A stretch of 64,000 nt of DNA from Sphingomonas sp. BT-65. GTDB lineage: Bacteria; Pseudomonadota; Alphaproteobacteria; Sphingomonadales; Sphingomonadaceae. Positions 1 through 64,000 of the stretch are shown here, piece after piece. The stretch covers positions 310,001 to 374,000 of the forward strand of contig NZ_JAPCIA010000002.1 in assembly GCF_026107375.2 (NCBI RefSeq), read 5' to 3'. Position 1 is the first letter of the stretch, and each line of letters begins with the position of its first letter. Below the pieces are notes generated by a model. The model saw nothing but the letters and a program-made list of their open reading frames with translations. It was not told where the DNA came from and ran no database searches. The translations under genes and the position numbers were made by a program.

Positions 1-1197
1 AAAGGTCTCGCGCCGGTATTGCACGCCGCCGGCGAGCAGGATCGGCCCCGCGGGCAATTTCGCCAGCGTCGTCTGGCCGGTCAGCTCCGCGGCGAACAGC
101 GTGTTGCGGTGCGTGTAAGTCGGTCTGGGCGCAGCAAAGGGCCGCTCGCCCCGGAACAGCGCGCTGGTCGTGCGGTTGCTTCCCCAGTCGAGATTGAGGT
201 CGAACGAGGTCGCCTCGCTCGCTTGCCAATGCACATTGCCATAGACCGAATAGCCGGCCGCTTCATTGTCGTAGAAGCGATTGTCCTCGCCATGCCCGAT
301 ATAGTTGATGCTCGCGTCACGCTTGCGATGAAAGTGCGAGGCATCGACCGAGAATTTGAGGTCGCCGAACGCCTGCTCGACACCCGCGTAGAGCCCGCTC
401 ACGTCCTCGTTGGGAAGCTGGGTGATCTGCAGCAGCGTGTTCGAGACCAGGATCGGGTCCTCGATATAGGCCGAGCGCTTCTGGTACATCGCGGCGCCAT
501 AGACGCTGCCGCTGCCCCAGCTGTGCCCGGCCAGCGCGCTGAGCTCGACATTGTTGGAACCGGTCTGCGTCGCGGTCGATGCGCGCAGCCGCAGCTCGGC
601 GCCATTGGTGATCTTGCGGGTGACGATGTTGACGACGCCGGCGACCGCATCCGCGCCATAGGTCGCCGATGCGCCGTCGGCGATGATGTCGATCCGCTCG
701 ATCAGCGCCGACGGGATCACCGAGACGGTCGGCGCCTCGACCATGCCGATGCTCGCCATGCGCCGCCCGTTGATGAGGGTCAGCGTGGCATCGGAGGCGA
801 GGCCGCGCAGCGCGAAGGCGGCGAATCCGTCATACTGGTTGAACGTCGTGCCCGCGCCGAGCGTCGACCCGATGCTCGAGGCCGAGGTTCCGAAATCGCT
901 CAGGTCGCCCGTGAAGTTCTGCGGAATCGTCAGCATATATTCCGACAGCGATCCCGACCCCGCCTTCTCGACATCCGCCAGCCCGTAGGTCTGGATTGCG
1001 CTGGCGATATATTCGCGCGGCAAGCGCCGGATAAGCGAGCCGGTGACGACGATGTCCCGGGCTTCGTCGCGTCCCTCGCGCTCGGAGGACTCCGCTTGAT
1101 CGGATTGTTCCACCCCCGACGCCTCTTGCGCCAGAACGGGTGACGCCGGCATGCAGACCAGCGCGACGGCAAGCAACGGACAAGTCGATCGGCGCAC
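1..1197 (-). CDS. TonB-dependent outer-membrane receptor, N-terminal part (runs off the left edge)
   Basis: Outer-membrane transporter that takes up an unknown substrate using TonB/ExbBD energy. 399 codons are present and the frame continues past base 1. A GTG start at 1197 follows a GGGGGGA ribosome site and gives a signal peptide of about 24 residues ending PVLAQ. A TonB-box-like DIVVTGS lies near residues 48-54. The plug domain follows, with the usual LRGL, LINGRRM, IERIDIIADG, TYGADAVAGVVNIVTRK signatures. No ATG start in this frame would include the signal peptide, so GTG is preferred. The beta-barrel is mostly outside the window, so the substrate cannot be guessed. It is transcribed away from the neighbouring helix-turn-helix gene's 3' end. 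Confidence 0.9.
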   Translation of the reverse strand, partial: MRRSTCPLLAVALVCMPASPVLAQEASGVEQSDQAESSEREGRDEARDIVVTGSLIRRLPREYIASAIQTYGLADVEKAGSGSLSEYMLTIPQNFTGDLSDFGTSASSIGSTLGAGTTFNQYDGFAAFALRGLASDATLTLINGRRMASIGMVEAPTVSVIPSALIERIDIIADGASATYGADAVAGVVNIVTRKITNGAELRLRASTATQTGSNNVELSALAGHSWGSGSVYGAAMYQKRSAYIEDPILVSNTLLQITQLPNEDVSGLYAGVEQAFGDLKFSVDASHFHRKRDASINYIGHGEDNRFYDNEAAGYSVYGNVHWQASEATSFDLNLDWGSNRTTSALFRGERPFAAPRPTYTHRNTLFAAELTGQTTLAKLPAGPILLAGGVQYRRETF

Positions 1198-1297
1198 AAT
1201 TCCCCCCAATGGATACGATATGTTACATCGTCACACAATTCAGACGCGCCTAGAAGCACTGGCCTCCGCCGTCAAGCCGGGACCCCGGGATATGCGG

Positions 1298-2116
1298 CTA
1301 GATCGGATTGCGCCTGGCCGGCGCCCCGTCCCCGTTCGCGCCCGCCTTCGGCCAGATCAGGCCCTCGCCGTCGCCTGCCTCCGCCTGCAGCCGCTCCCAC
1401 GCCTCGGCCTCGGCCAGCGCTTTGAGCCGCGCCTCCCCGCGCCGCCGCCGCTCCACGCCGTCGAGCAGCTTCATGAGGTGCGCATCGGTTTCTTCGGGGG
1501 TCGCGTAGCGCGGTCCGCGCGGCCGCGCCTTGGCTTCCGCCGCCAGTTCGATACGCCGTGCCACGTGCGCCTCGCGCAGCAGCATGCGCAGCAGCGATTC
1601 CGAATAGCGCCGCCGCGTCCCCACCACCTCGCCGCGCACCACCACCGGCTCCTCCCAGCCCTCGACCGCGCGTTCCCACGCGATCTGCTCGAGCATCGGC
1701 GCCGACCGCGCCAGCGCCGCCGCGAAGTCGCGCGCGAAGCCCGGCGATCGCTTGCGCAGCCGATAGACCGAGGTGTCGGAGATCCCGACCCGCTCGCACG
1801 CATCCTTGACCTTCCCCGTCTCCGAAAGCGCGCGCAGAAAGGCGCGCCGCCGCAGCCGCGTCCACCCGTCGAACCGCTCATGCGGATCGCCCGGCTCGAC
1901 CGCGGCGCCCTGCGCTTCGATCCACGCCGCCTGCTGCGCGGCCACCGCCGCGTCCCACCTGGCCCGGAATTCGCCGTTGCGCTGTCGCCGCTTATAGGCC
2001 GTTGACAGCGACCGCCCGATCGCCCCCGCCGCCTTGCGCGCCTGCCCGGTCGCCCGGAGCGCCATCAGAAAGGCGGTCTCGGTATCCGCCGTCCATCGTG
2101 AAAAAGATTTCCGCAT
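1298..2116 (-). CDS. Protein with two tandem helix-turn-helix repeats, probably SOS-controlled
   Basis: 272 residues, function unknown. Residues about 8-60 and 85-135 are two copies of one unit: W-x-A/L, a basic helix, 'TG(Q/K)xx(K)A', a recognition-type helix (RSLSTAYKRR; ISDTSVYRLRKR), then 'FxxxF/W-xxA'. This is the layout of small-terminase or transposase-like DNA-binding domains, so DNA binding is likely. The C-terminal half is charged and helical (ARRIELAAEAKARPRG; ERRRRGEARLKALAEAE). A GAGGGG ribosome site precedes the ATG at 2116. Upstream on the same strand are a TATAAC -10 (2155-2160) and a LexA-type box (2182-2196), which suggests DNA-damage induction. It could be a phage remnant or a chromosomal regulator. 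No terminase large subunit or other phage gene is nearby. Confidence 0.75.
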   Translation of the reverse strand: MRKSFSRWTADTETAFLMALRATGQARKAAGAIGRSLSTAYKRRQRNGEFRARWDAAVAAQQAAWIEAQGAAVEPGDPHERFDGWTRLRRRAFLRALSETGKVKDACERVGISDTSVYRLRKRSPGFARDFAAALARSAPMLEQIAWERAVEGWEEPVVVRGEVVGTRRRYSESLLRMLLREAHVARRIELAAEAKARPRGPRYATPEETDAHLMKLLDGVERRRRGEARLKALAEAEAWERLQAEAGDGEGLIWPKAGANGDGAPARRNPI

Positions 2117-2181
2117 CGCCCCTCGCCCCGCTTGTTCGCATCGAGGGGAGCCCAGTTATACGGAATGCAGCGTGTAGGAAA

Positions 2182-2196
2182 GAACATTTTGGGAAC
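2182..2196 (-). promoter_or_regulatory. LexA-type SOS box GTTC-N7-GTTC
   Basis: The minus strand reads GTTCCCAAAATGTTC, which fits the alphaproteobacterial LexA consensus GTTC-N7-GTTC exactly, including the A/T-rich spacer. It lies 66 bases upstream of the start of the double-HTH gene and just upstream of a TATAAC -10, so bound LexA would cover the -35 region. It is also about 110 bases upstream of the plus-strand gene at 2306, so control of either or both genes is possible. The consensus is established; binding here is inferred. Confidence 0.65.
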
Positions 2197-2305
2197 ATCG
2201 GCTGTCGATCGCCATTCGAGTTGATCACGAGCCGGTAGGATTGCAGAACTGAAAGCCTCATCTGCCAATTTCCAGTCACCTCTAGTACCGTCAGAGGACA
2301 AGAAA

Positions 2306-2800
2306 ATGACTGATCAACTCCCTGCAGTGCTCGGCATGATTGATCCTAGACGTGCTCGGCGCTGTGATATTACCCGGGCCAAAGGCCCAGCCTATTTTGT
2401 TCCTTTCGATAGAAGAGAGGATCATATTTTTGTGTCAGGCGGAGAGCGGCCATACGCGGTCCTCCTCGGGGGACAATGGGCCGGCGAGGGTTTCGCCTTG
2501 GATCGCGCGGAAAATTGGCATGGCGTGGCGGTAGAAGGGATAGATGTTCGCGCAGATTTCGTATCGGCTTTCTCGCCATCAATGGATGGGAAGCGTCGCC
2601 TGGCGATCGTCGTTGCGCGGGGCCGCCTCGGCATTTTTGCGAGCATCAAAGAGGAAAACTTTGGCCAGACCATCATTGTCGGCTTGGACGGAGATTTCGG
2701 TCATTCCGATACTGAAGAGCGACTAGCTTTCTCTGAATGGAAAATTGTTCTGAGGCAAGGAGATGATGACATTACGCTGGCCATGATCAGCGCTGTCTAA
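2306..2800 (+). CDS. Hypothetical protein of the low-GC accessory patch
   Basis: 164 residues, not recognised. The ATG at 2306 follows AGAGGA with 7-base spacing. The protein is soluble, with no signal peptide or membrane segment, and alternating beta-type stretches (YAVLLGG, RLAIVVARGRLGIFASI, QTIIVGLDG) suggest a mixed alpha/beta or beta-sandwich fold. Base composition is clearly poorer in G+C than the flanking aconitase and receptor genes, and codon use includes AGA, ATA and TTT, which are rare elsewhere in the window. It sits between an SOS-type box and the TIR-domain gene on the same strand, so it may be cargo of the same transferred patch. A functional link is unproven. Confidence 0.7.
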   Translation: MTDQLPAVLGMIDPRRARRCDITRAKGPAYFVPFDRREDHIFVSGGERPYAVLLGGQWAGEGFALDRAENWHGVAVEGIDVRADFVSAFSPSMDGKRRLAIVVARGRLGIFASIKEENFGQTIIVGLDGDFGHSDTEERLAFSEWKIVLRQGDDDITLAMISAV

Positions 2801-2937
2801 TGGAGAATTCACTGCGGCACCCCGACCTACAGTTCCTTGGCACCGATCGTCGCAGACCGACTAGCGGAAGATAGGCCTTCGCCCTTCAACCGCTGCGCTC
2901 GCGCATCTGCCACTTGCCCCCACGCGATGTTCACGAT

Positions 2938-3924
2938 ATGATCCAGCGTAGGGCAAGAGCTGACTTTGAGGCAGCAGTGGACGCATTCATTTCATACTCT
3001 CATCGTGATGCCGCAGCCTTAGATCGCTTACACGTCCATCTCGCCGTTTTGAGGCGTGACGGGTTGATTGACGCTTGGTTCGACCGAGACATTCTTGCCG
3101 GTGACAACCTGGACCAAGAGATTGCAGAAAGGCTGGAAGCCAGCGGATTATTCCTGCTGCTCGTTACGCCAGACTTCCTCAATTCAGACTACTGTGTTGA
3201 AAAGGAAATGGCGCGCGCGATGGCGCGGCAAGCTGCAGGCGAAGCCAGAGTAATCGCGATCATCGCCGAGCCCTGTGATTGGCAGTCCACCAACCTTCGG
3301 AATATCAAAGTCGTACCGCAGGATGGCCGAGCGGTGAGCGAGTGGACTAATCCCAATAGCGCATATCTGAATGTTGTTCAGGAGATTCGTCGCGCGATCG
3401 AATCTGATCAGAGGCCGACAGAGTTGATACCTCGCGGCGCAGAGCCTCCAATTTCGCCGGATGCACAACGACGCTACCGCGCTAAGCGTGACTTCGACGA
3501 CATCGATCGTAGCGAATTTCGCCAGACGGCCTTCAATCAAATGCGAGACTATTTCCGTAGCGCGGTTAATGAACTTGATTCCCTCGATAATTTTCGCGCT
3601 CGCTATAGCGAACTGTCAGCTACATCTTTTGGCTGCACAATCGTGAACCGTGCTCGCGATCGAGGTACGGCCCACCTTACAGTGCATACGCGTAAGGGCG
3701 GGCGCTCTGGTTTTGGGGATGTATATTGGTTGTTCGAAGAGAATGCGCCTGATGATGGAGCTCACGGGTGGCTTTCGATCGAACACGATGAATTCGAACT
3801 ATACCTGCAGTCAAACGCCTTTCGCATGGGGAGGGGCGATGACCGCTCCCGCATGACTCCTATGCAGGCTGCACAAATGCTGTGGGAGAACCTGCTTGAA
3901 AAAGCAGGGATATCCTATGACTGA
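2938..3924 (+). CDS. TIR-domain protein with uncharacterised C-terminal domain
   Basis: 328 residues from ATG 2938; a TTG at 2914 in the same frame is possible, and neither has a clear ribosome site. Residues about 14-145 form a bacterial TIR domain: 'AFISYSHRD' (beta-A/box 1), 'AWFDRDILAGD' (box 2), 'LFLLLVTPDFLNSDYCVEKEM' split as strand then SxYCxxxE. Glu90 falls at the expected catalytic NADase position. Residues about 170-328 are a separate domain rich in aromatic beta strands (GFGDVYWLFEEN, GWLSIEHDEFELYLQ) that I cannot assign; it could sense a trigger or bind a partner. Bacterial TIR proteins commonly cleave NAD+ in anti-phage defence or make signalling nucleotides. Here that role is inference. 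It overlaps the next gene by 8 bases. Codon use is AT-shifted relative to neighbours, which suggests transfer. Confidence 0.82.
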   Translation: MIQRRARADFEAAVDAFISYSHRDAAALDRLHVHLAVLRRDGLIDAWFDRDILAGDNLDQEIAERLEASGLFLLLVTPDFLNSDYCVEKEMARAMARQAAGEARVIAIIAEPCDWQSTNLRNIKVVPQDGRAVSEWTNPNSAYLNVVQEIRRAIESDQRPTELIPRGAEPPISPDAQRRYRAKRDFDDIDRSEFRQTAFNQMRDYFRSAVNELDSLDNFRARYSELSATSFGCTIVNRARDRGTAHLTVHTRKGGRSGFGDVYWLFEENAPDDGAHGWLSIEHDEFELYLQSNAFRMGRGDDRSRMTPMQAAQMLWENLLEKAGISYD

Positions 3925-4081
3925 TTCTATTCGATTCCGGTGCAACAACTGTGGCCATCGATTCGAAGCCGAGGTTCTTACCGAAGCTGAGAAACGCGAG
4001 GCTCGGCGGCGCGATCGGCCTACCTCACCAATCGCATGCCCTGAATGCAGACGAACGGACGTCCGTCGCGGTTGGGAGTGA
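3917..4081 (+). CDS. Small zinc-ribbon protein paired with the TIR gene
   Basis: 54 residues. ATG 3917 overlaps the end of the TIR gene (its TGA is at 3922-3924) and has GCAGGGA 6 bases upstream, so translational coupling is likely. Four cysteines in two CxxC knuckles, C9-x2-C12 and C41-x2-C44, flank a charged helix (TEAEKREARRRD), a classic zinc-ribbon layout like rubredoxin-type or FmdB-type ribbons. The overlap, shared base composition and lack of another partner suggest it works with the TIR protein, perhaps as a nucleic-acid sensor or adaptor. The function is unknown. Confidence 0.7.
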   Translation: MTDSIRFRCNNCGHRFEAEVLTEAEKREARRRDRPTSPIACPECRRTDVRRGWE

Positions 4082-4124
4082 CCGACCCAGTCAGTCACGG
4101 CACAGGTTAGCTATTGGAGAGTCA

Positions 4125-4174
4125 TCTCTCTGCCCCCCACGCCCCCTCCCCTTCCCCCCGCCCCCTCCCCCTGC
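4125..4174 (+). repeat. Polypyrimidine tract between accessory patch and acnA
   Basis: About 50 bases composed almost wholly of C and T on the plus strand (runs such as CCCCCTCCCCTTCCCCCC), broken by only a few purines. It sits between the zinc-ribbon gene and acnA, at the edge of the low-GC patch. Such tracts can form triplex or slipped structures. No function is shown. Confidence 0.5.
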
Positions 4175-4251
4175 TATCGGCCCTCCCGAATCTTCGCATT
4201 CGCTTCACGCCGGCGCGCCCGTGCGGCTCTGTTAGCAGCCGCTCCCCCCAC

Positions 4252-4294
4252 GCCGCTCCGGCGGCACACTGACAATGCCGCTCCGGTGGCACAC
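4252..4294 (+). repeat. Two 18-bp direct repeats at 25-bp period in the acnA leader
   Basis: GCCGCTCCGG(C/T)GGCACAC occurs at 4252-4269 and 4277-4294, differing at one base. The second copy ends 23 bases before the aconitase ATG. The 25-bp spacing is between two and three helical turns. It could be a pair of regulator sites or a slippage duplication. Confidence 0.5.
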
Positions 4295-4317
4295 AGATGG
4301 GAAAGGGACCCGCAAGC

Positions 4318-6986
<2,669 letters not shown>

Positions 6987-6990
<4 letters not shown>

Positions 6991-7364
6991 GACTTGGGCG
7001 CAGGCAGACGATCGCCGGGGGACTGGCGATCGCCCTGCTTGCGCCGCAGGTCAAAGCGGCGGAGAGGATCAACATGTTCGGATTGCTGGGGAAAATGCGC
7101 GCCCAACCCGGCAAGCGCGCGGAACTCATCGCGATCCTGCTCGAAGGCACCGATGCGATGCCGGGCTGCAAGGCCTATATCGTCGCCGAGGACGTGAAGG
7201 AGCCCGACGCGATCTGGATCACCGAAGTGTGGGACAAGGCCGAGAGCCACAAGGCTTCGCTCCAGCTTCCCGCCGTCCAGGCCGCGATCGCCAAAGGCCG
7301 CCCGCTGATCGCCGGCTTCGACAGCCAGGTCGAGCTTAACGTCGCCGGCGGCGTGGGGCTCTAA
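6987..7364 (+). CDS. Antibiotic-biosynthesis-monooxygenase (ABM) fold protein, putative quinol monooxygenase
   Basis: 125 residues from ATG 6987, which overlaps the acnA stop (ATGA). The first ~28 residues ([20 protein letters not shown] then QVKAAE) look like a cleavable, possibly Tat-type, signal peptide with an AxA-like end. A second start at 7074 has a better ribosome site (GGAGAGG, 6 bases) and would give a cytosolic 96-residue protein, the usual size of YgiN-like ABM domains. The ABM core is visible: '[20 protein letters not shown]', '[12 protein letters not shown]', '[17 protein letters not shown]'. These dimeric ferredoxin-like proteins oxidise quinols or aromatic substrates without cofactors. 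The substrate here is unknown. Two products from alternative starts are possible. Confidence 0.8.
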
Positions 7365-7368
7365 CGCC

Positions 7369-8301
7369 TCAGCGCTGCGCGATCGGCGCGATCCGGTCAG
7401 CAAGATCGTTGTTGCGCAACGTCAGCGCATCGCGCGACCAGTTGCCGACGAAGGTCGTGCGCTCCTTGAACGCGGGCGACAGCCACGCCTTGTTGCCCTC
7501 GATCACGAGGCCTTCCGAGCTGTGCTTGGCCCCCTCGGGCGCCACCGCGATCATCGTCGAGTAATTGTCCTTGTTCGGCCCTTGCTCGAACGAATTGCCC
7601 GCGATCCGCCCGCTCGCGCCGTTCGAGAGGTCGATCGCATAGTTGGTGTGGCTGCCCTGGCTGTCGTCGAAGCTCGAATCGAGGATCTCGACCCGCGGCG
7701 CACGGACCTTAACATAGTGCCCGCCGGTGCCCCGCTCGAACCGCGACTGGAAGATGCGCAGCGAGCCATAGTCGCCGATGTACAGCGCATGCGCACCATT
7801 GCCGGTCGGGTCCTTGCCCAGCCCAGCAAAGGTCGAGCGCTCGATCGTGATGCGCCCGCGCGGGAAGCTCGCGGTCAGGATGCCGCACTGGCCGTCGATG
7901 AACATCGCGTTGGTGACGTGGAGGTCGCCGGTCTCGAGCCGGATGCCGGCGCCGTTGCCGTCCTCGACCAGCGTGCGCATGAATACGATGCCGTCGACCT
8001 TCGCCCCGCGCCCGCGCAGCACCAAAGTCGCCTTGCCCTCGCAGATCGCGCGGTCGAAGATCGCCTTGCCCGGCACTTCGGAGACGAAGCTGATCTCGCC
8101 CGCCTCCTGAACTGCGCACTCGCCATAGCGGCCTGGCGCGATGCGGATCGTGCCGCGTCCCTCGCCGATCGCCGACACCGCTTCCTGCAGCGAGGCATAG
8201 CCGCGGCCGGTCTCCTGCACGGTGAACGGCGCGGCCTGGCCCTGCGGCAGCGCGGGGGCAGTGGAGGCGAGCAGGGCGGCGAGAGCGAAAGCGAGACGCA
8301 T
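7369..8301 (-). CDS. Secreted right-handed parallel beta-helix protein
   Basis: 310 residues with an N-terminal signal peptide (MRLAFALAALLASTAPALPQ). The rest is a series of short repeating strands with Asn/Gly turns (GAGIRLETGDLHVTNAMFID, ITIERSTFAGLG, LRIFQSRFERG, VEILDSSFDDS, GRIAGNSFEQG), the pattern of right-handed beta-helix (pectate-lyase-like or PbH1) proteins. The start of the mature part (YASLQEAVSAI) matches the first helical turn of that fold. It is probably periplasmic or exported and may bind or cleave polysaccharide, but no catalytic residues can be assigned. It converges on the ABM gene, with 4 bases between the stops. Confidence 0.8.
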   Translation of the reverse strand: MRLAFALAALLASTAPALPQGQAAPFTVQETGRGYASLQEAVSAIGEGRGTIRIAPGRYGECAVQEAGEISFVSEVPGKAIFDRAICEGKATLVLRGRGAKVDGIVFMRTLVEDGNGAGIRLETGDLHVTNAMFIDGQCGILTASFPRGRITIERSTFAGLGKDPTGNGAHALYIGDYGSLRIFQSRFERGTGGHYVKVRAPRVEILDSSFDDSQGSHTNYAIDLSNGASGRIAGNSFEQGPNKDNYSTMIAVAPEGAKHSSEGLVIEGNKAWLSPAFKERTTFVGNWSRDALTLRNNDLADRIAPIAQR

Positions 8302-8358
8302 GGACGGACTCCGCGAAGTTTCGCGAGCTTATGCGCCGGAAGGTGTCACTACCCCCTT

Positions 8359-8490
8359 AACTCCTCCCCCGGAGGGGGAGGTGGCATCGCGCAGCGATGA
8401 ACGGAGGGGTAGCTTCGTCAAGCGGCATTGCTTGAGGAGAGTACCCCTCCACCGGCTTCGCCGGTCCCCCTCCCCCGGAGGGGGAGGAAT
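8359..8490 (+). repeat. Dispersed palindromic intergenic repeat, CCTCCCCC/GGGGGAGG type (copy 1)
   Basis: The element starts and ends with CTCCCCC..GGGGGAG hairpins and contains the signature 'CCACCGGCTTCGCCGGTCCC' region. A related but longer copy lies at 58580-58820, which shares the CTTCGC(C/G)G(C)GGTCCCCCTCCCC core and a GGAGGGGTAG/TACCCCTCC-type motif. It fills the gap between the beta-helix gene and the PfpI-like gene and could form a long folded RNA in either direction. Confidence 0.7.
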
Positions 8491-8502
8491 TCGATAGCTC
8501 CA

Positions 8503-9060
8503 TTACTCCACCGCCGCTTCCAGCTCCTCGGCCAGCACCGACTTGATCGCGGCGACGAACATCGGGATGTCGCCGGGCTTGCGGCTGGTGATGAGGTTGC
8601 CGTCGATCACCACTTCCTCGTCCACCACCGTGGCACCCGCGTTGGCGAGGTCGGTGCGAACGGAGGGCCAGCTCGTCACGCGCTTGCCGTCGACGATGTC
8701 GGCCTCGACCAGCAGCCACGGCGCGTGGCAGATCGCCGCGACCACCTTGCCGTCATCGAAGAATTCCTGGACCAGTTCCACCGTCCGCCGGTCGAGCCGC
8801 AGCTTGTCGGGATTGCCGACTCCGCCGGGCAGCACCAACGCGTCGAAATCGGCGCTGTCCATCTCCGCGACCAGCGCGTCGGGTATGATCGCCGCGCCCT
8901 TCTCGCCGCTGCTCTCGCCCTGGATCGGATCGCGCGTGAGCGAGGCCAGCGTCACCTTCGCACCCATATCGAGCAAGGCCTGGCGCGGCTTCATCAGCTC
9001 CGATTCCTCGAATCCGTCGGTCGCGATCATCAGCACGCGTGCCTGCGCCAACTCGGTCAT
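8503..9060 (-). CDS. DJ-1/PfpI family type 1 glutamine amidotransferase-like protein
   Basis: 185 residues from ATG 9060, which follows GAGGAGA. Glu18 (GFEESEL) and the nucleophile elbow Cys111-His112 (AAICHAP) are in place, and 'LVLPGGVGNPD' forms the oxyanion region, as in PfpI/YhbO/YraA. Members act as stress-protective deglycases, proteases or hydratases in the cytosol, and which applies cannot be read from sequence. It is divergent from topoisomerase IB, with 97 bases between the starts, so the promoters share that gap. Confidence 0.9.
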   Translation of the reverse strand: MTELAQARVLMIATDGFEESELMKPRQALLDMGAKVTLASLTRDPIQGESSGEKGAAIIPDALVAEMDSADFDALVLPGGVGNPDKLRLDRRTVELVQEFFDDGKVVAAICHAPWLLVEADIVDGKRVTSWPSVRTDLANAGATVVDEEVVIDGNLITSRKPGDIPMFVAAIKSVLAEELEAAVE

Positions 9061-9157
9061 CTTCGCTCTCCTCAAGCTCCGGGGTTCGTTGCCTTTTCAA
9101 CCGCCGCGCCGCGCACCGGTTCCGGAACGATGCGGCGGGACGCGCATTCAACGGGGC

Positions 9158-10165
9158 ATGAAGCGCGGCCTGCGATATTGCGACGACAGCCGGCCGGGCA
9201 TCACACGGCGCAAGGTGCGGCACGGCTGGGGCTATTGGGATGCCGAGGGCAAGCGCATCACTGATCGCGACGAGATCGACCGGCTCAACGCCGTCGGCCT
9301 CCCCCCGGCCTATACCGACGCCTGGTACTGCCCGCACCCCAATGGCCACCTCCAGGCAACCGGGATCGACGATCGCGGGCGCAAGCAATATCGCTACCAC
9401 CCTGAATTCCGCGCCGCGCAGGAGGCTGCGAAGTACGACCGCTGTGCCGCCTTTGGCCATCTCCTCCCCAAGCTGCGCGCGCGGATCGCGGCCGATCTGC
9501 GCAAGCGTTCGCTGTCGAAGGAACGCGCCGTCGCCGCGGTCGTCCGCCTGCTCGACCGCGGCCATGTCCGCATCGGAAACGAGGGTTACGCAAAGGCCAA
9601 CAAGAGCTTCGGCGCAACCACGCTGCGCAAGCGCCACGCCAGGCTCGAAGGCCACAGCCTCAAGCTGCAATACCGCGCCAAATCGGGCCGGCTGCGCACA
9701 CTCACCCTCACCGACGGCAGCTTGCTCAACTTCGTCAAGAAATGCCACGACCTGCCCGGCCAACAGCTATTCGGCTGGCTCGATGAAGAAGGCGAACCCC
9801 ACCCCGTGACCTCGACCGGCGTCAACGACTATATCCGCGATGCGATGGGGGACGAATTCACGGCCAAGCATTTCCGCACCTGGGGCGCGAGCGTGATCGC
9901 GTTCGAAGCGCTGGCGTCCGCCGACGGCTTCGTCGGCCTCAACACGATGCTCGAACCAGTGACGCAGGCGCTCGGCAACACCCCCGCTATCGCCCGCAAA
10001 TCCTATGTCCACCCCGATCTAATCGCGCTCGCCAAGGACCGCGGGGCGCAGGAAGCATTCCGCGAGACGCTCGCCCTCCCCCGTGCCACGCGCTACCTCA
10101 CCCGCGCCGAACGCGGGCTGATCGCCTTTCTCGAAAGCGCTGGCGTTTCCGCCAAGGCCGCCTGA
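9158..10165 (+). CDS. DNA topoisomerase IB (poxvirus/eukaryote-like type)
   Basis: 335 residues. ATG 9158 (MKRGLRYCDDSRPGITRR) matches the start of bacterial TopIB proteins; the longer upstream open frame is antisense to the PfpI gene. It relaxes supercoils through a 3'-phosphotyrosine intermediate. Seen: the N-terminal domain 'GWGYWDAEGKRITD', the 'RKQYRYHPEFR' motif, catalytic Arg/Lys in 'RIGNEGYAKANKSFGATTLRK', 'FTAKHFRTWGAS' (His-x2-Arg-type motif) and nucleophile Tyr283 (ARKSYVHP). Only a weak ACGGGGC ribosome site is seen. Ten bases separate it from the MscS gene, so the two may be co-transcribed. Confidence 0.93.
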   Translation: MKRGLRYCDDSRPGITRRKVRHGWGYWDAEGKRITDRDEIDRLNAVGLPPAYTDAWYCPHPNGHLQATGIDDRGRKQYRYHPEFRAAQEAAKYDRCAAFGHLLPKLRARIAADLRKRSLSKERAVAAVVRLLDRGHVRIGNEGYAKANKSFGATTLRKRHARLEGHSLKLQYRAKSGRLRTLTLTDGSLLNFVKKCHDLPGQQLFGWLDEEGEPHPVTSTGVNDYIRDAMGDEFTAKHFRTWGASVIAFEALASADGFVGLNTMLEPVTQALGNTPAIARKSYVHPDLIALAKDRGAQEAFRETLALPRATRYLTRAERGLIAFLESAGVSAKAA

Positions 10166-10175
10166 AGGACCAGCA

Positions 10176-11345
10176 ATGATCGTCACCAACACCGCCGCCG
10201 CGGCCGGGAAGACCGCGAAAGATACGTCGGAGAATCTCGATCTTCAGGCGCAAACGCTGTGGAACGACAGCATCGCCTGGCTCGGCAGCCACTGGCTGCA
10301 GATCCTGATCGCGGTCGGTGTCGCGACCGCGATCGTGCTGATCCTCCACTTCCTGCGGCGCTGGGGGATGAAGCTGTGCGAGCATTCGACCGGCCCGGCC
10401 GGCTGGGGCACCATCCTCGGCCGCGCGGTCGCCAAGACCGGTAATTTCTTCATGATCATGGTCGCGGCCAAGCTGGTCAGCGGCTACGCCAACCCGCCCG
10501 AGGTGCTGGGCAAGACGATCGACTTCCTGTTCACCCTCGCCGCCGTGTTCCAGGCCGCGCTCTGGGCGCGCGAGCTGATCCTTGGCGCGATCGAGAAGCG
10601 CACCGAGTCCGAGAACTATCATGGCGAGGCATTGCTCTCGGCGCTCGGCCTGATCCGCCTGCTCGTCACCTTCGCGCTGTTTGCGATTGCGCTGGTCGTG
10701 GTGCTCGACAATCTTGGGGTCAACGTCACCGGCCTGGTCGCCGGCCTCGGCGTCGGCGGCATCGCCATTGGCCTCGCCGCGCAGGGCATCTTCGCCGACC
10801 TGTTCGCCGCGCTCGCGATCATCTTCGACAAGCCGTTCCGCCGCGGCGACAAGATCTTCTACGACCAGACCAAGGGCACGGTCGAGGCGATCGGGCTCAA
10901 GTCCACCCGCATTCGCGCCTTCACCGGCGAGGAGCGGATCATCGCCAACAAGCAACTGCTCGACAAGGAAATCCAGAACGTCTCCGCGCGCCATCACGTC
11001 CGCAACGCGCTGACGATCGGCGTCGCCTACCAGACCCCGCCCGACCTGCTCGAACGCATCCCGGCAATGATCGAGGCGATCATCGAGGCCTCGGGCGCTA
11101 CCCCCGCGCGCGCCAGCTACGACAAGTTCGGCCCGAGTTCGGTCGACCTCGTCGTCGAGTTCGACGTGCCGGGCGACGACGTGCCCGCCGGCAACCTCGC
11201 GCGCGACAAGATCGTGATCGGCATCCTGCGCAAGTTCGCGAAGGAGGGCATCGTCATCCCCTATCCCACCCAGACCGCCTACGCCGCGGCGCCTGACGGC
11301 ACACTGATCTATCCCTATCCGGAGGGGCAGGCAGACGGGCGATGA
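10176..11345 (+). CDS. MscS-family mechanosensitive ion channel
   Basis: 389 residues; inner-membrane channel that opens under membrane tension to relieve osmotic stress. The ATG follows AAGGAC. Four hydrophobic segments are visible: about residues 42-62, 90-110, 120-135 and the paired TM near 160-205. The pore helix 'VTGLVAGLGVGGIAIGLAAQ' shows the Gly/Ala zipper of TM3, followed by 'DLFAALAIIFDKPFRRGD' and the MscS beta domain 'GTVEAIGLKSTRIRAFTGE'. The C-terminal alpha/beta vestibule ends in a short tail. Sparing of conserved Gly/Ala spacing suggests a functional channel. It follows topoisomerase IB closely. Confidence 0.92.
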   Translation: MIVTNTAAAAGKTAKDTSENLDLQAQTLWNDSIAWLGSHWLQILIAVGVATAIVLILHFLRRWGMKLCEHSTGPAGWGTILGRAVAKTGNFFMIMVAAKLVSGYANPPEVLGKTIDFLFTLAAVFQAALWARELILGAIEKRTESENYHGEALLSALGLIRLLVTFALFAIALVVVLDNLGVNVTGLVAGLGVGGIAIGLAAQGIFADLFAALAIIFDKPFRRGDKIFYDQTKGTVEAIGLKSTRIRAFTGEERIIANKQLLDKEIQNVSARHHVRNALTIGVAYQTPPDLLERIPAMIEAIIEASGATPARASYDKFGPSSVDLVVEFDVPGDDVPAGNLARDKIVIGILRKFAKEGIVIPYPTQTAYAAAPDGTLIYPYPEGQADGR

Positions 11346-11352
11346 GGCAGGC

Positions 11353-12303
11353 CTAGCCCTCCTCCTCATCCTCCGCGCGGCGGCCGAACAGCTTGCGGAA
11401 CATCGCGAGGGCCGCCCCGCCGAAGGCGAGAATCCCGACCAGGATCAGCTTCCAGAACTTCGCCAGGACCGCGAGGAACCCGACCTTCTTCGCCACGGCG
11501 ACCGCGGCGCCGCCGCCAACCAGGCCGGCAAGCCCATAGCCGGCGACCTTGTCGGTCGTCGCGTCATAGTCGGCATAGCGCGCGCCGGTCTCGAAATCCG
11601 CGGACTGGCCGAACGTCTTCGCTGCCTGGCGCACCTGCGCCAGCATCGGCATCGTTGCCACCATGTTGAGGCTCAGCACGCCCGTTCGCCCCAGTAGGCG
11701 GACGTCATAGTTGAGGCTGTTGATCTTGCTGTCGCTCGAGGCGAGCTCGCGCGCCCAGATCAGCGAGTGGGCCGTGGCGTCGTAGGATGGCGGTTGGGCC
11801 CAGCCGACCACCGACAGCGTGGGAAAACCCGCAGCCTTGCGCTGCTCGTTCTCCGTCGCCTCGCCTTCCTTCATCGATGCGAGCACCGCATCATAATCCT
11901 GCGCGGTGGCGTCCGCGTCGGAGACATAGCCTGTGTCGCGATAGGTGATCACGGCGCCCCATGCATCGTCGATCGGCGACTTGCCCTTCTCCATCACCAG
12001 GCCGAGCACGTCCGACACCACTTCGGGCGGATTCCCCCATAGCTGGATCAGCACCCGTTTCGCTTCGTCCGCCGGAAGGAAATAGTAGCGATCGCCGAGG
12101 TGCAGCACCGCCTTTGCCGCCGCGATTCGGACATCGCCCGATTGCGGATGCAGGCTGCGAAGAAAGGCCTTGGCGTCGGCCGGCAGCTTTTCGTCGATGG
12201 CGATCGCGGCGCCTGATGGCGATGCCGACTGTGCATGGACGGGACTCGCCCCGAGCACCGCCAGCGCAATGGACAACGCGACCGCGCGACTCGATGTCCG
12301 CAT
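11353..12303 (-). CDS. DUF2167 membrane-anchored protein
   Basis: 316 residues from ATG 12303, placed by GGGGGGAAGGA; a longer frame to 12360 has no ribosome site. Signal peptide MRTSSRAVALSIALAVLGAS ending VHAQ. The body matches the DUF2167 family: 'GDVRIAAAKAVLHLGDRYYF', 'AKRVLIQLWGNPP', 'WGAVITYRDTGYVSD', 'VGWAQPPSYDATAHSLIWAR', 'LNYDVRLLGRTGVLSLN'. Two C-terminal hydrophobic segments (AGLVGGGAAVAVAKKVGFLA; FWKLILVGILAFGGAALAMF) anchor it in the inner membrane with an acidic cytosolic tail. Biochemical function is unknown. It converges on the MscS gene, with 7 bases between stops. Confidence 0.88.
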   Translation of the reverse strand: MRTSSRAVALSIALAVLGASPVHAQSASPSGAAIAIDEKLPADAKAFLRSLHPQSGDVRIAAAKAVLHLGDRYYFLPADEAKRVLIQLWGNPPEVVSDVLGLVMEKGKSPIDDAWGAVITYRDTGYVSDADATAQDYDAVLASMKEGEATENEQRKAAGFPTLSVVGWAQPPSYDATAHSLIWARELASSDSKINSLNYDVRLLGRTGVLSLNMVATMPMLAQVRQAAKTFGQSADFETGARYADYDATTDKVAGYGLAGLVGGGAAVAVAKKVGFLAVLAKFWKLILVGILAFGGAALAMFRKLFGRRAEDEEEG

Positions 12304-12531
12304 GTTCCTTCCCCCCAATTTCCCCGGGGAGATCAGGACAGGATTGGCCATGCGCGTCAAGCCAAAGCGAAAAATCGATCCTGTCGCACAGGAATTCGAA
12401 TATCGGGTTTGGTTTCACCAGCGCAATGCACCCTTATAGGAGTTAGTTTTTTCGCGTTTGCAGTAGGGACCCTCTTGCCGTTCACGTCAGGTTGCGCCTA
12501 CATGCGGACGAGGATGCGAGAGGGAGCCGGA

Positions 12532-12996
12532 ATGGCCGACGCCGAGACGATCACGATCCAGCAGCTCGCCGCTCGCACGGGCGCGGAGCGAGTCTCGGCC
12601 TGGGTCGAGGTGACCCAGGACATGATCGACAAGTTCGCCGAAGCGACCGGCGATCACCAGTTCATCCATGTCGATCCCGCCAAGGCCGCGATGACGCCGT
12701 TCGGCGGCACCATCGCGCACGGCTTCCTCACTTTGTCGCTGATGCCGCTGCTCAATTCGCTGACGCCCCAACCCCGGATTGAGGGGGTCAAGATGGGGGT
12801 CAACTATGGCGGCAACAAAGTCCGCTTCCTGCAGCCCGTGCGCTCGGGCAAGCGCGTGCGCGGCCGCTTCAAGACGCTGGAGCTGACCGAGAAACGCCCC
12901 GGCCAGTGGCAGCAGACCGTCGAGTTCACCGTCGAGATCGAGGGCGAGACCAAGCCCGCGATGATCGCCGAATGGATCAGCCAGATCTTCGTCTAA
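12532..12996 (+). CDS. MaoC-like (R)-specific enoyl-CoA hydratase
   Basis: 154 residues from ATG 12532 (site GAGGGAGC); an ATG at 12502 is an alternative. Hot-dog fold hydratase with the hydratase-2 motif: 'FAEATGDHQFIHVDPAKA' (catalytic Asp-x4-His) and 'PFGGTIAHGFLTLSL'. It hydrates trans-2-enoyl-CoA to (R)-3-hydroxyacyl-CoA. The thiolase gene begins 24 bases downstream on the same strand, pointing to joint work in fatty-acid or polyester-precursor metabolism. Confidence 0.92.
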   Translation: MADAETITIQQLAARTGAERVSAWVEVTQDMIDKFAEATGDHQFIHVDPAKAAMTPFGGTIAHGFLTLSLMPLLNSLTPQPRIEGVKMGVNYGGNKVRFLQPVRSGKRVRGRFKTLELTEKRPGQWQQTVEFTVEIEGETKPAMIAEWISQIFV

Positions 12997-13019
12997 CGAC
13001 CAACAAAGGATAGCCGCCC

Positions 13020-14195
13020 ATGCGTTCCGCCGTCATCGTCTCCACCGCCCGCACCCCGATCGGCCGCGCCTATCGCGGCGCCTTCAACGCGCTCCCCGCC
13101 CAGACGCTCGCCGCCAGGTCGATCGAGGCCGCCGTGCAGCGCGCCGGGATCGACGGCGCCGAGGTGCAGGATGTGGTGTTCGGCGCCGCGCTCCAGCAGG
13201 GGCACCAGGCCGGCAACATCGCGCGCCAGGCGCTGCTCCGCGCCGGCCTGCCGGTCAGCGTCGCGGGCATGTCGGTCGACCGCCAGTGCGCCAGCGGCCT
13301 GATGGCGATCGCCACCGCCGCCAAGCAGATCATCGTCGACAATATGGACATCGCGATCGGCGGCGGCGTCGAGAGCATCAGCCTCGTCCAGACCCCGCAG
13401 ATGCGCATCGCCCCCGATCCCGAGCTGCTGGCGATGCACAACGACGTCTACATGCCGATGCTGCAGACCGCCGAGGTCGTCGCGGCGCGCTACAGCATCG
13501 GCCGCGAGGTGCAGGACGAATACAGCCTCCAATCGCAGCAGCGCACCGCCGCCGCGCAGGCCGCGGGCAAGTTCGACGACGAGATCATCCCGGTCACCGC
13601 GACGATGAACCTCGTCAACAAGGAGACCAAGGAGGTCACCCAGAAGGAGGTCACCCTCACCAAGGACGAGGGCAACCGCCCCGACACCACGCTCGAAGGG
13701 CTCCAGGCGCTCCAGCCGGTGGTCCCCAACGGCGTCATCACCGCGGGCAACGCCTCGCAGCTGTCGGACGGCTCCTCGGCCAGCGTGCTGATGGAAGAGA
13801 AGGTCGCCGAGAAGCGCGGCCTCACCCCGCTCGGCCGCTATGTCGGCATGGCGGTCGCGGGCACCAAACCCGACGAGATGGGCATCGGCCCGGTCTTCGC
13901 GATCCCCGCGTTGCTCGAGCGGTTCAACCTCAAGATGGACGATATCGGGCTGTGGGAGCTCAACGAGGCATTCGCGGTGCAGGTGCTCTATTGCCGCGAC
14001 CAGCTTGGCATCCCGAATGATCTGCTCAACGTCAATGGCGGCTCGATCTCGATCGGCCACCCCTATGGCATGACCGGCGCGCGCTGCACCGGGCATGCAC
14101 TTATCGAGGGCAAGCGCCGCGGGGCCAAGTACGTCGTCGTCACGATGTGCGTCGGCGGCGGCATGGGCGCGGCGGGGCTGTTCGAGGTGCTTTGA
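13020..14195 (+). CDS. Acetyl-CoA C-acyltransferase (thiolase)
   Basis: 391 residues. Thiolytic cleavage or condensation of 3-ketoacyl-CoA. Acyl-accepting Cys90 (DRQCASG), the '[15 protein letters not shown]' His motif and the second active-site Cys377 ([10 protein letters not shown]) are all present. Length and the 'HPYGMTGAR' variant favour a degradative FadA-like enzyme over PhaA, but the chain-length range cannot be read. AAAGGAT precedes the ATG. Probably an operon with the MaoC hydratase. Confidence 0.95.
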
Positions 14196-14236
14196 GACCT
14201 TGACGGGAGGCTGCGCGAACCCGCAGCCTCTCGGTC

Positions 14237-14761
14237 ATGGAAGTCGTCGATCGATACGGGCCGCCGTTCTTGTCCCTGGCGACCAAGCCGATCAGGGATA
14301 TGTTCGTCTTCTCCGGGCGTTCGACCAGGACGGAAGCGCTCGGGTTCCTGCTGCTCGCCACCCTGTTCGGGCAAATGCCAGTGGCGATCGCCGGCGATCT
14401 ATCCGATCCGCTTCGGATCGCGAGCGGGCTGGCGCTCGGGCTGCTCATCCATCTTCCGATCTATGCGCTGTTCGTGCGCCGGATGCACGATCTCGACCGT
14501 TCGGGTGGGTAGGTCTGGATTCCCGTGCTGCAGACCACATTGGCGACCACGCTTCTGCTCCAACCGAATATTGGTGGCGGCACGCGCATCACCTTCCTGA
14601 TCTGGAACACCCGCCCCGGCTGGGACGGCCTGTCCGCGATTCTGCTTTGGGCAATGCTCGCTACGATCCTCGTCGAGATATTCCTCTTCTTCTGGCCCGG
14701 CACGCTCGGCCCCAACCGCTACGGCGCCGATCCGCGCGAGGCGGCTAGCGCACGCGCGTGA
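14237..14761 (+). pseudogene. DUF805 membrane protein gene interrupted by an in-frame TAG
   Basis: Two same-frame pieces (14237-14512 and 14513-14761) are separated only by TAG at 14510-14512. Piece 1 starts MEVVDRYGPPFLSL, has the 'FSGRSTRTEA' motif and helices, and ends 'RRMHDLDRSGG'. Piece 2 resumes 'VWIPVLQ', has two more helices and ends with the DUF805 tail 'WPGTLGPNRYGADP'. Family members read roughly RxHDxxRSGWW at the break, so the TAG probably replaces a Trp codon (TGG to TAG) and the preceding Gly codon a second Trp. The ends are otherwise intact, which indicates a recent nonsense change, a sequencing error, or less likely suppression. DUF805 proteins are inner-membrane proteins of unknown role. 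Confidence 0.85.
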
Positions 14762-14804
14762 CGTAGCTGGTCCACATGACGGCTGGCCGCTTTGAACACG
14801 GCCG

Positions 14805-14836
14805 TTGATGTGCTGGCGCGTTATACTGTATCATTA
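14805..14836 (+). promoter_or_regulatory. Candidate promoter with TGTATCATTA motif
   Basis: TTGATG (14805-14810), an 18-base spacer and TATCAT (14829-14834) form a plausible promoter 39 bases before the start at 14873. The -10 lies inside TGTATCATTA (14827-14836). The identical 10-mer is half of the perfect palindrome at 16013-16029 that fronts the next secreted-protein gene, so one regulator may act at both. Confidence 0.45.
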
Positions 14837-14872
14837 TGCGATAATCGGGCGACAGTCTCGCTGGAGGGCGTC

Positions 14873-15478
14873 ATGACGAGGCATATCGCACTGACGGCAG
14901 CCCTGAATGCGGCTGCGCTCGTCGCTTCTCCGGTATGGGCTTGCAGCATCGCGCCGCCACCGCCTCCGCTGGTTGGCGAGAGTCCGGAAGCCTATAAAGT
15001 GCGGGTCGCGGAGCTGGACCGCAGACAGACCGAGACATGGTTACGGACCCGACAGACCACGGCGCTGCAGCATGCGGCGCTGATCTTCGTCGCGCGGGAC
15101 ACGGCCTGGACGCCGCCCTATCGCCCGCCGCCTACCCGGCGCGTGCGCGCAGGGCAGCCGATCCCGCCGCCGGTGCCTCTGCCCAAGGTCAGATATGCGT
15201 ATCCCGCCCCGTCCTATTTCAAGCCGATCGGCTGGTTCAGGGGCCCGCGACCGCAGGCATTGTTCCGGGTCAACCGTTCAATGACCACCTGCGGCGCGAT
15301 GAGCATCGGCGACACGACGCACAGTGCGCCGGGCAACCTCTACGTCTTCTTCGCACGCAAGGGCCCGCTTTCCGAGAAGACCCTAATCGACGCGATCGCA
15401 GTCGACAGTATCGACGACCCCGCGCTGGTCGCGTTCGTGGCAAAGTATCGCGGGAAACCGCCCGCCGCGCGTCGATAG
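14873..15478 (+). CDS. Small proline-rich exported protein
   Basis: 201 residues from ATG 14873 (ribosome site GGAGGGC); the open frame runs further upstream without a site. A signal peptide (MTRHIALTAALNAAALVASP) ends at VWA, and the next residue is Cys, so a lipoprotein is possible although the lipobox (VWAC) is poor. The mature part has Pro-rich stretches (APPPPPL, PPYRPPPTRR, IPPPVPLPK) typical of spacers through periplasm or cell wall, and two later Cys. No family recognised. A TGTATCATTA promoter motif is shared with the next minus-strand gene. Confidence 0.75.
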   Translation: MTRHIALTAALNAAALVASPVWACSIAPPPPPLVGESPEAYKVRVAELDRRQTETWLRTRQTTALQHAALIFVARDTAWTPPYRPPPTRRVRAGQPIPPPVPLPKVRYAYPAPSYFKPIGWFRGPRPQALFRVNRSMTTCGAMSIGDTTHSAPGNLYVFFARKGPLSEKTLIDAIAVDSIDDPALVAFVAKYRGKPPAARR

Positions 15479-15498
15479 CGGCGGCGGCGGGCCTGCGG

Positions 15499-15984
15499 TT
15501 ACCCGACCCGATTGAAATAGTTGGTTCGCATCACCGGCTTGCCGTCCGGCGTGAAGAACACGACGGTCTCGGTCATCGTCTTGCCGTCCATCGCGACCGT
15601 ATAGGTACGCATCGACGCCGGCACCCCGCCCTTGGCCAGCGCCTGCACCATCACGTTGGGCATGGGCAGCTTCACCGCGGCCGTATCGGCCTCGAGATTG
15701 CCCTCGACCGGGTAGGAGGTGCCGTCGGGCCAGTAGGTCCCCATGGCCTGGCTCCGCGATCCGTCGTTGCCGAGGACCTCGACCTGAGTCCGCCACTTGC
15801 CGTCGCTCGCCTCGCTATAGGTGATCGTCACCCGCTTCGGCCGCGCCTCGGGCGGCATCGGCAGGCGCGCGAGGTCGACGGCCCAGCTGCCGAGCAGCGG
15901 CGAAGCCGGCTGCGCCGTCCGGGTCGACGCGGGCGCCGCCAGCAGCGTGCCGCCGAGCACAAGGATTGCAACGAACGCTTTCAT
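15499..15984 (-). CDS. Small exported protein, DUF-type, function unknown
   Basis: 161 residues from ATG 15984 (site TAGGGAGAGAG). Signal peptide MKAFVAILVLGGTLLAAPAS. The mature part reads 'LLGSWAVDLARLPMPPEARP', 'VTITYSEASDGKWRTQVEVL' and 'TYTVAMDGKTMTETVVFFTP', the pattern of the sphingomonad and xanthomonad periplasmic proteins that begin with a lipocalin-like 'GxWxxD' strand. A beta-barrel ligand-binding fold is plausible. Its upstream region holds a perfect 17-bp palindrome overlapping a TACAAT -10. Confidence 0.75.
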   Translation of the reverse strand: MKAFVAILVLGGTLLAAPASTRTAQPASPLLGSWAVDLARLPMPPEARPKRVTITYSEASDGKWRTQVEVLGNDGSRSQAMGTYWPDGTSYPVEGNLEADTAAVKLPMPNVMVQALAKGGVPASMRTYTVAMDGKTMTETVVFFTPDGKPVMRTNYFNRVG

Positions 15985-16012
15985 ATGCTCTCTCTCCCTA
16001 CGAGTGGCTGAG

Positions 16013-16029
16013 ATGATACATTGTATCAT
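16013..16029 (-). promoter_or_regulatory. Perfect operator-like palindrome ATGATACA-N-TGTATCAT
   Basis: Eight-base arms around one central base, lying 29-45 bases upstream of the secreted-protein start at 15984 and overlapping a TACAAT -10 on the minus strand. This placement suits a TetR- or MarR-type repressor. No such regulator gene is adjacent; the neighbouring Lrp gene ends at 16065 and recognises a different kind of site. Confidence 0.55.
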
Positions 16030-16064
16030 TACCAGAGGCAATGGCTCACTGCGCTCGACGCGAT

Positions 16065-16532
16065 TTACTCGATCGGCAGCGTCAACCCGACCTTGGTCCG
16101 CCCCATTACCACCGAGGTGCGGAAGCGCCGCACATTCTCGTCGCCGAAGAACAGCCGCCGGGTGAGCGCCTCGAAATCGGCCATGTCGCGCGTCACGCAG
16201 ACCAAGGCGAAATCCGCCTCGCCCGTCACATAATAGCATTGCTGGACATGCGGCTCGCGCAGCGCCTTGCGGCGGAACGAGTCGAGCTGGTCGATGCGGT
16301 CGCGCTCGAGTTCGACCATCACGATGAAGCTCATGCCGAGCCCCACCGCGAGCGGATCGATCACCGCCACCTCGCGCGCGATCACGCCGCCCTCGCGCAA
16401 GCGCCGCAACCGCCGCTGGACCGAGGCGGGCGACAGCCCCGTCTCGTCCGCCAGCGCGTTGATCGCGATGCCGGCATCGTCCTGCAGCAGCGACAGCAAC
16501 CGGCGGTCCTGCGGGTCCAGCTCAAGCGCCAT
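16065..16532 (-). CDS. Lrp/AsnC family transcriptional regulator
   Basis: 155 residues. The N-terminal winged HTH (LDPQDRRLLSLLQDDAGIAI, ADETGLSPASVQRRLRRLRE) is followed by the RAM ligand-sensing domain ('FIVMVELERDR', 'HVQQCYYVTGEADFALVCVT'). It is transcribed away from a VOC-family gene, with 119 bases between starts. Four GATCGA-type sites in that gap (16532-16589) are likely its own operators. Effector unknown; amino acids are usual for the family. Confidence 0.94.
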   Translation of the reverse strand: MALELDPQDRRLLSLLQDDAGIAINALADETGLSPASVQRRLRRLREGGVIAREVAVIDPLAVGLGMSFIVMVELERDRIDQLDSFRRKALREPHVQQCYYVTGEADFALVCVTRDMADFEALTRRLFFGDENVRRFRTSVVMGRTKVGLTLPIE

Positions 16533-16589
16533 GATCGAACCCGATCAAATTTTCTACCATTTTGATCGATCTGCCTCGAAATTGATCGA
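16532..16589. promoter_or_regulatory. Cluster of TGATCGA sites between Lrp and VOC genes
   Basis: TGATCGA at 16532-16538, 16563-16569 and 16583-16589, plus the inverted TTGATCG at 16542-16548 (CGATCAA on the plus strand), in an A/T-rich stretch. Lrp-family octamers bind arrays of such phased sites, so this is a candidate autoregulatory and divergent operator. The first site overlaps the lrp start codon region. Confidence 0.5.
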
Positions 16590-16651
16590 AATCTGCGCAT
16601 CACTGTAGCGGATTCGCCATTATCTGCACGCTTCCAGACACGGAGGCAACC

Positions 16652-17011
16652 ATGCTCGACCATCTCGAAATCAAGACTCCCGACCTCGCCCGCACGCTGC
16701 ATTTCTACGCGACGCTGCTCGCCCCGCTCGGCTACCGGCAGATGGTAGACGGGGCGGGCAAAGGGTTCGGCGACGGCCAGCGGCTCGACTTCTTCCTGAC
16801 TGAGGGCGAGGCGTCGGCGAACGTCCATTTCGCCTTCACCGCGCCGGATCGCCGCGCGGTCGATGCGATCTATGCGATCGGGCGCAAGGCCGGCTTCACG
16901 CTCGACCGCGCGCCCGCGCTCGCGCCGCACATCCATCCCGATTATTATGCCGGCTATCTGCGCGATCCCGACGACCGGCTGATCGAGTTCGTCTGCCATG
17001 CCTCAGCCTGA
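16652..17011 (+). CDS. VOC (glyoxalase/dioxygenase) superfamily protein
   Basis: 119 residues, single-domain VOC protein with two beta-alpha-beta-beta-beta modules: 'LDHLEIKTPDLARTLHFYAT' at the start, 'VHFAFTAPDRRAVDAIY' in the middle and 'YYAGYLRDPDDRLIEFVCHA' at the end. His4 and the C-terminal Glu (LIEF) are at the usual metal-ligand positions. A lactoylglutathione-lyase-like activity is possible but the substrate is unknown. Divergent from, and probably controlled by, the Lrp regulator. Confidence 0.9.
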   Translation: MLDHLEIKTPDLARTLHFYATLLAPLGYRQMVDGAGKGFGDGQRLDFFLTEGEASANVHFAFTAPDRRAVDAIYAIGRKAGFTLDRAPALAPHIHPDYYAGYLRDPDDRLIEFVCHASA

Positions 17012-17025
17012 CGCGGGGCGCCGAC

Positions 17026-17331
17026 TCACTCGGTCGGGCAAGCCGGGGCGGCATCCCCGGCGCCGCGCTTCAGCACGATGTTGCCATATTTGGTGTTGCC
17101 GGGCTTGGCCTTGGGGCTGTCGTCCCCGCCAGTCTTGCGCGCGGTCAGCGTCGCCTTGGGGATATGGTTGCCCGCACCGCTCGGCTTCGGCGTGGGACTG
17201 GGCGTCGGCGTCGCCTTGGCGAGCACGCACTGGTCCTTGGCGCCGCCCGAGACATCCGATTGGGTGAGCGCTACTCCCGCCGCCGCGGTCCCCGACGTTG
17301 CCATCAAGCCGATCACAAATGCCGTCCGCAT
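17026..17331 (-). CDS. Small exported protein with Thr/Pro linker
   Basis: 101 residues from ATG 17331, preceded by GGGAGGAT. Signal peptide MRTAFVIGLMATSGTAAAG. The mature peptide contains a low-complexity 'TPTPSPTPKPS' linker and a basic C-terminal part (KATLTARKTGGDDSPKAKPG) with two Cys. No family recognised. It converges on the VOC gene. Confidence 0.6.
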   Translation of the reverse strand: MRTAFVIGLMATSGTAAAGVALTQSDVSGGAKDQCVLAKATPTPSPTPKPSGAGNHIPKATLTARKTGGDDSPKAKPGNTKYGNIVLKRGAGDAAPACPTE

Positions 17332-17496
17332 CGCATCCTCCCGAAATGACCGAGCCTTCCTATCACATCGGGAGGCCGCTCGCGACGCGGCCGGACGGAA
17401 GTTGTCATTTCGAGGCCGAGCCGGTTGCGGCTGAACCAGCCTTGCCGAGCCTTTGCGCCTTTCCTCCACCGCGCGCCTCGCTTACCGCTGTCTCCA

Positions 17497-18375
17497 GTGT
17501 CCGACGAGTTCGCCTTTCTCGACGCCCTGCGCGCCATCGCCACGCATCCCGCCGCAGCGGAGCTGGCCGACGACACCGCGGTGCTCGAGGTCGCCGCGGG
17601 CCGGCTGGTCCTCACCAGCGACACGATGGTCGAGGGCGTCCACTACCGCCCGCACGACCCCGCCGACGCGATCGGCTGGAAGCTCGCCGCGGTGAACCTC
17701 TCGGACCTCGCCGCCAAGGGCGCCACCCCCATCGGCTGCCTGCTCAATTACGCCCTGTCGGGCGACGCCGAATGGGACCGCGCCTTCCTCGCCGGTCTCG
17801 ACCAGGCCCTCACGCGCTTCGCAATGCCGCTGCTCGGCGGCGACACCGTGGCGATGCCGAGCGGCGCGCCACGCAGCCTCACCCTCGCCGCGATCGGTAC
17901 CGCCCCGGCCCGCGTCCCACTGCGCACCGGCGCCCGCCCCGGCGATGCTCTCTGGGTGACCGGCCAAATCGGCGGTGCTGGCTTCGGCCCCGACGGCGCG
18001 CCGCGCGATCTCACCCGCTATCTCCGCCCGCAACCGCGCCTCGCCGAGGGTCGGGCGATCGCCCCGCTCGCCACCGCGATGATGGACATTTCCGACGGCC
18101 TCCTCATCGACGCCCGCCGCATGGCCGAAGCCAGCGGCATCGCGCTCGCGATCGACCTCGACGCCGTCCCGCTCGCCTTGCCCGGTCTCGACGCGATCGA
18201 GGCCGCTACCGCCGGCGACGATTACGAACTGCTCTTCACGCTTCCCGCCGGAACCACCCCGCCGGTTGCCGCGACCCGCATCGGCGCTGCCCGCGCAGGC
18301 GCCGGTCTTACGCTAATGGCGAGCGGGGCCCCCATCCCGCTCCCCGACAGGCTTGGTTACCGCCACGGCGGCTGA
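17497..18375 (+). CDS. thiL: Thiamine-monophosphate kinase
   Basis: Phosphorylates thiamine monophosphate to the active coenzyme thiamine diphosphate, in the cytosol. 292 residues from GTG 17497 (VSDEFAFLDAL), the usual ThiL start; no good ribosome site is seen. PurM-like ATP-grasp-type fold with the Mg2+-binding 'DDTAVL', 'TSDTMVEGVHY', 'KLAAVNLSDLAAKGATP' and 'LGGDT', then 'MMDISDGLLIDARRMAEASG' and 'TAGDDYELLFT'. Upstream frames that lengthen the protein to 17425 or beyond read through sequence opposite the small exported gene and are less likely. Confidence 0.93.
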   Translation: MSDEFAFLDALRAIATHPAAAELADDTAVLEVAAGRLVLTSDTMVEGVHYRPHDPADAIGWKLAAVNLSDLAAKGATPIGCLLNYALSGDAEWDRAFLAGLDQALTRFAMPLLGGDTVAMPSGAPRSLTLAAIGTAPARVPLRTGARPGDALWVTGQIGGAGFGPDGAPRDLTRYLRPQPRLAEGRAIAPLATAMMDISDGLLIDARRMAEASGIALAIDLDAVPLALPGLDAIEAATAGDDYELLFTLPAGTTPPVAATRIGAARAGAGLTLMASGAPIPLPDRLGYRHGG

Positions 18376-18397
18376 CTCGCGCGCGTCCCAACCGCGG

Positions 18398-18424
18398 CTT
18401 GACAGCCCCCCACCCCTCTATACG
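18398..18424 (+). promoter_or_regulatory. Candidate hppA promoter
   Basis: CTTGACA (18398-18404) is followed after an unusually short C-rich spacer by TATACG (18419-18424). The 14-base spacer is short for sigma-70 but compatible with a heat-shock-type CTTG...CCxxTAT arrangement, so the sigma factor is open. Transcription from here would begin at or just before the leader hairpin. Confidence 0.35.
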
Positions 18425-18436
18425 TTCCGCCACCGA

Positions 18437-18475
18437 CCGCCTGCCGTACCGGGCAAAGACCCGGACGGCGGGCGG
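18437..18475 (+). promoter_or_regulatory. Strong 5' leader hairpin of hppA
   Basis: CCGCCTGCCGT (18437-18447) pairs with ACGGCGGGCGG (18465-18475) with one G-U, and CCGGG (18449-18453) pairs with CCCGG (18460-18464) around a CAAAGA loop. The hairpin ends 23 bases before the hppA ATG and leaves the AGGGGAAGG ribosome site free. There is no T-run, so it is not an ordinary terminator of thiL. Confidence 0.6.
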
Positions 18476-18498
18476 ATTTCTCAGGGGAAGGATACCAG

Positions 18499-20595
18499 AT
18501 GACGATTGTCTATATCGCCATCGCGTGCGGCGTACTCGCCGTGCTCTATGGTTTGGTGACTTCGCAGCAGGTGCTGCGCGCGCCCGCGGGCGACCAGAAA
18601 ATGCAGGACATCGCCGCCGCCATCCAGGAAGGCGCCAAGGCCTATCTCGGCCGTCAATACACCACCATCGCGGTCGTCGGCGCGATCGTCGCCGTCGTGC
18701 TGTACTTCACGCTCGGCGGGCTTTCGACCGTCGCGTTCCTCGTCGGCGCGATCCTCTCGGGCGCCGCGGGCTATGCCGGCATGCACATCTCGGTGCGCGC
18801 CAATGTCCGCACCGCCGAAGCCGCGCGCACCAGCCTGCAGGGCGGCCTCACCCTCGCCTTCCGTTCGGGTGCGATCACCGGCATGCTTGTCGCGGGTCTC
18901 GGCCTGCTCTCGATCTCGGTGCTCTTCTGGTATCTCGTCGGTGTCGCCGGCAATGAGCCCAATGGCGAGGAAATCATCCATGCGCTGACCGCGCTCGCCT
19001 TCGGCGCTTCGCTGATCTCGATCTTCGCGCGTCTCGGCGGCGGCATCTTCACCAAGGCCGCCGATGTCGGCGCCGACCTCGTCGGCAAGGTCGAGGCCGG
19101 CATCCCCGAGGACGACCCCCGCAATCCCGCCGTGATCGCCGACAATGTCGGCGACAATGTCGGCGACTGCGCGGGCATGGCCGCCGACCTGTTCGAGACC
19201 TATGTCGTCACGATCGGCCTCACCATGGTGTCGATCGCGCTGCTCGTTGCGGGCAGCTCGGAACAGTTGCTCGCGCTCATGTCGCTGCCGCTGATCGTCG
19301 GCGGCGTGTGCATCGTCACCTCGATCATCGGTACTTACATGGTCCGGCTCGGCAAGAACGGCTCGATCATGGGCGCGCTCTACAAGGGCTTCTGGACCAC
19401 CGCGATCCTCGCCGTCCCGGCGATCTATTTCGCGACCCAATATACGCTGAGCGACCTCTCCGCCCCGATCGGCAACGCCGCCTATACCGGCATGGACCTG
19501 TTCTGGTGCATGATGATCGGCCTCGCCGTCACCGGGCTACTGGTGTGGATCACCGAATATTACACCGGCACCAACTACCGCCCGGTCCAGTCGATCGCGC
19601 GCGCCTCGATCACCGGCCATGGCACCAATGTGATCCAGGGTCTCGCGATCAGCCTCGAATCGACCGCGCTGCCCACGATCGTGATCGTGATCGCGGTGAT
19701 CACCTCGTTCCAGCTTGCCGGGATCATCGGCGTGGCGTTCGCCGCCACCTCGCTGCTCGCGCTTGCCGGCATGGTCGTCGCGCTCGACGCCTATGGCCCG
19801 GTCACCGACAATGCCGGCGGCATCGCCGAGATGGCGGGGCTTCCCGACGACGTGCGCACCCGCACCGACGCGCTCGACGCGGTCGGCAACACCACCAAGG
19901 CGGTGACCAAGGGCTATGCCATCGGCTCCGCCGCGCTCGCCGCGCTGGTGCTGTTCGGGGCCTATACCGAGGACCTCAAGCGCTACTTCCCCGACGTGTC
20001 GGTGGATTTCTCGCTCAACAACCCCTTCGTCATCGTCGGTCTGCTGCTCGGCGCCTTGCTCCCCTACCTGTTCGGCGCCTTCGGCATGACCGCGGTCGGC
20101 CGCGCCGCCGGATCGGTGGTGGAGGACGTGCGCAAGCAGTTCCGCGAGAACCCCGGCATCATGGAGGGGACCAGCCGTCCCAACTATGGCCACACGGTCG
20201 ACATCGTCACCCGCGCCGCGATCAAGGAGATGATCATCCCGTCGCTGCTGCCGGTGCTCTCGCCGATCCTGCTCTACTTCGTGATCCTCGCCGTCGACAG
20301 CCAGGCCAACGCCTTCGCGGCGGTCGGCGCGATGCTGCTCGGCGTGATCGTTTCGGGGCTGTTCGTCGCCATCTCGATGACCTCGGGCGGCGGCGCGTGG
20401 GACAATGCCAAGAAGTATATCGAGGACGGCAATCACGGCGGCAAGGGCAGCGAGGCCCATAAGGCCGCGGTGACCGGCGATACCGTCGGCGATCCCTACA
20501 AGGACACCGCGGGTCCCGCGGTGAATCCGATGATCAAGATCACCAATATCGTCGCGCTGCTGCTGCTCGCGGCCCTGGCGGGCGGCGGCGGCTAA
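18499..20595 (+). CDS. hppA: K+-independent proton-pumping inorganic pyrophosphatase
   Basis: Inner-membrane pump that hydrolyses pyrophosphate to export protons. 698 residues with about 16 hydrophobic helices. Substrate-site motifs are intact: '[20 protein letters not shown]', '[20 protein letters not shown]', '[17 protein letters not shown]' and the C-terminal '[20 protein letters not shown]'. Lys467 in '[10 protein letters not shown]' replaces the Ala of K+-dependent enzymes, which marks the K+-insensitive class. Ribosome site AGGGGAAGG. A strong hairpin sits in the leader and a rho-independent terminator follows at 20619-20653. Confidence 0.98.
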
Positions 20596-20618
20596 GCCGC
20601 TTCGCAAACCAGCCTTTC

Positions 20619-20653
20619 GGGCCCCGTCCGGCATGTCCGGGCGGGGCCTTTTT
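20619..20653 (+). terminator. Rho-independent terminator after hppA
   Basis: GGCCCCG (20620-20626) pairs with CGGGGCC (20642-20648), with an inner CCGG/CCGG stem around CATGT, followed by five Ts (20649-20653). It lies 24 bases beyond the hppA stop and just before the convergent EEP gene. Confidence 0.85.
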
Positions 20654-20657
20654 CCCA

Positions 20658-21500
20658 TCAGGGCCAGCGATAGTCCACGACGACGGGGAAATGATCCGAC
20701 GGATACCGCCCGCGCCGACCGAACGTCACCGTCTCCACCCGCCCCGCGGTCAGGCCCCGTGCCAGCACCCAGTCGATCCGCCGCTCGGGTTTGCCGGTGA
20801 AGCCGTGGAACGTCCCCTCCGGCCCGCGCTGCACGGCCGCCGCGCTCCAGGCATCACTCAACCCCGCCGTCAGCGCCCGGTGCGCGCCCGAATCCGGGAC
20901 GGTGTTGAAGTCGCCCGTCAGCACCACCGGCAGATCGCCCGGCAGCTTCGCGATGCGCGCCGCGATCAGCTCCGCCGCCTTGGTCCGCGCGCTCTCGTCC
21001 TCGGCCCGGTGCGCGAAGTGCGTGTTGAAGAACCAGAAGCGCTTGCCGCCGGGGATCGTTTCGAACAGCCCGAAGGTCGCCATGCGCGGCAGCGACTCAC
21101 CCCAGCTGTTGCTTCCCGGCACCTCGGGCGTCTCCGACAGCCAGAAATTGCCCATCTCAATGAGCTTCAGCCGGTCGCGGCGGTAGAACACCCCCATATG
21201 CTCGTCGGCATGCCCGCCGCGCCGGTCGATCCCGAACCAGTTGTAGCGCGGTAGCTTCGCAATCAGGTGGTCGCCCTGGATCTTCCATAATTCCTGCGTG
21301 CCGATGATGTCGGGATCGGCGCGCCGGATCGTCTCGACGAACAGGTCCTGCCGCGCTTCCCAGCGGTTCGGCCCATCCGAGGCGAGCGGCAGGCGGACGT
21401 TGAAGCTCATCACCTTGAGCCCCTCCCGCGCCTGTGCCGCCGCGGGCAGCGCCGCCGCCAGCCCCAATCCGATCATCAGCGCACGCCTTTGTATTATCAT
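20658..21500 (-). CDS. Exported endonuclease/exonuclease/phosphatase-family hydrolase
   Basis: 280 residues with an N-terminal signal peptide (MIIQRRALMIGLGLAAALPA then AAQA). EEP (DNase I-like) fold: 'LKVMSFNVRLP' (Asn), 'DIIGTQELW' (catalytic Glu), 'FNTHFAHR', 'VVLTGDFNTVPDSGAHRAL' (Asp/Asn), 'RRIDWVLARG' and 'YPSDHFPVVVDYRW' (Asp-His). All metal and catalytic residues are present. These secreted members hydrolyse phosphodiesters such as sphingomyelin, nucleic acid or inositol phosphates. The substrate is not readable. Confidence 0.9.
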   Translation of the reverse strand: MIIQRRALMIGLGLAAALPAAAQAREGLKVMSFNVRLPLASDGPNRWEARQDLFVETIRRADPDIIGTQELWKIQGDHLIAKLPRYNWFGIDRRGGHADEHMGVFYRRDRLKLIEMGNFWLSETPEVPGSNSWGESLPRMATFGLFETIPGGKRFWFFNTHFAHRAEDESARTKAAELIAARIAKLPGDLPVVLTGDFNTVPDSGAHRALTAGLSDAWSAAAVQRGPEGTFHGFTGKPERRIDWVLARGLTAGRVETVTFGRRGRYPSDHFPVVVDYRWP

Positions 21501-21567
21501 ATCGCCACATCGCTCTTGCTTGTTGCCAACGCTGTCACCTATGCCTTGATCCGGTCAGGGGAGGCAA

Positions 21568-22572
21568 ATGGCGCGCAGGCCGACGATCAAGGAAGTCTCG
21601 AAGCTCGCGGGGGTCTCGTTCAAGACCGTCTCGCGCGTGCTCAATAACGAGAAGAATGTCAGCGACGAGACTCGCCGCCGGGTCGAGCAGGTGGTGGCCG
21701 AGCTCAACTTCCGCCCAAGCCTCGCCGCGCGCACCCTGGCCGGGCGCAAGTCGTTCCAGGTCGCTTTGCTCTACGACAATCCCAGCCCTTATTATGTCTA
21801 TCACCTCCAGGCCGGCGCGCAGGAGCGTTGTCACGAGCTCGGCTACCGGCTGCTGATCCAGCCGGTCGAGGCCGCCTCGCCCGACCTGGTGCAGGAAATC
21901 GCCGCGCTGATCGACGAGACGCATCTCGACGGCCTGATCCTGTCGCCGCCGGTCACCGAATCGGCCGAGCTGCTGGCCGAGCTCGATCGCCGCAACCTGC
22001 CCTATGTGCGGATCGAGCCGGGCTTCCGCCGCGAGGAGGGCCGCTCGACCACGATCGACGACGTCGCCGCCGCGCACGAGCTCACCAATCATCTCGCCGG
22101 TCTCGGTCACCGCGCGATCGCGTTCATCACCGGCCCCGAAACGCATATTTCGTCGGTCGAGCGTCTCGAAGGCTATCGCGCCGCGCTCGATGCGCACGGC
22201 GTCGCCTTCGATCCGGCGCTGGTCGTCGCAGGCGACTACAGCTTCCAGTCGGGGCGCGAGGCTGCGCGGCGGCTGCTCGCCGGCGCGTCGCGCCCGACCG
22301 CGATCTTCGCCGGCAACGACGACATGGCCGCGGGCGCGCTCGCGGTCGCGCATGAGCTCGACATCGGCGTGCCCGATGAGCTGTCGATCGCCGGGTTCGA
22401 TGATTCCGATCTCGCCGCCGCGGTGTGGCCACCGCTCACCACCGTTCGCCAGCCGGTGCGCGAGCTCGCCTGGGCGGCTGCCGACCTGCTGCTCTCGGAC
22501 TCGCGCCCCCGCGACCGGCTGACGCTCGATTATAGTCTCATCGTCCGCGCCAGCACCGGCCCGGCGCGCTAG
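21568..22572 (+). CDS. LacI-family transcriptional regulator
   Basis: 334 residues. N-terminal LacI HTH ('TIKEVSKLAGVSFKTVSRVL', residues about 6-25) with hinge helix 'RPSLAARTLAGRK', then a periplasmic-binding-protein-like sugar domain ('LDGLILSPPV', 'AIAFITGPE', 'PTAIFAGNDDMAAGALAVA', 'DELSIAGFDDSDLAAAVWPP', 'LTTVRQP'). The gene lies directly upstream of a large TonB-dependent receptor whose promoter carries GACACCGGTGTC (22649-22660), the kind of CG-centred palindrome this family binds. Local repression relieved by a sugar is therefore likely. Confidence 0.95.
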   Translation: MARRPTIKEVSKLAGVSFKTVSRVLNNEKNVSDETRRRVEQVVAELNFRPSLAARTLAGRKSFQVALLYDNPSPYYVYHLQAGAQERCHELGYRLLIQPVEAASPDLVQEIAALIDETHLDGLILSPPVTESAELLAELDRRNLPYVRIEPGFRREEGRSTTIDDVAAAHELTNHLAGLGHRAIAFITGPETHISSVERLEGYRAALDAHGVAFDPALVVAGDYSFQSGREAARRLLAGASRPTAIFAGNDDMAAGALAVAHELDIGVPDELSIAGFDDSDLAAAVWPPLTTVRQPVRELAWAAADLLLSDSRPRDRLTLDYSLIVRASTGPAR

Positions 22573-22592
22573 TCTCCCGCCGCCGCCCGCCA

Positions 22593-22660
22593 GAGATGTT
22601 GTAGGACATCTCCTTGACACGCGCCGGGGTTTGTAGGACAACTCTGATGACACCGGTGTC
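22593..22660 (+). promoter_or_regulatory. Receptor promoter with two classes of operator
   Basis: Elements in order: inverted repeat GAGATGT-N6-ACATCTC (22593-22612); -35 TTGACA (22614-22619); TTGTAGGACA at 22599-22608 and again at 22631-22640, 32 bases (about three turns) apart, the second extending to TTGTAGGACAA, which fits the GntR/FadR half-site consensus TnGTnnnACnA; and the perfect palindrome GACACCGGTGTC (22649-22660) near the expected transcription start, a LacI-type operator. The -10 is weak. Dual control by the adjacent LacI protein and an unlinked GntR-type regulator is inferred. Confidence 0.55.
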
Positions 22661-22742
22661 TAAGCCGGGTTGAATCGGGCAAAGCCCGCGCGATAGCGTT
22701 CGCCTGTTGCGGCGGCTGCACGCGAAATTGGGGAGGAGACGC

Positions 22743-25355
22743 ATGAACACCACCAAGCTGCTCAAGGCAGGCACCGCGGCACTCGCGCTGACGGCCGCTT
22801 TCGCCGTCACGGCGCCCGCCGCCGCGCAGCAGACCGCACCGTCGCCGCCTCCGGAGGAGGAAACCGAAGAGATCATCGTCAGCGGCATCCGCGCCTCGCT
22901 GCAGCAGGCCGCGGAGGTCAAGCGCGACGCGTCGCAGGTGATGGACGTGATCACCGCCGAGGATGTCGGCAAGCTCCCCGACGCCAACGTCGCCGAGGCG
23001 CTCCAGCGCGTCACCGGCGTGCAGATCACCCGCGTGTTCGGCGAAGGTCAGTCGGTCTCGGTGCGCGGCCTCCAGCAAGTCCGCGTCGAAGTCGATGGCC
23101 GCACCCTGCTCGGCTGGTCGGCGCGCCTGTCGCCGCCGGAGAATGACCAGCTCGGCCGCTCGTCGGGCCTCGATTCGGTCCCCTCCTCGCTGTTCGGCCG
23201 GCTCGAGGTGCGCAAGTCGCCGCTCGCCAGCCAGGCTGAGGGCGGGCTCGGCGGCACCGTCAATCTCGTTACCCCCAAGCCGCTGTCGTTCAAGGAACCG
23301 ACCATCTCGGTACGGGCGCAGGGCGTCTATTCGGAGAATAGCGAAAAATTCGAGCCGGCGATCACCGGCTTCGCCACCACCAAGTTCCTCGACGGCCGGC
23401 TCGGCGTGATGATCGCGGGCGAGTATCAGAAGCGCACCTCGACCAACCAGACATTCGAACGCAACAACTTCCTCAACCGCACCTATACCGGCACCGGCGG
23501 CGGCGTGTTCGCGACCCCGGTGCTGCTCCAATATGAGCAGTTCGTGGTCGATCGCTCGCGGCTCGGCCTCAACGGCGCGGTGCAGTTCGAGGTGACGCCC
23601 GAGTTCACGCTCACCGCCGACGCGCTCTATTCGGAGCTCACCACTGGCCGCCGCCAGGACTTCTTCGCCTTCCGCCTGCCCACCGGCACCAACCCGGTCG
23701 CCAATCGCGTGGTCGAGAATGGCGCGGTGGTCGCGGGCACCGCCAACGGCACCGTCACCACCGCTGGCCAGATCCGCAACGAGCCCACCAAAAGCTATCT
23801 CTACGGCCTCAACGGCAAGTACGAGAAGGACGGGCTCAAGATCGAGGCCGACGGCTATTACAGCAAGGGCACGATCGACCAGACGATCCAGATCATCACG
23901 CTCCAAGCGACCGCTGCAGTGCCCGGCACCTTCGATTTCCGCGGCAACACCATTCCCTCGCTGACGCTCGGCGGCACCTTCAACCCGACCAGCTATGCCT
24001 CCTATAACCCGGCGAACAACGGCGTGCGCAGCAACCGGCTGATCGGCCTGCTCGAGGAATGGACCGGCAAGCTCGATCTCTCCTACGAGTTCGACAGCGG
24101 GGTCACACTGGCGATGGGCGTGCGCTACACCGACCTGCACGCGCGCTCGAACGCCTATCGCAGTCAGGTGACGCCGACCCGCGCCGAGATCGAACCCTTT
24201 CTGCGGACGATCGGCACGGGCGAGTTCCTGCCTGACATCCCGGGCAGCTTCCCGCGCAGCTTCCTCACCACCGCGCCGACCTTCGACTATGTCTTCACCC
24301 GCGCGCAGGCGGCCGAGCCCAATCCCAATCCCAACGACCGCTCGGCGCTGCTGCCCAATCTGCAGCGCGACTATGACTTCAGCGAGCGGACGCTGGCGGG
24401 CTACCTCATGCTTTCGGGCGAGGGTGAGATCGCCGGCATCCCCTATCGCGCCAATGCCGGCGTGCGCATCGCGAGCACGCGGCTGTCGGTCGATTCCTAT
24501 GTCAATGTCGGCACGGTCAGCACGCTGCGGACCGACAAGAACCGCTATACAAACGTGCTGCCCAGCGCGAACATCGCGTTCAATGTCACCGACGATTTCC
24601 TGATCCGCATCTCGGGCTCGCAAACGATGCAGCGTGCGTCGATCGCCGATCTCGCGCCGTCGACCTTCTTCAACGCCACCAACCTGTCGGTCACTGGCGG
24701 CAACGTCAATCTCGAGCCGCCGATCTCGACTCAGGCCGATATCAGCTTCGAATATTATACCGGCAAGAGCTCGCTGATCTCGGGTGCGCTGTTCTACAAG
24801 GACGTCAAGGACTTCATCGCCAGCTTCGTCACCACCGGCGTCGACCTGACGCTCGACCCGCAGGGCCGCGAGCTGGTCTTCTCGCGCCCCGAGAACCTCG
24901 CCAGCGCGAAGATCAAGGGCTTCGAGGTCGGCATCCAGCAATTCTTCGACTTCCTGCCTTCGCCGCTCGATGGGCTCGGCATCATCGCCAACTACACCTA
25001 TTCGGACTCGCAGGATAACGCCGGCTTCCCGCTCGTGGCGGTGTCGAAGAACAGCTACAATCTCGTCGGCTTGTTCGAGAAGGGTCCGATCTCGGCGCGC
25101 GTCGCCTATAATTACCGCGACGAGGCGGTGTTCGAATTCTCGGAAGGCCGGCCGAGCTTCATCGGCCCGCGCTCGCAGCTCGACGCGCAGATCGGCGTCG
25201 ATCTGACCAAGAACATCGCGCTTTCGTTCCAGGCGCAGAATTTGATCCCGGACGACTCGGCAACCACCGAGTACAGCGCGGCGGGGCCCGTGGCGCTCAA
25301 CAGCTATGCACTGTCGGAGCGGCGCTATTCGATCGGCGTTCGCGCCAAGTTCTGA
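22743..25355 (+). CDS. TonB-dependent receptor, probably for a carbohydrate
   Basis: Outer-membrane active transporter, 870 residues from ATG 22743 (site GGGGAGGAG). Signal peptide to AAAQ (residue 29); TonB box-like EEIIVSG (42-48); plug domain with 'IRASLQQAAEVKRDASQVMD', 'VITAEDVGKLPDANVAEALQ', 'RVTGVQI', 'VSVRGL' and 'GLGGTVNLVTPKPL'; a 22-stranded barrel ending with aromatic 'YSIGVRAKF'. The 'VxSGIRxSLxxAxxxKRxA' opening is typical of the sugar-utilisation receptors of sphingomonads, caulobacters and xanthomonads. The adjacent LacI gene and operator support a sugar-type ligand. No glycoside hydrolase is next to it. Confidence 0.95.
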   Translation: MNTTKLLKAGTAALALTAAFAVTAPAAAQQTAPSPPPEEETEEIIVSGIRASLQQAAEVKRDASQVMDVITAEDVGKLPDANVAEALQRVTGVQITRVFGEGQSVSVRGLQQVRVEVDGRTLLGWSARLSPPENDQLGRSSGLDSVPSSLFGRLEVRKSPLASQAEGGLGGTVNLVTPKPLSFKEPTISVRAQGVYSENSEKFEPAITGFATTKFLDGRLGVMIAGEYQKRTSTNQTFERNNFLNRTYTGTGGGVFATPVLLQYEQFVVDRSRLGLNGAVQFEVTPEFTLTADALYSELTTGRRQDFFAFRLPTGTNPVANRVVENGAVVAGTANGTVTTAGQIRNEPTKSYLYGLNGKYEKDGLKIEADGYYSKGTIDQTIQIITLQATAAVPGTFDFRGNTIPSLTLGGTFNPTSYASYNPANNGVRSNRLIGLLEEWTGKLDLSYEFDSGVTLAMGVRYTDLHARSNAYRSQVTPTRAEIEPFLRTIGTGEFLPDIPGSFPRSFLTTAPTFDYVFTRAQAAEPNPNPNDRSALLPNLQRDYDFSERTLAGYLMLSGEGEIAGIPYRANAGVRIASTRLSVDSYVNVGTVSTLRTDKNRYTNVLPSANIAFNVTDDFLIRISGSQTMQRASIADLAPSTFFNATNLSVTGGNVNLEPPISTQADISFEYYTGKSSLISGALFYKDVKDFIASFVTTGVDLTLDPQGRELVFSRPENLASAKIKGFEVGIQQFFDFLPSPLDGLGIIANYTYSDSQDNAGFPLVAVSKNSYNLVGLFEKGPISARVAYNYRDEAVFEFSEGRPSFIGPRSQLDAQIGVDLTKNIALSFQAQNLIPDDSATTEYSAAGPVALNSYALSERRYSIGVRAKF

Positions 25356-25366
25356 CGGCGGAGGCA

Positions 25367-25395
25367 GGCCGCCCGGGCTTGGGAACCGGGCGGCC
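25367..25395. terminator. GC hairpin between convergent genes
   Basis: GGCCGCCCGG (25367-25376) pairs perfectly with CCGGGCGGCC (25386-25395) over a 9-base loop. It lies 12 bases after the receptor stop and 13 before the end of the convergent dioxygenase gene. No T-run follows in either direction, so it may act as a weak bidirectional terminator or a 3' stabilising hairpin. Confidence 0.45.
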
Positions 25396-25407
25396 ACCCC
25401 ACCGCAA

Positions 25408-26250
25408 CTACATCTCCCGCGCCCTCATCGCCGCGTTCCAGCGCATCACGTTCGCGCGCGCCTCCTGCACGAAGGCCGAGCGGCGGACGATGCCGAGAAA
25501 GGCGTCGGCGACCCATTTGCCCGGCTGGCGCAGCGGGCGGCGCACCTGGACCAGCAGCACCACGCGCGTGCCCGGCGTGTCGTTCCACACCTCATGGTCA
25601 TAGGTGTCGTCGAACAGCAGCGTCTCGCCCTCCGCCCAGCGCACGATACGGTTCCGCACGCGCATCCGCGCGTCGCCGTCGCGCGGCACGCTGAGGCCGA
25701 GATGGCAGGTCAGCAGTCCCTTGGTTACCCCGCGATGCGCCGGGATGTGGGTGCCCGGGGCGAGGATCGAGAAGAAGGCGCTGTTGAGCTCGGGGATCTG
25801 CGCGACCACCGATCGCGTCACCGGGCAGCGGTCGAGATTCTCCTCGATCGAATAGCCATAGCCCCACAGGAAGAAGGAACGCCACTTGTTCACCGGCGCG
25901 ATCGCGCGGTGGTCGGGCGAGATGCTCGCGAGCGCGGGCGATCTGCCCTCGCAGGCCAGCGCCTCGTCGCGGATCGCCTCCCAATTGTCGCGCAGCAGCT
26001 CGGTCCAGCCGAACTCGCGCACGTCGAGCACCGGCGCGTTCGAGACCAGCGAGGACGCGCCGATGATCCGGTCGAAGACACCGCGCAGCTGCTTGCCGAC
26101 GCGGATCAGCAGCGGGCGCTTGATGGCGTCGGCGAACACGGCGCCAGCCGGAGCGACGCCGAAATCCGGCACGCGCACCGCTTCCGCGGTCTCGTCACGC
26201 CTGATCGCTACGCCTTCCCGCACGCCACACCTCGACCCCATATTTGCCAC
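25408..26250 (-). CDS. Aspartyl/asparaginyl beta-hydroxylase (AspH) family dioxygenase
   Basis: 280 residues. The core is the Fe(II)/2-oxoglutarate cupin of the AspH/LpxO family: 'FFSILAPGTHIPAHRGVTKG' (first iron His), 'LTCHLGLSVP', 'RWAEGETLLFDDTYDHEVWN' (second His) and 'TPGTRVVLLVQVRRPL' (Arg binding 2-oxoglutarate). 'WEAIRDEALA' and 'WRSFFLWGYG' mark the N-terminal substrate region. Relatives hydroxylate lipid A acyl chains, peptides or small molecules; the substrate here is unknown. An ATG at 26241 is an alternative start. It converges on the receptor gene. Confidence 0.9.
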   Translation of the reverse strand: MANMGSRCGVREGVAIRRDETAEAVRVPDFGVAPAGAVFADAIKRPLLIRVGKQLRGVFDRIIGASSLVSNAPVLDVREFGWTELLRDNWEAIRDEALACEGRSPALASISPDHRAIAPVNKWRSFFLWGYGYSIEENLDRCPVTRSVVAQIPELNSAFFSILAPGTHIPAHRGVTKGLLTCHLGLSVPRDGDARMRVRNRIVRWAEGETLLFDDTYDHEVWNDTPGTRVVLLVQVRRPLRQPGKWVADAFLGIVRRSAFVQEARANVMRWNAAMRAREM

Positions 26251-26404
26251 CGGCCGGGACTCGCCGGACCGCGCGACGATCCGGCTAGCCGGCGCTTGGG
26301 CCCAAATCGTGGCGAAACCGGGCCAAAGCCGTGCAGTCGCTCAAGAATTGCGGCGTGATCACCGCGGCTGGCGATGAACCGCGAAGCACGCTAAATAGCA
26401 CGCG

Positions 26405-29311
26405 ATGGCCCTGTACCCGCGCGTCAAGCAACTCGCCCTTCCTCTCCTCGTCGCCGCAGCCGCCGTGCCTGCCCTGGCACAGGTCGCTGCCCCGGCGCCC
26501 CAGAACGCACCCGCGCCGGTCGCGGTCGACAAGGCGCCTTGGCTCTATAAGGGCAGCGATGTCCCGCAGGACCCCGAATGGCGCTTCGGCACGCTGCCCA
26601 ACGGCCTGCGCTACGCCGTGCGCAAGAATGGCGTGCCGCCCGGCCAGGTCTCGATCCGCCTGCGCATGGATGTCGGCGCGCAGATGGAGCGCGAGTCGGA
26701 AATGGGCTTCGCGCATTTGCTCGAGCACCTCTCGTTCCGCGGCTCGGCCAAGGTGCCCGACGGCGAATCGAAGCGTGAGTGGCAGCGGCTCGGCGTCACC
26801 TTCGGCTCGGACAGCAACGCCAGCACCACGCCGGTCTCGACCACCTACAAGCTCGACCTGCCCGACGCGAAGGAAGCGAGCCTCGATCGATCGATGATGA
26901 TCCTCGCCGACATGATGTCGGCGCCGAGCCTGACGCCCGAGGCGCTCAATGCCGAGCGCCCCGTGGTGCTCGCCGAACAGCGCGAGCGGCTACGCCCGCA
27001 GACGCGGTTCGAGGATGCGCAGCGCCAGCTGTTCTTCGCCGGCCAGCTCTTCGCCGAGCGCCCGGTGATCGGCACGGTCGAGACGCTCAATGGCGCCACT
27101 GCGGAGGCCGTCCGTACGTTCCATCAGCGCTGGTACCGACCCGAACGCGCAACGCTCGTGATCGTCGGCGACATGGACCCCGCCTTGTTCGAAGCGCAGA
27201 TCGCCAAGCATTTCGCGGCATGGCAGGGCGTCGGGCCCAACCCGGTGACGCCCAGTTTCGGCAAGCCCGATCCGGCCAAGCCCAAGAGCGCGGCGATCGT
27301 CGAACCGACGCTCCCGCCCGTGGTCTCGATGGCGGTGCTGCGGCCCTGGACGGTGTTCCAGGACACGGTGAAGTTCAACCAGGAGCGGATGGTCGATTTC
27401 GTCGCGGTCCGCATCATCAACCGCCGCCTCGAAAGCCGCGCGCGCGCTGGCTCCTCCTATATCGGGGCGAGCGCCGACCTGTCGGACGCGGTGCGTTCGG
27501 CCAACGTCACCTCGATCCAGGTGCTGCCGATCGGCGAGGACTGGGAGAGCGCGGTCAAGGAAGTGCGCGCGGTGATCGCCGACGCGCTCACCACCGCGCC
27601 GACTCAGGTCGAGATCGACCGCGAGGTCGCCGAGATTGACGCACAGATGCGCAATTCGGTCGCCACTGCGCCGGTCCAGGCCGGCTCGCGCCGCGCCGAC
27701 AATCTGGTCGAGGCGGTCGACATCAACGAGGTGACGACCAGCGAGCAGGAGAGCTACAACATCTTCAAGGGCGCGGTTGACGCGAAGATGTTCACCTCGG
27801 ACCGCGTGCTCGCCGCGACCAAGCGCATCCTGCAGGGCGACGCCACCCGCGCGATCGTCACCACCCGCACCCCCGACGACAATGTCCAGACCAAGCTCGC
27901 CGCCGCGCTCGAGGCCGATGTCTCGGGCCTCGCCGGCAAGCGCAACGCCGCGCGCAACGTCACCTTCGATTCGCTGCCCAAGCTCGGTGCGCCGGGCAAG
28001 GTGGTCGAGCGCGTCGTCGCCGTCGCCGACCCCAAGATCGAGCGCGTGCGCTTCGCCAATGGCGTCAACCTGATCCTCTTCCAGAACCCCGGCGAGGTCG
28101 GCCGCGCCTATGTCTCGGTGCGCTTCGGCCGCGGCATGCAGGGCATCCCCGCGGGCAGGCAAACCCCTGCCTGGGCGGCCGACATGGCGCTCGTCGCCAG
28201 CGGCATCGGCAAGCTCGGCCAGGAGGAGATCGACCAGCTCACCGGCAACCGCCAGATCGGGCTCAGCTTCGGTATCGGCGACGACGCCTTCACCTTCGCC
28301 GGCCAGACCTCGCCCGGCGACCTTCACGACCAGCTCAAGCTGATCGCGACCAAGCTCCAGTCGCCCGGCTGGGACCCCAAGCCGATCGCGCGCGCCCGCG
28401 CGGTCGCGGTGTCGGGCTATGCCGCGATGTCGTCCTCGCCCGACGCGGTGATCGGCCGCGACCTCGAACGGCTGCTCCACGACGGCGATCCGCGCTGGGG
28501 CATGCCCGACCTCAAGGGGATCGAGGCGCTCAATCCCAAGGACTTCCGCGCCTTCTGGGAACCGTTGCTCGCCAGCGGTCCGATCGAGGTGCAGATCTTC
28601 GGCGACATCGACGTCGAGAAGGCGATCGAGGCGGCGCGCGTCACCTTCGGCGCGATGAAGCCGCGTCAGCCCGCACCGGTGATCTCGCCCGACATGCGCT
28701 TCCCGTCGCACACCCCCCGGCCGATGGCGCTCACCCATACCGGCCAGCCGGACCAGGCCGCGGCGGCGATCGCGTGGCAGGCCGGCGGCGGCGCGGACAA
28801 TATCAGCGAGGGCCGCAAACTCGAGATTCTCGCCGCGATCATGCGCGACCGCATCCTCGACCGCATCCGCTCGGCCGAGGGCGCGAGCTATTCGCCGACG
28901 GTGATCAGCCAGTGGCCGGTCGGGCAGCCCGGCGGCGGGCGCATCATGGCGATCACGCTGATCCCGCCCGACCGCACCGAGCTGTTCTTCCGCGTCGCGC
29001 GCGAGATCGCCGCGGACCTCATCGCCAAGCCGGTCGACACCGACGAACTGCGCCGCGCGCTGGTGCCAACCGCGCAGATGGTCGTGCGCCGGTCGAGCGG
29101 CAATCCGTTCTGGATGCAGCAGACCGAGGGCGGCACGCTCGATCCCCGGCGCTTCGCCGCGATCAACACGATCGCGCGCGACTATGGCGGCACCACGCCA
29201 ACGGAGATCCAGATGCTGGCGGCGAAGTACCTCGCCCCGCAGAAGGACTGGTCGCTGGTGGTGCTGCCCGACGCAAAGCCGGCTGCGACGACCCAGGCCG
29301 GCGGGAGGTAG
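26405..29311 (+). CDS. Exported M16-family zinc metallopeptidase, double domain
   Basis: 968 residues with a signal peptide (MALYPRVKQLALPLLVAAAA, cleavage near ALAQ). The catalytic M16 half carries the inverted zinc motif His104-L-L-Glu107-His108 (FAHLLEHLSF), with the distal Glu expected around residues 175-190 (EALNAERPVVLAEQRERLRP). The second, inactive-type half starts near residue 545 (VRFANGVNLILFQNPG). Such clam-shell periplasmic peptidases (PqqL/insulinase-like) degrade small peptides. A signal peptide and full two-half architecture support activity. It stands alone on the plus strand. Confidence 0.94.
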   Translation: MALYPRVKQLALPLLVAAAAVPALAQVAAPAPQNAPAPVAVDKAPWLYKGSDVPQDPEWRFGTLPNGLRYAVRKNGVPPGQVSIRLRMDVGAQMERESEMGFAHLLEHLSFRGSAKVPDGESKREWQRLGVTFGSDSNASTTPVSTTYKLDLPDAKEASLDRSMMILADMMSAPSLTPEALNAERPVVLAEQRERLRPQTRFEDAQRQLFFAGQLFAERPVIGTVETLNGATAEAVRTFHQRWYRPERATLVIVGDMDPALFEAQIAKHFAAWQGVGPNPVTPSFGKPDPAKPKSAAIVEPTLPPVVSMAVLRPWTVFQDTVKFNQERMVDFVAVRIINRRLESRARAGSSYIGASADLSDAVRSANVTSIQVLPIGEDWESAVKEVRAVIADALTTAPTQVEIDREVAEIDAQMRNSVATAPVQAGSRRADNLVEAVDINEVTTSEQESYNIFKGAVDAKMFTSDRVLAATKRILQGDATRAIVTTRTPDDNVQTKLAAALEADVSGLAGKRNAARNVTFDSLPKLGAPGKVVERVVAVADPKIERVRFANGVNLILFQNPGEVGRAYVSVRFGRGMQGIPAGRQTPAWAADMALVASGIGKLGQEEIDQLTGNRQIGLSFGIGDDAFTFAGQTSPGDLHDQLKLIATKLQSPGWDPKPIARARAVAVSGYAAMSSSPDAVIGRDLERLLHDGDPRWGMPDLKGIEALNPKDFRAFWEPLLASGPIEVQIFGDIDVEKAIEAARVTFGAMKPRQPAPVISPDMRFPSHTPRPMALTHTGQPDQAAAAIAWQAGGGADNISEGRKLEILAAIMRDRILDRIRSAEGASYSPTVISQWPVGQPGGGRIMAITLIPPDRTELFFRVAREIAADLIAKPVDTDELRRALVPTAQMVVRRSSGNPFWMQQTEGGTLDPRRFAAINTIARDYGGTTPTEIQMLAAKYLAPQKDWSLVVLPDAKPAATTQAGGR

Positions 29312-29340
29312 CTTCCGCCCGGCCTGGCCAGACCACAACG

Positions 29341-30660
29341 TCAGTGAAGCTTGAGCCGGGGCCGGATGATCGCGTTCACCCGGCCCAGCAGGATCAGCGC
29401 CGATCCCTTGAGCCAGCCATGGATCGCGATCAGGTGCATGCGGTAGAGCGAGGTATAGACGAAGCGCGCCAACCGCCCTTCGATCGCCATGCGCCCGCCG
29501 ACCAGATTGCCCATCAGGCTGCCCACGGTCGAGAAGCGGCTGAGCGACACCAGCGAGCCATGATCGTGATAGACGAAGTCGCGTAGCGGCTTTCCCGCCT
29601 GGATCGCCACCAGGTTGCGGAACACCGCCGAGGCCATCTGGTGCGCCGATTGCGCGCGTGGCGGCACCGGCTGAGTCGCGCCGGGCAGGACGCACCAGGC
29701 GCAGTCGCCGATCGCAAAGATGCGGTCGTCCGTGACGGTCTGGAGCGTCGGGCGGACGATGAGCTGGCCGTTCGGCGCGCGCTCCAACCCGTCATCCACG
29801 GCGGCGAGCGGCGCGGCCTTCACCCCGGCCGCCCACACGCGCAGGTCGGCGGGAATGCGCGCGCCTGACGCGAGCAGCATCGCATCCCCCGTCACCTCGG
29901 TCACGCGCGTATCGGTGAGCACGGTGACGCCCAGCGCCTCCAGCTCGCGGTGCGCCGCCTCCGCCAATCGCTCGGGGAGCGCGGGCAGGATGCGCGGCCC
30001 CGCCTCGATCAACGTCACGCGCAGCCTTTGCTCGTCGAACACTTCCAGCCCATAATGCCGCAGCGCGCCCGCGGCATTGAACAGCTCGGCGGCGAGCTCG
30101 ACCCCCGTGGCGCCGCCTCCGACGATCGCGATGTCGACATGCGCGTCGCTTGCCGGATCGTCGACCATCGCGCGCGACACGCGCAGGCAGTGATTGAGCA
30201 ACTTGTTGCGGAAACGGTCGGCCTGGGGCCGCTCGTCGAGGAAGATGCAATGCTCGCGCGCGCCCGGCGTGCCGAAATCATTGCCCACCGATCCGATCGC
30301 GAGCACCAGATAGTCGAAGCGCAGCCGGTGCCGCGCGATCAGCTCGCTGCCGTCCTCGTCGAGCAGCGGCGCGATGACGATCTCGCGCGCGCCGGGATCG
30401 ATTCGCTCGAGCGTGCCGAAGAAGAAGCGATAGCCCCAGCGGTGGCAGTGGCTGCGATAGCCGACCTCGTCGAGATTGGCGTCGAGCGAGCCGGCCGCGA
30501 CCTCGTGCAGCAGCGGCTTCCAGACATGCGTGCGGTTCTTCTCGACCAGGATGATGTCATGGTCGCGGCGGCCATAGCGCGCGCCGATCCGCCGCGCGAG
30601 CTCGAGCCCGCCCGCGCCCCCGCCCACGATCACGATCTGGGTCTTGCGCGTCGCCGTCAT
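29341..30660 (-). CDS. ndh: Type II NADH dehydrogenase (NAD(P)/FAD-dependent oxidoreductase)
   Basis: 439 residues; a peripheral inner-membrane flavoenzyme passing electrons from NADH to quinone without proton pumping. N-terminal FAD dinucleotide fold 'IVIVGGGAGGLELA' (Gly13-18), NAD fold 'VDIAIVGGGATGVELAAEL', 'YLVLAIGSVGNDFG', 'VWAAGVKA' and the FAD-contacting 'IFAIGDCAWCV' with the quinone-site 'PRAQSAHQMASAVFRNL'. The C-terminal amphipathic part (LYRMHLIAIHGWLKG) suits membrane attachment. It lies 50 bases downstream of the acyl-CoA synthetase on the same strand, so it may share its transcript. Confidence 0.9.
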   Translation of the reverse strand: MTATRKTQIVIVGGGAGGLELARRIGARYGRRDHDIILVEKNRTHVWKPLLHEVAAGSLDANLDEVGYRSHCHRWGYRFFFGTLERIDPGAREIVIAPLLDEDGSELIARHRLRFDYLVLAIGSVGNDFGTPGAREHCIFLDERPQADRFRNKLLNHCLRVSRAMVDDPASDAHVDIAIVGGGATGVELAAELFNAAGALRHYGLEVFDEQRLRVTLIEAGPRILPALPERLAEAAHRELEALGVTVLTDTRVTEVTGDAMLLASGARIPADLRVWAAGVKAAPLAAVDDGLERAPNGQLIVRPTLQTVTDDRIFAIGDCAWCVLPGATQPVPPRAQSAHQMASAVFRNLVAIQAGKPLRDFVYHDHGSLVSLSRFSTVGSLMGNLVGGRMAIEGRLARFVYTSLYRMHLIAIHGWLKGSALILLGRVNAIIRPRLKLH

Positions 30661-30710
30661 CGTCGCCCCCGGATGCCATCGCCGTGGCCGCCCGTGCGGG
30701 CCGCGCCGGC

Positions 30711-32510
30711 CTAGTTCTTGTACAGCGCGTCGAGCCGCTCGCCATAGACGCGCTTGAGCACGTGCCGCCGGATCTTGAGGCTCGGCGTCAGCTGCTCGTT
30801 CTCGATCGAGAAGGGCTCGTCGGCCAGGATGAAGCGGCGGATGCGCTCGATCACCGACAGGTCCTTGTTGACCCGCTCGACCGCGGCGCCCACCGCGGCG
30901 CGATAGTCATGGTCCTGGCGCAGCGCGGCGAGGTCGCACCGGGCCGCGTTCTTCGCGCACCATTCCTGGGTCCATTCGGGATCGGGCACGATCACCGCGG
31001 TCATATATGGCTTGCGGTCGCCCGCGATCATCGCCTGCATGATCTCGGGCTGGAGGGTCAGCATGCCCTCCACCTTCTGCGGCGCGACATTGTCGCCCTT
31101 GTCGTTGACGATGATGTCCTTCTTGCGGTCAGTGATCTTGATCCGGCCCTTCTCGTCGATCATGCCGATGTCGCCGGTGTGCAACCACCCGTCCTTGAGG
31201 ACGCGGTCGGTCTCCTCCTGGTTGCGCCAGTAGCCGTGCATCACCAGCTCGCCGCGGACCAGGATCTCGCCGTCCTCGGCGATCTTCAATTCGACGCCTT
31301 CCAGCGGCGGCCCCACCGTGTCGTGCTTGAGGCCGACCTTGGGCCGGTTGCAACTGATCACCGGCGCCGCCTCGGTCTGACCATAGCCCTGCAGGAAGGT
31401 GAGCCCGAGGCTCTCGAAGAATACCCCCACTTCGGGGTTGAGCGGCGCGCCGCCCGATACCATCGCCTTGATCCGCCCCCCGAAGCGCTTGGCGAGCTTG
31501 GGCTTGAGCGTCGCCTTCAGGAACAGGTTCATCGGCTGGTCCCAGATCGGCACCCCGCCCGCCGCCTTCTTGCCGCCGATCGAGACCGCTCGGTCGAGCA
31601 GGAAGTTGGCGAACTTGCCCTGCTTCTCGACCTGCTTGGTGATCCGCGTGCGCAGCACCTCGAACAGCCGCGGCACCACCACCATGATCGTCGGGCGTAC
31701 CTCCTCGATGTTCGAGGCAAGCTTGTCGAGGCCCTCGGAGTAATAGATCTCCGCGCCCAGCCCGATCGGGAAATGCTGGCCGCCGGTATGTTCATAGGCA
31801 TGGCTCAGCGGCAGGAACGACAGGAACACCTCGTCTCCCCAGCCGAAATCCTCGCTGATCAGCGAACAGCAGCCCTCGCAATTGGTGAGGATCGCGCCGT
31901 GATGCTGCATCACGCCGCGCGGGCTTCCCCCCGTGCCGCTGGTGTAGATAATGCAGGCGAGATCGCCGCGCTGCGCCTTGTCTGCTTCCGCAGCCGCGAC
32001 CGTCACATCGGCCGCATTGTCCGCGATCAGCGTCTTCCAGTCGTGGAACTCGATCGCGCCGGGCTGGCCGATGCGCATCTCCTCGATCCCGATCACGGTA
32101 TGGCTGTGGCTGCCGGTCGCGCGCAGCACTGCGGGCAGCAGCGTCTTGGCCAGCTTCCCGCTCGACACGATCGTCATCGACGCGGCGGAATTGTCGAGGA
32201 TGTGCTGGTGATCGCGCTCGGTATTGGTGGTGTAGGTCGGTACGGTCACCCCGCCCGCCGCCATGATCGCGAGATCGCTGATGCACCATTCGGGGCGGTT
32301 CTCGCTCACCAGCATCACCCGGTCGCCCGGCTTCAGCCCGAGCTTACGCAGCGCCGCCGCCAGCGCCGCCACCTGGCGCGCCGTCTCGGCCCAGCTGGTG
32401 GACACCCATTTGCCGCCCGATTTGGCCCACAGGAACGGCGCATCGCCCTTCTCGCGCGCCCGCGCGAAGAACATCTGCACCAGATTGTCGAACCGTTCGA
32501 GCTTGCGCAT
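30711..32510 (-). CDS. AMP-forming long-chain acyl-CoA synthetase (FadD15-like)
   Basis: 599 residues from ATG 32510, placed by GGACAGGG; an in-frame TTG at 32522 is less likely. ANL superfamily: P-loop 'IIYTSGTGGSPRGVMQHHGA', 'LSFLPLSHAYEHTGG', 'GYGQTEAAPVISCNRP', 'WLHTGDIGMIDEKGRIKITD' and 'RKKDIIVNDKGDNVAPQKVE'. The late lid Lys is at the usual position in 'NEQLTPSLKIRR'. It activates fatty acids for degradation or lipid synthesis. The 600-residue class with 'RPEWCISDLAIMAAGGVTVP' matches mycobacterial FadD15-like enzymes, also common in alphaproteobacteria. Between pyrD and ndh. Confidence 0.94.
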   Translation of the reverse strand: MRKLERFDNLVQMFFARAREKGDAPFLWAKSGGKWVSTSWAETARQVAALAAALRKLGLKPGDRVMLVSENRPEWCISDLAIMAAGGVTVPTYTTNTERDHQHILDNSAASMTIVSSGKLAKTLLPAVLRATGSHSHTVIGIEEMRIGQPGAIEFHDWKTLIADNAADVTVAAAEADKAQRGDLACIIYTSGTGGSPRGVMQHHGAILTNCEGCCSLISEDFGWGDEVFLSFLPLSHAYEHTGGQHFPIGLGAEIYYSEGLDKLASNIEEVRPTIMVVVPRLFEVLRTRITKQVEKQGKFANFLLDRAVSIGGKKAAGGVPIWDQPMNLFLKATLKPKLAKRFGGRIKAMVSGGAPLNPEVGVFFESLGLTFLQGYGQTEAAPVISCNRPKVGLKHDTVGPPLEGVELKIAEDGEILVRGELVMHGYWRNQEETDRVLKDGWLHTGDIGMIDEKGRIKITDRKKDIIVNDKGDNVAPQKVEGMLTLQPEIMQAMIAGDRKPYMTAVIVPDPEWTQEWCAKNAARCDLAALRQDHDYRAAVGAAVERVNKDLSVIERIRRFILADEPFSIENEQLTPSLKIRRHVLKRVYGERLDALYKN

Positions 32511-32602
32511 CCCTGTCCCCAACTCCCCAGCCGCGGGTTCGTGCCCGCGCGCGTTTGAAGCGAGAGCCTAGCGGCCCCGCGGACAAGCGCAATGCCGCTA
32601 CG

Positions 32603-33595
32603 TTACAGCCGCTTGAGGATGCGCCGCACCAACCCGGGCCCTTCATAGACCAGCGCCGAATAGAGCTGCACCAGCGCCGCCCCCGCCTCGAGCCGCGCCA
32701 GCGCCTCCTCCGGTGAGTCGATCCCGCCCACCGCGATCACCGGCAGCTGCCCGCCGCTCGATGCCAGCGCCTCGGCGAGCTTCGTCCGCGCCAGCGCTTT
32801 GAGCGGCGCGCCCGACAGTCCGCCCGTCTGCGTCGCCTGTGCCGAGCGCAGCGTAGCGGGCCGCGAGATCGTGGTATTGCCCACGATCAGCGCGTCGATC
32901 CCATTGTCGATTGCTGCGCGCACCGCGTCGTCGAACCCCTGCGTGTCGAGGTCAGGCGCGACCTTGAGGAACAATGGCACCCGTCGGCCTTCCACCATCC
33001 GCGCCACATTCGACGCAGCCAGCAACTCGTCGAGCGCTGGCCGTGATTGCAGGTCGCGCAAACCCGGCGTGTTGGGCGAGCTGACGTTGATCGTCACATA
33101 ATCCGCAACTCGCGCCGCCTTGCCCACGCCCAGCGCATAGTCCGCCACGCGATCGTCGCTGTCCTTGTTCGCGCCGACATTGATGCCGAGCACGCCCGCA
33201 CGCCTGGCCTTCTTCACCCGCTCCAGCGCCGCGTCGATCCCGCCATTGTTGAACCCCATGCGGTTCACCACCGCGCGATCCTCGGCCAGCCGGAACAGCC
33301 GCGGCTTGGGGTTGCCGCTCTGCGGCCGCGGGGTCAGAGATCCGATCTCGACCGCGCCGAAGCCAAGGCCGAACAGCCCCGCAATCGCTTCCCCATCCTT
33401 GTCCATCCCCGCCGCGAGCCCCACCGGATTGGGGAATTCGATCCCCGCGATCGTCACCGGCCGCACCCGCGGCACCGCGCCCATGCCCCCGGCGATCGTC
33501 AGCGCGCGAATCGTCAGCCGGTGCGCGCGTTCGGGGTCGATCGCGAACAGCGCCGGACGCAGCAGGCCGTAAGCACTCATCAGATTATTCTGCAT
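32603..33595 (-). CDS. pyrD: Dihydroorotate dehydrogenase (quinone), class 2
   Basis: Oxidises dihydroorotate to orotate in pyrimidine synthesis, on the inner membrane with quinone as acceptor. 330 residues. Class 2 marks: N-terminal helix 'LLRPALFAIDPERAHRLTIR', FMN site 'NPVGLAAGMDKDGEAIAGLF', 'GFGAVEIGSLTPRPQ', catalytic Ser in 'TINVSSPNTPGLRDLQ', 'FLKVAPDL' and 'IAVGGIDSPEEALARLEAGA'. ATG 33595 is taken; ATG 33580 (MSAYG) is an alternative. It heads a possible operon with the acyl-CoA synthetase 92 bases downstream. Confidence 0.96.
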   Translation of the reverse strand: MQNNLMSAYGLLRPALFAIDPERAHRLTIRALTIAGGMGAVPRVRPVTIAGIEFPNPVGLAAGMDKDGEAIAGLFGLGFGAVEIGSLTPRPQSGNPKPRLFRLAEDRAVVNRMGFNNGGIDAALERVKKARRAGVLGINVGANKDSDDRVADYALGVGKAARVADYVTINVSSPNTPGLRDLQSRPALDELLAASNVARMVEGRRVPLFLKVAPDLDTQGFDDAVRAAIDNGIDALIVGNTTISRPATLRSAQATQTGGLSGAPLKALARTKLAEALASSGGQLPVIAVGGIDSPEEALARLEAGAALVQLYSALVYEGPGLVRRILKRL

Positions 33596-33716
33596 TGCAA
33601 TATTTGCATGTTAAAACCTTGTAGCAATGTCGAATTTCTCCAAGACCGAATCGGCGCGCCGAGTCTAGAAGATCCATGCGACCTGAGGAGCTTCAACAGG
33701 GGCTTCTGATACTAAG

Positions 33717-33742
33717 CTCGGCGGGAGTCACCTCCCGCCGAG
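33717..33742 (+). terminator. Orphan terminator-like hairpin with no upstream gene
   Basis: CTCGGCGGGAG (33717-33727) and CTCCCGCCGAG (33732-33742) form a perfect 11-bp stem with a TCAC loop; TATTTT follows immediately on the plus strand. No protein gene on the plus strand ends here: the region back to 33596 is the pyrD upstream region. It may end a small RNA transcribed from about 33600-33650, or stop antisense transcription. Confidence 0.6.
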
Positions 33743-33821
33743 TATTTTCCCCTGTTCTTTAGGCGCTTCCCCTTGCGAAGGAACGAGCGTACCCTGCGAC
33801 TGCCGCAGTTGGGGACGTTCG

Positions 33822-34673
33822 ATGACAGCGGTTCAACTTGAATACGCAGTGCCGACGGCTGGGATCGCCGATCTGATCACGCTGTTCTATCACTTCCGTG
33901 CGGATGTCCCCGTGCTGGAGGACACCGAGCGCGCGGACCATGCCCAACTCCGCTTCCGCATCTCGGAGGGCGCCACCGAATACCGCATGCCCGACGGCAG
34001 CACGCAGGTCGCGCCGCCGATCCATGTCATCGGCCCGACCAGCGGCGCGATGCAGGTCAAGGTGGTCGGCCCGGTCCACGCCTTTGGCTGCGGAATCACA
34101 CCGGCGGGCTGGGCGGCGCTGATCGGCAACGACGCATCGACCATGTTGAACTGCGTGTTCGACGCCCGCGACCTGTTCGGCCCCGCCGTCGACGACACGC
34201 TGGCCCGGATCGCGCGCGCGCCCGATACGCAGGCGATGGTCGCCATCGCGGAAGAGCTGATCGCGAGCCTGGCGCGCGCGGATTCGCCCGACGCCGCCTT
34301 CGTGCGGCTGGTGGACACTTGGCTGGCCGCATGCGCCTCGCCCGAGATCGACGCCCTGACCGCCGTCACGGGCCTCTCGCACCGCCAGGTCGAGCGCAAG
34401 TGCAAGGCGCTCTACGGCGCGCCGCCCAAGCTGCTCGCGCGCAAATATCGCGCGCTCAAGGCGGCGGTGGCGTTCGCCGAACGCAAGGCGACGCTCGACG
34501 AACTCCTCCAGCGCGGCTTCTACGACCAATCGCACCTCATCAACGAGATGAAGCAGTTCACCGGCTGCACCCCGCGCCAGCTCCAGGAGCAGCCCGGGCT
34601 GCTCGCACAGCTCACCATCTCGCAGCGCAGCGCCCTGCAGGGCCAGGTCAATCCGCTGATCAGCGACACCTGA
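33822..34673 (+). CDS. AraC-family transcriptional regulator
   Basis: 283 residues. The N-terminal region (about 1-180) carries the sensing or dimer domain with 'HVIGPTSGAMQVKVVGPVHA' and 'FGCGITPAGWAALIG', the DUF6597-like pattern of sugar or xenobiotic-linked AraC proteins. The C-terminal double HTH reads 'IDALTAVTGLSHRQVERKCK' and 'LDELLQRGFYDQSHLINEMK' followed by 'FTGCTPRQLQEQPGL'. No divergent partner is adjacent; it precedes the SUF regulator by 112 bases. Target unknown. Confidence 0.9.
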   Translation: MTAVQLEYAVPTAGIADLITLFYHFRADVPVLEDTERADHAQLRFRISEGATEYRMPDGSTQVAPPIHVIGPTSGAMQVKVVGPVHAFGCGITPAGWAALIGNDASTMLNCVFDARDLFGPAVDDTLARIARAPDTQAMVAIAEELIASLARADSPDAAFVRLVDTWLAACASPEIDALTAVTGLSHRQVERKCKALYGAPPKLLARKYRALKAAVAFAERKATLDELLQRGFYDQSHLINEMKQFTGCTPRQLQEQPGLLAQLTISQRSALQGQVNPLISDT

Positions 34674-34733
34674 ACTTGCCCGGTCCACCAGCAAAGCGCG
34701 GGTTGACGCCGCGGGTCGCCGCGCCCACATGGC

Positions 34734-34756
34734 AATCGGAACGAATCATTCCGATT
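34734..34756 (+). promoter_or_regulatory. Perfect inverted repeat upstream of the SUF regulator
   Basis: AATCGGAA (34734-34741), a 7-base spacer and TTCCGATT (34749-34756) lie 30 bases before the rrf2 ATG. An autoregulatory site for the Rrf2 protein, sensing Fe-S status and controlling the whole suf operon, is the simplest reading. It does not resemble the E. coli IscR type 1 or type 2 sequence closely. Confidence 0.55.
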
Positions 34757-34785
34757 TGAGAATTGTTCGCAACTGCGAAGGACGA

Positions 34786-35205
34786 ATGCGACTCTCGGCC
34801 CAGACAGATTACGCCGTCGTGATGCTATCCGCCGCCGCACGGCATTGCGGCGTCAGCGGGCGGCTCAACGCGACGCTGCTGGCCGACGAGACCGGCTTGC
34901 CGCTGCCGACAGTGCAGAAGCTGGTCAGCCGCCTCTCCGCCGCGGGCCTCATCGAATCCGCGCGCGGCACTGGCGGCGGCTTCCGCCTCGCGCGTCCGCC
35001 CGCCGCGATCAGCCTTGCCGACATCGTCGAAGCGATCGAGGGGCCGATCACCCTCACCGCCTGCGTCGATCACGGCCGCCACGATTGCTGCATCGAGCAG
35101 AGCTGCCGCGTGAAGCCGCACTGGAACGCGGTCAACGGCGCGGTCCGCTCGACGCTCGCCGGCGTCACCCTCGCCACCCTCTCGACCCAGCCGGAACCCG
35201 CCTGA
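34786..35205 (+). CDS. Rrf2-family regulator of the SUF operon
   Basis: 139 residues from ATG 34786 (site GAAGGAC). Winged HTH '[18 protein letters not shown]', '[20 protein letters not shown]', then '[20 protein letters not shown]'. Three-Cys cluster loop: '[20 protein letters not shown]', which can bind a [2Fe-2S] or [4Fe-4S] cluster as in IscR and SufR-like proteins. Its stop overlaps the sufB start (TGATG), so it is the first gene of the suf operon and probably its repressor. Confidence 0.93.
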
Positions 35206-36668
35206 TGGCCACCAAGAATGCCGAGGCGCTCGCCGCCGCCAACAAGAAGTACGAATGGGGCTTCAGCTCGGACATCGAGCAGGAGTTCGCCCCCAAGGGG
35301 CTGTCCGAGGATACAGTCCGCTTCATCTCGGCCAAGAAGGGCGAGCCCGAATGGATGCTGGAGTGGCGGCTCAAGGCCTATCGCCACTGGCTGACGATGA
35401 CCCCGCCCGACTGGGCCAAGCTCAACATCCCGCCGATCGACTATCAGGACGCCTATTATTACGCCGAGCCCAAGGCAAAGCCCAAGCTCGGCAGCCTCGA
35501 CGAGGTCGATCCCGAGATCCTGCGCGTCTATGAAAAGCTCGGCATCCCGATCGAGGAGCAGAAGGTGCTCGCGGGCGTCGAAGGCTCGCGGAAGGTCGCG
35601 GTCGACGCGGTGTTCGACAGCGTCAGCGTCGCCACCACCTTCCGCGAGGAATTGAAGGCCGCGGGCGTCATCTTCCTCTCGATCAGCGAAGCGATCCGCG
35701 AATATCCCGAGCTGGTGAAGAAATGGCTCGGCAAGGTCGTGCCGCAGCACGACAACTACTTCGCCACGCTCAACAGCGCGGTCTTTTCCGACGGCACCTT
35801 CGTCTACATCCCGGAGGGCGTGCGCTGCCCGATGGAGCTGTCGACCTATTTCCGCATCAATGCCGAGAATACCGGCCAGTTCGAACGCACGCTGATCGTC
35901 GCCGACAAAGGCGCGTACGTCTCGTACCTCGAAGGCTGCACCGCGCCGATGCGCGACGAGAACCAGCTGCACGCCGCCGTGGTGGAACTGGTCGCGCTCG
36001 ACGATGCCGAGATCAAATATTCGACCGTCCAGAACTGGTATCCGGGCGACGAGAACGGCGTCGGCGGCATCTATAATTTCGTGACCAAGCGCGCGCTCTG
36101 CCAGGGCAAGAACTCAAAGGTCAGCTGGACCCAGGTCGAGACCGGCAGCGCGATCACCTGGAAATATCCGTCCTGCGTGCTCGCGGGCGAGAACAGCGTC
36201 GGCGAATTCTATTCGGTCGCGGTGACCAACAACCGCCAGCAGGCCGATACCGGCACCAAGATGATCCATCTCGGCAAGAACAGCCGCTCGACGATCATCT
36301 CCAAGGGCATCAGCGCGGGCCGCAGCGACAACACCTATCGCGGCCTCGTCCGCGTCGGCCCGACGGCGGAGAATGTCCGCAACTTCACCCAGTGCGACAG
36401 CCTGCTGCTCGGCGACCAGTGCGGTGCCCACACCGTGCCCTATATCGAGGTGCGCAACCCCTCGGCCCAGATCGAGCATGAGGCGACCACCAGCAAGATC
36501 AGCGAGGACCAGCTCTACTACGCGATGCAGCGCGGGCTAGATCAGGAGGCCGCGGTCGCGCTGATCGTCAACGGCTTCGCCAAGGAGGTGCTCCAGCAGC
36601 TCCCGATGGAGTTCGCGGTCGAGGCGCAGAAGCTGCTCGGCATCAGCCTCGAAGGGAGCGTGGGGTGA
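35205..36668 (+). CDS. sufB: Fe-S cluster scaffold subunit SufB
   Basis: 487 residues. ATG 35205 shares its A with the rrf2 TGA (TGATG). SufB with SufC and SufD forms the SUF scaffold complex that builds [4Fe-4S] clusters in the cytosol. Family segments present: '[19 protein letters not shown]', '[20 protein letters not shown]', '[20 protein letters not shown]', '[18 protein letters not shown]', '[13 protein letters not shown]' and the C-terminal '[18 protein letters not shown]' helix. The conserved Cys of the core ([15 protein letters not shown]) is intact. Full length. Confidence 0.98.
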
Positions 36669-36688
36669 TGCACACCCCTCCCTTCACC

Positions 36689-36779
36689 CGTCACCCCGGA
36701 CTTGTTCCGGGGTCCAGCTTTCCTTGCTCGATGCTGTCGCCCGTGGCGCACTGCACCCCGGAACAAGTCCGGGGTGACG
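36689..36779. repeat. Inverted REP-like element A inside the suf operon
   Basis: The 25-base arm CGTCACCCCGGACTTGTTCC-GGGGT (36689-36713) recurs inverted at 36755-36779, separated by about 41 bases. Each arm is itself an imperfect palindrome. The same arms occur at 47650-47782 and, as a variant, at 50730-50834. Transcribed within the suf mRNA, it would form a long stem that could pause ribosomes or attenuate sufC and later genes. Confidence 0.75.
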
Positions 36780-36792
36780 CGTGGGGGACGTG

Positions 36793-37155
36793 ATGCTTGC
36801 GCTCCTGCTCCTCCTCGCCGTTCCCCAAGCGTTTGCGATGACGCCGCTTCCTGCCGAGATGGAGCCGCATCTCGAGCGATATGGACGTTGCCTTCAGGAC
36901 GCGATGGAGAGCAGGCAGGCGGAATTGCACCCGGATTCGCAACCCTCTCGCGCGGCCGCGCTCTTCGGTCAGGCGAGGGCGTCATGCGCGCAAGTTCGCA
37001 GCGAGGCGATCGAGGGCTCGTTGAAGGGGTTGGCCAGCAATGTGGCCTTCGCCGATGCCGCTAAGCGCAAGGCGTTCGTGATCGAGCGTTTCGATGGTGC
37101 CGAGGCATTGCTGAAAGCGAGTTATGCCGGGGAGTTCGACCCCGACAAATGGTAG
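36793..37155 (+). CDS. Small exported protein within the suf operon
   Basis: 120 residues. ATG 36793 follows GGGGGAC; the upstream GTG at 36781 is less likely. A short signal peptide (MLALLLLLAVPQAFA) is followed by a helical body with two Cys, 'LERYGRCLQDAMESRQAELH', 'RASCAQVRSEAIEG' and 'KRKAFVIERFDGAEALLKAS'. No family recognised. Its last seven bases overlap the start of the next gene. It has no obvious link to Fe-S assembly and, with its neighbour and repeat A, separates sufB from sufC. Confidence 0.65.
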   Translation: MLALLLLLAVPQAFAMTPLPAEMEPHLERYGRCLQDAMESRQAELHPDSQPSRAAALFGQARASCAQVRSEAIEGSLKGLASNVAFADAAKRKAFVIERFDGAEALLKASYAGEFDPDKW

Positions 37156-37658
37156 CTTCAATCACTTCGCTGCCGCTGTTGCTGTTTGGTCTTCAAACTG
37201 TGTCAGCTACCGCGCCCCCTGCGGCCGAAGAATATGAGGAAGTGGTCGTCACCGCGACCGCGGGGCGTGTCGCGCTCGTGTTCGACAAGGCCACCGACGG
37301 TCGCCTGATCAACTGCCGCGTGTTCAAGTCGAGCGGCGTCGCCACGGTCGATGCCCGCGCCTGCACCGCGCTGCCCGACTGCGTGACCTCGACCAAGGGC
37401 CAGCAATTCTGCGGCAAGGGCAACATCGCGCTGGTCGCGGTCGAACCCAAGGCGAAGCCGGACGAACCCAAGCTCGGCCTCGGCGCCACGCTGAGGCCCG
37501 AGCCGCCCAAGACGCCAGCCGTCGGCCCGCTGGTCGCCGGCCAGACGGACGACGACGCCAACCGCCTCGGCAAGCTCCCGCCCCCGCCGCGCGACAACAC
37601 CACCGAACCCTCGATCCGCTTCGGGGCACCCGCGGCGACCGAAGACAAGCCGCAATGA
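37149..37658 (+). CDS. Exported protein with a TonB-C-like segment, within the suf operon
   Basis: 169 residues from ATG 37149, overlapping the previous stop. Signal peptide MVASITSLPLLLFGLQTVSA. The segment 'GRLINCRVFKSSGVATVDAR' then 'ACTALPDC' resembles the last strands of TonB C-terminal domains ('G.V.xCRVxxSSGxxxLDxxAC'), but the protein lacks the TonB transmembrane anchor and the C-terminal helix-strand end. The tail is Pro-rich (RPEPPKTPAV, LGKLPPPPRD). It could be a stand-alone periplasmic TonB-C-like domain, and the resemblance is partial. The sufC ATG is 38 bases downstream. Confidence 0.65.
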   Translation: MVASITSLPLLLFGLQTVSATAPPAAEEYEEVVVTATAGRVALVFDKATDGRLINCRVFKSSGVATVDARACTALPDCVTSTKGQQFCGKGNIALVAVEPKAKPDEPKLGLGATLRPEPPKTPAVGPLVAGQTDDDANRLGKLPPPPRDNTTEPSIRFGAPAATEDKPQ

Positions 37659-37695
37659 TCCCCGCCGATCCAATTTCCGGAAAGCACGACCGCAC

Positions 37696-38439
<744 letters not shown>

Positions 38440-38443
38440 GGCG

Positions 38444-39526
38444 ATGAGCACGCTCACCCTTCCCTCCCCGCGCGAGGAAGCGTGGCGCTGGAGCGACCTC
38501 GACACGCTCCGCGCCGCCGCCGAGACTGCGCCCGCCGCGACCGGAATCGACCCCGCCGCGCTGTTCCTCGACATCGCGGGCCCGCGCTTGCTGTTCGTCG
38601 ACGGTGCGTTCGAGCCAGCCCATTCGCGTCCCGGCCCGGTCCAGCTCACCCGGCTCGCGATGACCGGCGATCATCCGCTCGGCCAGCTCGCGCAGGGTGA
38701 AGGCTGGGTGCTGCGCCTCGATACCACCGCCGCGACCGACCCCATCCAGATCGTCCATCTCGGCACCGGCGGCGAGAACCATCTCCCCGCCCGCATCGAC
38801 ATGGCTGACGACGCCGTCGCCACCGTGGTCGAGACCTATGCCGGCCATGGCTGGGCCAACCGCCTGCTCCACGCCTCGCTCGGCAAAGGCGCACGCCTGA
38901 TGCGCGCCGTCCGCCTGCTGCAGGACGAAGGCTTCGTCTCGATCCGCGACGAAGCGCAGATCGGCGAGGCGGCGAGCTATGTCTCCACCTTCCTCGGCGC
39001 CGGCGGCATGGGCAGCCGCATCGACGGCTTCCTCCGCCTCGACGGCATCGGCGCCTATGCCGAGATGGGCGGCGCCCTCCTCACCCGCGCCGAGCAGAAG
39101 CAGGAAGCGGCCGTCGCGGTCCACCACGCCGCGCCCGAGGGCACCAGCCGCCAGGTCTGGCGCGCGGTCGCCGCCGACGCCTCGACCGCCAGCCTCGCCG
39201 CCCGCGCCGAGGTCGCGCGCCATGCGCAGAAGACCGACGGCGAACAGTCGCTGCGCGGCCTGCTGCTCAAGCGCACCGCGACCGTGAACCTGAAGCCTGA
39301 GCTCGAGATCTTCGCCGACGACGTGAAATGCGCGCACGGCGCCACTGTCGGCGAGCTCGACGCCAGGGCGCTGTTCTACATGCAGTCGCGCGGCATCCCC
39401 GAGCCGCAGGCCAAGGCGCTGCTCACCCGCGCCTTCGTCGCCGACGCGCTCGACCGGATCGGCGACGAAGCGGTGCGTGAGGCCTTCGCTGCCGACGCGG
39501 AAACCTGGCTGGAGGCAGCATCGTGA
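38444..39526 (+). CDS. sufD: Fe-S cluster scaffold subunit SufD
   Basis: 360 residues. Paralogue of SufB forming the heterodimer core of the scaffold. The family C-terminal segment 'LKPELEIFADDVKCAHGATV' and 'LDARALFYMQSRGIPEPQAK' (with conserved His in CAHGAT) is present, as is 'RIDGFLRLDGIGAYAEMGG'. The N-terminus is shorter than in E. coli SufD, usual for alphaproteobacteria. The stop overlaps the sufS GTG start (GTGA). Confidence 0.95.
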   Translation: MSTLTLPSPREEAWRWSDLDTLRAAAETAPAATGIDPAALFLDIAGPRLLFVDGAFEPAHSRPGPVQLTRLAMTGDHPLGQLAQGEGWVLRLDTTAATDPIQIVHLGTGGENHLPARIDMADDAVATVVETYAGHGWANRLLHASLGKGARLMRAVRLLQDEGFVSIRDEAQIGEAASYVSTFLGAGGMGSRIDGFLRLDGIGAYAEMGGALLTRAEQKQEAAVAVHHAAPEGTSRQVWRAVAADASTASLAARAEVARHAQKTDGEQSLRGLLLKRTATVNLKPELEIFADDVKCAHGATVGELDARALFYMQSRGIPEPQAKALLTRAFVADALDRIGDEAVREAFAADAETWLEAAS

Positions 39527-40734
39527 CCGTCGCCACCGACACCCGCCCGCTCGACCTGCTCGCCGATTTCCCGGCGATCCCGCAGGGCTGGGCCTATCTC
39601 GACACCGCCGCGACCTCGCAAAAGCCGCAGCCGGTGATCGACGCGATCACCCGCGCCTATGACACGACCTACGCCACCGTGCATCGCGGCGTGTACCAGC
39701 GCTCGGCCGACATGACCCTCGCCTACGAGGCCGCGCGCCGCCGTGTCGCGCGCTTCATCGGCGGCCAGGAGAACGAGATCGTGTTCGTGCGCGGCGCGAC
39801 CGAGGGCATCAACCTCGTCGCGCAAAGCTGGGCGGGCACCAATCTCGAGCCCGGCGACCGCATCCTGCTCAGTCAGCTCGAGCATCACAGCAACATCGTC
39901 CCCTGGCAGATGGTCGCCGAGCGCACCGGCGCCGCGATCGACGTCGTCCCGCTCACCGCAGACCACCGCATCGATCTCGACGCGATGGCGGCGATGCTCA
40001 CGCCGCAGCACAAGCTGGTCGCGCTCGCCCATGTCTCGAACGTGCTCGGCTCCGTCCTCGATGCAAAGCGCGCCGCCGCGATCGCGCATGGCGTCGGCGC
40101 GAAGCTTCTCCTCGACGGCTGCCAGGCGGTGCCGCGCCTGCCTGTGAACGTCGCCGAGCTCGACTGCGACTTCTACGTTTTCTCGGGGCACAAGCTCTAC
40201 GGCCCGACCGGCATCGGGGTGCTGTGGGGCCGCTACGACCTGCTCGACGCGATGCCCCCCTATCAGGGCGGCGGCTCGATGATCGACCGGGTGACCTTCG
40301 CCAGGACCACCTACGCCCCGCCCCCCGGCCGGTTCGAGGCGGGCACGCCGCACATCGTGGGCGTCGTCGGGCTCCACGCCGCGATCGACTATGTCGACTC
40401 GATCGGCCTCGATCGCATCCATACGCACGAAACCGCATTGGTCGCAAAGACCCGCGAGGCGCTCACCGGACTCAACAGCGTCCGCGTGTTCGGCCCGCAC
40501 GACAGCGCCGGCATCGTCAGCTTCGAGGTCGAGGGGGTGCATCCCCACGACGTCGCCACCATATTGGACGAAGGCGATGTCGCGATCCGCGCTGGCCATC
40601 ACTGCGCGCAGCCGCTGATGGAGGCGCTGGGAGTGACGGCCACCGCGCGCGCCAGCTTCGGCGTCTACAATGGCGCGGCGGACATCGACGCATTGGTCAA
40701 GGGTATCGAACGAGTGACGAGGATCTTCGGGTGA
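39523..40734 (+). CDS. sufS: Cysteine desulfurase, SufS type
   Basis: 403 residues from GTG 39523, which overlaps the sufD stop (GTGA). PLP enzyme that takes sulfur from cysteine for cluster assembly. PLP Lys224 (FSGHKLYGPTG), His in 'ALAHVSNVLGSVLD', 'YLDTAATSQKPQ' at the start and persulfide Cys361 (RAGHHCAQPLM) are present; the short loop around this Cys is the group II (SufS) type, which normally needs SufE. No sufE is in the window. Confidence 0.97.
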   Translation: MTVATDTRPLDLLADFPAIPQGWAYLDTAATSQKPQPVIDAITRAYDTTYATVHRGVYQRSADMTLAYEAARRRVARFIGGQENEIVFVRGATEGINLVAQSWAGTNLEPGDRILLSQLEHHSNIVPWQMVAERTGAAIDVVPLTADHRIDLDAMAAMLTPQHKLVALAHVSNVLGSVLDAKRAAAIAHGVGAKLLLDGCQAVPRLPVNVAELDCDFYVFSGHKLYGPTGIGVLWGRYDLLDAMPPYQGGGSMIDRVTFARTTYAPPPGRFEAGTPHIVGVVGLHAAIDYVDSIGLDRIHTHETALVAKTREALTGLNSVRVFGPHDSAGIVSFEVEGVHPHDVATILDEGDVAIRAGHHCAQPLMEALGVTATARASFGVYNGAADIDALVKGIERVTRIFG

Positions 40735-41195
40735 ACGAGGCAGGCAAGATCGAGGTCGAGGAAGTGTCGGCGGTCACCCCGCCGCCAAAGGCGCGCGTGG
40801 AAGACGTGCGCGAGACCTTCGAGCGCAAGCGTGACTATCTCGACGGCTTCCTCTCGCAGAAGCCCGCGAACCTCCCCGCCGGCGAGCCCGGCGGCGCGAC
40901 CTACGACGCGATCATCGATGCGCTCAAGGAGATCTACGATCCCGAGATCCCGGTGAACATCTACGACCTCGGCCTGATCTACAATGTCGAGGTGACGAAC
41001 GACGGCCATGCGGTGGTGACGATGACCCTCACCACCCCGCACTGCCCGGTCGCCGAATCGATGCCGGGCGAGGTCGAGCTGCGCGTCGGCGCCGTCCCCG
41101 GCGTCGGCCATGCCGAGGTCAACCTTGTCTGGGATCCGCCCTGGGACCCGCAGAAGATGAGCGACGAGGCCAGGCTCGAACTGGGGATGCTGTGA
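40731..41195 (+). CDS. sufT: SufT/MIP18-like Fe-S maturation protein (DUF59)
   Basis: 154 residues from GTG 40731, which overlaps the sufS TGA. MIP18 (DUF59) domain from about residue 60: 'IIDALKEIYDPEIPVNIYDL', 'GLIYNVEVTNDGHAVVTMTL' and 'TTPHCPVAESMP' with the conserved Cys, then 'VNLVWDPPWDPQKMSDEARL'. The first 55 residues are a charged, low-conservation extension common in alphaproteobacterial SufT. It helps deliver clusters under high demand. Co-translated with neighbours on both sides. Confidence 0.93.
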   Translation: MNEAGKIEVEEVSAVTPPPKARVEDVRETFERKRDYLDGFLSQKPANLPAGEPGGATYDAIIDALKEIYDPEIPVNIYDLGLIYNVEVTNDGHAVVTMTLTTPHCPVAESMPGEVELRVGAVPGVGHAEVNLVWDPPWDPQKMSDEARLELGML

Positions 41196-41551
41196 TGACC
41201 GATGTGAAGACCCGCGCCCGCCCCGCCGCGATCCTGCTGACCCCGGCCGCGGAAGCGCGCATCACCGACCTCATGTCGCGCGCGCCGGCGGACGCGATTG
41301 GCGTCAAGCTCTCCACCCCGCGCCGCGGCTGCTCGGGCCTCGCCTATTCGGTCGACTATGTGACGGCCGCCAACCCGATGGACGAGCGCATCGACACCCC
41401 GGGCGGCACGCTGTTCGTCGACGGCGGCTCGGTACTCTACCTGATCGGCTCGACGATGGACTGGGTCGAGGACGATTTCGCCGCCGGCTTCGTGTTCGAG
41501 AACCCGAACGCCAAGGGCGCATGCGGCTGCGGCGAGAGCTTCACTGTCTGA
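41195..41551 (+). CDS. sufA: A-type Fe-S carrier SufA/IscA family
   Basis: 118 residues. ATG 41195 overlaps the sufT stop (TGATG); an overlapping GTG at 41192 would add one Met. A-type fold 'ILLTPAAEARITDLMSRA' and 'GVKLSTPRRGCSGLAYSVDY' with Cys46, and C-terminal 'GACGCGES' with Cys110 and Cys112: the three cluster ligands of HesB/IscA proteins. It receives clusters from SufBCD and passes them to apo-enzymes. Last recognised gene of the suf operon. Confidence 0.95.
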   Translation: MTDVKTRARPAAILLTPAAEARITDLMSRAPADAIGVKLSTPRRGCSGLAYSVDYVTAANPMDERIDTPGGTLFVDGGSVLYLIGSTMDWVEDDFAAGFVFENPNAKGACGCGESFTV

Positions 41552-41696
41552 AGACGCTCCCAAGTCCACTGCAGCACGCAACGCGGCAATCACCGCCGCG
41601 GTGCTGCTCGTGCCCGGCGGCTTCATCCTCGGCGGCCTGCTGGTCGCGCGTGCGCTGAAGAAACGGCGCGAGGCGAAGGACGGCCAAGCGACTTAG
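41544..41696 (+). CDS. Small single-pass membrane peptide, probable CTG start
   Basis: 50 residues reading [20 protein letters not shown], then a hydrophobic helix ([18 protein letters not shown]) and a basic tail (KKRREAKDG). The only start-like codon before the coding-looking part is CTG 41544, with GCGAGAG about 6 bases upstream; it overlaps the last codons of sufA. Positive charges follow the helix, so the C-terminus is cytosolic. No ATG, GTG or TTG lies in this frame at the right place. The stop overlaps the convergent VOC gene by four bases. Function unknown. Confidence 0.45.
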
Positions 41697-42112
41697 GTCG
41701 CGAACAATTGCCCGATATCGCGGAACGCCTTGAACTCCAGCGCATTGCCCGCGGGATCGAAGAAGAACATCGTCGCCTGCTCGCCGGGTTTCCCCTCGAA
41801 GCGGATATGCGGCTCGATCACGAACTCGGTCCCAGCGCTACGCAGCCGATCCGCCAGCGCGTGCCACTCGTCCCAATCGAGGACCAGCCCGAAATGCGGC
41901 ACCGGCACCGCGTCGCCATCGACCGCGTTGCGCGTCCGCACACCCGCACCCTCACCCTTGTGAAGCACCAGCTGGTGCCCGCGCAGGTCGAAGTCGATCC
42001 AGTGCCCCGGATCCTCGCGCCCCTGCGGGCAGCCGAGCAGCTCACCATAGAAGGCGCGGCCCGCTTCCAGATCATCGACGGGGATCGCGAGGTGGAACAA
42101 GGGCGTCGTCAT
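41693..42112 (-). CDS. VOC-family protein (glyoxalase/bleomycin-resistance fold)
   Basis: 139 residues from ATG 42112, which overlaps the stop of the upstream dehydrogenase (TGATG); ATG 42121 is also in frame but too close to its ribosome site. '[20 protein letters not shown]', '[14 protein letters not shown]', '[20 protein letters not shown]' and '[18 protein letters not shown]' match the two-module VOC fold with His and Glu metal positions. Substrate unknown. Translation is probably coupled to the dehydrogenase. Confidence 0.9.
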
Positions 42113-43110
42113 CACATCCATCCTTCCAGCACCTGATCGGGCGGACGATGGCCGTCGGCCCAGAAGCGGATATTGGCGATCACCTTCTCGCCCGTCGCCT
42201 GGCGCCCCTCATAGGTCGCCGAGCCCATATGCGGGGTCATCACGACATTGGGCAGCGCCAGCAGCCGCGGGTCGATCTGCGGCTCGAACCGCCACACGTC
42301 GAGCCCCGCCCCGGCCAGCCGCCCCGCCTCGAGCGCATCGACCATCGCCTCCTCGTCGACGATCCCGCCGCGCGAGGCGTTGATGAGATAGACCTGGGGC
42401 CCGAGCAGCCCGATCCGCCGCGCGTCGATCAGGTCGCGGCTCTCGTCGTTGAGCGGCGTGTGGATCGTCAGGATATCGATCGCCGCCAGCATTGCATCGA
42501 GGTCATCGTGCCAGGTCGCCTCGAACTCGGCCTCGACCATTTCGGGCAGTCGGTGACGGTTGTGATAGTGGATCGACAGCCCGAACGCCCGCGCGCGCCG
42601 CGCCACCGCCTGGCCGATCCGCCCCATGCCGACGATGCCGAGCCTCTTGCCGCCAATGCGGTGGCCGAGCATCCCGCCCGGCGACCAGCCCTTCCACTGG
42701 CCCGACCGCACCAGCTTCTCGCCCTCCGCCAGCCGCCGCGGCACCGCAACGATCAGCGCCATCACCATGTCGGCGGTGTCCTCGGTCAGTACGCCCGGGG
42801 TGTTGGTGACGACGATTCCCCGCGCCCGCGCCGCCTTGAGGTCGATATGGTTCACGCCCGCGCCGAAATTGGCGATCAGCTTCAATCGCTCGCCCGCGCC
42901 CGCGATCAGTTCGGCATCGATCTGGTCGGTCACGGTCGGCACCAGCACGTCGCAGTCCGCCAGCGCCGCCGCAAGGCTCGCGCGGTCCATCGCCGCGTCC
43001 GACTGGTTGAGCTGCGTATCGAACAGTTCGCCCATCCGCGCCGCGATCGCATCGGGCAGTTCGCGGGTGACGATCACCCGGGGCCGGGCGGGTCGGGACG
43101 GCTGTGCCAT
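42112..43110 (-). CDS. D-isomer-specific 2-hydroxyacid dehydrogenase (glyoxylate/hydroxypyruvate reductase-like)
   Basis: 332 residues from ATG 43110; the longer frame to 43293 has no ribosome site. NAD(P)H-dependent cytosolic reductase of 2-keto acids. Rossmann motif '[20 protein letters not shown]', catalytic Arg in '[20 protein letters not shown]', Glu in '[13 protein letters not shown]' and His in '[15 protein letters not shown]'. '[19 protein letters not shown]' is the substrate-domain signature. Closest in type to GyaR/GhrB. The first gene of a two-gene unit with the VOC protein. Confidence 0.93.
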
Positions 43111-43207
43111 GCCGGTTCGATTGGCCCGCGTGGCCGCGCCAGTCAACGGTTGATGCGGCGCACGCCCCGGCCCTAGAGTGACGTCACGAAGTTCAGCGGG
43201 GGAAATG

Positions 43208-43696
43208 ATGCGGTTGCGGACGGTGCTCGGAATGGTGATCGCGATGACGCTCGGCGTCGGCGCCATTGCCGAGGCATGGGCCCAGCAGCGCAAGCCGCCC
43301 TATTTCGCCTCGATCAGCGCCGGCAAGGCCTATATGCGCACCGGCCCCGGCCGCAACTATCCCGCCAGCTGGCTCTACCAGCGCGCCGATCTGCCGGTGA
43401 AGGTGGTCGAGGTCTATAACGACTGGCGCAAGGTCGAGGACCCGGACGGCACCCAAGGCTGGGTGCTCGCCACGCTGCTCTCCGCCCAGCGCACGGCGAT
43501 CGTGGTCGGCGCGGTGGTCGAGATGCGCGACGATCCGCGCTTCAACGCCCGCATCAACTGGCGCGCCGCGCCCGGCGTGGTCGGCCGCATCAGCCGGTGC
43601 CAGCGCGGCTGGTGCTGGTTCGACGTCAAGGGCCGCGGCGGCTATGTCGAGCAGAACCGCATCTGGGGCACCGATCCGGGCGAAGAGGTGCCCTAG
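43208..43696 (+). CDS. Exported protein with two bacterial SH3 domains
   Basis: 162 residues. ATG 43208 (ATG 43205 adjacent) follows GGGGGA. A signal peptide runs to AWAQ. SH3-like domain 1: 'YMRTGPGRNYPASWLYQR', 'VVEVYNDWRKVEDPDGTQGW'. Domain 2: 'VEMRDDPRFNARINWRAAPG', 'WCWFDVKGRGGYVEQNRIWG'. Matches the SH3_4/SH3_3 periplasmic family that binds peptidoglycan or partner enzymes. It diverges from the dehydrogenase gene, with 97 bases between starts. Confidence 0.9.
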   Translation: MRLRTVLGMVIAMTLGVGAIAEAWAQQRKPPYFASISAGKAYMRTGPGRNYPASWLYQRADLPVKVVEVYNDWRKVEDPDGTQGWVLATLLSAQRTAIVVGAVVEMRDDPRFNARINWRAAPGVVGRISRCQRGWCWFDVKGRGGYVEQNRIWGTDPGEEVP

Positions 43697-43801
43697 CACT
43701 TATTTACTCCGACAAATAGTTGCAGCAACGCTTCCATGCAGCTAGCCTGATTCTCGCGCGGCCGTCCGCAATCAAGGGGGCGCAGCAGGAGCAGGGTGCA
43801 T

Positions 43802-46123
43802 ATGATCGATGGCTGGACTCGGCGGCGCGCGCTCGGCGCCGGTGTCGCGCTGGGCTTCGTACCGGCGGCCGCGCGGGGAGCGGAAAGCCAGGCGGTTCAC
43901 GCGGAACCGTTCCCGCTTCGCCAGGTCCGCCTCAAGCCATCGGTCTTCCGGACCGCGGTCGAAGCCAACCAGCGCTATCTCCTTTCGCTCGATCCCGATC
44001 GTTTCCTTCACAATTTCCGCGTCGGGGCGGGATTGCCTCCGAAAGGGGCAGTCTATGGCGGCTGGGAGGCGCGCGGCATCGCCGGTCATTCGCTCGGCCA
44101 TTACCTGAGCGCGCTCGCCCTCACTTATGCCCAGACCGGCGACGCGCGGTTCCGCGATCGCGCCACCTATGTCCTGGCCGAGCTGCGCGCGGTCCAGGCG
44201 CGCCACGGCGACGGCTATGCCGGCGGCACCACCGTCGAGCGCGACGGCAAGATGGTCGATGGCAAGATCGTCTATGAGGAGCTGCGCCGCGGCGAGATCC
44301 GCTCGACCGGCTTCGCGCTGAACGACGGCTGGGTTCCGCTCTATACCTATCACAAGGTGTTCGCGGGGGCGCTCGACGCGCATTTGCACGCCGGGGTCGC
44401 CGACGGCCTGCATGTTGCGATCGGGCTCGGCGACTATCTCGGCAGGATCGTCGAGGGTCTGGACGACGCACAGGTCCAGACGATCCTCGCCACCGAGCAT
44501 GGCGGCCTGGTCGAATCCTATGCCGAGCTCTACCGGGGCACCAACGACCGCCGCTGGCTGAGGCTGGCGGAGCGGATGCGGCACCGCGCGATCGTCGACC
44601 CGCTGGAGGCCAGCCGCGACGAGCTCGCCGGCAAGCACGCCAACACCCAGATCCCCAAGATCGTCGGCGAGGCGCGGCTGCATGAGCTGACCGGTGCGCT
44701 CGGCCCCGGACGCGCCGCGCGATTCTTTTGGGACACCGTCACGCGCGACCACAGCTATGTGATCGGCGGCAATTCGGATCACGAGCATTTCGGACCGCCG
44801 CGCAAGCTCGCCGGCCGGCTCGACCAGCAGACCTGCGAGGCTTGCAACAGCTACAACATGCTGCGCCTCACCCGGCATCTCTATGGCTGGAACGGCGATG
44901 CGGCCTATTTCGACTTTTACGAGCGCGCGCACCTCAACCACATCATGAGCCAGCAGGATCCCGCGACAGGGATGTTCACCTATTTCACCGCGCTCGCGCC
45001 GGGGATGGGCCGGGTTCATTCCAGCCCGACCGAGGATTTCTGGTGCTGCGTCGGCTCGGGCATGGAGAGTCATGCCAAGCATGGCGAGAGCATCTACTGG
45101 AAGCGCGGCGGCGCGGTCGCGATCAACCTCTATTACGCCTCGACCCTGCGCGCGCCGGAAGCACATCTCGACATCGACACCGCCTTTCCGCTGGACGACG
45201 CGGTACGGATCACCGTGGTGAAGCCGCCGGCCAAGCTCGCCCTGCGCGTACCCGGCTGGTGCCGCGCACCGCGCTGCCGCGTCAACGGTCGTGCGGCCGG
45301 GGTGCGCGAGGACGGCTATCTGATGCTCGCCGGCCTCGAGGCAGGCGACCGGATCGATCTCTCGCTGCGGATGCCGCTCCGCGTCGAAGCGATGCCCGAC
45401 GATGCGAACCTTGTCGCATTCCTGAGCGGCCCGCTCGTGCTCGCCGGCAATGTCGGGCCAACCACGGCGCCATGGGAGGGAGTGGATCCGGCGCTGGTCA
45501 CCGACCGTGCGCAGCCCGATCTGGTTCACCGCGGCGAACTGCACTCCTATCGGCTCGGTAGCCAGGGCCGGCCGGGCGACCTCGTCCTCACGCCCTTCTT
45601 CGCGCAGCATCACAACCGCACCGTCGTCTATTTCCGCCGCTTCAGCACCGCCGGATGGCCAGCGCAGGCGGCCGTCTGGGAGCAGGTCGCGCGCGAACGC
45701 GCCGAGCTCGCGGCGCGCACGGTCGACATCATCCGGCTTGGCGAGCAGCAGCCCGAAATCGACCACGGTTTCGCCGACAATGGCGGATCGGGAACCGTGC
45801 CCCATATCACCGAGCGCCACCGCCGGGTGAACAAGGGCGGGTTCGAGTTCGATCTCGCGACCGCGCCGGGGCCGCTCGCGCTCCAGGTCACCTATGGCGG
45901 ACGCCAGCGTGACAAGGATTTCCGCATCCTGGTGGACGGCCGCCTGCTCGCGCGGGAACGGTTGCCCGGCGAACCGACCGTCGCGCGCAACCTCAAGACC
46001 TATACGCTGCCCGCGGACCTCGTGCACGGCAAGCAGAAGTTGCGCGTGCGGTTCGAGGCCGATTCCTGGGATCAGGCCGAAGTCTATAGCGTCCGCCTGA
46101 TGCGCGTGCGCGATCCGGCCTAG
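43802..46123 (+). CDS. Exported beta-L-arabinofuranosidase-like glycoside hydrolase (GH127/DUF1680)
   Basis: 773 residues from ATG 43802 (AGGAG upstream). The N-terminus has a twin-arginine-type leader (WTRRRALGAGVALGFVPAAA). The (alpha/alpha)6 barrel of GH127 is seen from 'GGWEARGIAGHSLGHYLSAL'; the zinc and nucleophile cysteines are at 'QTCEACNSYNMLRLTRHLY' (Cys345, Cys348) and 'FWCCVGSGMESHAKHGESIY' (Cys415, Cys416). GH127 uses a Cys nucleophile beside a zinc-thiolate site and removes L-arabinofuranose (or related sugars) from glycans. The C-terminal region is a carbohydrate-binding-like beta domain (GGRQRDKDFRILVDGRLLAR). No other sugar genes are adjacent. Confidence 0.92.
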   Translation: MIDGWTRRRALGAGVALGFVPAAARGAESQAVHAEPFPLRQVRLKPSVFRTAVEANQRYLLSLDPDRFLHNFRVGAGLPPKGAVYGGWEARGIAGHSLGHYLSALALTYAQTGDARFRDRATYVLAELRAVQARHGDGYAGGTTVERDGKMVDGKIVYEELRRGEIRSTGFALNDGWVPLYTYHKVFAGALDAHLHAGVADGLHVAIGLGDYLGRIVEGLDDAQVQTILATEHGGLVESYAELYRGTNDRRWLRLAERMRHRAIVDPLEASRDELAGKHANTQIPKIVGEARLHELTGALGPGRAARFFWDTVTRDHSYVIGGNSDHEHFGPPRKLAGRLDQQTCEACNSYNMLRLTRHLYGWNGDAAYFDFYERAHLNHIMSQQDPATGMFTYFTALAPGMGRVHSSPTEDFWCCVGSGMESHAKHGESIYWKRGGAVAINLYYASTLRAPEAHLDIDTAFPLDDAVRITVVKPPAKLALRVPGWCRAPRCRVNGRAAGVREDGYLMLAGLEAGDRIDLSLRMPLRVEAMPDDANLVAFLSGPLVLAGNVGPTTAPWEGVDPALVTDRAQPDLVHRGELHSYRLGSQGRPGDLVLTPFFAQHHNRTVVYFRRFSTAGWPAQAAVWEQVARERAELAARTVDIIRLGEQQPEIDHGFADNGGSGTVPHITERHRRVNKGGFEFDLATAPGPLALQVTYGGRQRDKDFRILVDGRLLARERLPGEPTVARNLKTYTLPADLVHGKQKLRVRFEADSWDQAEVYSVRLMRVRDPA

Positions 46124-47307
46124 TTCAGCAGCTCCACCGCCATCGCCGTCGCCTCGCCGCCGCCGATGCACAGCGAGGCGAGCCCGCGCTTCTGCCCGCC
46201 ATTCTGCAGCGCCGCGAGCAGGGTCGCGAGGATCCGCGCCCCGCTCGCCCCGATCGGATGCCCCAGCGCGCACGCCCCGCCATTGACGTTGAGCACGTCG
46301 TGCGGGATCGACAGGTCGCGCATCGCGATCATCGCCACCGCCGCGAACGCCTCGTTGACCTCGAACAGGTCGACATCGCCGATGCTCCAGCCGGCCTTGT
46401 CGAGCGCCTTCTGCATCGCGAACACCGGCGCGGTGGTGAAGCGTGCAGGGAGATGCGCGTGCGCCGCATGCGACACGATCCGCGCCACAGGGTCGAGGCC
46501 AAGCTTCTCGGCGACCGACAGCCGCGTCAGCACCAAAGCCGCGGCGCCGTCGGAGATCGACGAGGCATTGGCCGCGGTGATCGTGCCGTCCTTGGCGAAG
46601 GCGGGCTTGAGCGTCGGGATCTTGGCGGGATCGGCCTTGGCCGGCTGCTCGTCCTTGTCCACCGTCACCACGCCCTTGCGGGTCTTGATCTCGACCGGAA
46701 CAATCTCGCGGTCGAACCCGCCCGATTGCTGCGCCTTCTGCGCGCGCATCAGGCTGGCGATCGCGAAGTCGTCCTGCGCCTCGCGGGTGAACTGATATTC
46801 GGTCGCGATCTCCTCGGCATAGGTGCCCATCGCGCGGCCCGGCTCATAGGCATCCTCGAGCCCGTCGAGGAACATATGGTCGAACAACCGGTCATGCCCG
46901 ATCCGCGCCCCGCTGCGGTGGCGCAGCGACAGGTAGGGCGCGTTGGTCATACTCTCGAGCCCGCCCGCGACGAGCAGGTCGACCGACCCCGCGGCGAGCG
47001 CCTCGGCACCCATGATCGCGGCCTGCATGCCCGATCCGCACATCTTGTTGACCGTGGTCGCCTCGACATGGTCGGGCAGCCCGGCCTTGCGCGCCGCCTG
47101 CCGCGCCGGGGCCTGGCCGAGACCCGCCGGCAGCACGCAGCCCATGTAAATGCGCTCGACCGCCTCGCCCTTGAGGCCCGCGCGCTCGACCGCCGCGCCC
47201 ACCGCCGCGGCGCCGAGATCGATCGCGCTCGCATCCGACAGCGCGCCCTGCATGCTCCCCATCGGGGTGCGGGCGTAGGAGACGATGACGACAGGATCGG
47301 TGGACAT
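46120..47307 (-). CDS. Acetyl-CoA C-acetyltransferase (thiolase)
   Basis: 395 residues from ATG 47307 (site GGAGAGG); a longer frame to 47586 has no ribosome site. Active-site Cys90 (NKMCGSGMQ), 'NEAFAAVAM', 'NVNGGACALGHPIGASGARI' and 'LCIGGGEATAMAVEL' are intact. 'HPIGASG' and the length favour the biosynthetic acetoacetyl-CoA (PhaA/AtoB) class, unlike the thiolase at 13020. It overlaps the end of the GH127 gene by four bases (convergent). Confidence 0.95.
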   Translation of the reverse strand: MSTDPVVIVSYARTPMGSMQGALSDASAIDLGAAAVGAAVERAGLKGEAVERIYMGCVLPAGLGQAPARQAARKAGLPDHVEATTVNKMCGSGMQAAIMGAEALAAGSVDLLVAGGLESMTNAPYLSLRHRSGARIGHDRLFDHMFLDGLEDAYEPGRAMGTYAEEIATEYQFTREAQDDFAIASLMRAQKAQQSGGFDREIVPVEIKTRKGVVTVDKDEQPAKADPAKIPTLKPAFAKDGTITAANASSISDGAAALVLTRLSVAEKLGLDPVARIVSHAAHAHLPARFTTAPVFAMQKALDKAGWSIGDVDLFEVNEAFAAVAMIAMRDLSIPHDVLNVNGGACALGHPIGASGARILATLLAALQNGGQKRGLASLCIGGGEATAMAVELLN

Positions 47308-47380
47308 GAAAGCCTCTCCGCGAGTTTGACGTTGGCCGCGATCTAGGCGCGGGATACCGCAAATGCAAAAAGGAGGCGAC

Positions 47381-47635
47381 ATGCCGCTATTCGACATCCT
47401 CAGCTGGTTTGCCTCGATCACCGGCATCGTCGCCGCATTCATGGTCGCGCTCGACAGCGGCCGCCGCATCACCGGCTGGGGGTTCGCGCTGTTCGTCCTG
47501 TCCAGCATCGCCTGGATCGGCGGCGCGCTGATGAGCGACGACGAGCCGCTGCTGTCACAGAACCTGGTGATGTTCGGGATCAACATCTTCGGCGTCTATC
47601 GCTACCTGATCCGCAAGAAGCCGGTTGATGCGTGA
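47381..47635 (+). CDS. Small inner-membrane protein with three helices
   Basis: 84 residues from ATG 47381, placed by a near-perfect AAAAAGGAGG site; an ATG at 47363 is in frame but upstream of it. Three hydrophobic helices: about residues 8-25 (WFASITGIVAAFMVAL), 32-52 (GWGFALFVLSSIAWIGGALM) and 60-78 (LVMFGINIFGVYRYLI). A 'YRYLIRKKP' C-terminus and PnuC-like length suggest a domain of the small-membrane-protein class seen in alphaproteobacteria. No function assigned. Confidence 0.75.
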   Translation: MPLFDILSWFASITGIVAAFMVALDSGRRITGWGFALFVLSSIAWIGGALMSDDEPLLSQNLVMFGINIFGVYRYLIRKKPVDA

Positions 47636-47649
47636 TGCCGTCCCTCTTC

Positions 47650-47782
47650 GTCACCCCGGACTTGTTCCGGGGTCCACCGGTCGGCAGGCACAACCGGTGA
47701 GCATCTCGCGAAACCCGATCCGCGAAAATCTCAGGACGATGGACGAGCGGAGAAGTGGACCCCGGAACAGGTCCGGGGTGAC
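47650..47782. repeat. Inverted REP-like element B
   Basis: GTCACCCCGGACTTGTTCC... (47650-47677) and the inverted copy GTGGACCCCGGAACAGGTCC... (47755-47782), 77 bases apart. The interior contains GATGGACGAG, also found in element C. It lies between the small membrane protein and the prepilin peptidase. Confidence 0.75.
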
Positions 47783-47805
47783 AGAAGCCACGCGAGTGTG
47801 TGCCG

Positions 47806-48549
47806 ATGCCTGACTGGGCCTGGCCGCTCACCCTCGCCATCCTCGGCCTGATCTTCGGCAGTTTCATCGCGACCGTCGCGCTGCGCTGGCCCGGAGGACG
47901 CAGCGCCTTGCGTGGGCGTTCTGAATGCGATTCCTGCCGCAAACCGCTGCGCGCGCACGAGCTGGTGCCGCTGCTCAGCTTCGCGCTCCAGCGCGGCCAG
48001 TGCCGGGCGTGCGGAGCCGCGATCCATCCGGGGCATGTCGCGGTCGAGCTCGCCGGCATGCTGGTGGGCGTCGCGGCGGGACTGGTCGCGCCGGGCTGGG
48101 AGGGCGTCGCGGGCGCGGTATTCGGCTGGCTGCTGCTCGCGCTCGCCGCGCTCGATCTCGCCGCCTTCTGGCTGCCCAACGCGCTCACCGGCCTGCTCGC
48201 GCTGGCGGGAATCGTCGACGGCCTGTTCTTCGATCCCGGCTGGGTCGACCGCATCCTGGGCGGGCTGATCGGCATCGGCCTGCTCTACCTCGTCGCCTTC
48301 ACCTATCGTCACATCCGTGGGCGCGAAGGGCTGGGCGGCGGCGACCCCAAGATGTTCGGCGGCATCGGCCTGTGGCTCGGCGCGACGATGCTCGCCCCGG
48401 TGCTGCTCGCCGCCAGCCTCACCGGCCTCGCGGTCGCGCTGGCGGTGCGCATCTCGGGCCGCGAAATAAGGATGACGAGCCGCCTCCCCCTCGGCACATT
48501 GCTCGCGATCGCCGCCTTCCCGGCGTGGCTCTATCAGGTGGGACTATGA
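47806..48549 (+). CDS. Prepilin peptidase (type IV leader peptidase), A24 family
   Basis: 247 residues; inner-membrane aspartic protease that cleaves and N-methylates type IV prepilins and type II secretion pseudopilins. ATG 47806; GTG 47800 is possible. The cytosolic zinc finger Cys41-x2-Cys44 ... Cys66-x2-Cys69 is intact ('ECDSCRKPLRAHELVPLLS'). GxGD-type 'GLGGGDPKMFGG' is present, with the first catalytic-aspartate region near 'AALDLAAFWLPNALTG', where Asn replaces the usual Asp of LPDxLT, so the aspartate of 'LDL' may serve instead. Eight hydrophobic helices. Stop overlaps the next start (ATGA). Confidence 0.9.
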   Translation: MPDWAWPLTLAILGLIFGSFIATVALRWPGGRSALRGRSECDSCRKPLRAHELVPLLSFALQRGQCRACGAAIHPGHVAVELAGMLVGVAAGLVAPGWEGVAGAVFGWLLLALAALDLAAFWLPNALTGLLALAGIVDGLFFDPGWVDRILGGLIGIGLLYLVAFTYRHIRGREGLGGGDPKMFGGIGLWLGATMLAPVLLAASLTGLAVALAVRISGREIRMTSRLPLGTLLAIAAFPAWLYQVGL

Positions 48550-49961
48550 GCGAGATGCGCGAGATCCTCGACCGCCAGCGCGCGGCGTTCATGGCCGAGC
48601 TTCCCGTCTCGATCGCGACCCGCAAGGACCGCCTCCGCCGCGCCGCGGCGATGCTCAAGGACAATGCTGCCCGCTTCTGCGACGCGCTCAGCGAGGATTT
48701 CGGCCATCGCAGCCCGCGCCAGTCGATGATCACCGATATCGTCGCCTCGACCTCCCCGCTCCGCCACGCCGAAAAGATGGTCGCGCGCTGGGCGAAGCGC
48801 GAGAAGAAGCCGGTGCTGTTCCCGCTCGGCCTGCTCGGCGCGCGCGCCTGGGTCGAGTATCAGCCCAAGGGCGTGGTCGGCATCATCTCGCCATGGAACT
48901 TCCCGGTGAACCTGGTGATGTCGCCACTCGCCGGGGTGTTCGCTGCGGGCAACCGCGCGATGGTCAAGACCAGCGAGTTCACCCCCGCCACCGCGGCTTT
49001 GTTCGAGGAACTGGCACCGAAGTTCTTCGACGCGACCGAGCTCGCCTTCATCAGCGGCGGCCCGGACGTCGGCAAGGCCTTCTCCGCCCTCCCCTTCGAC
49101 CATCTCCTGTTCACCGGCGCGACCGGGATCGGCCGCCACATTCTCCACGCCGCCGCCGACAATCTGACCCCGGTGACGCTCGAGCTCGGCGGCAAGTCCC
49201 CCGCAATCCTCGGCCGCTCGGCCAATCTCGCGCAAGCGACCGAGCGCGTGGCGATGGGCAAGATGCTCAACGCCGGCCAGATCTGCATCGCGCCCGATTA
49301 CCTCATGGTCCCCGCCGAGCAGGAGGCCGCTGCGGTCGACGGCCTCGTCCGCGCCGCCTCGGCGATGTACCCCAGCCTGCTGGCCAACCCCGACTATACC
49401 GCGATCGTCAACGACCGCCATTTCGAGCGCCTCACCGCTGCGATCGACGACGCCCGCGCCAAGGGCGCCGAGGTGATCGCGGTCAACCCGGCCAACGAGG
49501 ACTTCGCCGCCTCCAACGCGCGCAAACTCCCGCTCCACATCATCCGCAACCCCACCGACGAGATGATTGTGATGCAGGAAGAGATTTTCGGCCCGGTCCT
49601 CCCGGTCCGCAAATATGACAGCATCGACGGCGCGATCGCCGAGGTGAACCGCCGCGACCGCCCGCTCGCGCTCTACTATTTCGGGTCGGACGAGACCGAA
49701 CGCCGCCGCGTGCTCGACCGGACGATCTCGGGCGGAGTCAGTCTCGACGACACGATCTTCCATGTCAGCATGGAGGAGCTGCCGTTCGGTGGGATCGGCC
49801 CGTCGGGCATGGGCGCCTATCACGGCGAGCCGGGCTTCCGCACCTTCAGCCATGCCAAATCGGTGTTCAAACAGTCGAAGCTCGACGTCGCCAAGCTCGG
49901 CGGTCTCAAGCCGCCCTACGGCAAGCGAACCGACGCCGCGATCAAGCGCCAGCTCGGCTAG
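48546..49961 (+). CDS. Coniferyl-aldehyde-type aldehyde dehydrogenase
   Basis: 471 residues from ATG 48546, which overlaps the prepilin peptidase stop (ATGA). NAD(P)-dependent oxidation of an aldehyde to the acid. Catalytic Cys247 ('NAGQICIAPDYLMVP'), Glu in 'TLELGGKSPAI', 'FTGATGIGRHILHAAADN' and 'MVKTSEFTPATAALFEEL' are present. The short N-terminus with 'RKDRLRRAAAMLKDNAARFC' and the tail 'TFSHAKSVFKQ' match the coniferyl aldehyde dehydrogenase subfamily. The true substrate may be an aromatic or fatty aldehyde. The 3' end overlaps the convergent amidotransferase gene by four bases. Confidence 0.9.
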   Translation: MSEMREILDRQRAAFMAELPVSIATRKDRLRRAAAMLKDNAARFCDALSEDFGHRSPRQSMITDIVASTSPLRHAEKMVARWAKREKKPVLFPLGLLGARAWVEYQPKGVVGIISPWNFPVNLVMSPLAGVFAAGNRAMVKTSEFTPATAALFEELAPKFFDATELAFISGGPDVGKAFSALPFDHLLFTGATGIGRHILHAAADNLTPVTLELGGKSPAILGRSANLAQATERVAMGKMLNAGQICIAPDYLMVPAEQEAAAVDGLVRAASAMYPSLLANPDYTAIVNDRHFERLTAAIDDARAKGAEVIAVNPANEDFAASNARKLPLHIIRNPTDEMIVMQEEIFGPVLPVRKYDSIDGAIAEVNRRDRPLALYYFGSDETERRRVLDRTISGGVSLDDTIFHVSMEELPFGGIGPSGMGAYHGEPGFRTFSHAKSVFKQSKLDVAKLGGLKPPYGKRTDAAIKRQLG

Positions 49962-50653
49962 AGCCCGCGCAGCCACTCCGCGATCATCGCCCGCCCCGCC
50001 GCCACCGCATCCGGCCCGAGCCGGTCGTGCTGGCCGCGCAGCTCGCCGACCGTCAGCCCGGCCTGCCCGACATAGTCGTCGGCGCCGTCGAGCCACTCCT
50101 CGAACCGCGGATCCTCGCCCATCTCGGCGTGGAACTGGAGCGCGAGCAGCTCGGGCCCGCGCCGGAACGCCTGGTGTGCATAGCTGGTGGTCGACGCGAG
50201 CAACTCGGTTCCCCCGGGCAGCGGGAAGGTATCGCCGTGCCAGTGGAGCATCGGCACGTCCGCGACATGCCGCAGCGGTGATTCCGCGCCCGCCGCGTTC
50301 AGCGCGACCGGCGCGAAGCCCACCTCCTTGACCGGCCCGGCATGGACCTTGGCGCCCATCGCCGCCGCGATCATCTGCGCGCCGAGGCACACGCCGATCG
50401 TTGGCAGCCCGAGCGAGATGCGGCTCGCCAGCCGGTCGACCTCGCAGTCGATCCACGGATGCGCGTCGCGTTCGTATACACCCATCGGCCCGCCCATCAG
50501 GATCAGTAAATCGGGCGTGTTGAAGTTGACGCGCGCGAAGTCCGGATCGGTCACGTCGATCCGGTCGAGCACATAGCCCGCCTCCTCCACCGGCTGGCGG
50601 AACCCGGCGATGCCCTCATAGGGCGTGTGGCGGATGATGAGTCCCTTCTTCAT
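49958..50653 (-). CDS. Class I glutamine amidotransferase-like protein
   Basis: 231 residues. Triad is intact: nucleophile Cys89 (IGVCLGAQMIAA), His in 'LALQFHAEMGEDP' and the following Glu, with 'LLILMGGPMGVYERDAHPWI' as the oxyanion strand and 'MLHWHGDTFPLPGGTELLA' as the usual interface loop. It is of the free-standing YfeJ/GMP-synthase-domain-like type, with no synthase domain attached. The amide acceptor is unknown. Not in an operon with flanking genes. Confidence 0.92.
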   Translation of the reverse strand: MKKGLIIRHTPYEGIAGFRQPVEEAGYVLDRIDVTDPDFARVNFNTPDLLILMGGPMGVYERDAHPWIDCEVDRLASRISLGLPTIGVCLGAQMIAAAMGAKVHAGPVKEVGFAPVALNAAGAESPLRHVADVPMLHWHGDTFPLPGGTELLASTTSYAHQAFRRGPELLALQFHAEMGEDPRFEEWLDGADDYVGQAGLTVGELRGQHDRLGPDAVAAGRAMIAEWLRGL

Positions 50654-50729
50654 GCCGCCAGCCTAGCCAGCGTCACGAATGTCCGGAACCCAATCCCTGC
50701 TTTAGCCGCCGAAATCTCAACCCTCTCCC

Positions 50730-50834
50730 GTCACCTCGGCCCTGTGCCGGGGTCCACCGGGCGGCAAGCGATGGACGAGAGGCTCACGCGCATCATGCGC
50801 GGCATCGTGGACCCCGGCACAGGGCCGGGGTGAC
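50730..50834. repeat. Inverted REP-like element C (variant arms)
   Basis: GTCACCTCGGCCCTGTGCC... (50730-50757) and inverted GTGGACCCCGGCACAGGGCC... (50807-50834). The arm core is CCCTGTGCC in place of ACTTGTTCC of elements A and B, and one base differs between the two arms. The interior ATGGACGAG is shared with B. It separates the amidotransferase from the nitronate monooxygenase-like gene. Confidence 0.75.
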
Positions 50835-50848
50835 GAAACGAGTGCGGA

Positions 50849-52252
50849 TCAGTCCCCGGTGAGGATGCGGTCGACCAGCTGCTTCACCGTCGGCACGAAG
50901 CCGTTCGAATAGAAGGGGTCGCGCTTGAAATTATACGCGGAATGCCCCGCGAACATCAGGTTCCGGTCGGTGTCGCCGCCATGTGCGATGTCCTGCAGCG
51001 TCTTCTGGATGCAGAAGCTGCGCGGATCGGCGAGGCGCCCGGTCGAGTTGGTCTCGGTATCCGCCCAGGACGAGAAGCTGCACTGGCTGAGGCAGCCCAT
51101 GCAATCGGCCTGGTCCTTGCGGATCACCTGGCGCTCGTCGGTGTTGACGAAGATCAGCGTATTGTCGGGCGTCTTGAGCGCTTCGGTATAGCCGAGCCCG
51201 ACCCATTCGCGCGCGCGCAGCAGGTCGTTGCGCGTCACCCAGAAATTCCTGCCCTTCACCCCGGCATCGAGCTGGAACGTATGGTCGCCCGCTTCCTCGG
51301 TCGAATAGGGGATCTGGCGCTCGGAGCGGGATTCGAGGTTGCGCAGGAACGGGTTGCGCACCGCCGAGGAATAGAAGCCGGTCGGCGAGAAGCGGTGGAG
51401 GAGCACGTCACCCTCCTCGATCTCCATCAGCTTGGCCTTCCAACCCTCGGGGATCGGGCTCTCCCGCGTCAGCAGCGGCCGCGTGCCGAACTGGAAGGCG
51501 ATCGTGCCGAGCTCGGGATTGTCGATCCAGTCGTTCCAGTCGCGCAGATACCAGACGCCGCCCGCCATCACGATCGGCACGTCGTCGCTGATCCCGCCCT
51601 CGCGCATCACCGCGCGCAGCTCCTTCACGCGGGGATACGGATCCTGCGGCGCGCGCGGATCCTCGGCGTTGGACAGGCCGTTATGCCCGCCCGCCAGCCA
51701 CGGGTCCTCATAGACCACCGCCGCCAGCCACTCGCTCGCCTTCGAATAGGCCCGCTTCCACAGCGCGCGGAAGGCGCGACCCGAGCTCACGATCGGGAGA
51801 TAGTTGACGCCATAGGACGCAGCGATCTCCGAAAGCTTGTAGGGCATGCCCGCACCGCAAGTGACGCCCGCGACCATGCCGCGCGTCCGCTCGAGCACGC
51901 CGTGCAGCACGCGCTGCGCGCCGCCCATCTCCCACAGCACATTGATGTTGATCGCGCCCTTGCCACCCGCAATCTCGAACGCGCGCTTGACCTGCTGCAC
52001 CGCGCCTTCGACGGCGTAGGCGATCAGCTCCTCGTGCCGCTCGCGCCGGTTCAGCGCCTTGTAGACTTGCGGGATGATCTTGCCCTCGGCGTCATAGCTG
52101 TCGGCATTGACCGCGCTCACCGTGCCGATCCCGCCCGCCGCTGCCCAGGCGCCGGCCGAGGCGTGATTGGTCGCCGCGACCCCCTTGCCGCCCTCCACGA
52201 GAGGCCAGACTTCCTGACCATTGTAGATGATCGGCTTCAAACCCTTGAACAA
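50849..52252 (-). CDS. Nitronate monooxygenase-like flavoprotein with a C-terminal Cys cluster
   Basis: 467 residues. FMN-dependent TIM barrel of the NPD/nitronate monooxygenase class: 'NHASAGAWAAAGGIGTVSAV', 'GGKGAININVLWEMG', 'VAGVTCGAGMPYKLSEIAAS', 'VWLAGGHNGLSNAEDP' in part, 'PIVMAGGVWYLRDWNDWI' and 'AFQFGTRPLLTRESPI'. A substrate His/Lys pair is not clear. Unusual is the C-terminal extension with Cys384-x2-Cys387-x3-Cys391 (DCMGCLSQCSFSSW) and Cys414 (RSFCIQ), which could bind an Fe-S cluster or zinc. It may be an electron-input or regulatory domain. Physiological substrate unknown. Confidence 0.85.
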   Translation of the reverse strand: MFKGLKPIIYNGQEVWPLVEGGKGVAATNHASAGAWAAAGGIGTVSAVNADSYDAEGKIIPQVYKALNRRERHEELIAYAVEGAVQQVKRAFEIAGGKGAININVLWEMGGAQRVLHGVLERTRGMVAGVTCGAGMPYKLSEIAASYGVNYLPIVSSGRAFRALWKRAYSKASEWLAAVVYEDPWLAGGHNGLSNAEDPRAPQDPYPRVKELRAVMREGGISDDVPIVMAGGVWYLRDWNDWIDNPELGTIAFQFGTRPLLTRESPIPEGWKAKLMEIEEGDVLLHRFSPTGFYSSAVRNPFLRNLESRSERQIPYSTEEAGDHTFQLDAGVKGRNFWVTRNDLLRAREWVGLGYTEALKTPDNTLIFVNTDERQVIRKDQADCMGCLSQCSFSSWADTETNSTGRLADPRSFCIQKTLQDIAHGGDTDRNLMFAGHSAYNFKRDPFYSNGFVPTVKQLVDRILTGD

Positions 52253-52313
52253 CGCGTCCCTCCGGAAAAATTCGCGCGACTCTAGCCGCGATACCCCCGC
52301 TTAGCGAGGAGAA

Positions 52314-53444
52314 TCAGCCCAACGCCCCTGGGCGTCCCACGGCGCCGGCATAGAGCGCGGCATAGGCGGCGATCATCGCCTTCTCGTCGAACAACGCACG
52401 AGCACGCGCCTGGTTCGCCTTGCCGACGATCGCGCGCGCCTCGGGATGCGCGGCGAGCGTCTCGATCCGGTCGCGCAGATGCACCGGATTCCAGTCGTCG
52501 GCGATCGCCGGGAGGTTCTCCGGCGCGATCATCTGCGCGACGTCGCCGACCGGGGTCGAGGCGATCGGCAGCCCCGCCGCCATCGCCTCCATCACCGCGA
52601 TCGGCTGCTGCTCGCTCTTGGACGACAGCGCGAAGATGTCGAACAATCCCATGTAGCGGTGCGGATCGGGCAGGAAGCCCGGCAGCAGCACGGTCTTCTC
52701 CATTCCCATATTGTCGATCGTGTCCTGGATCGCCCCGCGCTCCGGCCCCTCGCCGACGATCACGAGCTGCGCGCGGCTCTTCATCCCGCCCATCGCGCGC
52801 ACCAGCATCGGCAGGTCCTTGACCTCGCGCAGCCCTGCGAGCGTGCCGACCACCGTGTGCCCCGGCAGCCGCTTGAACCCCGGGATCGCGCGCGTGTCGG
52901 GCTTCTTCGCATAGGCCGCGACGTCGATGCCGTTGGAGATGCGGTGGATGCGCTCGCGCGGCTGCTTCCACGCCTTGACTGCGACGCGCTCGAGCAGATG
53001 CGAGGGCACGACCAGCGCCTGCGCCGCGCCGAGTGCGATACGGCGATACATGTTGCGCACCGGATTGAGGCGCATCGCCTCGTCGGCGTTGAACCCGTCC
53101 TCGTGATGGATCACCGGCGGCAAATTCTTGGCGAACACGCGCTTCGCCATCACTCCGTCGATCGCGCCCCAATTATAGGTCAGGACGAGGTCGAACTTGG
53201 CCATGAACCGGGCGATCGCCTCGTAGCGCGCGACCGAAGGCTTGCCGGTCAGCGGCGGCGGGTTCTGCGCGATCTCGTAACGGATGCCTTTGGCGATCGC
53301 GTCGCGCGCGCCATAGGCGCCGTCGACGCCCGAGACGATGACGTGGCTCGCGCGATCGCCGAACGCGTTCATCAGCCGGACGGCGCGCGCTTCCTTGCCG
53401 CCCAGGTCGAAGCTCGAATGGAGATGGAGGATACGGATGGCCAT
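52314..53444 (-). CDS. GT4-type glycosyltransferase (GT-B fold)
   Basis: 376 residues. N-terminal acceptor domain 'ILHLHSSFDLGGKEARAVRL' with the GGxE-like opening; C-terminal nucleotide-sugar domain with 'GTLAGLREVKDLPMLVRAMG', 'LVIVGEGPERGAIQDTIDNM' and 'EQQPIAVMEAMAAGLPIAST' (the E-x7-E donor motif). It transfers a sugar to a lipid or polysaccharide, cytosolic or peripheral at the inner membrane. It stands alone, with no polysaccharide cluster around it; single GT4 genes of this kind are common in sphingomonads. Confidence 0.93.
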   Translation of the reverse strand: MAIRILHLHSSFDLGGKEARAVRLMNAFGDRASHVIVSGVDGAYGARDAIAKGIRYEIAQNPPPLTGKPSVARYEAIARFMAKFDLVLTYNWGAIDGVMAKRVFAKNLPPVIHHEDGFNADEAMRLNPVRNMYRRIALGAAQALVVPSHLLERVAVKAWKQPRERIHRISNGIDVAAYAKKPDTRAIPGFKRLPGHTVVGTLAGLREVKDLPMLVRAMGGMKSRAQLVIVGEGPERGAIQDTIDNMGMEKTVLLPGFLPDPHRYMGLFDIFALSSKSEQQPIAVMEAMAAGLPIASTPVGDVAQMIAPENLPAIADDWNPVHLRDRIETLAAHPEARAIVGKANQARARALFDEKAMIAAYAALYAGAVGRPGALG

Positions 53445-53574
53445 GCTGGGCGCGCTGCTTAGCGCCCAAATCCGCGCTGCGCGAAAATTTTTTGCGGCCG
53501 TGTCGATTCCGCCGCGCCCCGCTCGTCGTCAAGGTGACAGCGCATCATGGCGCTGGTGACCAAGGAGAAGAACC

Positions 53575-54264
53575 ATGCGCAAGATCATTGCAGCCGCCTT
53601 TGTCAGCCTCGATGGGGTGATGCAGGCACCGGGCGCACCGGAGGAAGACCCGACCAGCGGCTTCGAGCATGGCGGCTGGCTGGTGCCGCATTTCGACGAG
53701 ACCACCGGCGCGGCGGTGGACGAGATGTTCGCGCGCCCGTTCGACCTGCTGCTCGGCCGCAAGACCTATGACATCTTCGCCGCGCACTGGCCGCACTTCC
53801 CGACCGATCCGGACGCGGAAGGCTATGACGAATTGAACGCAGCGATCGCCCTACGCTTCGACGCGATCACCAAATATGTCGCCAGCCGCTCACAGCCGGC
53901 GCTCGACTGGCAGAACAGCGAGCTGCTCGGCCCCGACGTCCCGGCCGCGCTGCGCGAACTCAAGCGGCAGGACGGTCCCGACCTGCTGACCCAGGGTTCG
54001 AGCGAGCTGCTCCAGACCCTGCTCGCCGAGGACCTGGTCGACGAGCTGCGCCTGATGATCTTCCCGATCGTGCTCGGCAAGGGCAAGCGGATGTTCGGCG
54101 AAGGCGCGCAGCCGGCGGGTTTCCGCCTCGTCAAGTCGGCCGTATCGCCGAGCGGTGTGATCATCGCCGCCTATGAACGCGCCGGTGCAGTGGAGACCGG
54201 CTCCTTCGCCATGGAAGAGCCGACGCAGGCCGAGCTCGAGCGCCGCGCGAAGCTGGAGGACTGA
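53575..54264 (+). CDS. Dihydrofolate-reductase-like (RibD C-terminal) family protein
   Basis: 229 residues. 'RKIIAAAFVSLDGVMQAPGA', 'LLLGRKTYDIFAAHW', 'KYVASRSQPALDWQNSELLG' and 'LLTQGSSELLQTLLAEDLVD' then 'ELRLMIFPIVLGKGKRMF' match the YyaP/YwjB-type RibD-C domain family. NADPH binding is likely; the substrate is unknown. AAGGAGAAG precedes the ATG. The C-terminal 30 residues (EEPTQAELERRAKLED) are a charged extension. Confidence 0.9.
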   Translation: MRKIIAAAFVSLDGVMQAPGAPEEDPTSGFEHGGWLVPHFDETTGAAVDEMFARPFDLLLGRKTYDIFAAHWPHFPTDPDAEGYDELNAAIALRFDAITKYVASRSQPALDWQNSELLGPDVPAALRELKRQDGPDLLTQGSSELLQTLLAEDLVDELRLMIFPIVLGKGKRMFGEGAQPAGFRLVKSAVSPSGVIIAAYERAGAVETGSFAMEEPTQAELERRAKLED

Positions 54265-54293
54265 CCGATGGAGGGGCGGGAGTTCCTGCCCCT

Positions 54294-55169
54294 TCAGCTC
54301 ACCTTGGCGAGCAGCCGATCGATCCCCGCCACGGCCTCGGGCTCGCCGAGGCTGGGCGCGTGACCGGTCTCCGGCACCGTCACCAGATCGCATGCCTTGG
54401 CCCGCTTACGCATCGCGTCGGCGGTAGCGGCGGAGAGGATGTCGGAGCGGTCGCCGCGCACTACCAGCAGCGGCTTGTCCTTGAGCCCGTCGAACGCCCG
54501 CCACATGTCCGGACCCGCCTCGTTGCCCGGCACGCGGAACGGCTCGGCGATCTTCATGTCATAGTCGAGCACGATGCGCCCGGCACTGGTCAGCCGATAG
54601 AGGCGCTTGGCCATCGCCAGCCAGTCCTCGATGTCATAGCCGGGATAGACGTCGCCATTCGCCTCGGCCAGCGCGCGCGCGGCGTGCATCCAGGTCGGGT
54701 GCCAGTTCGCCTTGCCGACATAGCCGCGGATGCGCCCGAGCCCGAGCGGGTCGATCTCCGGCCCGACATCGTTGAGCACCGCGCCCGCGATCCGTTCGGG
54801 ATGAGTCGAGGCCATCAGCATCGTCAATATGCCGCCGAGCGAGGTCCCCACCGCGACGAACCGCTCGAGCTTGAGCTCCACGACCAGCGCCTCCAGATCC
54901 TGGAGATAGGTCAGCGGCACATAGGTCATCGGATCCTTGGCATAAGCGCTCTCGCCGCGACCGCGCAGATCGACCGCGATCACGCGCCATTCGCCCGCGA
55001 GCCGGTCCGCCAGCGCCGCATAGTCGCGCGCATTGCGCGTGAGGCCGGGGATGCAGAGCAAAGGCGGCTTGCCGTCCCCGCCGGGATAGTCGCGATAATG
55101 CAGCCGCAGGCCGTCGCCCGACCACCAGTAACCGTCGGTATAGTCGGGCAGGTTGCGCGCGGTCGCCAT
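54294..55169 (-). CDS. Alpha/beta hydrolase
   Basis: 291 residues from ATG 55169 (site GGGGGG). Oxyanion loop 'LCIPGLTRNARDYAALADRL', nucleophile elbow 'FVAVGTSLGGILTMLMAS' (Gly-Thr-Ser-Leu-Gly), Asp in 'LLVVRGDRSDILS' and His in 'VPETGHAPSLGEP'. All triad residues are present. An esterase, lactonase or epoxide-hydrolase-type activity is possible. It starts 18 bases from the divergent selO start, so the promoters of the two genes must lie inside each other's coding sequence. Confidence 0.93.
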   Translation of the reverse strand: MATARNLPDYTDGYWWSGDGLRLHYRDYPGGDGKPPLLCIPGLTRNARDYAALADRLAGEWRVIAVDLRGRGESAYAKDPMTYVPLTYLQDLEALVVELKLERFVAVGTSLGGILTMLMASTHPERIAGAVLNDVGPEIDPLGLGRIRGYVGKANWHPTWMHAARALAEANGDVYPGYDIEDWLAMAKRLYRLTSAGRIVLDYDMKIAEPFRVPGNEAGPDMWRAFDGLKDKPLLVVRGDRSDILSAATADAMRKRAKACDLVTVPETGHAPSLGEPEAVAGIDRLLAKVS

Positions 55170-55187
55170 CGCCCCCCATATCGCGCC

Positions 55188-56579
55188 ATGGCCGATTTCC
55201 CGCAAGCGCCGTCCTACCGGCCGGATCCCGCGATCCTGAAACTCGGCGAAACCTTCTACGACCCGGTCACAGCGGCAGACTTCCCGCAGACCCGCCTGCG
55301 CTTCCGCAACGACCGCGCCGCCGCGGAAATCGGACTGGACCAGCTCGACGACGCGGCTTGGCTCCGCCACTTCGCCCGGTTCGAGCCGCTGCCCGGCAAC
55401 CTGCCCCAGCCGCTGGCGCTGCGCTATCACGGCCACCAGTTCCGCGTGTACAATCCCGAGATCGGCGACGGCCGCGGCTTCACCTTCGCGCAGATGCGGC
55501 GCGGCGACGGCGCGCTGCTCGAGCTCGGCACCAAGGGATCGGGCCAGACCCCCTACAGCCGCTTCGGCGATGGCCGGCTGACACTCAAGGGCGGGGTGCG
55601 CGAGGTGCTCGCGACCGAGATGCTCGAGGCGCTCGGCGTCGAGACCTCGCGCAGCTTCTCGCTCATCGAGACCGGCGAGGCGCTGCAGCGCAACGACGAG
55701 CCCTCGCCCACCCGCTCGGCCGTGCTGGTGCGGATGAGCCGCAGCCATATCCGCATCGGCACCTTCCAGCGGCTCGCTTATTTCAGCGACGCGGCGAGCA
55801 TGCGCCGGCTGGTCGACTGGTGCCTCGCCGAGCTGTTCGGCGTCGAACCCGCGGCGAACCCGGTCGCGCAGTTCTTCGGACTGGTGGTCGAACGCACGGC
55901 CCGCCTCGCCGCCAGCTACATGGCCGCCGGCTTCGTCCATGGCGTGCTCAACACCGACAATATCAACGTCACCGGGGAGAGCTTCGACTATGGCCCGTGG
56001 CGCTTCGCCCCCAGCTTCGATCCCGCCTTCACCGCCGCCTATTTCGACCATGCCGGGCTCTACGCCTTCAGCCGCCAGCCCGACGCGATCCTGTGGAACT
56101 GCGCCCAGCTCGCGGTATCGCTGCGCCTGATCAGCGAGGCGCCACCGCTGATCGAGCGGCTGGAGCAGTTCGAGCAGCATTATCGCGAGGCCTATCCCCC
56201 TCCACTCCTGCGCCGGCTCGGCCTCCGCATGCGCGATGGCGAGGCCGGATGGCGGCTCAAGGACGCGATCGACGAGGCGCTGATCGCGACACAATGGTCG
56301 ATCGACCGCTTCTTCTTCGACGCCTTTGGCGGCGCGCTGCCTGCAAGCTACGGCGCTGAATGGGACGGGGTGCGCGACGCCCTCGCCGAGCACGATCCCG
56401 TCCCGCAAGGCCGCAGCCACCCCTATTTCGCCGGCGGCGAGCCCTGTTCGATGCTGATCGACGAAGTCGAGGCGATCTGGTCGGCGATCGACCGCGACGA
56501 CGATTGGCGCCCGTTCAACACCAAGATCGCGGCGATACGGCAGATGGGCGGAGCCCTCGATACGGGTAAGGTGGAATAG
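55188..56579 (+). CDS. selO: Protein adenylyltransferase SelO (YdiU, pseudokinase AMPylase)
   Basis: 463 residues, a little short of the ~480 usual. Transfers AMP to Ser/Thr/Tyr of redox proteins. 'LRYHGHQFRVYNPEIGDGRG' (Gly-rich ATP region), 'LELGTKGSGQTPYSRFGDGR', 'GVREVLATEMLEALGVETSR', and catalytic 'GVLNTDNINVTGESFDYGPW' with Asp257 and Asp267. ATG 55188 has no Shine-Dalgarno sequence, and only 18 bases separate it from the divergent hydrolase start. The C-terminal redox Cys seen in E. coli SelO is not evident; the protein ends MGGALDTGKVE. Confidence 0.95.
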   Translation: MADFPQAPSYRPDPAILKLGETFYDPVTAADFPQTRLRFRNDRAAAEIGLDQLDDAAWLRHFARFEPLPGNLPQPLALRYHGHQFRVYNPEIGDGRGFTFAQMRRGDGALLELGTKGSGQTPYSRFGDGRLTLKGGVREVLATEMLEALGVETSRSFSLIETGEALQRNDEPSPTRSAVLVRMSRSHIRIGTFQRLAYFSDAASMRRLVDWCLAELFGVEPAANPVAQFFGLVVERTARLAASYMAAGFVHGVLNTDNINVTGESFDYGPWRFAPSFDPAFTAAYFDHAGLYAFSRQPDAILWNCAQLAVSLRLISEAPPLIERLEQFEQHYREAYPPPLLRRLGLRMRDGEAGWRLKDAIDEALIATQWSIDRFFFDAFGGALPASYGAEWDGVRDALAEHDPVPQGRSHPYFAGGEPCSMLIDEVEAIWSAIDRDDDWRPFNTKIAAIRQMGGALDTGKVE

Positions 56580-56638
56580 TCGCGTTACTTGGTGCTAGAG
56601 CGTGCCCCATCTCAGGGGGCCAGCCAAAGAAAGAACGA

Positions 56639-58054
56639 ATGCCCGCATCGGAAATCATCTCGACCGAGCCCGCCACCGGCGCGGTGCTGTGGCGGAGGGA
56701 AATCGGCGACGTCGATGCCGAGGTCGCCAAGGCGCGCGAAAGCTGGGCCGACTGGGCCGCGCGCCCGCTCACCTACCGCATCGAGGCGCTGCGCCGCTTC
56801 GCCAATGTCGTCCGCCAGAAGTCCGACGCCTTCACCGACGTGATCGCGCGCGAGACCGGCAAACCGATCTGGGAGGCGCGCAGCGAGGTCGACACGGTGA
56901 TCGCCAAGGTCGACATCTCGGTCTCGGCCTTTTCCGAACGCACCGGCCAGCGCCGCATCGACGCGCCGATGAACACCCGCCTCGCGCTGCGCCACAAGCC
57001 GCACGGCGTGCTCGCAGTGCTCGGGCCGTACAACTTCCCCGCACATCTGCCCAACGGCCACATCGTCCCCGCGCTGCTCGCCGGCAACGCGGTGGTGTTC
57101 AAGCCGTCGGAGAAGACCCCCGCCACTGGCGCCTTCCTGGTCGAATGCTTCCACGCCGCGGGCATTCCCGAAGGGTGCATCCGCCTGCTGATCGGCGGCC
57201 CGGACGAGGGCAAGGCGCTCGCCTCGCATGACGGGATCGACGGACTGTTGTTCACCGGCTCGGCGCGCACCGGCATCGCGCTCAACCGCGCCTTCGCCTC
57301 CAAGCCCGAGAAGATCCTCGCGCTCGAAATGGGCGGCAACAACCCGATCCTCGTATGGTCGACCCCCGACATCTACTCGGCCGCGGTACTGGTGGTGCAG
57401 TCCGCCTTCACCACCGCCGGCCAGCGCTGCACCGCCGCGCGCCGCCTGATCGTCGACCAGAAGCTCTACGACCCGCTGATCGAGGAAGTGAACAAGCTGA
57501 TCGGCCGCCTCATCATCGGCGAGCCGCATGCCGACCCCGCGCCGTTCATGGGCCCGGTGATCGACAACGACACCGCCGACCTCCTGACCGAAAGCTTCCT
57601 CGAGCTCTCCTTCCTCGGCGGCCGTCCGCTGCGCCATATGGAGCGCCCGATCGACGGCCGCCCCTTCGTCACCCCGGCGCTGATCGACATGACCGAGGCG
57701 AAGGAAAAGCCCGATGTCGAGCTGTTCGGCCCGATCCTGCAGGTGATCCGCGCCAACACCTTCGAGGAGGCGATCGCCGAGGCGAACAACACGCGCTACG
57801 GCCTCTCCGCCAGCCTGGTGAGCCAGGACCCCAAGCTCTACGACCAGTTCTGGGCGAACATCCGCGCCGGCATCGTCAACTGGAACCGCCCGACCAACGG
57901 CGCCAGCTCCGCGGCGCCGTTCGGCGGCATCGGCTGGTCGGGCAACCACCGGCCCAGCGCCTATTACGCCGCGGACTATTGCGCCTATCCGGTGGTGTCG
58001 AGCGAGGCCGAGCAGGCGCGGGTGAGCATCGGCATCGGCCTGCGCGAAGGCTGA
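56639..58054 (+). CDS. astD: Succinylglutamate-semialdehyde dehydrogenase
   Basis: 471 residues. NAD+-dependent oxidation of N-succinylglutamate semialdehyde in arginine catabolism (AST pathway). Catalytic Cys264 (AGQRCTAARRL), Glu in 'ILALEMGGNNPILVW', 'PYNFPAHLPNGHIVPALLAG' and 'FKPSEKTPATGAFLVECFHA' match AstD; the 'HLPNGHIVPAL' segment is characteristic. No astA, astB or astC is near, so it may belong to a split pathway or act on a related aldehyde. AAAGAACGA precedes the ATG. Confidence 0.92.
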   Translation: MPASEIISTEPATGAVLWRREIGDVDAEVAKARESWADWAARPLTYRIEALRRFANVVRQKSDAFTDVIARETGKPIWEARSEVDTVIAKVDISVSAFSERTGQRRIDAPMNTRLALRHKPHGVLAVLGPYNFPAHLPNGHIVPALLAGNAVVFKPSEKTPATGAFLVECFHAAGIPEGCIRLLIGGPDEGKALASHDGIDGLLFTGSARTGIALNRAFASKPEKILALEMGGNNPILVWSTPDIYSAAVLVVQSAFTTAGQRCTAARRLIVDQKLYDPLIEEVNKLIGRLIIGEPHADPAPFMGPVIDNDTADLLTESFLELSFLGGRPLRHMERPIDGRPFVTPALIDMTEAKEKPDVELFGPILQVIRANTFEEAIAEANNTRYGLSASLVSQDPKLYDQFWANIRAGIVNWNRPTNGASSAAPFGGIGWSGNHRPSAYYAADYCAYPVVSSEAEQARVSIGIGLREG

Positions 58055-58113
58055 GCGGCCGCCGGGACGCACTGATCCTCCCGTTGCGACGAGCCGCGGA
58101 ACCGGCAGGGGCC

Positions 58114-58302
58114 ATGCGGATTATTCGCCCCGTGAAACCCCCCGCGTACGAATCCCCCCGCCCCACCCGCGCCGAACGGCTTCGCCGCGAAGCCAGCAAC
58201 TGCCTTGCCATCGCGGTGGCGCAGAAGGACCTCGCGTTCGCCGCCGAGCTGATCGACGAGGCGCTCCGTCTCGCCGGCCGCGCCCGCGAGCTGGCGAGCT
58301 GA
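58114..58302 (+). CDS. Small helical hypothetical protein
   Basis: 62 residues from ATG 58114 (GCAGGGG upstream). A basic, Pro-rich N-terminus (RPVKPPAYESPRPTRAER) precedes an amphipathic helical hairpin ('LRREASNCLAIAVAQKDLAF', 'LIDEALRLAGRARE'). No family recognised. Codon use fits the neighbourhood, which supports it as a real gene. Confidence 0.6.
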   Translation: MRIIRPVKPPAYESPRPTRAERLRREASNCLAIAVAQKDLAFAAELIDEALRLAGRARELAS

Positions 58303-58405
58303 ACCCGGCAGACAAGCCGATGGAACAGCTGCAATAGGTTCGCGGCTTATCCGCACGGACTGCGCCCGCTACATCGCCTCCGGGGAAATGGAGGGGATGG
58401 CATCA

Positions 58406-58576
58406 ATGTGGCAGCTGATCTGTCTGATTGCAGGACACCGGCGCATCCGGCGCGACGTTCGGAGTCGCGGCGACCGCTACCGCACCAATTGCGCGCGTTG
58501 CGGCCGTCCGATCGCCAAGGATCCTCGCACCGGCAACTGGGTCAACGACCGGGAAGCCGCGCACCAGCAAAATTAG
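58406..58576 (+). CDS. Small CxxC protein
   Basis: 56 residues from ATG 58406, which has GGAGGGG 9 bases upstream; in-frame ATGs at 58388 and 58397 have worse spacing. Reads MWQLICLIAGHRRIRRDVRS, then 'RYRTNCARCGRPIAKDPRTG' with one CxxC knuckle; the N-terminal Cys6 and His11 may complete a zinc site (C..H..CxxC). Such tiny cytosolic zinc proteins are common in alphaproteobacteria and uncharacterised. Confidence 0.6.
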   Translation: MWQLICLIAGHRRIRRDVRSRGDRYRTNCARCGRPIAKDPRTGNWVNDREAAHQQN

Positions 58577-58579
58577 ACT

Positions 58580-58820
58580 GTATCGACATTCAATCATTCC
58601 TCCCCCCGGAGGAGTGTCGGGTCGGATCGTCCCCCGGACGATCCTTGACCATGCGGGGCATGGTCAACCCGACACTGGGGACCAGCGCAGCTGGTGGAGG
58701 GGTAGTCTCCACAAGCGGGCTGGTCAGCTTGGGGCCACCTACCCCCCACCACCGCTTCGCGGCGGTCCCCCTCCCCCTCAGGGGGAGGAATGAACTCGCC
58801 TCGATCCTGAATGTCGATAC
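58580..58820. repeat. Repeat element with 13-bp terminal inverted repeats (copy 2 of the CCTCCCCC family)
   Basis: GTATCGACATTCA (58580-58592) and its exact complement TGAATGTCGATAC (58808-58820) bound an element whose inner ends again match: CATTCCTCCCCC on the left versus GGGGGAGGAATG on the right, with a 13-15-base insertion on the right side. The middle holds the CTTCGCGGCGGTCCCCCTCC core shared with the copy at 8359-8490. No coding sequence is inside. A miniature transposable element or very large folded intergenic repeat is possible. No clear target-site duplication is seen. Confidence 0.65.
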
Positions 58821-58848
58821 GGCCTAGGCTGCGCCCGCCCGGCTCGGC

Positions 58849-59820
58849 TCACGCCGCGCGAAGCGCGCGCCGCATCGCCCGATACTCGCCCGGCGTCATG
58901 CCGTAAGCTGCGCGGAACAGCCGGCCGAAATGCGCCGCGTCGCAGAATCCCCAGCGTTCGGCCAGCACCGCGATCGGTTCGCTCGTCGTCGACTGGCCAA
59001 GCAGTTGATGGACATGCTCCAGCCGCCGCTGGCGGATGCATGCATTGACCCCACCGTCGGCGCCGAACAGCCGGTAGAGCGTTGACCGCGATACCCCCAG
59101 AGATCGAGCCAGCGATGCCGGGTTGAGCTGCGCCGATCCCAACCGCGCGTCGATGATCGCCAGCGCGCGCTGGCGCACGGCGCCGTCGAACGCGTCGGCG
59201 GTCGGCGCGACGGGGCGCCCCTCCATCGAGAGCGAGACCGCGATCAGGTCGAGCAATACCCCGGACATGCGCTCGCCCTGCGCGGCGGGAATGTCGTGCA
59301 CCGATTGCTGCAGCTGCCGCAGATGCGTGCGCAGCAGCGCGGAACCGCTGGGCGAGATCACCGCGCCATGCAGGCTCCGCACCGGTCCAAACACCGACTC
59401 GGCCAGTGCGCGCGGGATCATCAGCAGCGCGGTGTCCGACCGCTCCGAGAAATGGCTGCCCGGCTGGGCCAGATCCACCATGATCGTGCCGCCCGTCGGC
59501 ACGGCGAAGTCGGCAAGCTCGCTATCGCCGCGGGCCGCACCGGCAAAGCGGACATTGACGGTCAGCCAGTCGACATCGTCGGCGCGGGCCATCGCGGTGG
59601 TGCGTGTCCAGGTCTGCGAGCAGAAGGTGGAGAAGCCGACCTGGATCGATCCCAGGCTGAAGAAGCTCGACCTGGTGTCGAACGCTTCATGCGGCACGGT
59701 CTCGAACAGGCGCCCGAAGGACGAAGGGCGTTCGCGCCACGCGTCATGACGCTCGCGCGCCTCGATCCCGCAGGTCGAGAAGCGATGAACGCTGATCGCC
59801 GGATAAATATTTGCCCCCAC
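58849..59820 (-). CDS. AraC-family transcriptional regulator
   Basis: 323 residues from GTG 59820; a GTG at 59823 is one codon earlier and GGAAGG is close to both. N-terminal sensor domain (AraC_binding_2-like: 'FSLGSIQVGFSTFCSQTWTR', 'LTVNVRFAGAARG', 'TIMVDLAQPG'), C-terminal double HTH ('LNPASLARSLGVSRSTLYRL', 'IAVLAERWGFCDAAHFGRLF' then 'AAYGMTPGEYRAM'). It is divergent from the sulfur-assimilation operon, so regulation of cobA-cysH or of an unlinked catabolic gene are both possible. Confidence 0.9.
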   Translation of the reverse strand: MGANIYPAISVHRFSTCGIEARERHDAWRERPSSFGRLFETVPHEAFDTRSSFFSLGSIQVGFSTFCSQTWTRTTAMARADDVDWLTVNVRFAGAARGDSELADFAVPTGGTIMVDLAQPGSHFSERSDTALLMIPRALAESVFGPVRSLHGAVISPSGSALLRTHLRQLQQSVHDIPAAQGERMSGVLLDLIAVSLSMEGRPVAPTADAFDGAVRQRALAIIDARLGSAQLNPASLARSLGVSRSTLYRLFGADGGVNACIRQRRLEHVHQLLGQSTTSEPIAVLAERWGFCDAAHFGRLFRAAYGMTPGEYRAMRRALRAA

Positions 59821-59953
59821 CACGCCTTCCTAGCCGGAATGCGCATAACCAACAACGCGTCATCCAGGATTGTCGGATTCGGCAAAGTTCGGCTTCCGCC
59901 CCCCCAAGCAACCATCGGTTGCCGCGAACGTCACCGGGGACCATCTGCCATCC

Positions 59954-60751
59954 ATGGCTTCCCTGCTCGATCCTTCCGCGCGCGGGCGCGTGATTCTGGT
60001 CGGTGCCGGTCCGGGCGATCCGGGCCTGCTGACCGTGCGTGCCGTCGAGGCGCTGAAGGCGGCCGACGTGCTCGTCCATGACGGGCTGGTCGATCCGCGC
60101 GTGCTCGACCTCGCGCCGCAGGCGCATCGCATCTCGGTCGCCAAGCGCCGCTCGAAGCACACCGTGCCCCAGGAAGGCATCAACGCCCTCATCATTGCGC
60201 ATGTGAAGACCGGCGCGATCGTCGTGCGCCTCAAGGGCGGCGACCCGTTCATCTTCGGCCGCGGCGGCGAGGAAGTGGAGGCGGTGCGCGCCGCCGGCCT
60301 GCCCGTCGAGGTGATCCCGGGCGTCAGCGCCGCACTCGGCGGCGCGGCCGAGGCGATGCTCCCGCTCACCCATCGCGACTGGTCGAGCGCGGTCAGCTTC
60401 GTCGCTGGCCAGTGCAAGGGCCTCAGCGAGCAGGACTGGTCTGGCCTCGCCGGCAAGGGCCGCACGCTGGTCATCTACATGGGCGTGCAAACCTGCCCCG
60501 ACATCGCCGAGAAGTTGATGCGCGACGGCGTCGCCCCCGACATGCCCGTCGCGGTGCTCGAGCGCGCGACGCTCGAAGGCAGCCGCGCGATGAAGACGCT
60601 GCTCGCCGATTTGGGTCCCATGGTCGAGCGCGAGAAGGTCCAGAGCCCCGCGATCATCGTCGTCGGCGAGGTGGTCGCGCTGTCCGACGCGCAGGACAAG
60701 CTCGCCGGCTGGGCGAAGAAGGCCGAACTCATGCACGGATTCGACTTGTGA
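59954..60751 (+). CDS. cobA: Uroporphyrinogen-III C-methyltransferase (siroheme/cobalamin branch)
   Basis: 265 residues from ATG 59954. Transfers two methyls from SAM to uroporphyrinogen III, giving precorrin-2, the siroheme precursor. 'VILVGAGPGDPGLLTVRAVE', 'VRLKGGDPFIFGRGGEEVEA', 'EVIPGVSAALGGAAEAMLPL' and 'VIYMGVQTCPDIAEKLM' are the SAM-binding P-loops. Single-function SUMT, not the CysG fusion. As the first gene of the sulfite/nitrite reductase operon it supplies siroheme. The stop overlaps the next GTG (GTGA). Confidence 0.96.
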   Translation: MASLLDPSARGRVILVGAGPGDPGLLTVRAVEALKAADVLVHDGLVDPRVLDLAPQAHRISVAKRRSKHTVPQEGINALIIAHVKTGAIVVRLKGGDPFIFGRGGEEVEAVRAAGLPVEVIPGVSAALGGAAEAMLPLTHRDWSSAVSFVAGQCKGLSEQDWSGLAGKGRTLVIYMGVQTCPDIAEKLMRDGVAPDMPVAVLERATLEGSRAMKTLLADLGPMVEREKVQSPAIIVVGEVVALSDAQDKLAGWAKKAELMHGFDL

Positions 60752-61044
60752 AGCTGCTCACCGGAAACGACCTGCCCACGGGCGACGTCACTTGGTGGAC
60801 CGGCGAGGGCTGGTCGCGCCATGTCGAGGACGCCGTCGATGTCGGCGACCAGGGCGAGGCGATCGCGCATGCCGAGGAAGGCGCGCGCCGCGTCAACGGT
60901 CCCTATGTGATCGACGCCACCGAAACCCCCGAGGGACCGCGCCCCGCGCACATCAAGGACCGCATCCGCGCGCTCGGCCCGACCGTGCGCCCGGACCTGA
61001 CACTCAAACCCGCCGACCCCAATGCCGGCAGCTGGGTGATCTGA
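60748..61044 (+). CDS. DUF2849 domain protein of the sulfur operon
   Basis: 98 residues from GTG 60748, which overlaps the cobA stop. 'VKLLTGNDLPTGDVTWWTGE' and 'GWSRHVEDAVDVGDQGEAIA' match the small DUF2849 proteins always found between cobA and the sulfite/nitrite reductase in alphaproteobacteria. The two Trp and 'RPAHIKDRIRALGPTVRPDL' suggest a soluble partner of the reductase. Function unestablished. Confidence 0.9.
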   Translation: MKLLTGNDLPTGDVTWWTGEGWSRHVEDAVDVGDQGEAIAHAEEGARRVNGPYVIDATETPEGPRPAHIKDRIRALGPTVRPDLTLKPADPNAGSWVI

Positions 61045-61045
61045 G

Positions 61046-62677
61046 ATGTACAAATACGACGAATATGACCACTCGATCGTCGCGTCCCGCGTCGAGGAAT
61101 TCCGCGACCAGGTGCAGCGCCGCCTCGCCGGCCAGATCACCGAGGACCAGTTCAAGCCGCTGCGGCTGATGAACGGCCTCTACCTCCAGCTCCACGCCTA
61201 TATGCTGCGCGTCGCGGTGCCCTATGGTACGCTCGACAGCCGCCAGATGCGCATGCTCGCGCACATCGCGCGCAAGTATGACCGCGACTATGGCCATTTC
61301 ACCACGCGCCAGAACATCCAGTATAACTGGATCAAGCTCGAGGACGCGCCCGACATCCTCGCCGATCTCGCGACGGTCGAGATGCATGCCATCCAGACCA
61401 GCGGCAACTGCATCCGCAACATCAGCAGCGATCAATATGCCGGCGCCGCGGCGGACGAACTGACCGATCCGCGCCCCTGGGCCGAGCTGCTGCGCCAGTG
61501 GAGCACCTTCCACCCCGAATTCAGCTACCTGCCGCGCAAGTTCAAGATCGCGGTAATCGCCGCGAACGAGGATCGCGCGGCGATGCGCCTCCACGATATC
61601 GGCCTGCAGATCGTCGAGAAGGACGGCGCGCTCGGCGTCGCCGTCTATGTCGGCGGCGGCATGGGCCGCACCCCGATGATCGCGCCGCTGATCAAGGACT
61701 TCGTGCCGTTCGACGATTTCATCAGCTACATGGAAGCCTGCCTGCGCGTCTACAATCGCTATGGCCGCCGCGACAATATCTACAAGGCGCGGATCAAGAT
61801 CCTCGTCCACGAGATCGGCGCGGACAAGTACCGCGAAGAAGTCGAGGCCGAGTTCGCCGAGGTCAAGAAGCTCGGCATCGACCCGCCGCGCGCCGAGTTC
61901 GACCGCATCGCCGCCCATTTCGCCGACCCGGCGTTCGAGACCGGCCTGTCGGACGACATCGATCGCAGCGATCCCGACTTCACGCTCTGGCTCGACCAGA
62001 ATGTCGCCGCGCACAAGCAGCCCGGCTACGCCATCGTCAATATCAGCCTCAAGCCCACCGGCGGCATCCCCGGCGACGCCAGCTCGGCGCAGATCGACCT
62101 CATGGCCGATCTCGCCGAGAAGCACAGCTTCGACGAGCTGCGCGTCACCCACGCGCAGAACATCGTGCTGCCGCATGTCCGCAAGGCCGATCTCTACGCC
62201 ATCTGGCAGCAGCTCGCCGACGCTGGCCTCGCCGAAGCCAATCTCGACCTGATCAGCGACATCATCGCCTGCCCGGGCCTCGATTACTGCTCACTCGCCA
62301 ACGCCCGCTCGATCCCCGTCGCGCAGAAGATCGCCAACCGCTTCGCCGATCTCGGCCGCCAGCGCGAACTCGGCGAGCTCAAGCTCAAGATCAGCGGCTG
62401 CATCAACGCCTGCGGCCATCATCACGCCGGCCACATCGGCATCCTCGGCGTCGACCGGAAGGGCGTCGAGAACTACCAGCTCTCGCTCGGCGGTTCGGGC
62501 GCGGAAGACGTGTCGCTGGGCCAGATCACCGGCCCCGGCTTCAGCGAGGACGGGATCGTCAATGCGGTGGAGAAGGCGACCGACGTCTATCTCGCCCAGC
62601 GCGAACAGGGCGAGCGCTTCCTCGACACCTATCGCCGCATCGGCATGGCCCCGTTCAAGGAGGCGATCTATGGGTGA
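61046..62677 (+). CDS. Siroheme [4Fe-4S] sulfite/nitrite reductase
   Basis: 543 residues, starting one base after the DUF2849 stop. Six-electron reduction of sulfite to sulfide (or nitrite to ammonia) in the cytosol. Cluster ligands Cys409-x5-Cys415 ('ACPGLDYCSLANA') and Cys452-x3-Cys456 ('SGCINACGHHHAGHIG') are intact, and the Cys that bridges to siroheme is Cys456. 'DYGHFTTRQNIQYNWIKLED' and 'TSGNCIRNISSDQYAG' are the siroheme-contact arginine motifs. With cysH downstream, sulfite is the likely substrate (CysI role). An NADPH or ferredoxin electron source is not in the window. Confidence 0.95.
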   Translation: MYKYDEYDHSIVASRVEEFRDQVQRRLAGQITEDQFKPLRLMNGLYLQLHAYMLRVAVPYGTLDSRQMRMLAHIARKYDRDYGHFTTRQNIQYNWIKLEDAPDILADLATVEMHAIQTSGNCIRNISSDQYAGAAADELTDPRPWAELLRQWSTFHPEFSYLPRKFKIAVIAANEDRAAMRLHDIGLQIVEKDGALGVAVYVGGGMGRTPMIAPLIKDFVPFDDFISYMEACLRVYNRYGRRDNIYKARIKILVHEIGADKYREEVEAEFAEVKKLGIDPPRAEFDRIAAHFADPAFETGLSDDIDRSDPDFTLWLDQNVAAHKQPGYAIVNISLKPTGGIPGDASSAQIDLMADLAEKHSFDELRVTHAQNIVLPHVRKADLYAIWQQLADAGLAEANLDLISDIIACPGLDYCSLANARSIPVAQKIANRFADLGRQRELGELKLKISGCINACGHHHAGHIGILGVDRKGVENYQLSLGGSGAEDVSLGQITGPGFSEDGIVNAVEKATDVYLAQREQGERFLDTYRRIGMAPFKEAIYG

Positions 62678-63122
62678 CACCAGCGATTTGCCGGCGAACG
62701 CCGGCGGGCTCCGCTTCCGCGACGACGAGGCGCATGACGAGCCCGCCGTCACGCTCGATTCGTTCCTCGGCCAGTCCAACGCCACCGCCGTCCGCATCGA
62801 GAGCGGCGAGGACGCCCGCGCGCTCCTCCCCCATCTCGATCGCCTCTCGCTGGTCGAAGTGAGCTTCCCCAAGTTCCGCGACGGCCGCGGCTACAGCTCC
62901 GCGCGCATCCTGCGCGAGGCAGGCTACATCGGCGAACTGCGCGCGCAGGGCGACGTGCTGGTCGACCAGATCCCGTTCATGCGCCGCTGCGGCTTCGACA
63001 GCTTCGCCCCCGAAGCGCCGGTGGACGAGGCGGTGCTCGCCGCGAGCCTCGCGCGCTACGACCATGTCTATCAGATCGCCGCGGACGGCCATGTCCCGGT
63101 GTGGAAACGGCGGCATGGCTAG
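62670..63122 (+). CDS. DUF934 domain protein of the sulfur operon
   Basis: 150 residues. ATG 62670 lies inside the end of the reductase gene (overlap 8 bases) with a perfect AAGGAGG upstream. 'LVEVSFPKFRDGRGYSSARI' then 'LREAGYIGELRAQGDVLVDQ' then 'IPFMRRCGFDSFA' is the DUF934 signature, a partner of sulfite reductases that may aid electron transfer. It overlaps the cysH start by eight bases. Confidence 0.92.
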   Translation: MGDTSDLPANAGGLRFRDDEAHDEPAVTLDSFLGQSNATAVRIESGEDARALLPHLDRLSLVEVSFPKFRDGRGYSSARILREAGYIGELRAQGDVLVDQIPFMRRCGFDSFAPEAPVDEAVLAASLARYDHVYQIAADGHVPVWKRRHG

Positions 63123-63882
63123 CGTGGCGCGCCCGATCGACCGCATCGATACGGCTCCGGCCTTCACGGAGCGCGACGCGCTGCGCCTCAACAACCTGTT
63201 CCGCGGCGCGTCGACGCAGGAGATGCTGCGCACCATGCTCGCCGAGCAGATGGCGGGCGAGGTCGCGATCGTCTCCTCCTTCGGCGCGGAATCGGCGGTG
63301 CTGCTGCATCTCGTCGCCTCGATCGACTCGTCGGTGCCGGTGATCTTCCTCGACACCGGCAAGCATTTTCCCGAGACGCTCGCCTATCGCGACCAGCTCG
63401 CGGCCAAGCTCGGCCTCACCAACCTGCGCATCGTCACCCCCGACGCCGAGACGATCGCCAGGAAGGACGAGACCGGCCTGCGCTGGTCCTACGATCCCGA
63501 CGGCTGCTGCGAGATCCGCAAGGTGATCCCGCTCGAAAAGGCGATGGCCGGGTTCGACGCCAGCATCACCGGGCGCAAGGCGTTCCAGGCCTCGACCCGC
63601 AACGCCCTCCCCCGCTTCGAGGTGGACGCCGCCGGCAAGCTCAAGATCAACCCGCTCGCCGACTGGACCAAGGCCGATCTCGACGCCTATTTCGAGGCGC
63701 ACGACCTGCCGCGCCACCCGCTCGAGGCCGAGGGCTATCTCTCGATCGGCTGCGCACCTTGCACCCACAAGGTGAAGCCCGGCGAGGATCCGCGCTCGGG
63801 CCGCTGGGCCGGCTGGGACAAGACCGAATGCGGCATCCACACCCCGGTCGCGGACGGCGATCCCGATCTGCCGGTGTTCTGA
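63115..63882 (+). CDS. cysH: Thioredoxin-dependent adenylylsulfate (APS) reductase
   Basis: 255 residues from ATG 63115, which overlaps the DUF934 gene by eight bases. Reduces activated sulfate to sulfite. The four cluster cysteines Cys131-Cys132 (GCCEIRK) and Cys213-x2-Cys216 (GCAPCTHKV) bind [4Fe-4S], which marks the APS-using class, unlike the PAPS-using enterobacterial CysH; the catalytic Cys239 is in 'TECGIHTP'. 'VSSFGAESAVLLHLV' is the P-loop-like adenylate region and 'LDTGKHFPETL' the substrate helix. Final gene of the overlapping cobA operon. Confidence 0.96.
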   Translation: MASVARPIDRIDTAPAFTERDALRLNNLFRGASTQEMLRTMLAEQMAGEVAIVSSFGAESAVLLHLVASIDSSVPVIFLDTGKHFPETLAYRDQLAAKLGLTNLRIVTPDAETIARKDETGLRWSYDPDGCCEIRKVIPLEKAMAGFDASITGRKAFQASTRNALPRFEVDAAGKLKINPLADWTKADLDAYFEAHDLPRHPLEAEGYLSIGCAPCTHKVKPGEDPRSGRWAGWDKTECGIHTPVADGDPDLPVF

Positions 63883-63885
63883 CCT

Positions 63886-64000
63886 TCAGGTGAAGAGCGG
63901 CGAGGTCAGCAGGACCAGCACGAGACTTCCGACCATCGCGAGCGAAGCATGGCCGAACCCGGCGGAGAGGCTGCGATTCAGGCGCTGGGCGAACCAGCGC
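63886..64000 (-). CDS. C-terminal end of a membrane protein (runs off the right edge)
   Basis: 38 codons (RWFAQRLNRSLSAGFGHASL, then AMVGSLVLVLLTSPLFT and TGA at 63886-63888). The end is one hydrophobic helix with a short tail after a basic cytosolic segment. It converges on cysH, with 3 bases between stops. Too short to name; a transporter or integral-membrane enzyme is likely. Confidence 0.5.
   Translation of the reverse strand, partial: RWFAQRLNRSLSAGFGHASLAMVGSLVLVLLTSPLFT

Follow-up and report, generated by a model that had tools for sequence, protein, structure and literature searches.

Which genes in a short AT-shifted patch of the Sphingomonas sp. BT-65 genome belong together, and what might they do as a unit? 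The patch lies in the window, as we call the whole 64,000-nt stretch analysed here, and carries three open reading frames, all on the plus strand and all at the positions given in a preliminary description of this DNA. They are gene 1 (164 aa; 2306..2800), a gene for a TIR-domain protein, the presumed effector (328 aa when read from its ATG; 2938..3924), and a 54-aa zinc-ribbon gene (3917..4081) whose start overlaps the TIR stop by 8 bp (3917..3924, plus strand). The proposed shift in composition was borne out by both measures used: GC is 0.539, 0.536 and 0.576 for gene 1, the TIR gene and the ribbon gene, respectively, and GC3 is 0.52, 0.54 and 0.51, all below the values for the neighbouring aconitase gene (0.655 and 0.91). 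Of the conserved housekeeping flanks that had been described, the right one is indeed this aconitase gene (Pfam E 1.4e-170), but the left neighbour is an HTH gene on the minus strand (1298-2116; HTH_23 E 4.4e-7).

The aconitase gene was present in 10/10 congeners, and none of these ten encoded a TIR of the cassette family at E <= 1e-40. Two of them also align over the left flank and differ in the stretch between it and the aconitase gene, and in a third (L172, 1959-4748) an AT-rich gene (GC 0.48) encoding a 929-aa protein precedes aconitase. From the sequence we infer that the cassette was acquired horizontally, and the site before the aconitase gene looks like one at which immune genes arrive and leave. 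The 929-aa protein contains pentapeptide repeats, and a NACHT-like stretch in it falls narrowly below the Pfam cut-off; its gene is a possible bacterial NLR-type immune gene.

In a Pfam scan of the window TIR protein TIR_2 matched at E 4e-17, as did TIR and ThsB_TIR, while DUF4062 did not, and the PADLOC model PDLC00420 ('ThsB') covered residues 16-320 (E 1.4e-57). Since retron- and RM-linked TIR proteins are also caught by PDLC00420, we treat this last match as a label only. The TIR domain (residues 12-158; 2971..3411, plus strand) has the TIR fold in the predicted model. Its candidate catalytic glutamate, Glu90 (codon 3205..3207, plus strand), already singled out in the preliminary description, is invariant in 82/82 aligned TIR rows, the window included, and aligns with a Glu of the Cat1 TIR; on that alignment it probably corresponds to the known catalytic TIR residue. 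We regard the protein as a putative NADase. The gene does encode a TIR protein, but the 328-residue length did not hold: translation probably starts at the GTG at 2977 and yields 315 aa, since close relatives begin there (P0002, for instance, with MDAFISYSHRD) and a GAGG lies just upstream, in which case Glu90 becomes Glu77. Behind the TIR domain, residues 188-322 (3499..3903, plus strand) are modelled by AF2 as a helix, six strands and a helix. This C-terminal domain had been called unassigned, but homologues carry the precomputed Pfam label PF27176 (120 of 120 listed, from a total of 578, the window's own protein included). PF27176 was not among the families returned by our own Pfam scan of the window protein. 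Across 41 ribbon loci the C-terminal domain evolves faster than the TIR domain (mean distance 0.58 vs 0.39).

The ribbon has two CxxC pairs, C9/C12 and C41/C44. In an alignment of 17 rows, made up of the window and 16 of 17 relatives (P0136 was left out), C9 and C12 are conserved in 17/17 and C41 and C44 in 16/17, one row being truncated. A search of 84,980 species genomes returned 247 stretches with genes for relatives, of which the best 80 were kept, and a TIR tree was built from 88 proteins of the kept loci and the family-sample loci described below (midpoint root for drawing only). A fully supported branch separates two clades, with the ribbon (E < 1e-5) found in 36/41 rows of clade I vs 6/47 rows of clade II; the clade-I rows without it are L010, L032, L034, L039 and L040, L034 showing a weak match only (E 9e-4). 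The preliminary description had held that homologues regularly lacking the ribbon would count against its reading, and the answer differs by clade: the ribbon is nearly constant in clade I and mostly absent from clade II.

Within the ribbon-bearing loci (45, counted with the near-copies L005, L009 and L082) the arrangement of the pair is itself conserved. The two genes overlap by 8 bp in 33/45 loci, the same offset as in the window, and by 11 or 14 bp in five more, so that an overlap of 8-14 bp recurs in 38/45. Six ribbons do not overlap, lying after the C gene introduced below (L044, L049, L089), upstream (L050, L056) or just past the stop (L088), and the start of one (L020) is ambiguous. The 8-bp overlap may couple the translation of the TIR gene and the ribbon gene. 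TIR and ribbon distances correlate (Mantel r 0.71, 41 loci), indicating shared inheritance, not contact. The pair thus behaves as a conserved unit. Of 385 genomes sampled across the class, 6 matched the TIR profile (three in part only) and 2 the ribbon, the window's genome among them.

Gene 1 had been described as unknown, and a large protein search indeed returned gene 1 itself only, with no Pfam, NCBIfam or PADLOC match. When phmmer was run against all ORFs of the fetched loci, however, gene 1 matched neighbours of homologous TIR genes (best L067, E 2.6e-12; also L064, L014 and L017), and an iterated profile placed the resulting family, here called C, beside TIR genes of both clades. Gene 1 is thus a divergent member of a recurrent TIR-associated family, and the third gene can be counted as part of the cassette. 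The C profile was then run on 918 ORFs of 100-270 aa lying <=2.5 kb from TIR or DUF4062 genes; 24 of these gave a probability >90, of which 18 were already in the profile and six were outside it, namely L015 and L024 (close kin of members), L092, a second L049 gene, and L121 and L122, both from DUF4062 loci. The common gene order is TIR-ribbon-C or TIR-C, with C seen upstream of TIR only in the window and, on the opposite strand, in L002. TIR and C distances correlate as well (Mantel r 0.73, 20 loci). Family C is the most divergent component, with a mean pairwise distance of 0.63 over 20 loci, at which the TIR domain reaches 0.39 and the TIR C-terminal domain 0.55; the ribbon reaches 0.47 over 41 ribbon loci. 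AF2 models the product of gene 1 as an all-beta protein (pLDDT 87, pTM 0.83), for which there was no convincing match in the PDB or in BFVD, a viral structure library. As the most divergent part, family C is at least as good a candidate sensor as the ribbon.

To see what else the helpers accompany, 397 genomes of the window's family were searched three times, with TIR (E <= 1e-40), ribbon (E <= 1e-4) and C (E <= 1e-4), giving 11, 9 and 12 matching genomes, respectively. Seven of the nine ribbons belong to TIR cassettes (C separates the two genes in G344), and the other two occur with C and a DUF4062 protein. The latter (G081, G249; loci L121 and L122) are tight three-gene operons of ribbon, a 372- or 375-aa protein and C, the middle protein being DUF4062 (E 1.9e-21 and 1.9e-18), which here stands in place of TIR between ribbon and C. 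In sequence, the DUF4062 tail and the TIR tail show no relationship. The 12 family-sample C genes comprise five in TIR cassettes, two with ribbon and DUF4062, two with a hydrophobic-segment protein and three weak ones without a clear partner. Judged from these loci the effector of the ribbon and C module is exchangeable, and the presence of the same helpers beside a different NADase type suggests a mix-and-match antiviral defence. In G244 and G150 the gene that shares a 4-bp overlap with C (L123 5395-6048 and L124 5665-6204) encodes a protein of 217 or 179 aa in which two segments are hydrophobic; these proteins are possible membrane effectors.

Plasmids carry the same combinations. The ribbon was found in 9 plasmid records, in 7/9 of which a TIR gene is annotated under the match; of the other two, one ribbon (L141) directly precedes a TIR gene with a different tail and one (L142) follows a TIR remnant. 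C was found in 6 plasmid records and adjoins a TIR gene in 5/6, the sixth being a partial match with no annotated TIR gene near. In L154 and L178 the order TIR-ribbon-C is followed by a gene for a very large protein that overlaps C by 4 bp; the L154 protein had no Pfam or PADLOC match. On pNGR234a (L142, L143) the ribbon beside the C-terminal TIR remnant represents the pair in decayed form, and a TIR-C pair lies elsewhere on the plasmid. Separately, the window's genome encodes, on a contig other than that of the cassette (C1, at 1900044; L175, L176), a DUF4062 protein (E 1.8e-30) in an open frame of 365 aa, whose gene is a candidate for the Swarozyc type.

The preliminary description had also proposed checking closeness to known defence genes, and several homologues adjoin HmaA, RM or retron RT genes; the list that follows describes homologous loci and is not an enrichment test. 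A Hachiman-type HmaA helicase adjoins L003 (E 0), with a homologue at L005 and L006; type I restriction-modification genes adjoin homologous loci (scanned examples: L041, L043, L061), as does a partial MkoA-like match; SIR2 proteins adjoin L010 and L130, and a KAP NTPase adjoins L035. At seven loci (L070, L071, L074, L077, L078, L080, L090) a TIR gene of this family begins 15-21 bp after a retron-type RT gene, with an HTH gene before the RT in 6/7 and an opposite-strand C-like gene following in 5/7. At these loci PADLOC assigned RT_VI in L077 and HTH_VI in L074 (those two genes scanned), and there was no Rfam match. At L010 the TIR gene, a clade-I member that lacks the ribbon, has downstream of it (1845-3278) a gene for a SIR2_2 protein of 477 aa that is similar to the N-terminus of Dsr1.

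The earlier proposal of a two- or three-gene anti-phage cassette, with the ribbon as putative sensor or tether, finds partial support in the conserved TIR-ribbon unit, the tie to C and the defence neighbours; the ribbon is not the only partner, family C being one too. With homology, conservation, gene order, overlaps, effector exchange and defence-gene neighbours established by sequence comparison, we favour, with some confidence, the reading of a cassette gained by horizontal transfer that would deplete NAD+ and so bring about abortive infection, ribbon and C forming an accessory module whose effector can be exchanged. The TIR protein would be the executioner, its TIR domain cleaving NAD+ when protomers cluster, and infection would lead through TIR clustering and NAD+ loss to abortive infection. 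The ribbon and the all-beta C would hold, assemble or trigger the enzyme upon infection, probably by sensing or licensing. We infer the phage trigger, the cell suicide and what each helper does: C, as the component that diverges most, would be the best candidate for a sensor facing the phage, and the ribbon for an adaptor that binds either the TIR protein or nucleic acid. Exchange is seen in that ribbon and C also surround a DUF4062 protein, from a reported NADase family.

Other readings share much of this evidence. The strongest of them, which we still consider unlikely, is that the TIR protein is a sensor and effector in one and that ribbon and C merely tune it, as SpbK and Swarozyc are described to work in the accessible parts of their reports (PMC12847820, PMC13174449). 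Its own fast-evolving C-terminal domain and the many clade-II homologues without ribbon, C or both would fit such self-sufficiency, but the overlapping ribbon is near-constant in clade I and both helpers also flank DUF4062. TIR enzymes are toxic when active, and this toxicity, together with small and overlapping partner genes, would suit a toxin-antitoxin arrangement, with ribbon and/or C neutralising the TIR NADase in uninfected cells and being lost or inactivated on stress or infection. We find that improbable: each partner is missing from part of the TIR family, and both also accompany DUF4062 proteins, in which the tail shows no resemblance in sequence to that of the TIR protein; a trigger common to both effectors would explain this better than an antidote specific to one.

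We give an equally low chance to Thoeris-like signalling, in which the TIR protein would make a cyclic ADP-ribose signal received perhaps by C or by a distant ThsA. The full-length match to the PADLOC ThsB model is in its favour, as is the pairing of C with two-hydrophobic-segment proteins, which could be that of a receptor with its effector. So are a full-length ThsA (E 8e-178) in G324, ~12 kb from the TIR-C pair and on one contig with it, and, in G380, a SIR2 protein ~4 kb after the TIR-C pair with a weaker ThsA match (5e-10). However, the SIR2-type ThsA model PDLC00407, which finds ThsA in G324, gave 0 matches at E <= 0.01 in the window's genome, where STALD (PF18185) had none above the cut-off either (nor did it in control genomes), and only G324 and G380 of 10 other TIR-bearing family genomes match the ThsA model. 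The ThsA of G324 has its own partners (contig C13, L179 757-5227): a short ThsB directly after it and a second ThsB ~2.5 kb on (PDLC00431). Since this ThsA has its own neighbouring ThsB genes, a complete Thoeris probably sits beside the cassette in the G324 island, and the two may cross-talk. The G380 protein fits PDC-S25 far better.

Beyond the NAD+-depleting cassette itself, we tentatively put forward, with confidence short of even, that ribbon and C might be the conserved core of an undescribed modular immune family: a two-protein sensing or licensing module, its C fold unmatched in the PDB, with exchangeable killers (TIR NADase, DUF4062 NADase, possibly small membrane proteins and the very large downstream protein), of which the window would be the TIR form in rearranged order. 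Defence by TIR NADases is an already known kind; in the literature searched we found no description of the ribbon-C module, of its use with two NADase families or of family C. Such a module would bear on how TIR NADases are switched on. In SpbK and Swarozyc the sensor is placed in the same chain as the NADase (accessible parts of PMC12847820 and PMC13174449); if our proposal is true, helpers travelling with two NADase families would split sensing from killing in a compact system. Family C would then add a new candidate for a phage sensor, one that evolves quickly, and further effectors could be sought with ribbon or C as bait.

How, then, does the cassette compare with known systems? Its ribbon resembles FmdB-like and Zn_ribbon_8 proteins in its double CxxC but falls below curated cut-offs (Zn_ribbon_8 29.0 bits, cut-off 34.4) and has 28 residues between the pairs. 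With Thoeris it shares a TIR protein, PADLOC placing its architecture under the ThsB model, but it has ribbon and C where Thoeris has ThsA; Thoeris was set aside as its class since the tested ThsA model PDLC00407 is absent from the window's genome. The likeness to type VI retrons lies in the seven homologous loci with a TIR gene of the same family directly after a retron-type RT gene, whereas RT is absent at the window locus, where none of the three cassette genes matched RT and the neighbours are the HTH gene and aconitase. SpbK, according to the available portion of PMC12847820, is a TIR NADase with a second domain that acts by abortive infection; the window protein likewise joins a TIR domain to a second domain, but the SpbK sensor is the N-terminal domain of the same protein, whereas the window has a C-terminal domain and two helper genes. 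As far as the available text of a May 2026 preprint goes (Swarozyc, PMC13174449), DUF4062 proteins are antiphage TIR-like NADases that assemble with the phage portal, which the second domain of both SpbK and Swarozyc is reported to bind (available parts of PMC12847820 and PMC13174449); the words 'zinc' and 'ribbon' are absent from the main text of PMC13174449. The cassette approaches Swarozyc where DUF4062 replaces TIR between ribbon and C (L121, L122), but in Swarozyc, in the part of that preprint available, the DUF4062 protein brings an auxiliary domain of its own, whereas the window combines a TIR protein with separate helper genes.
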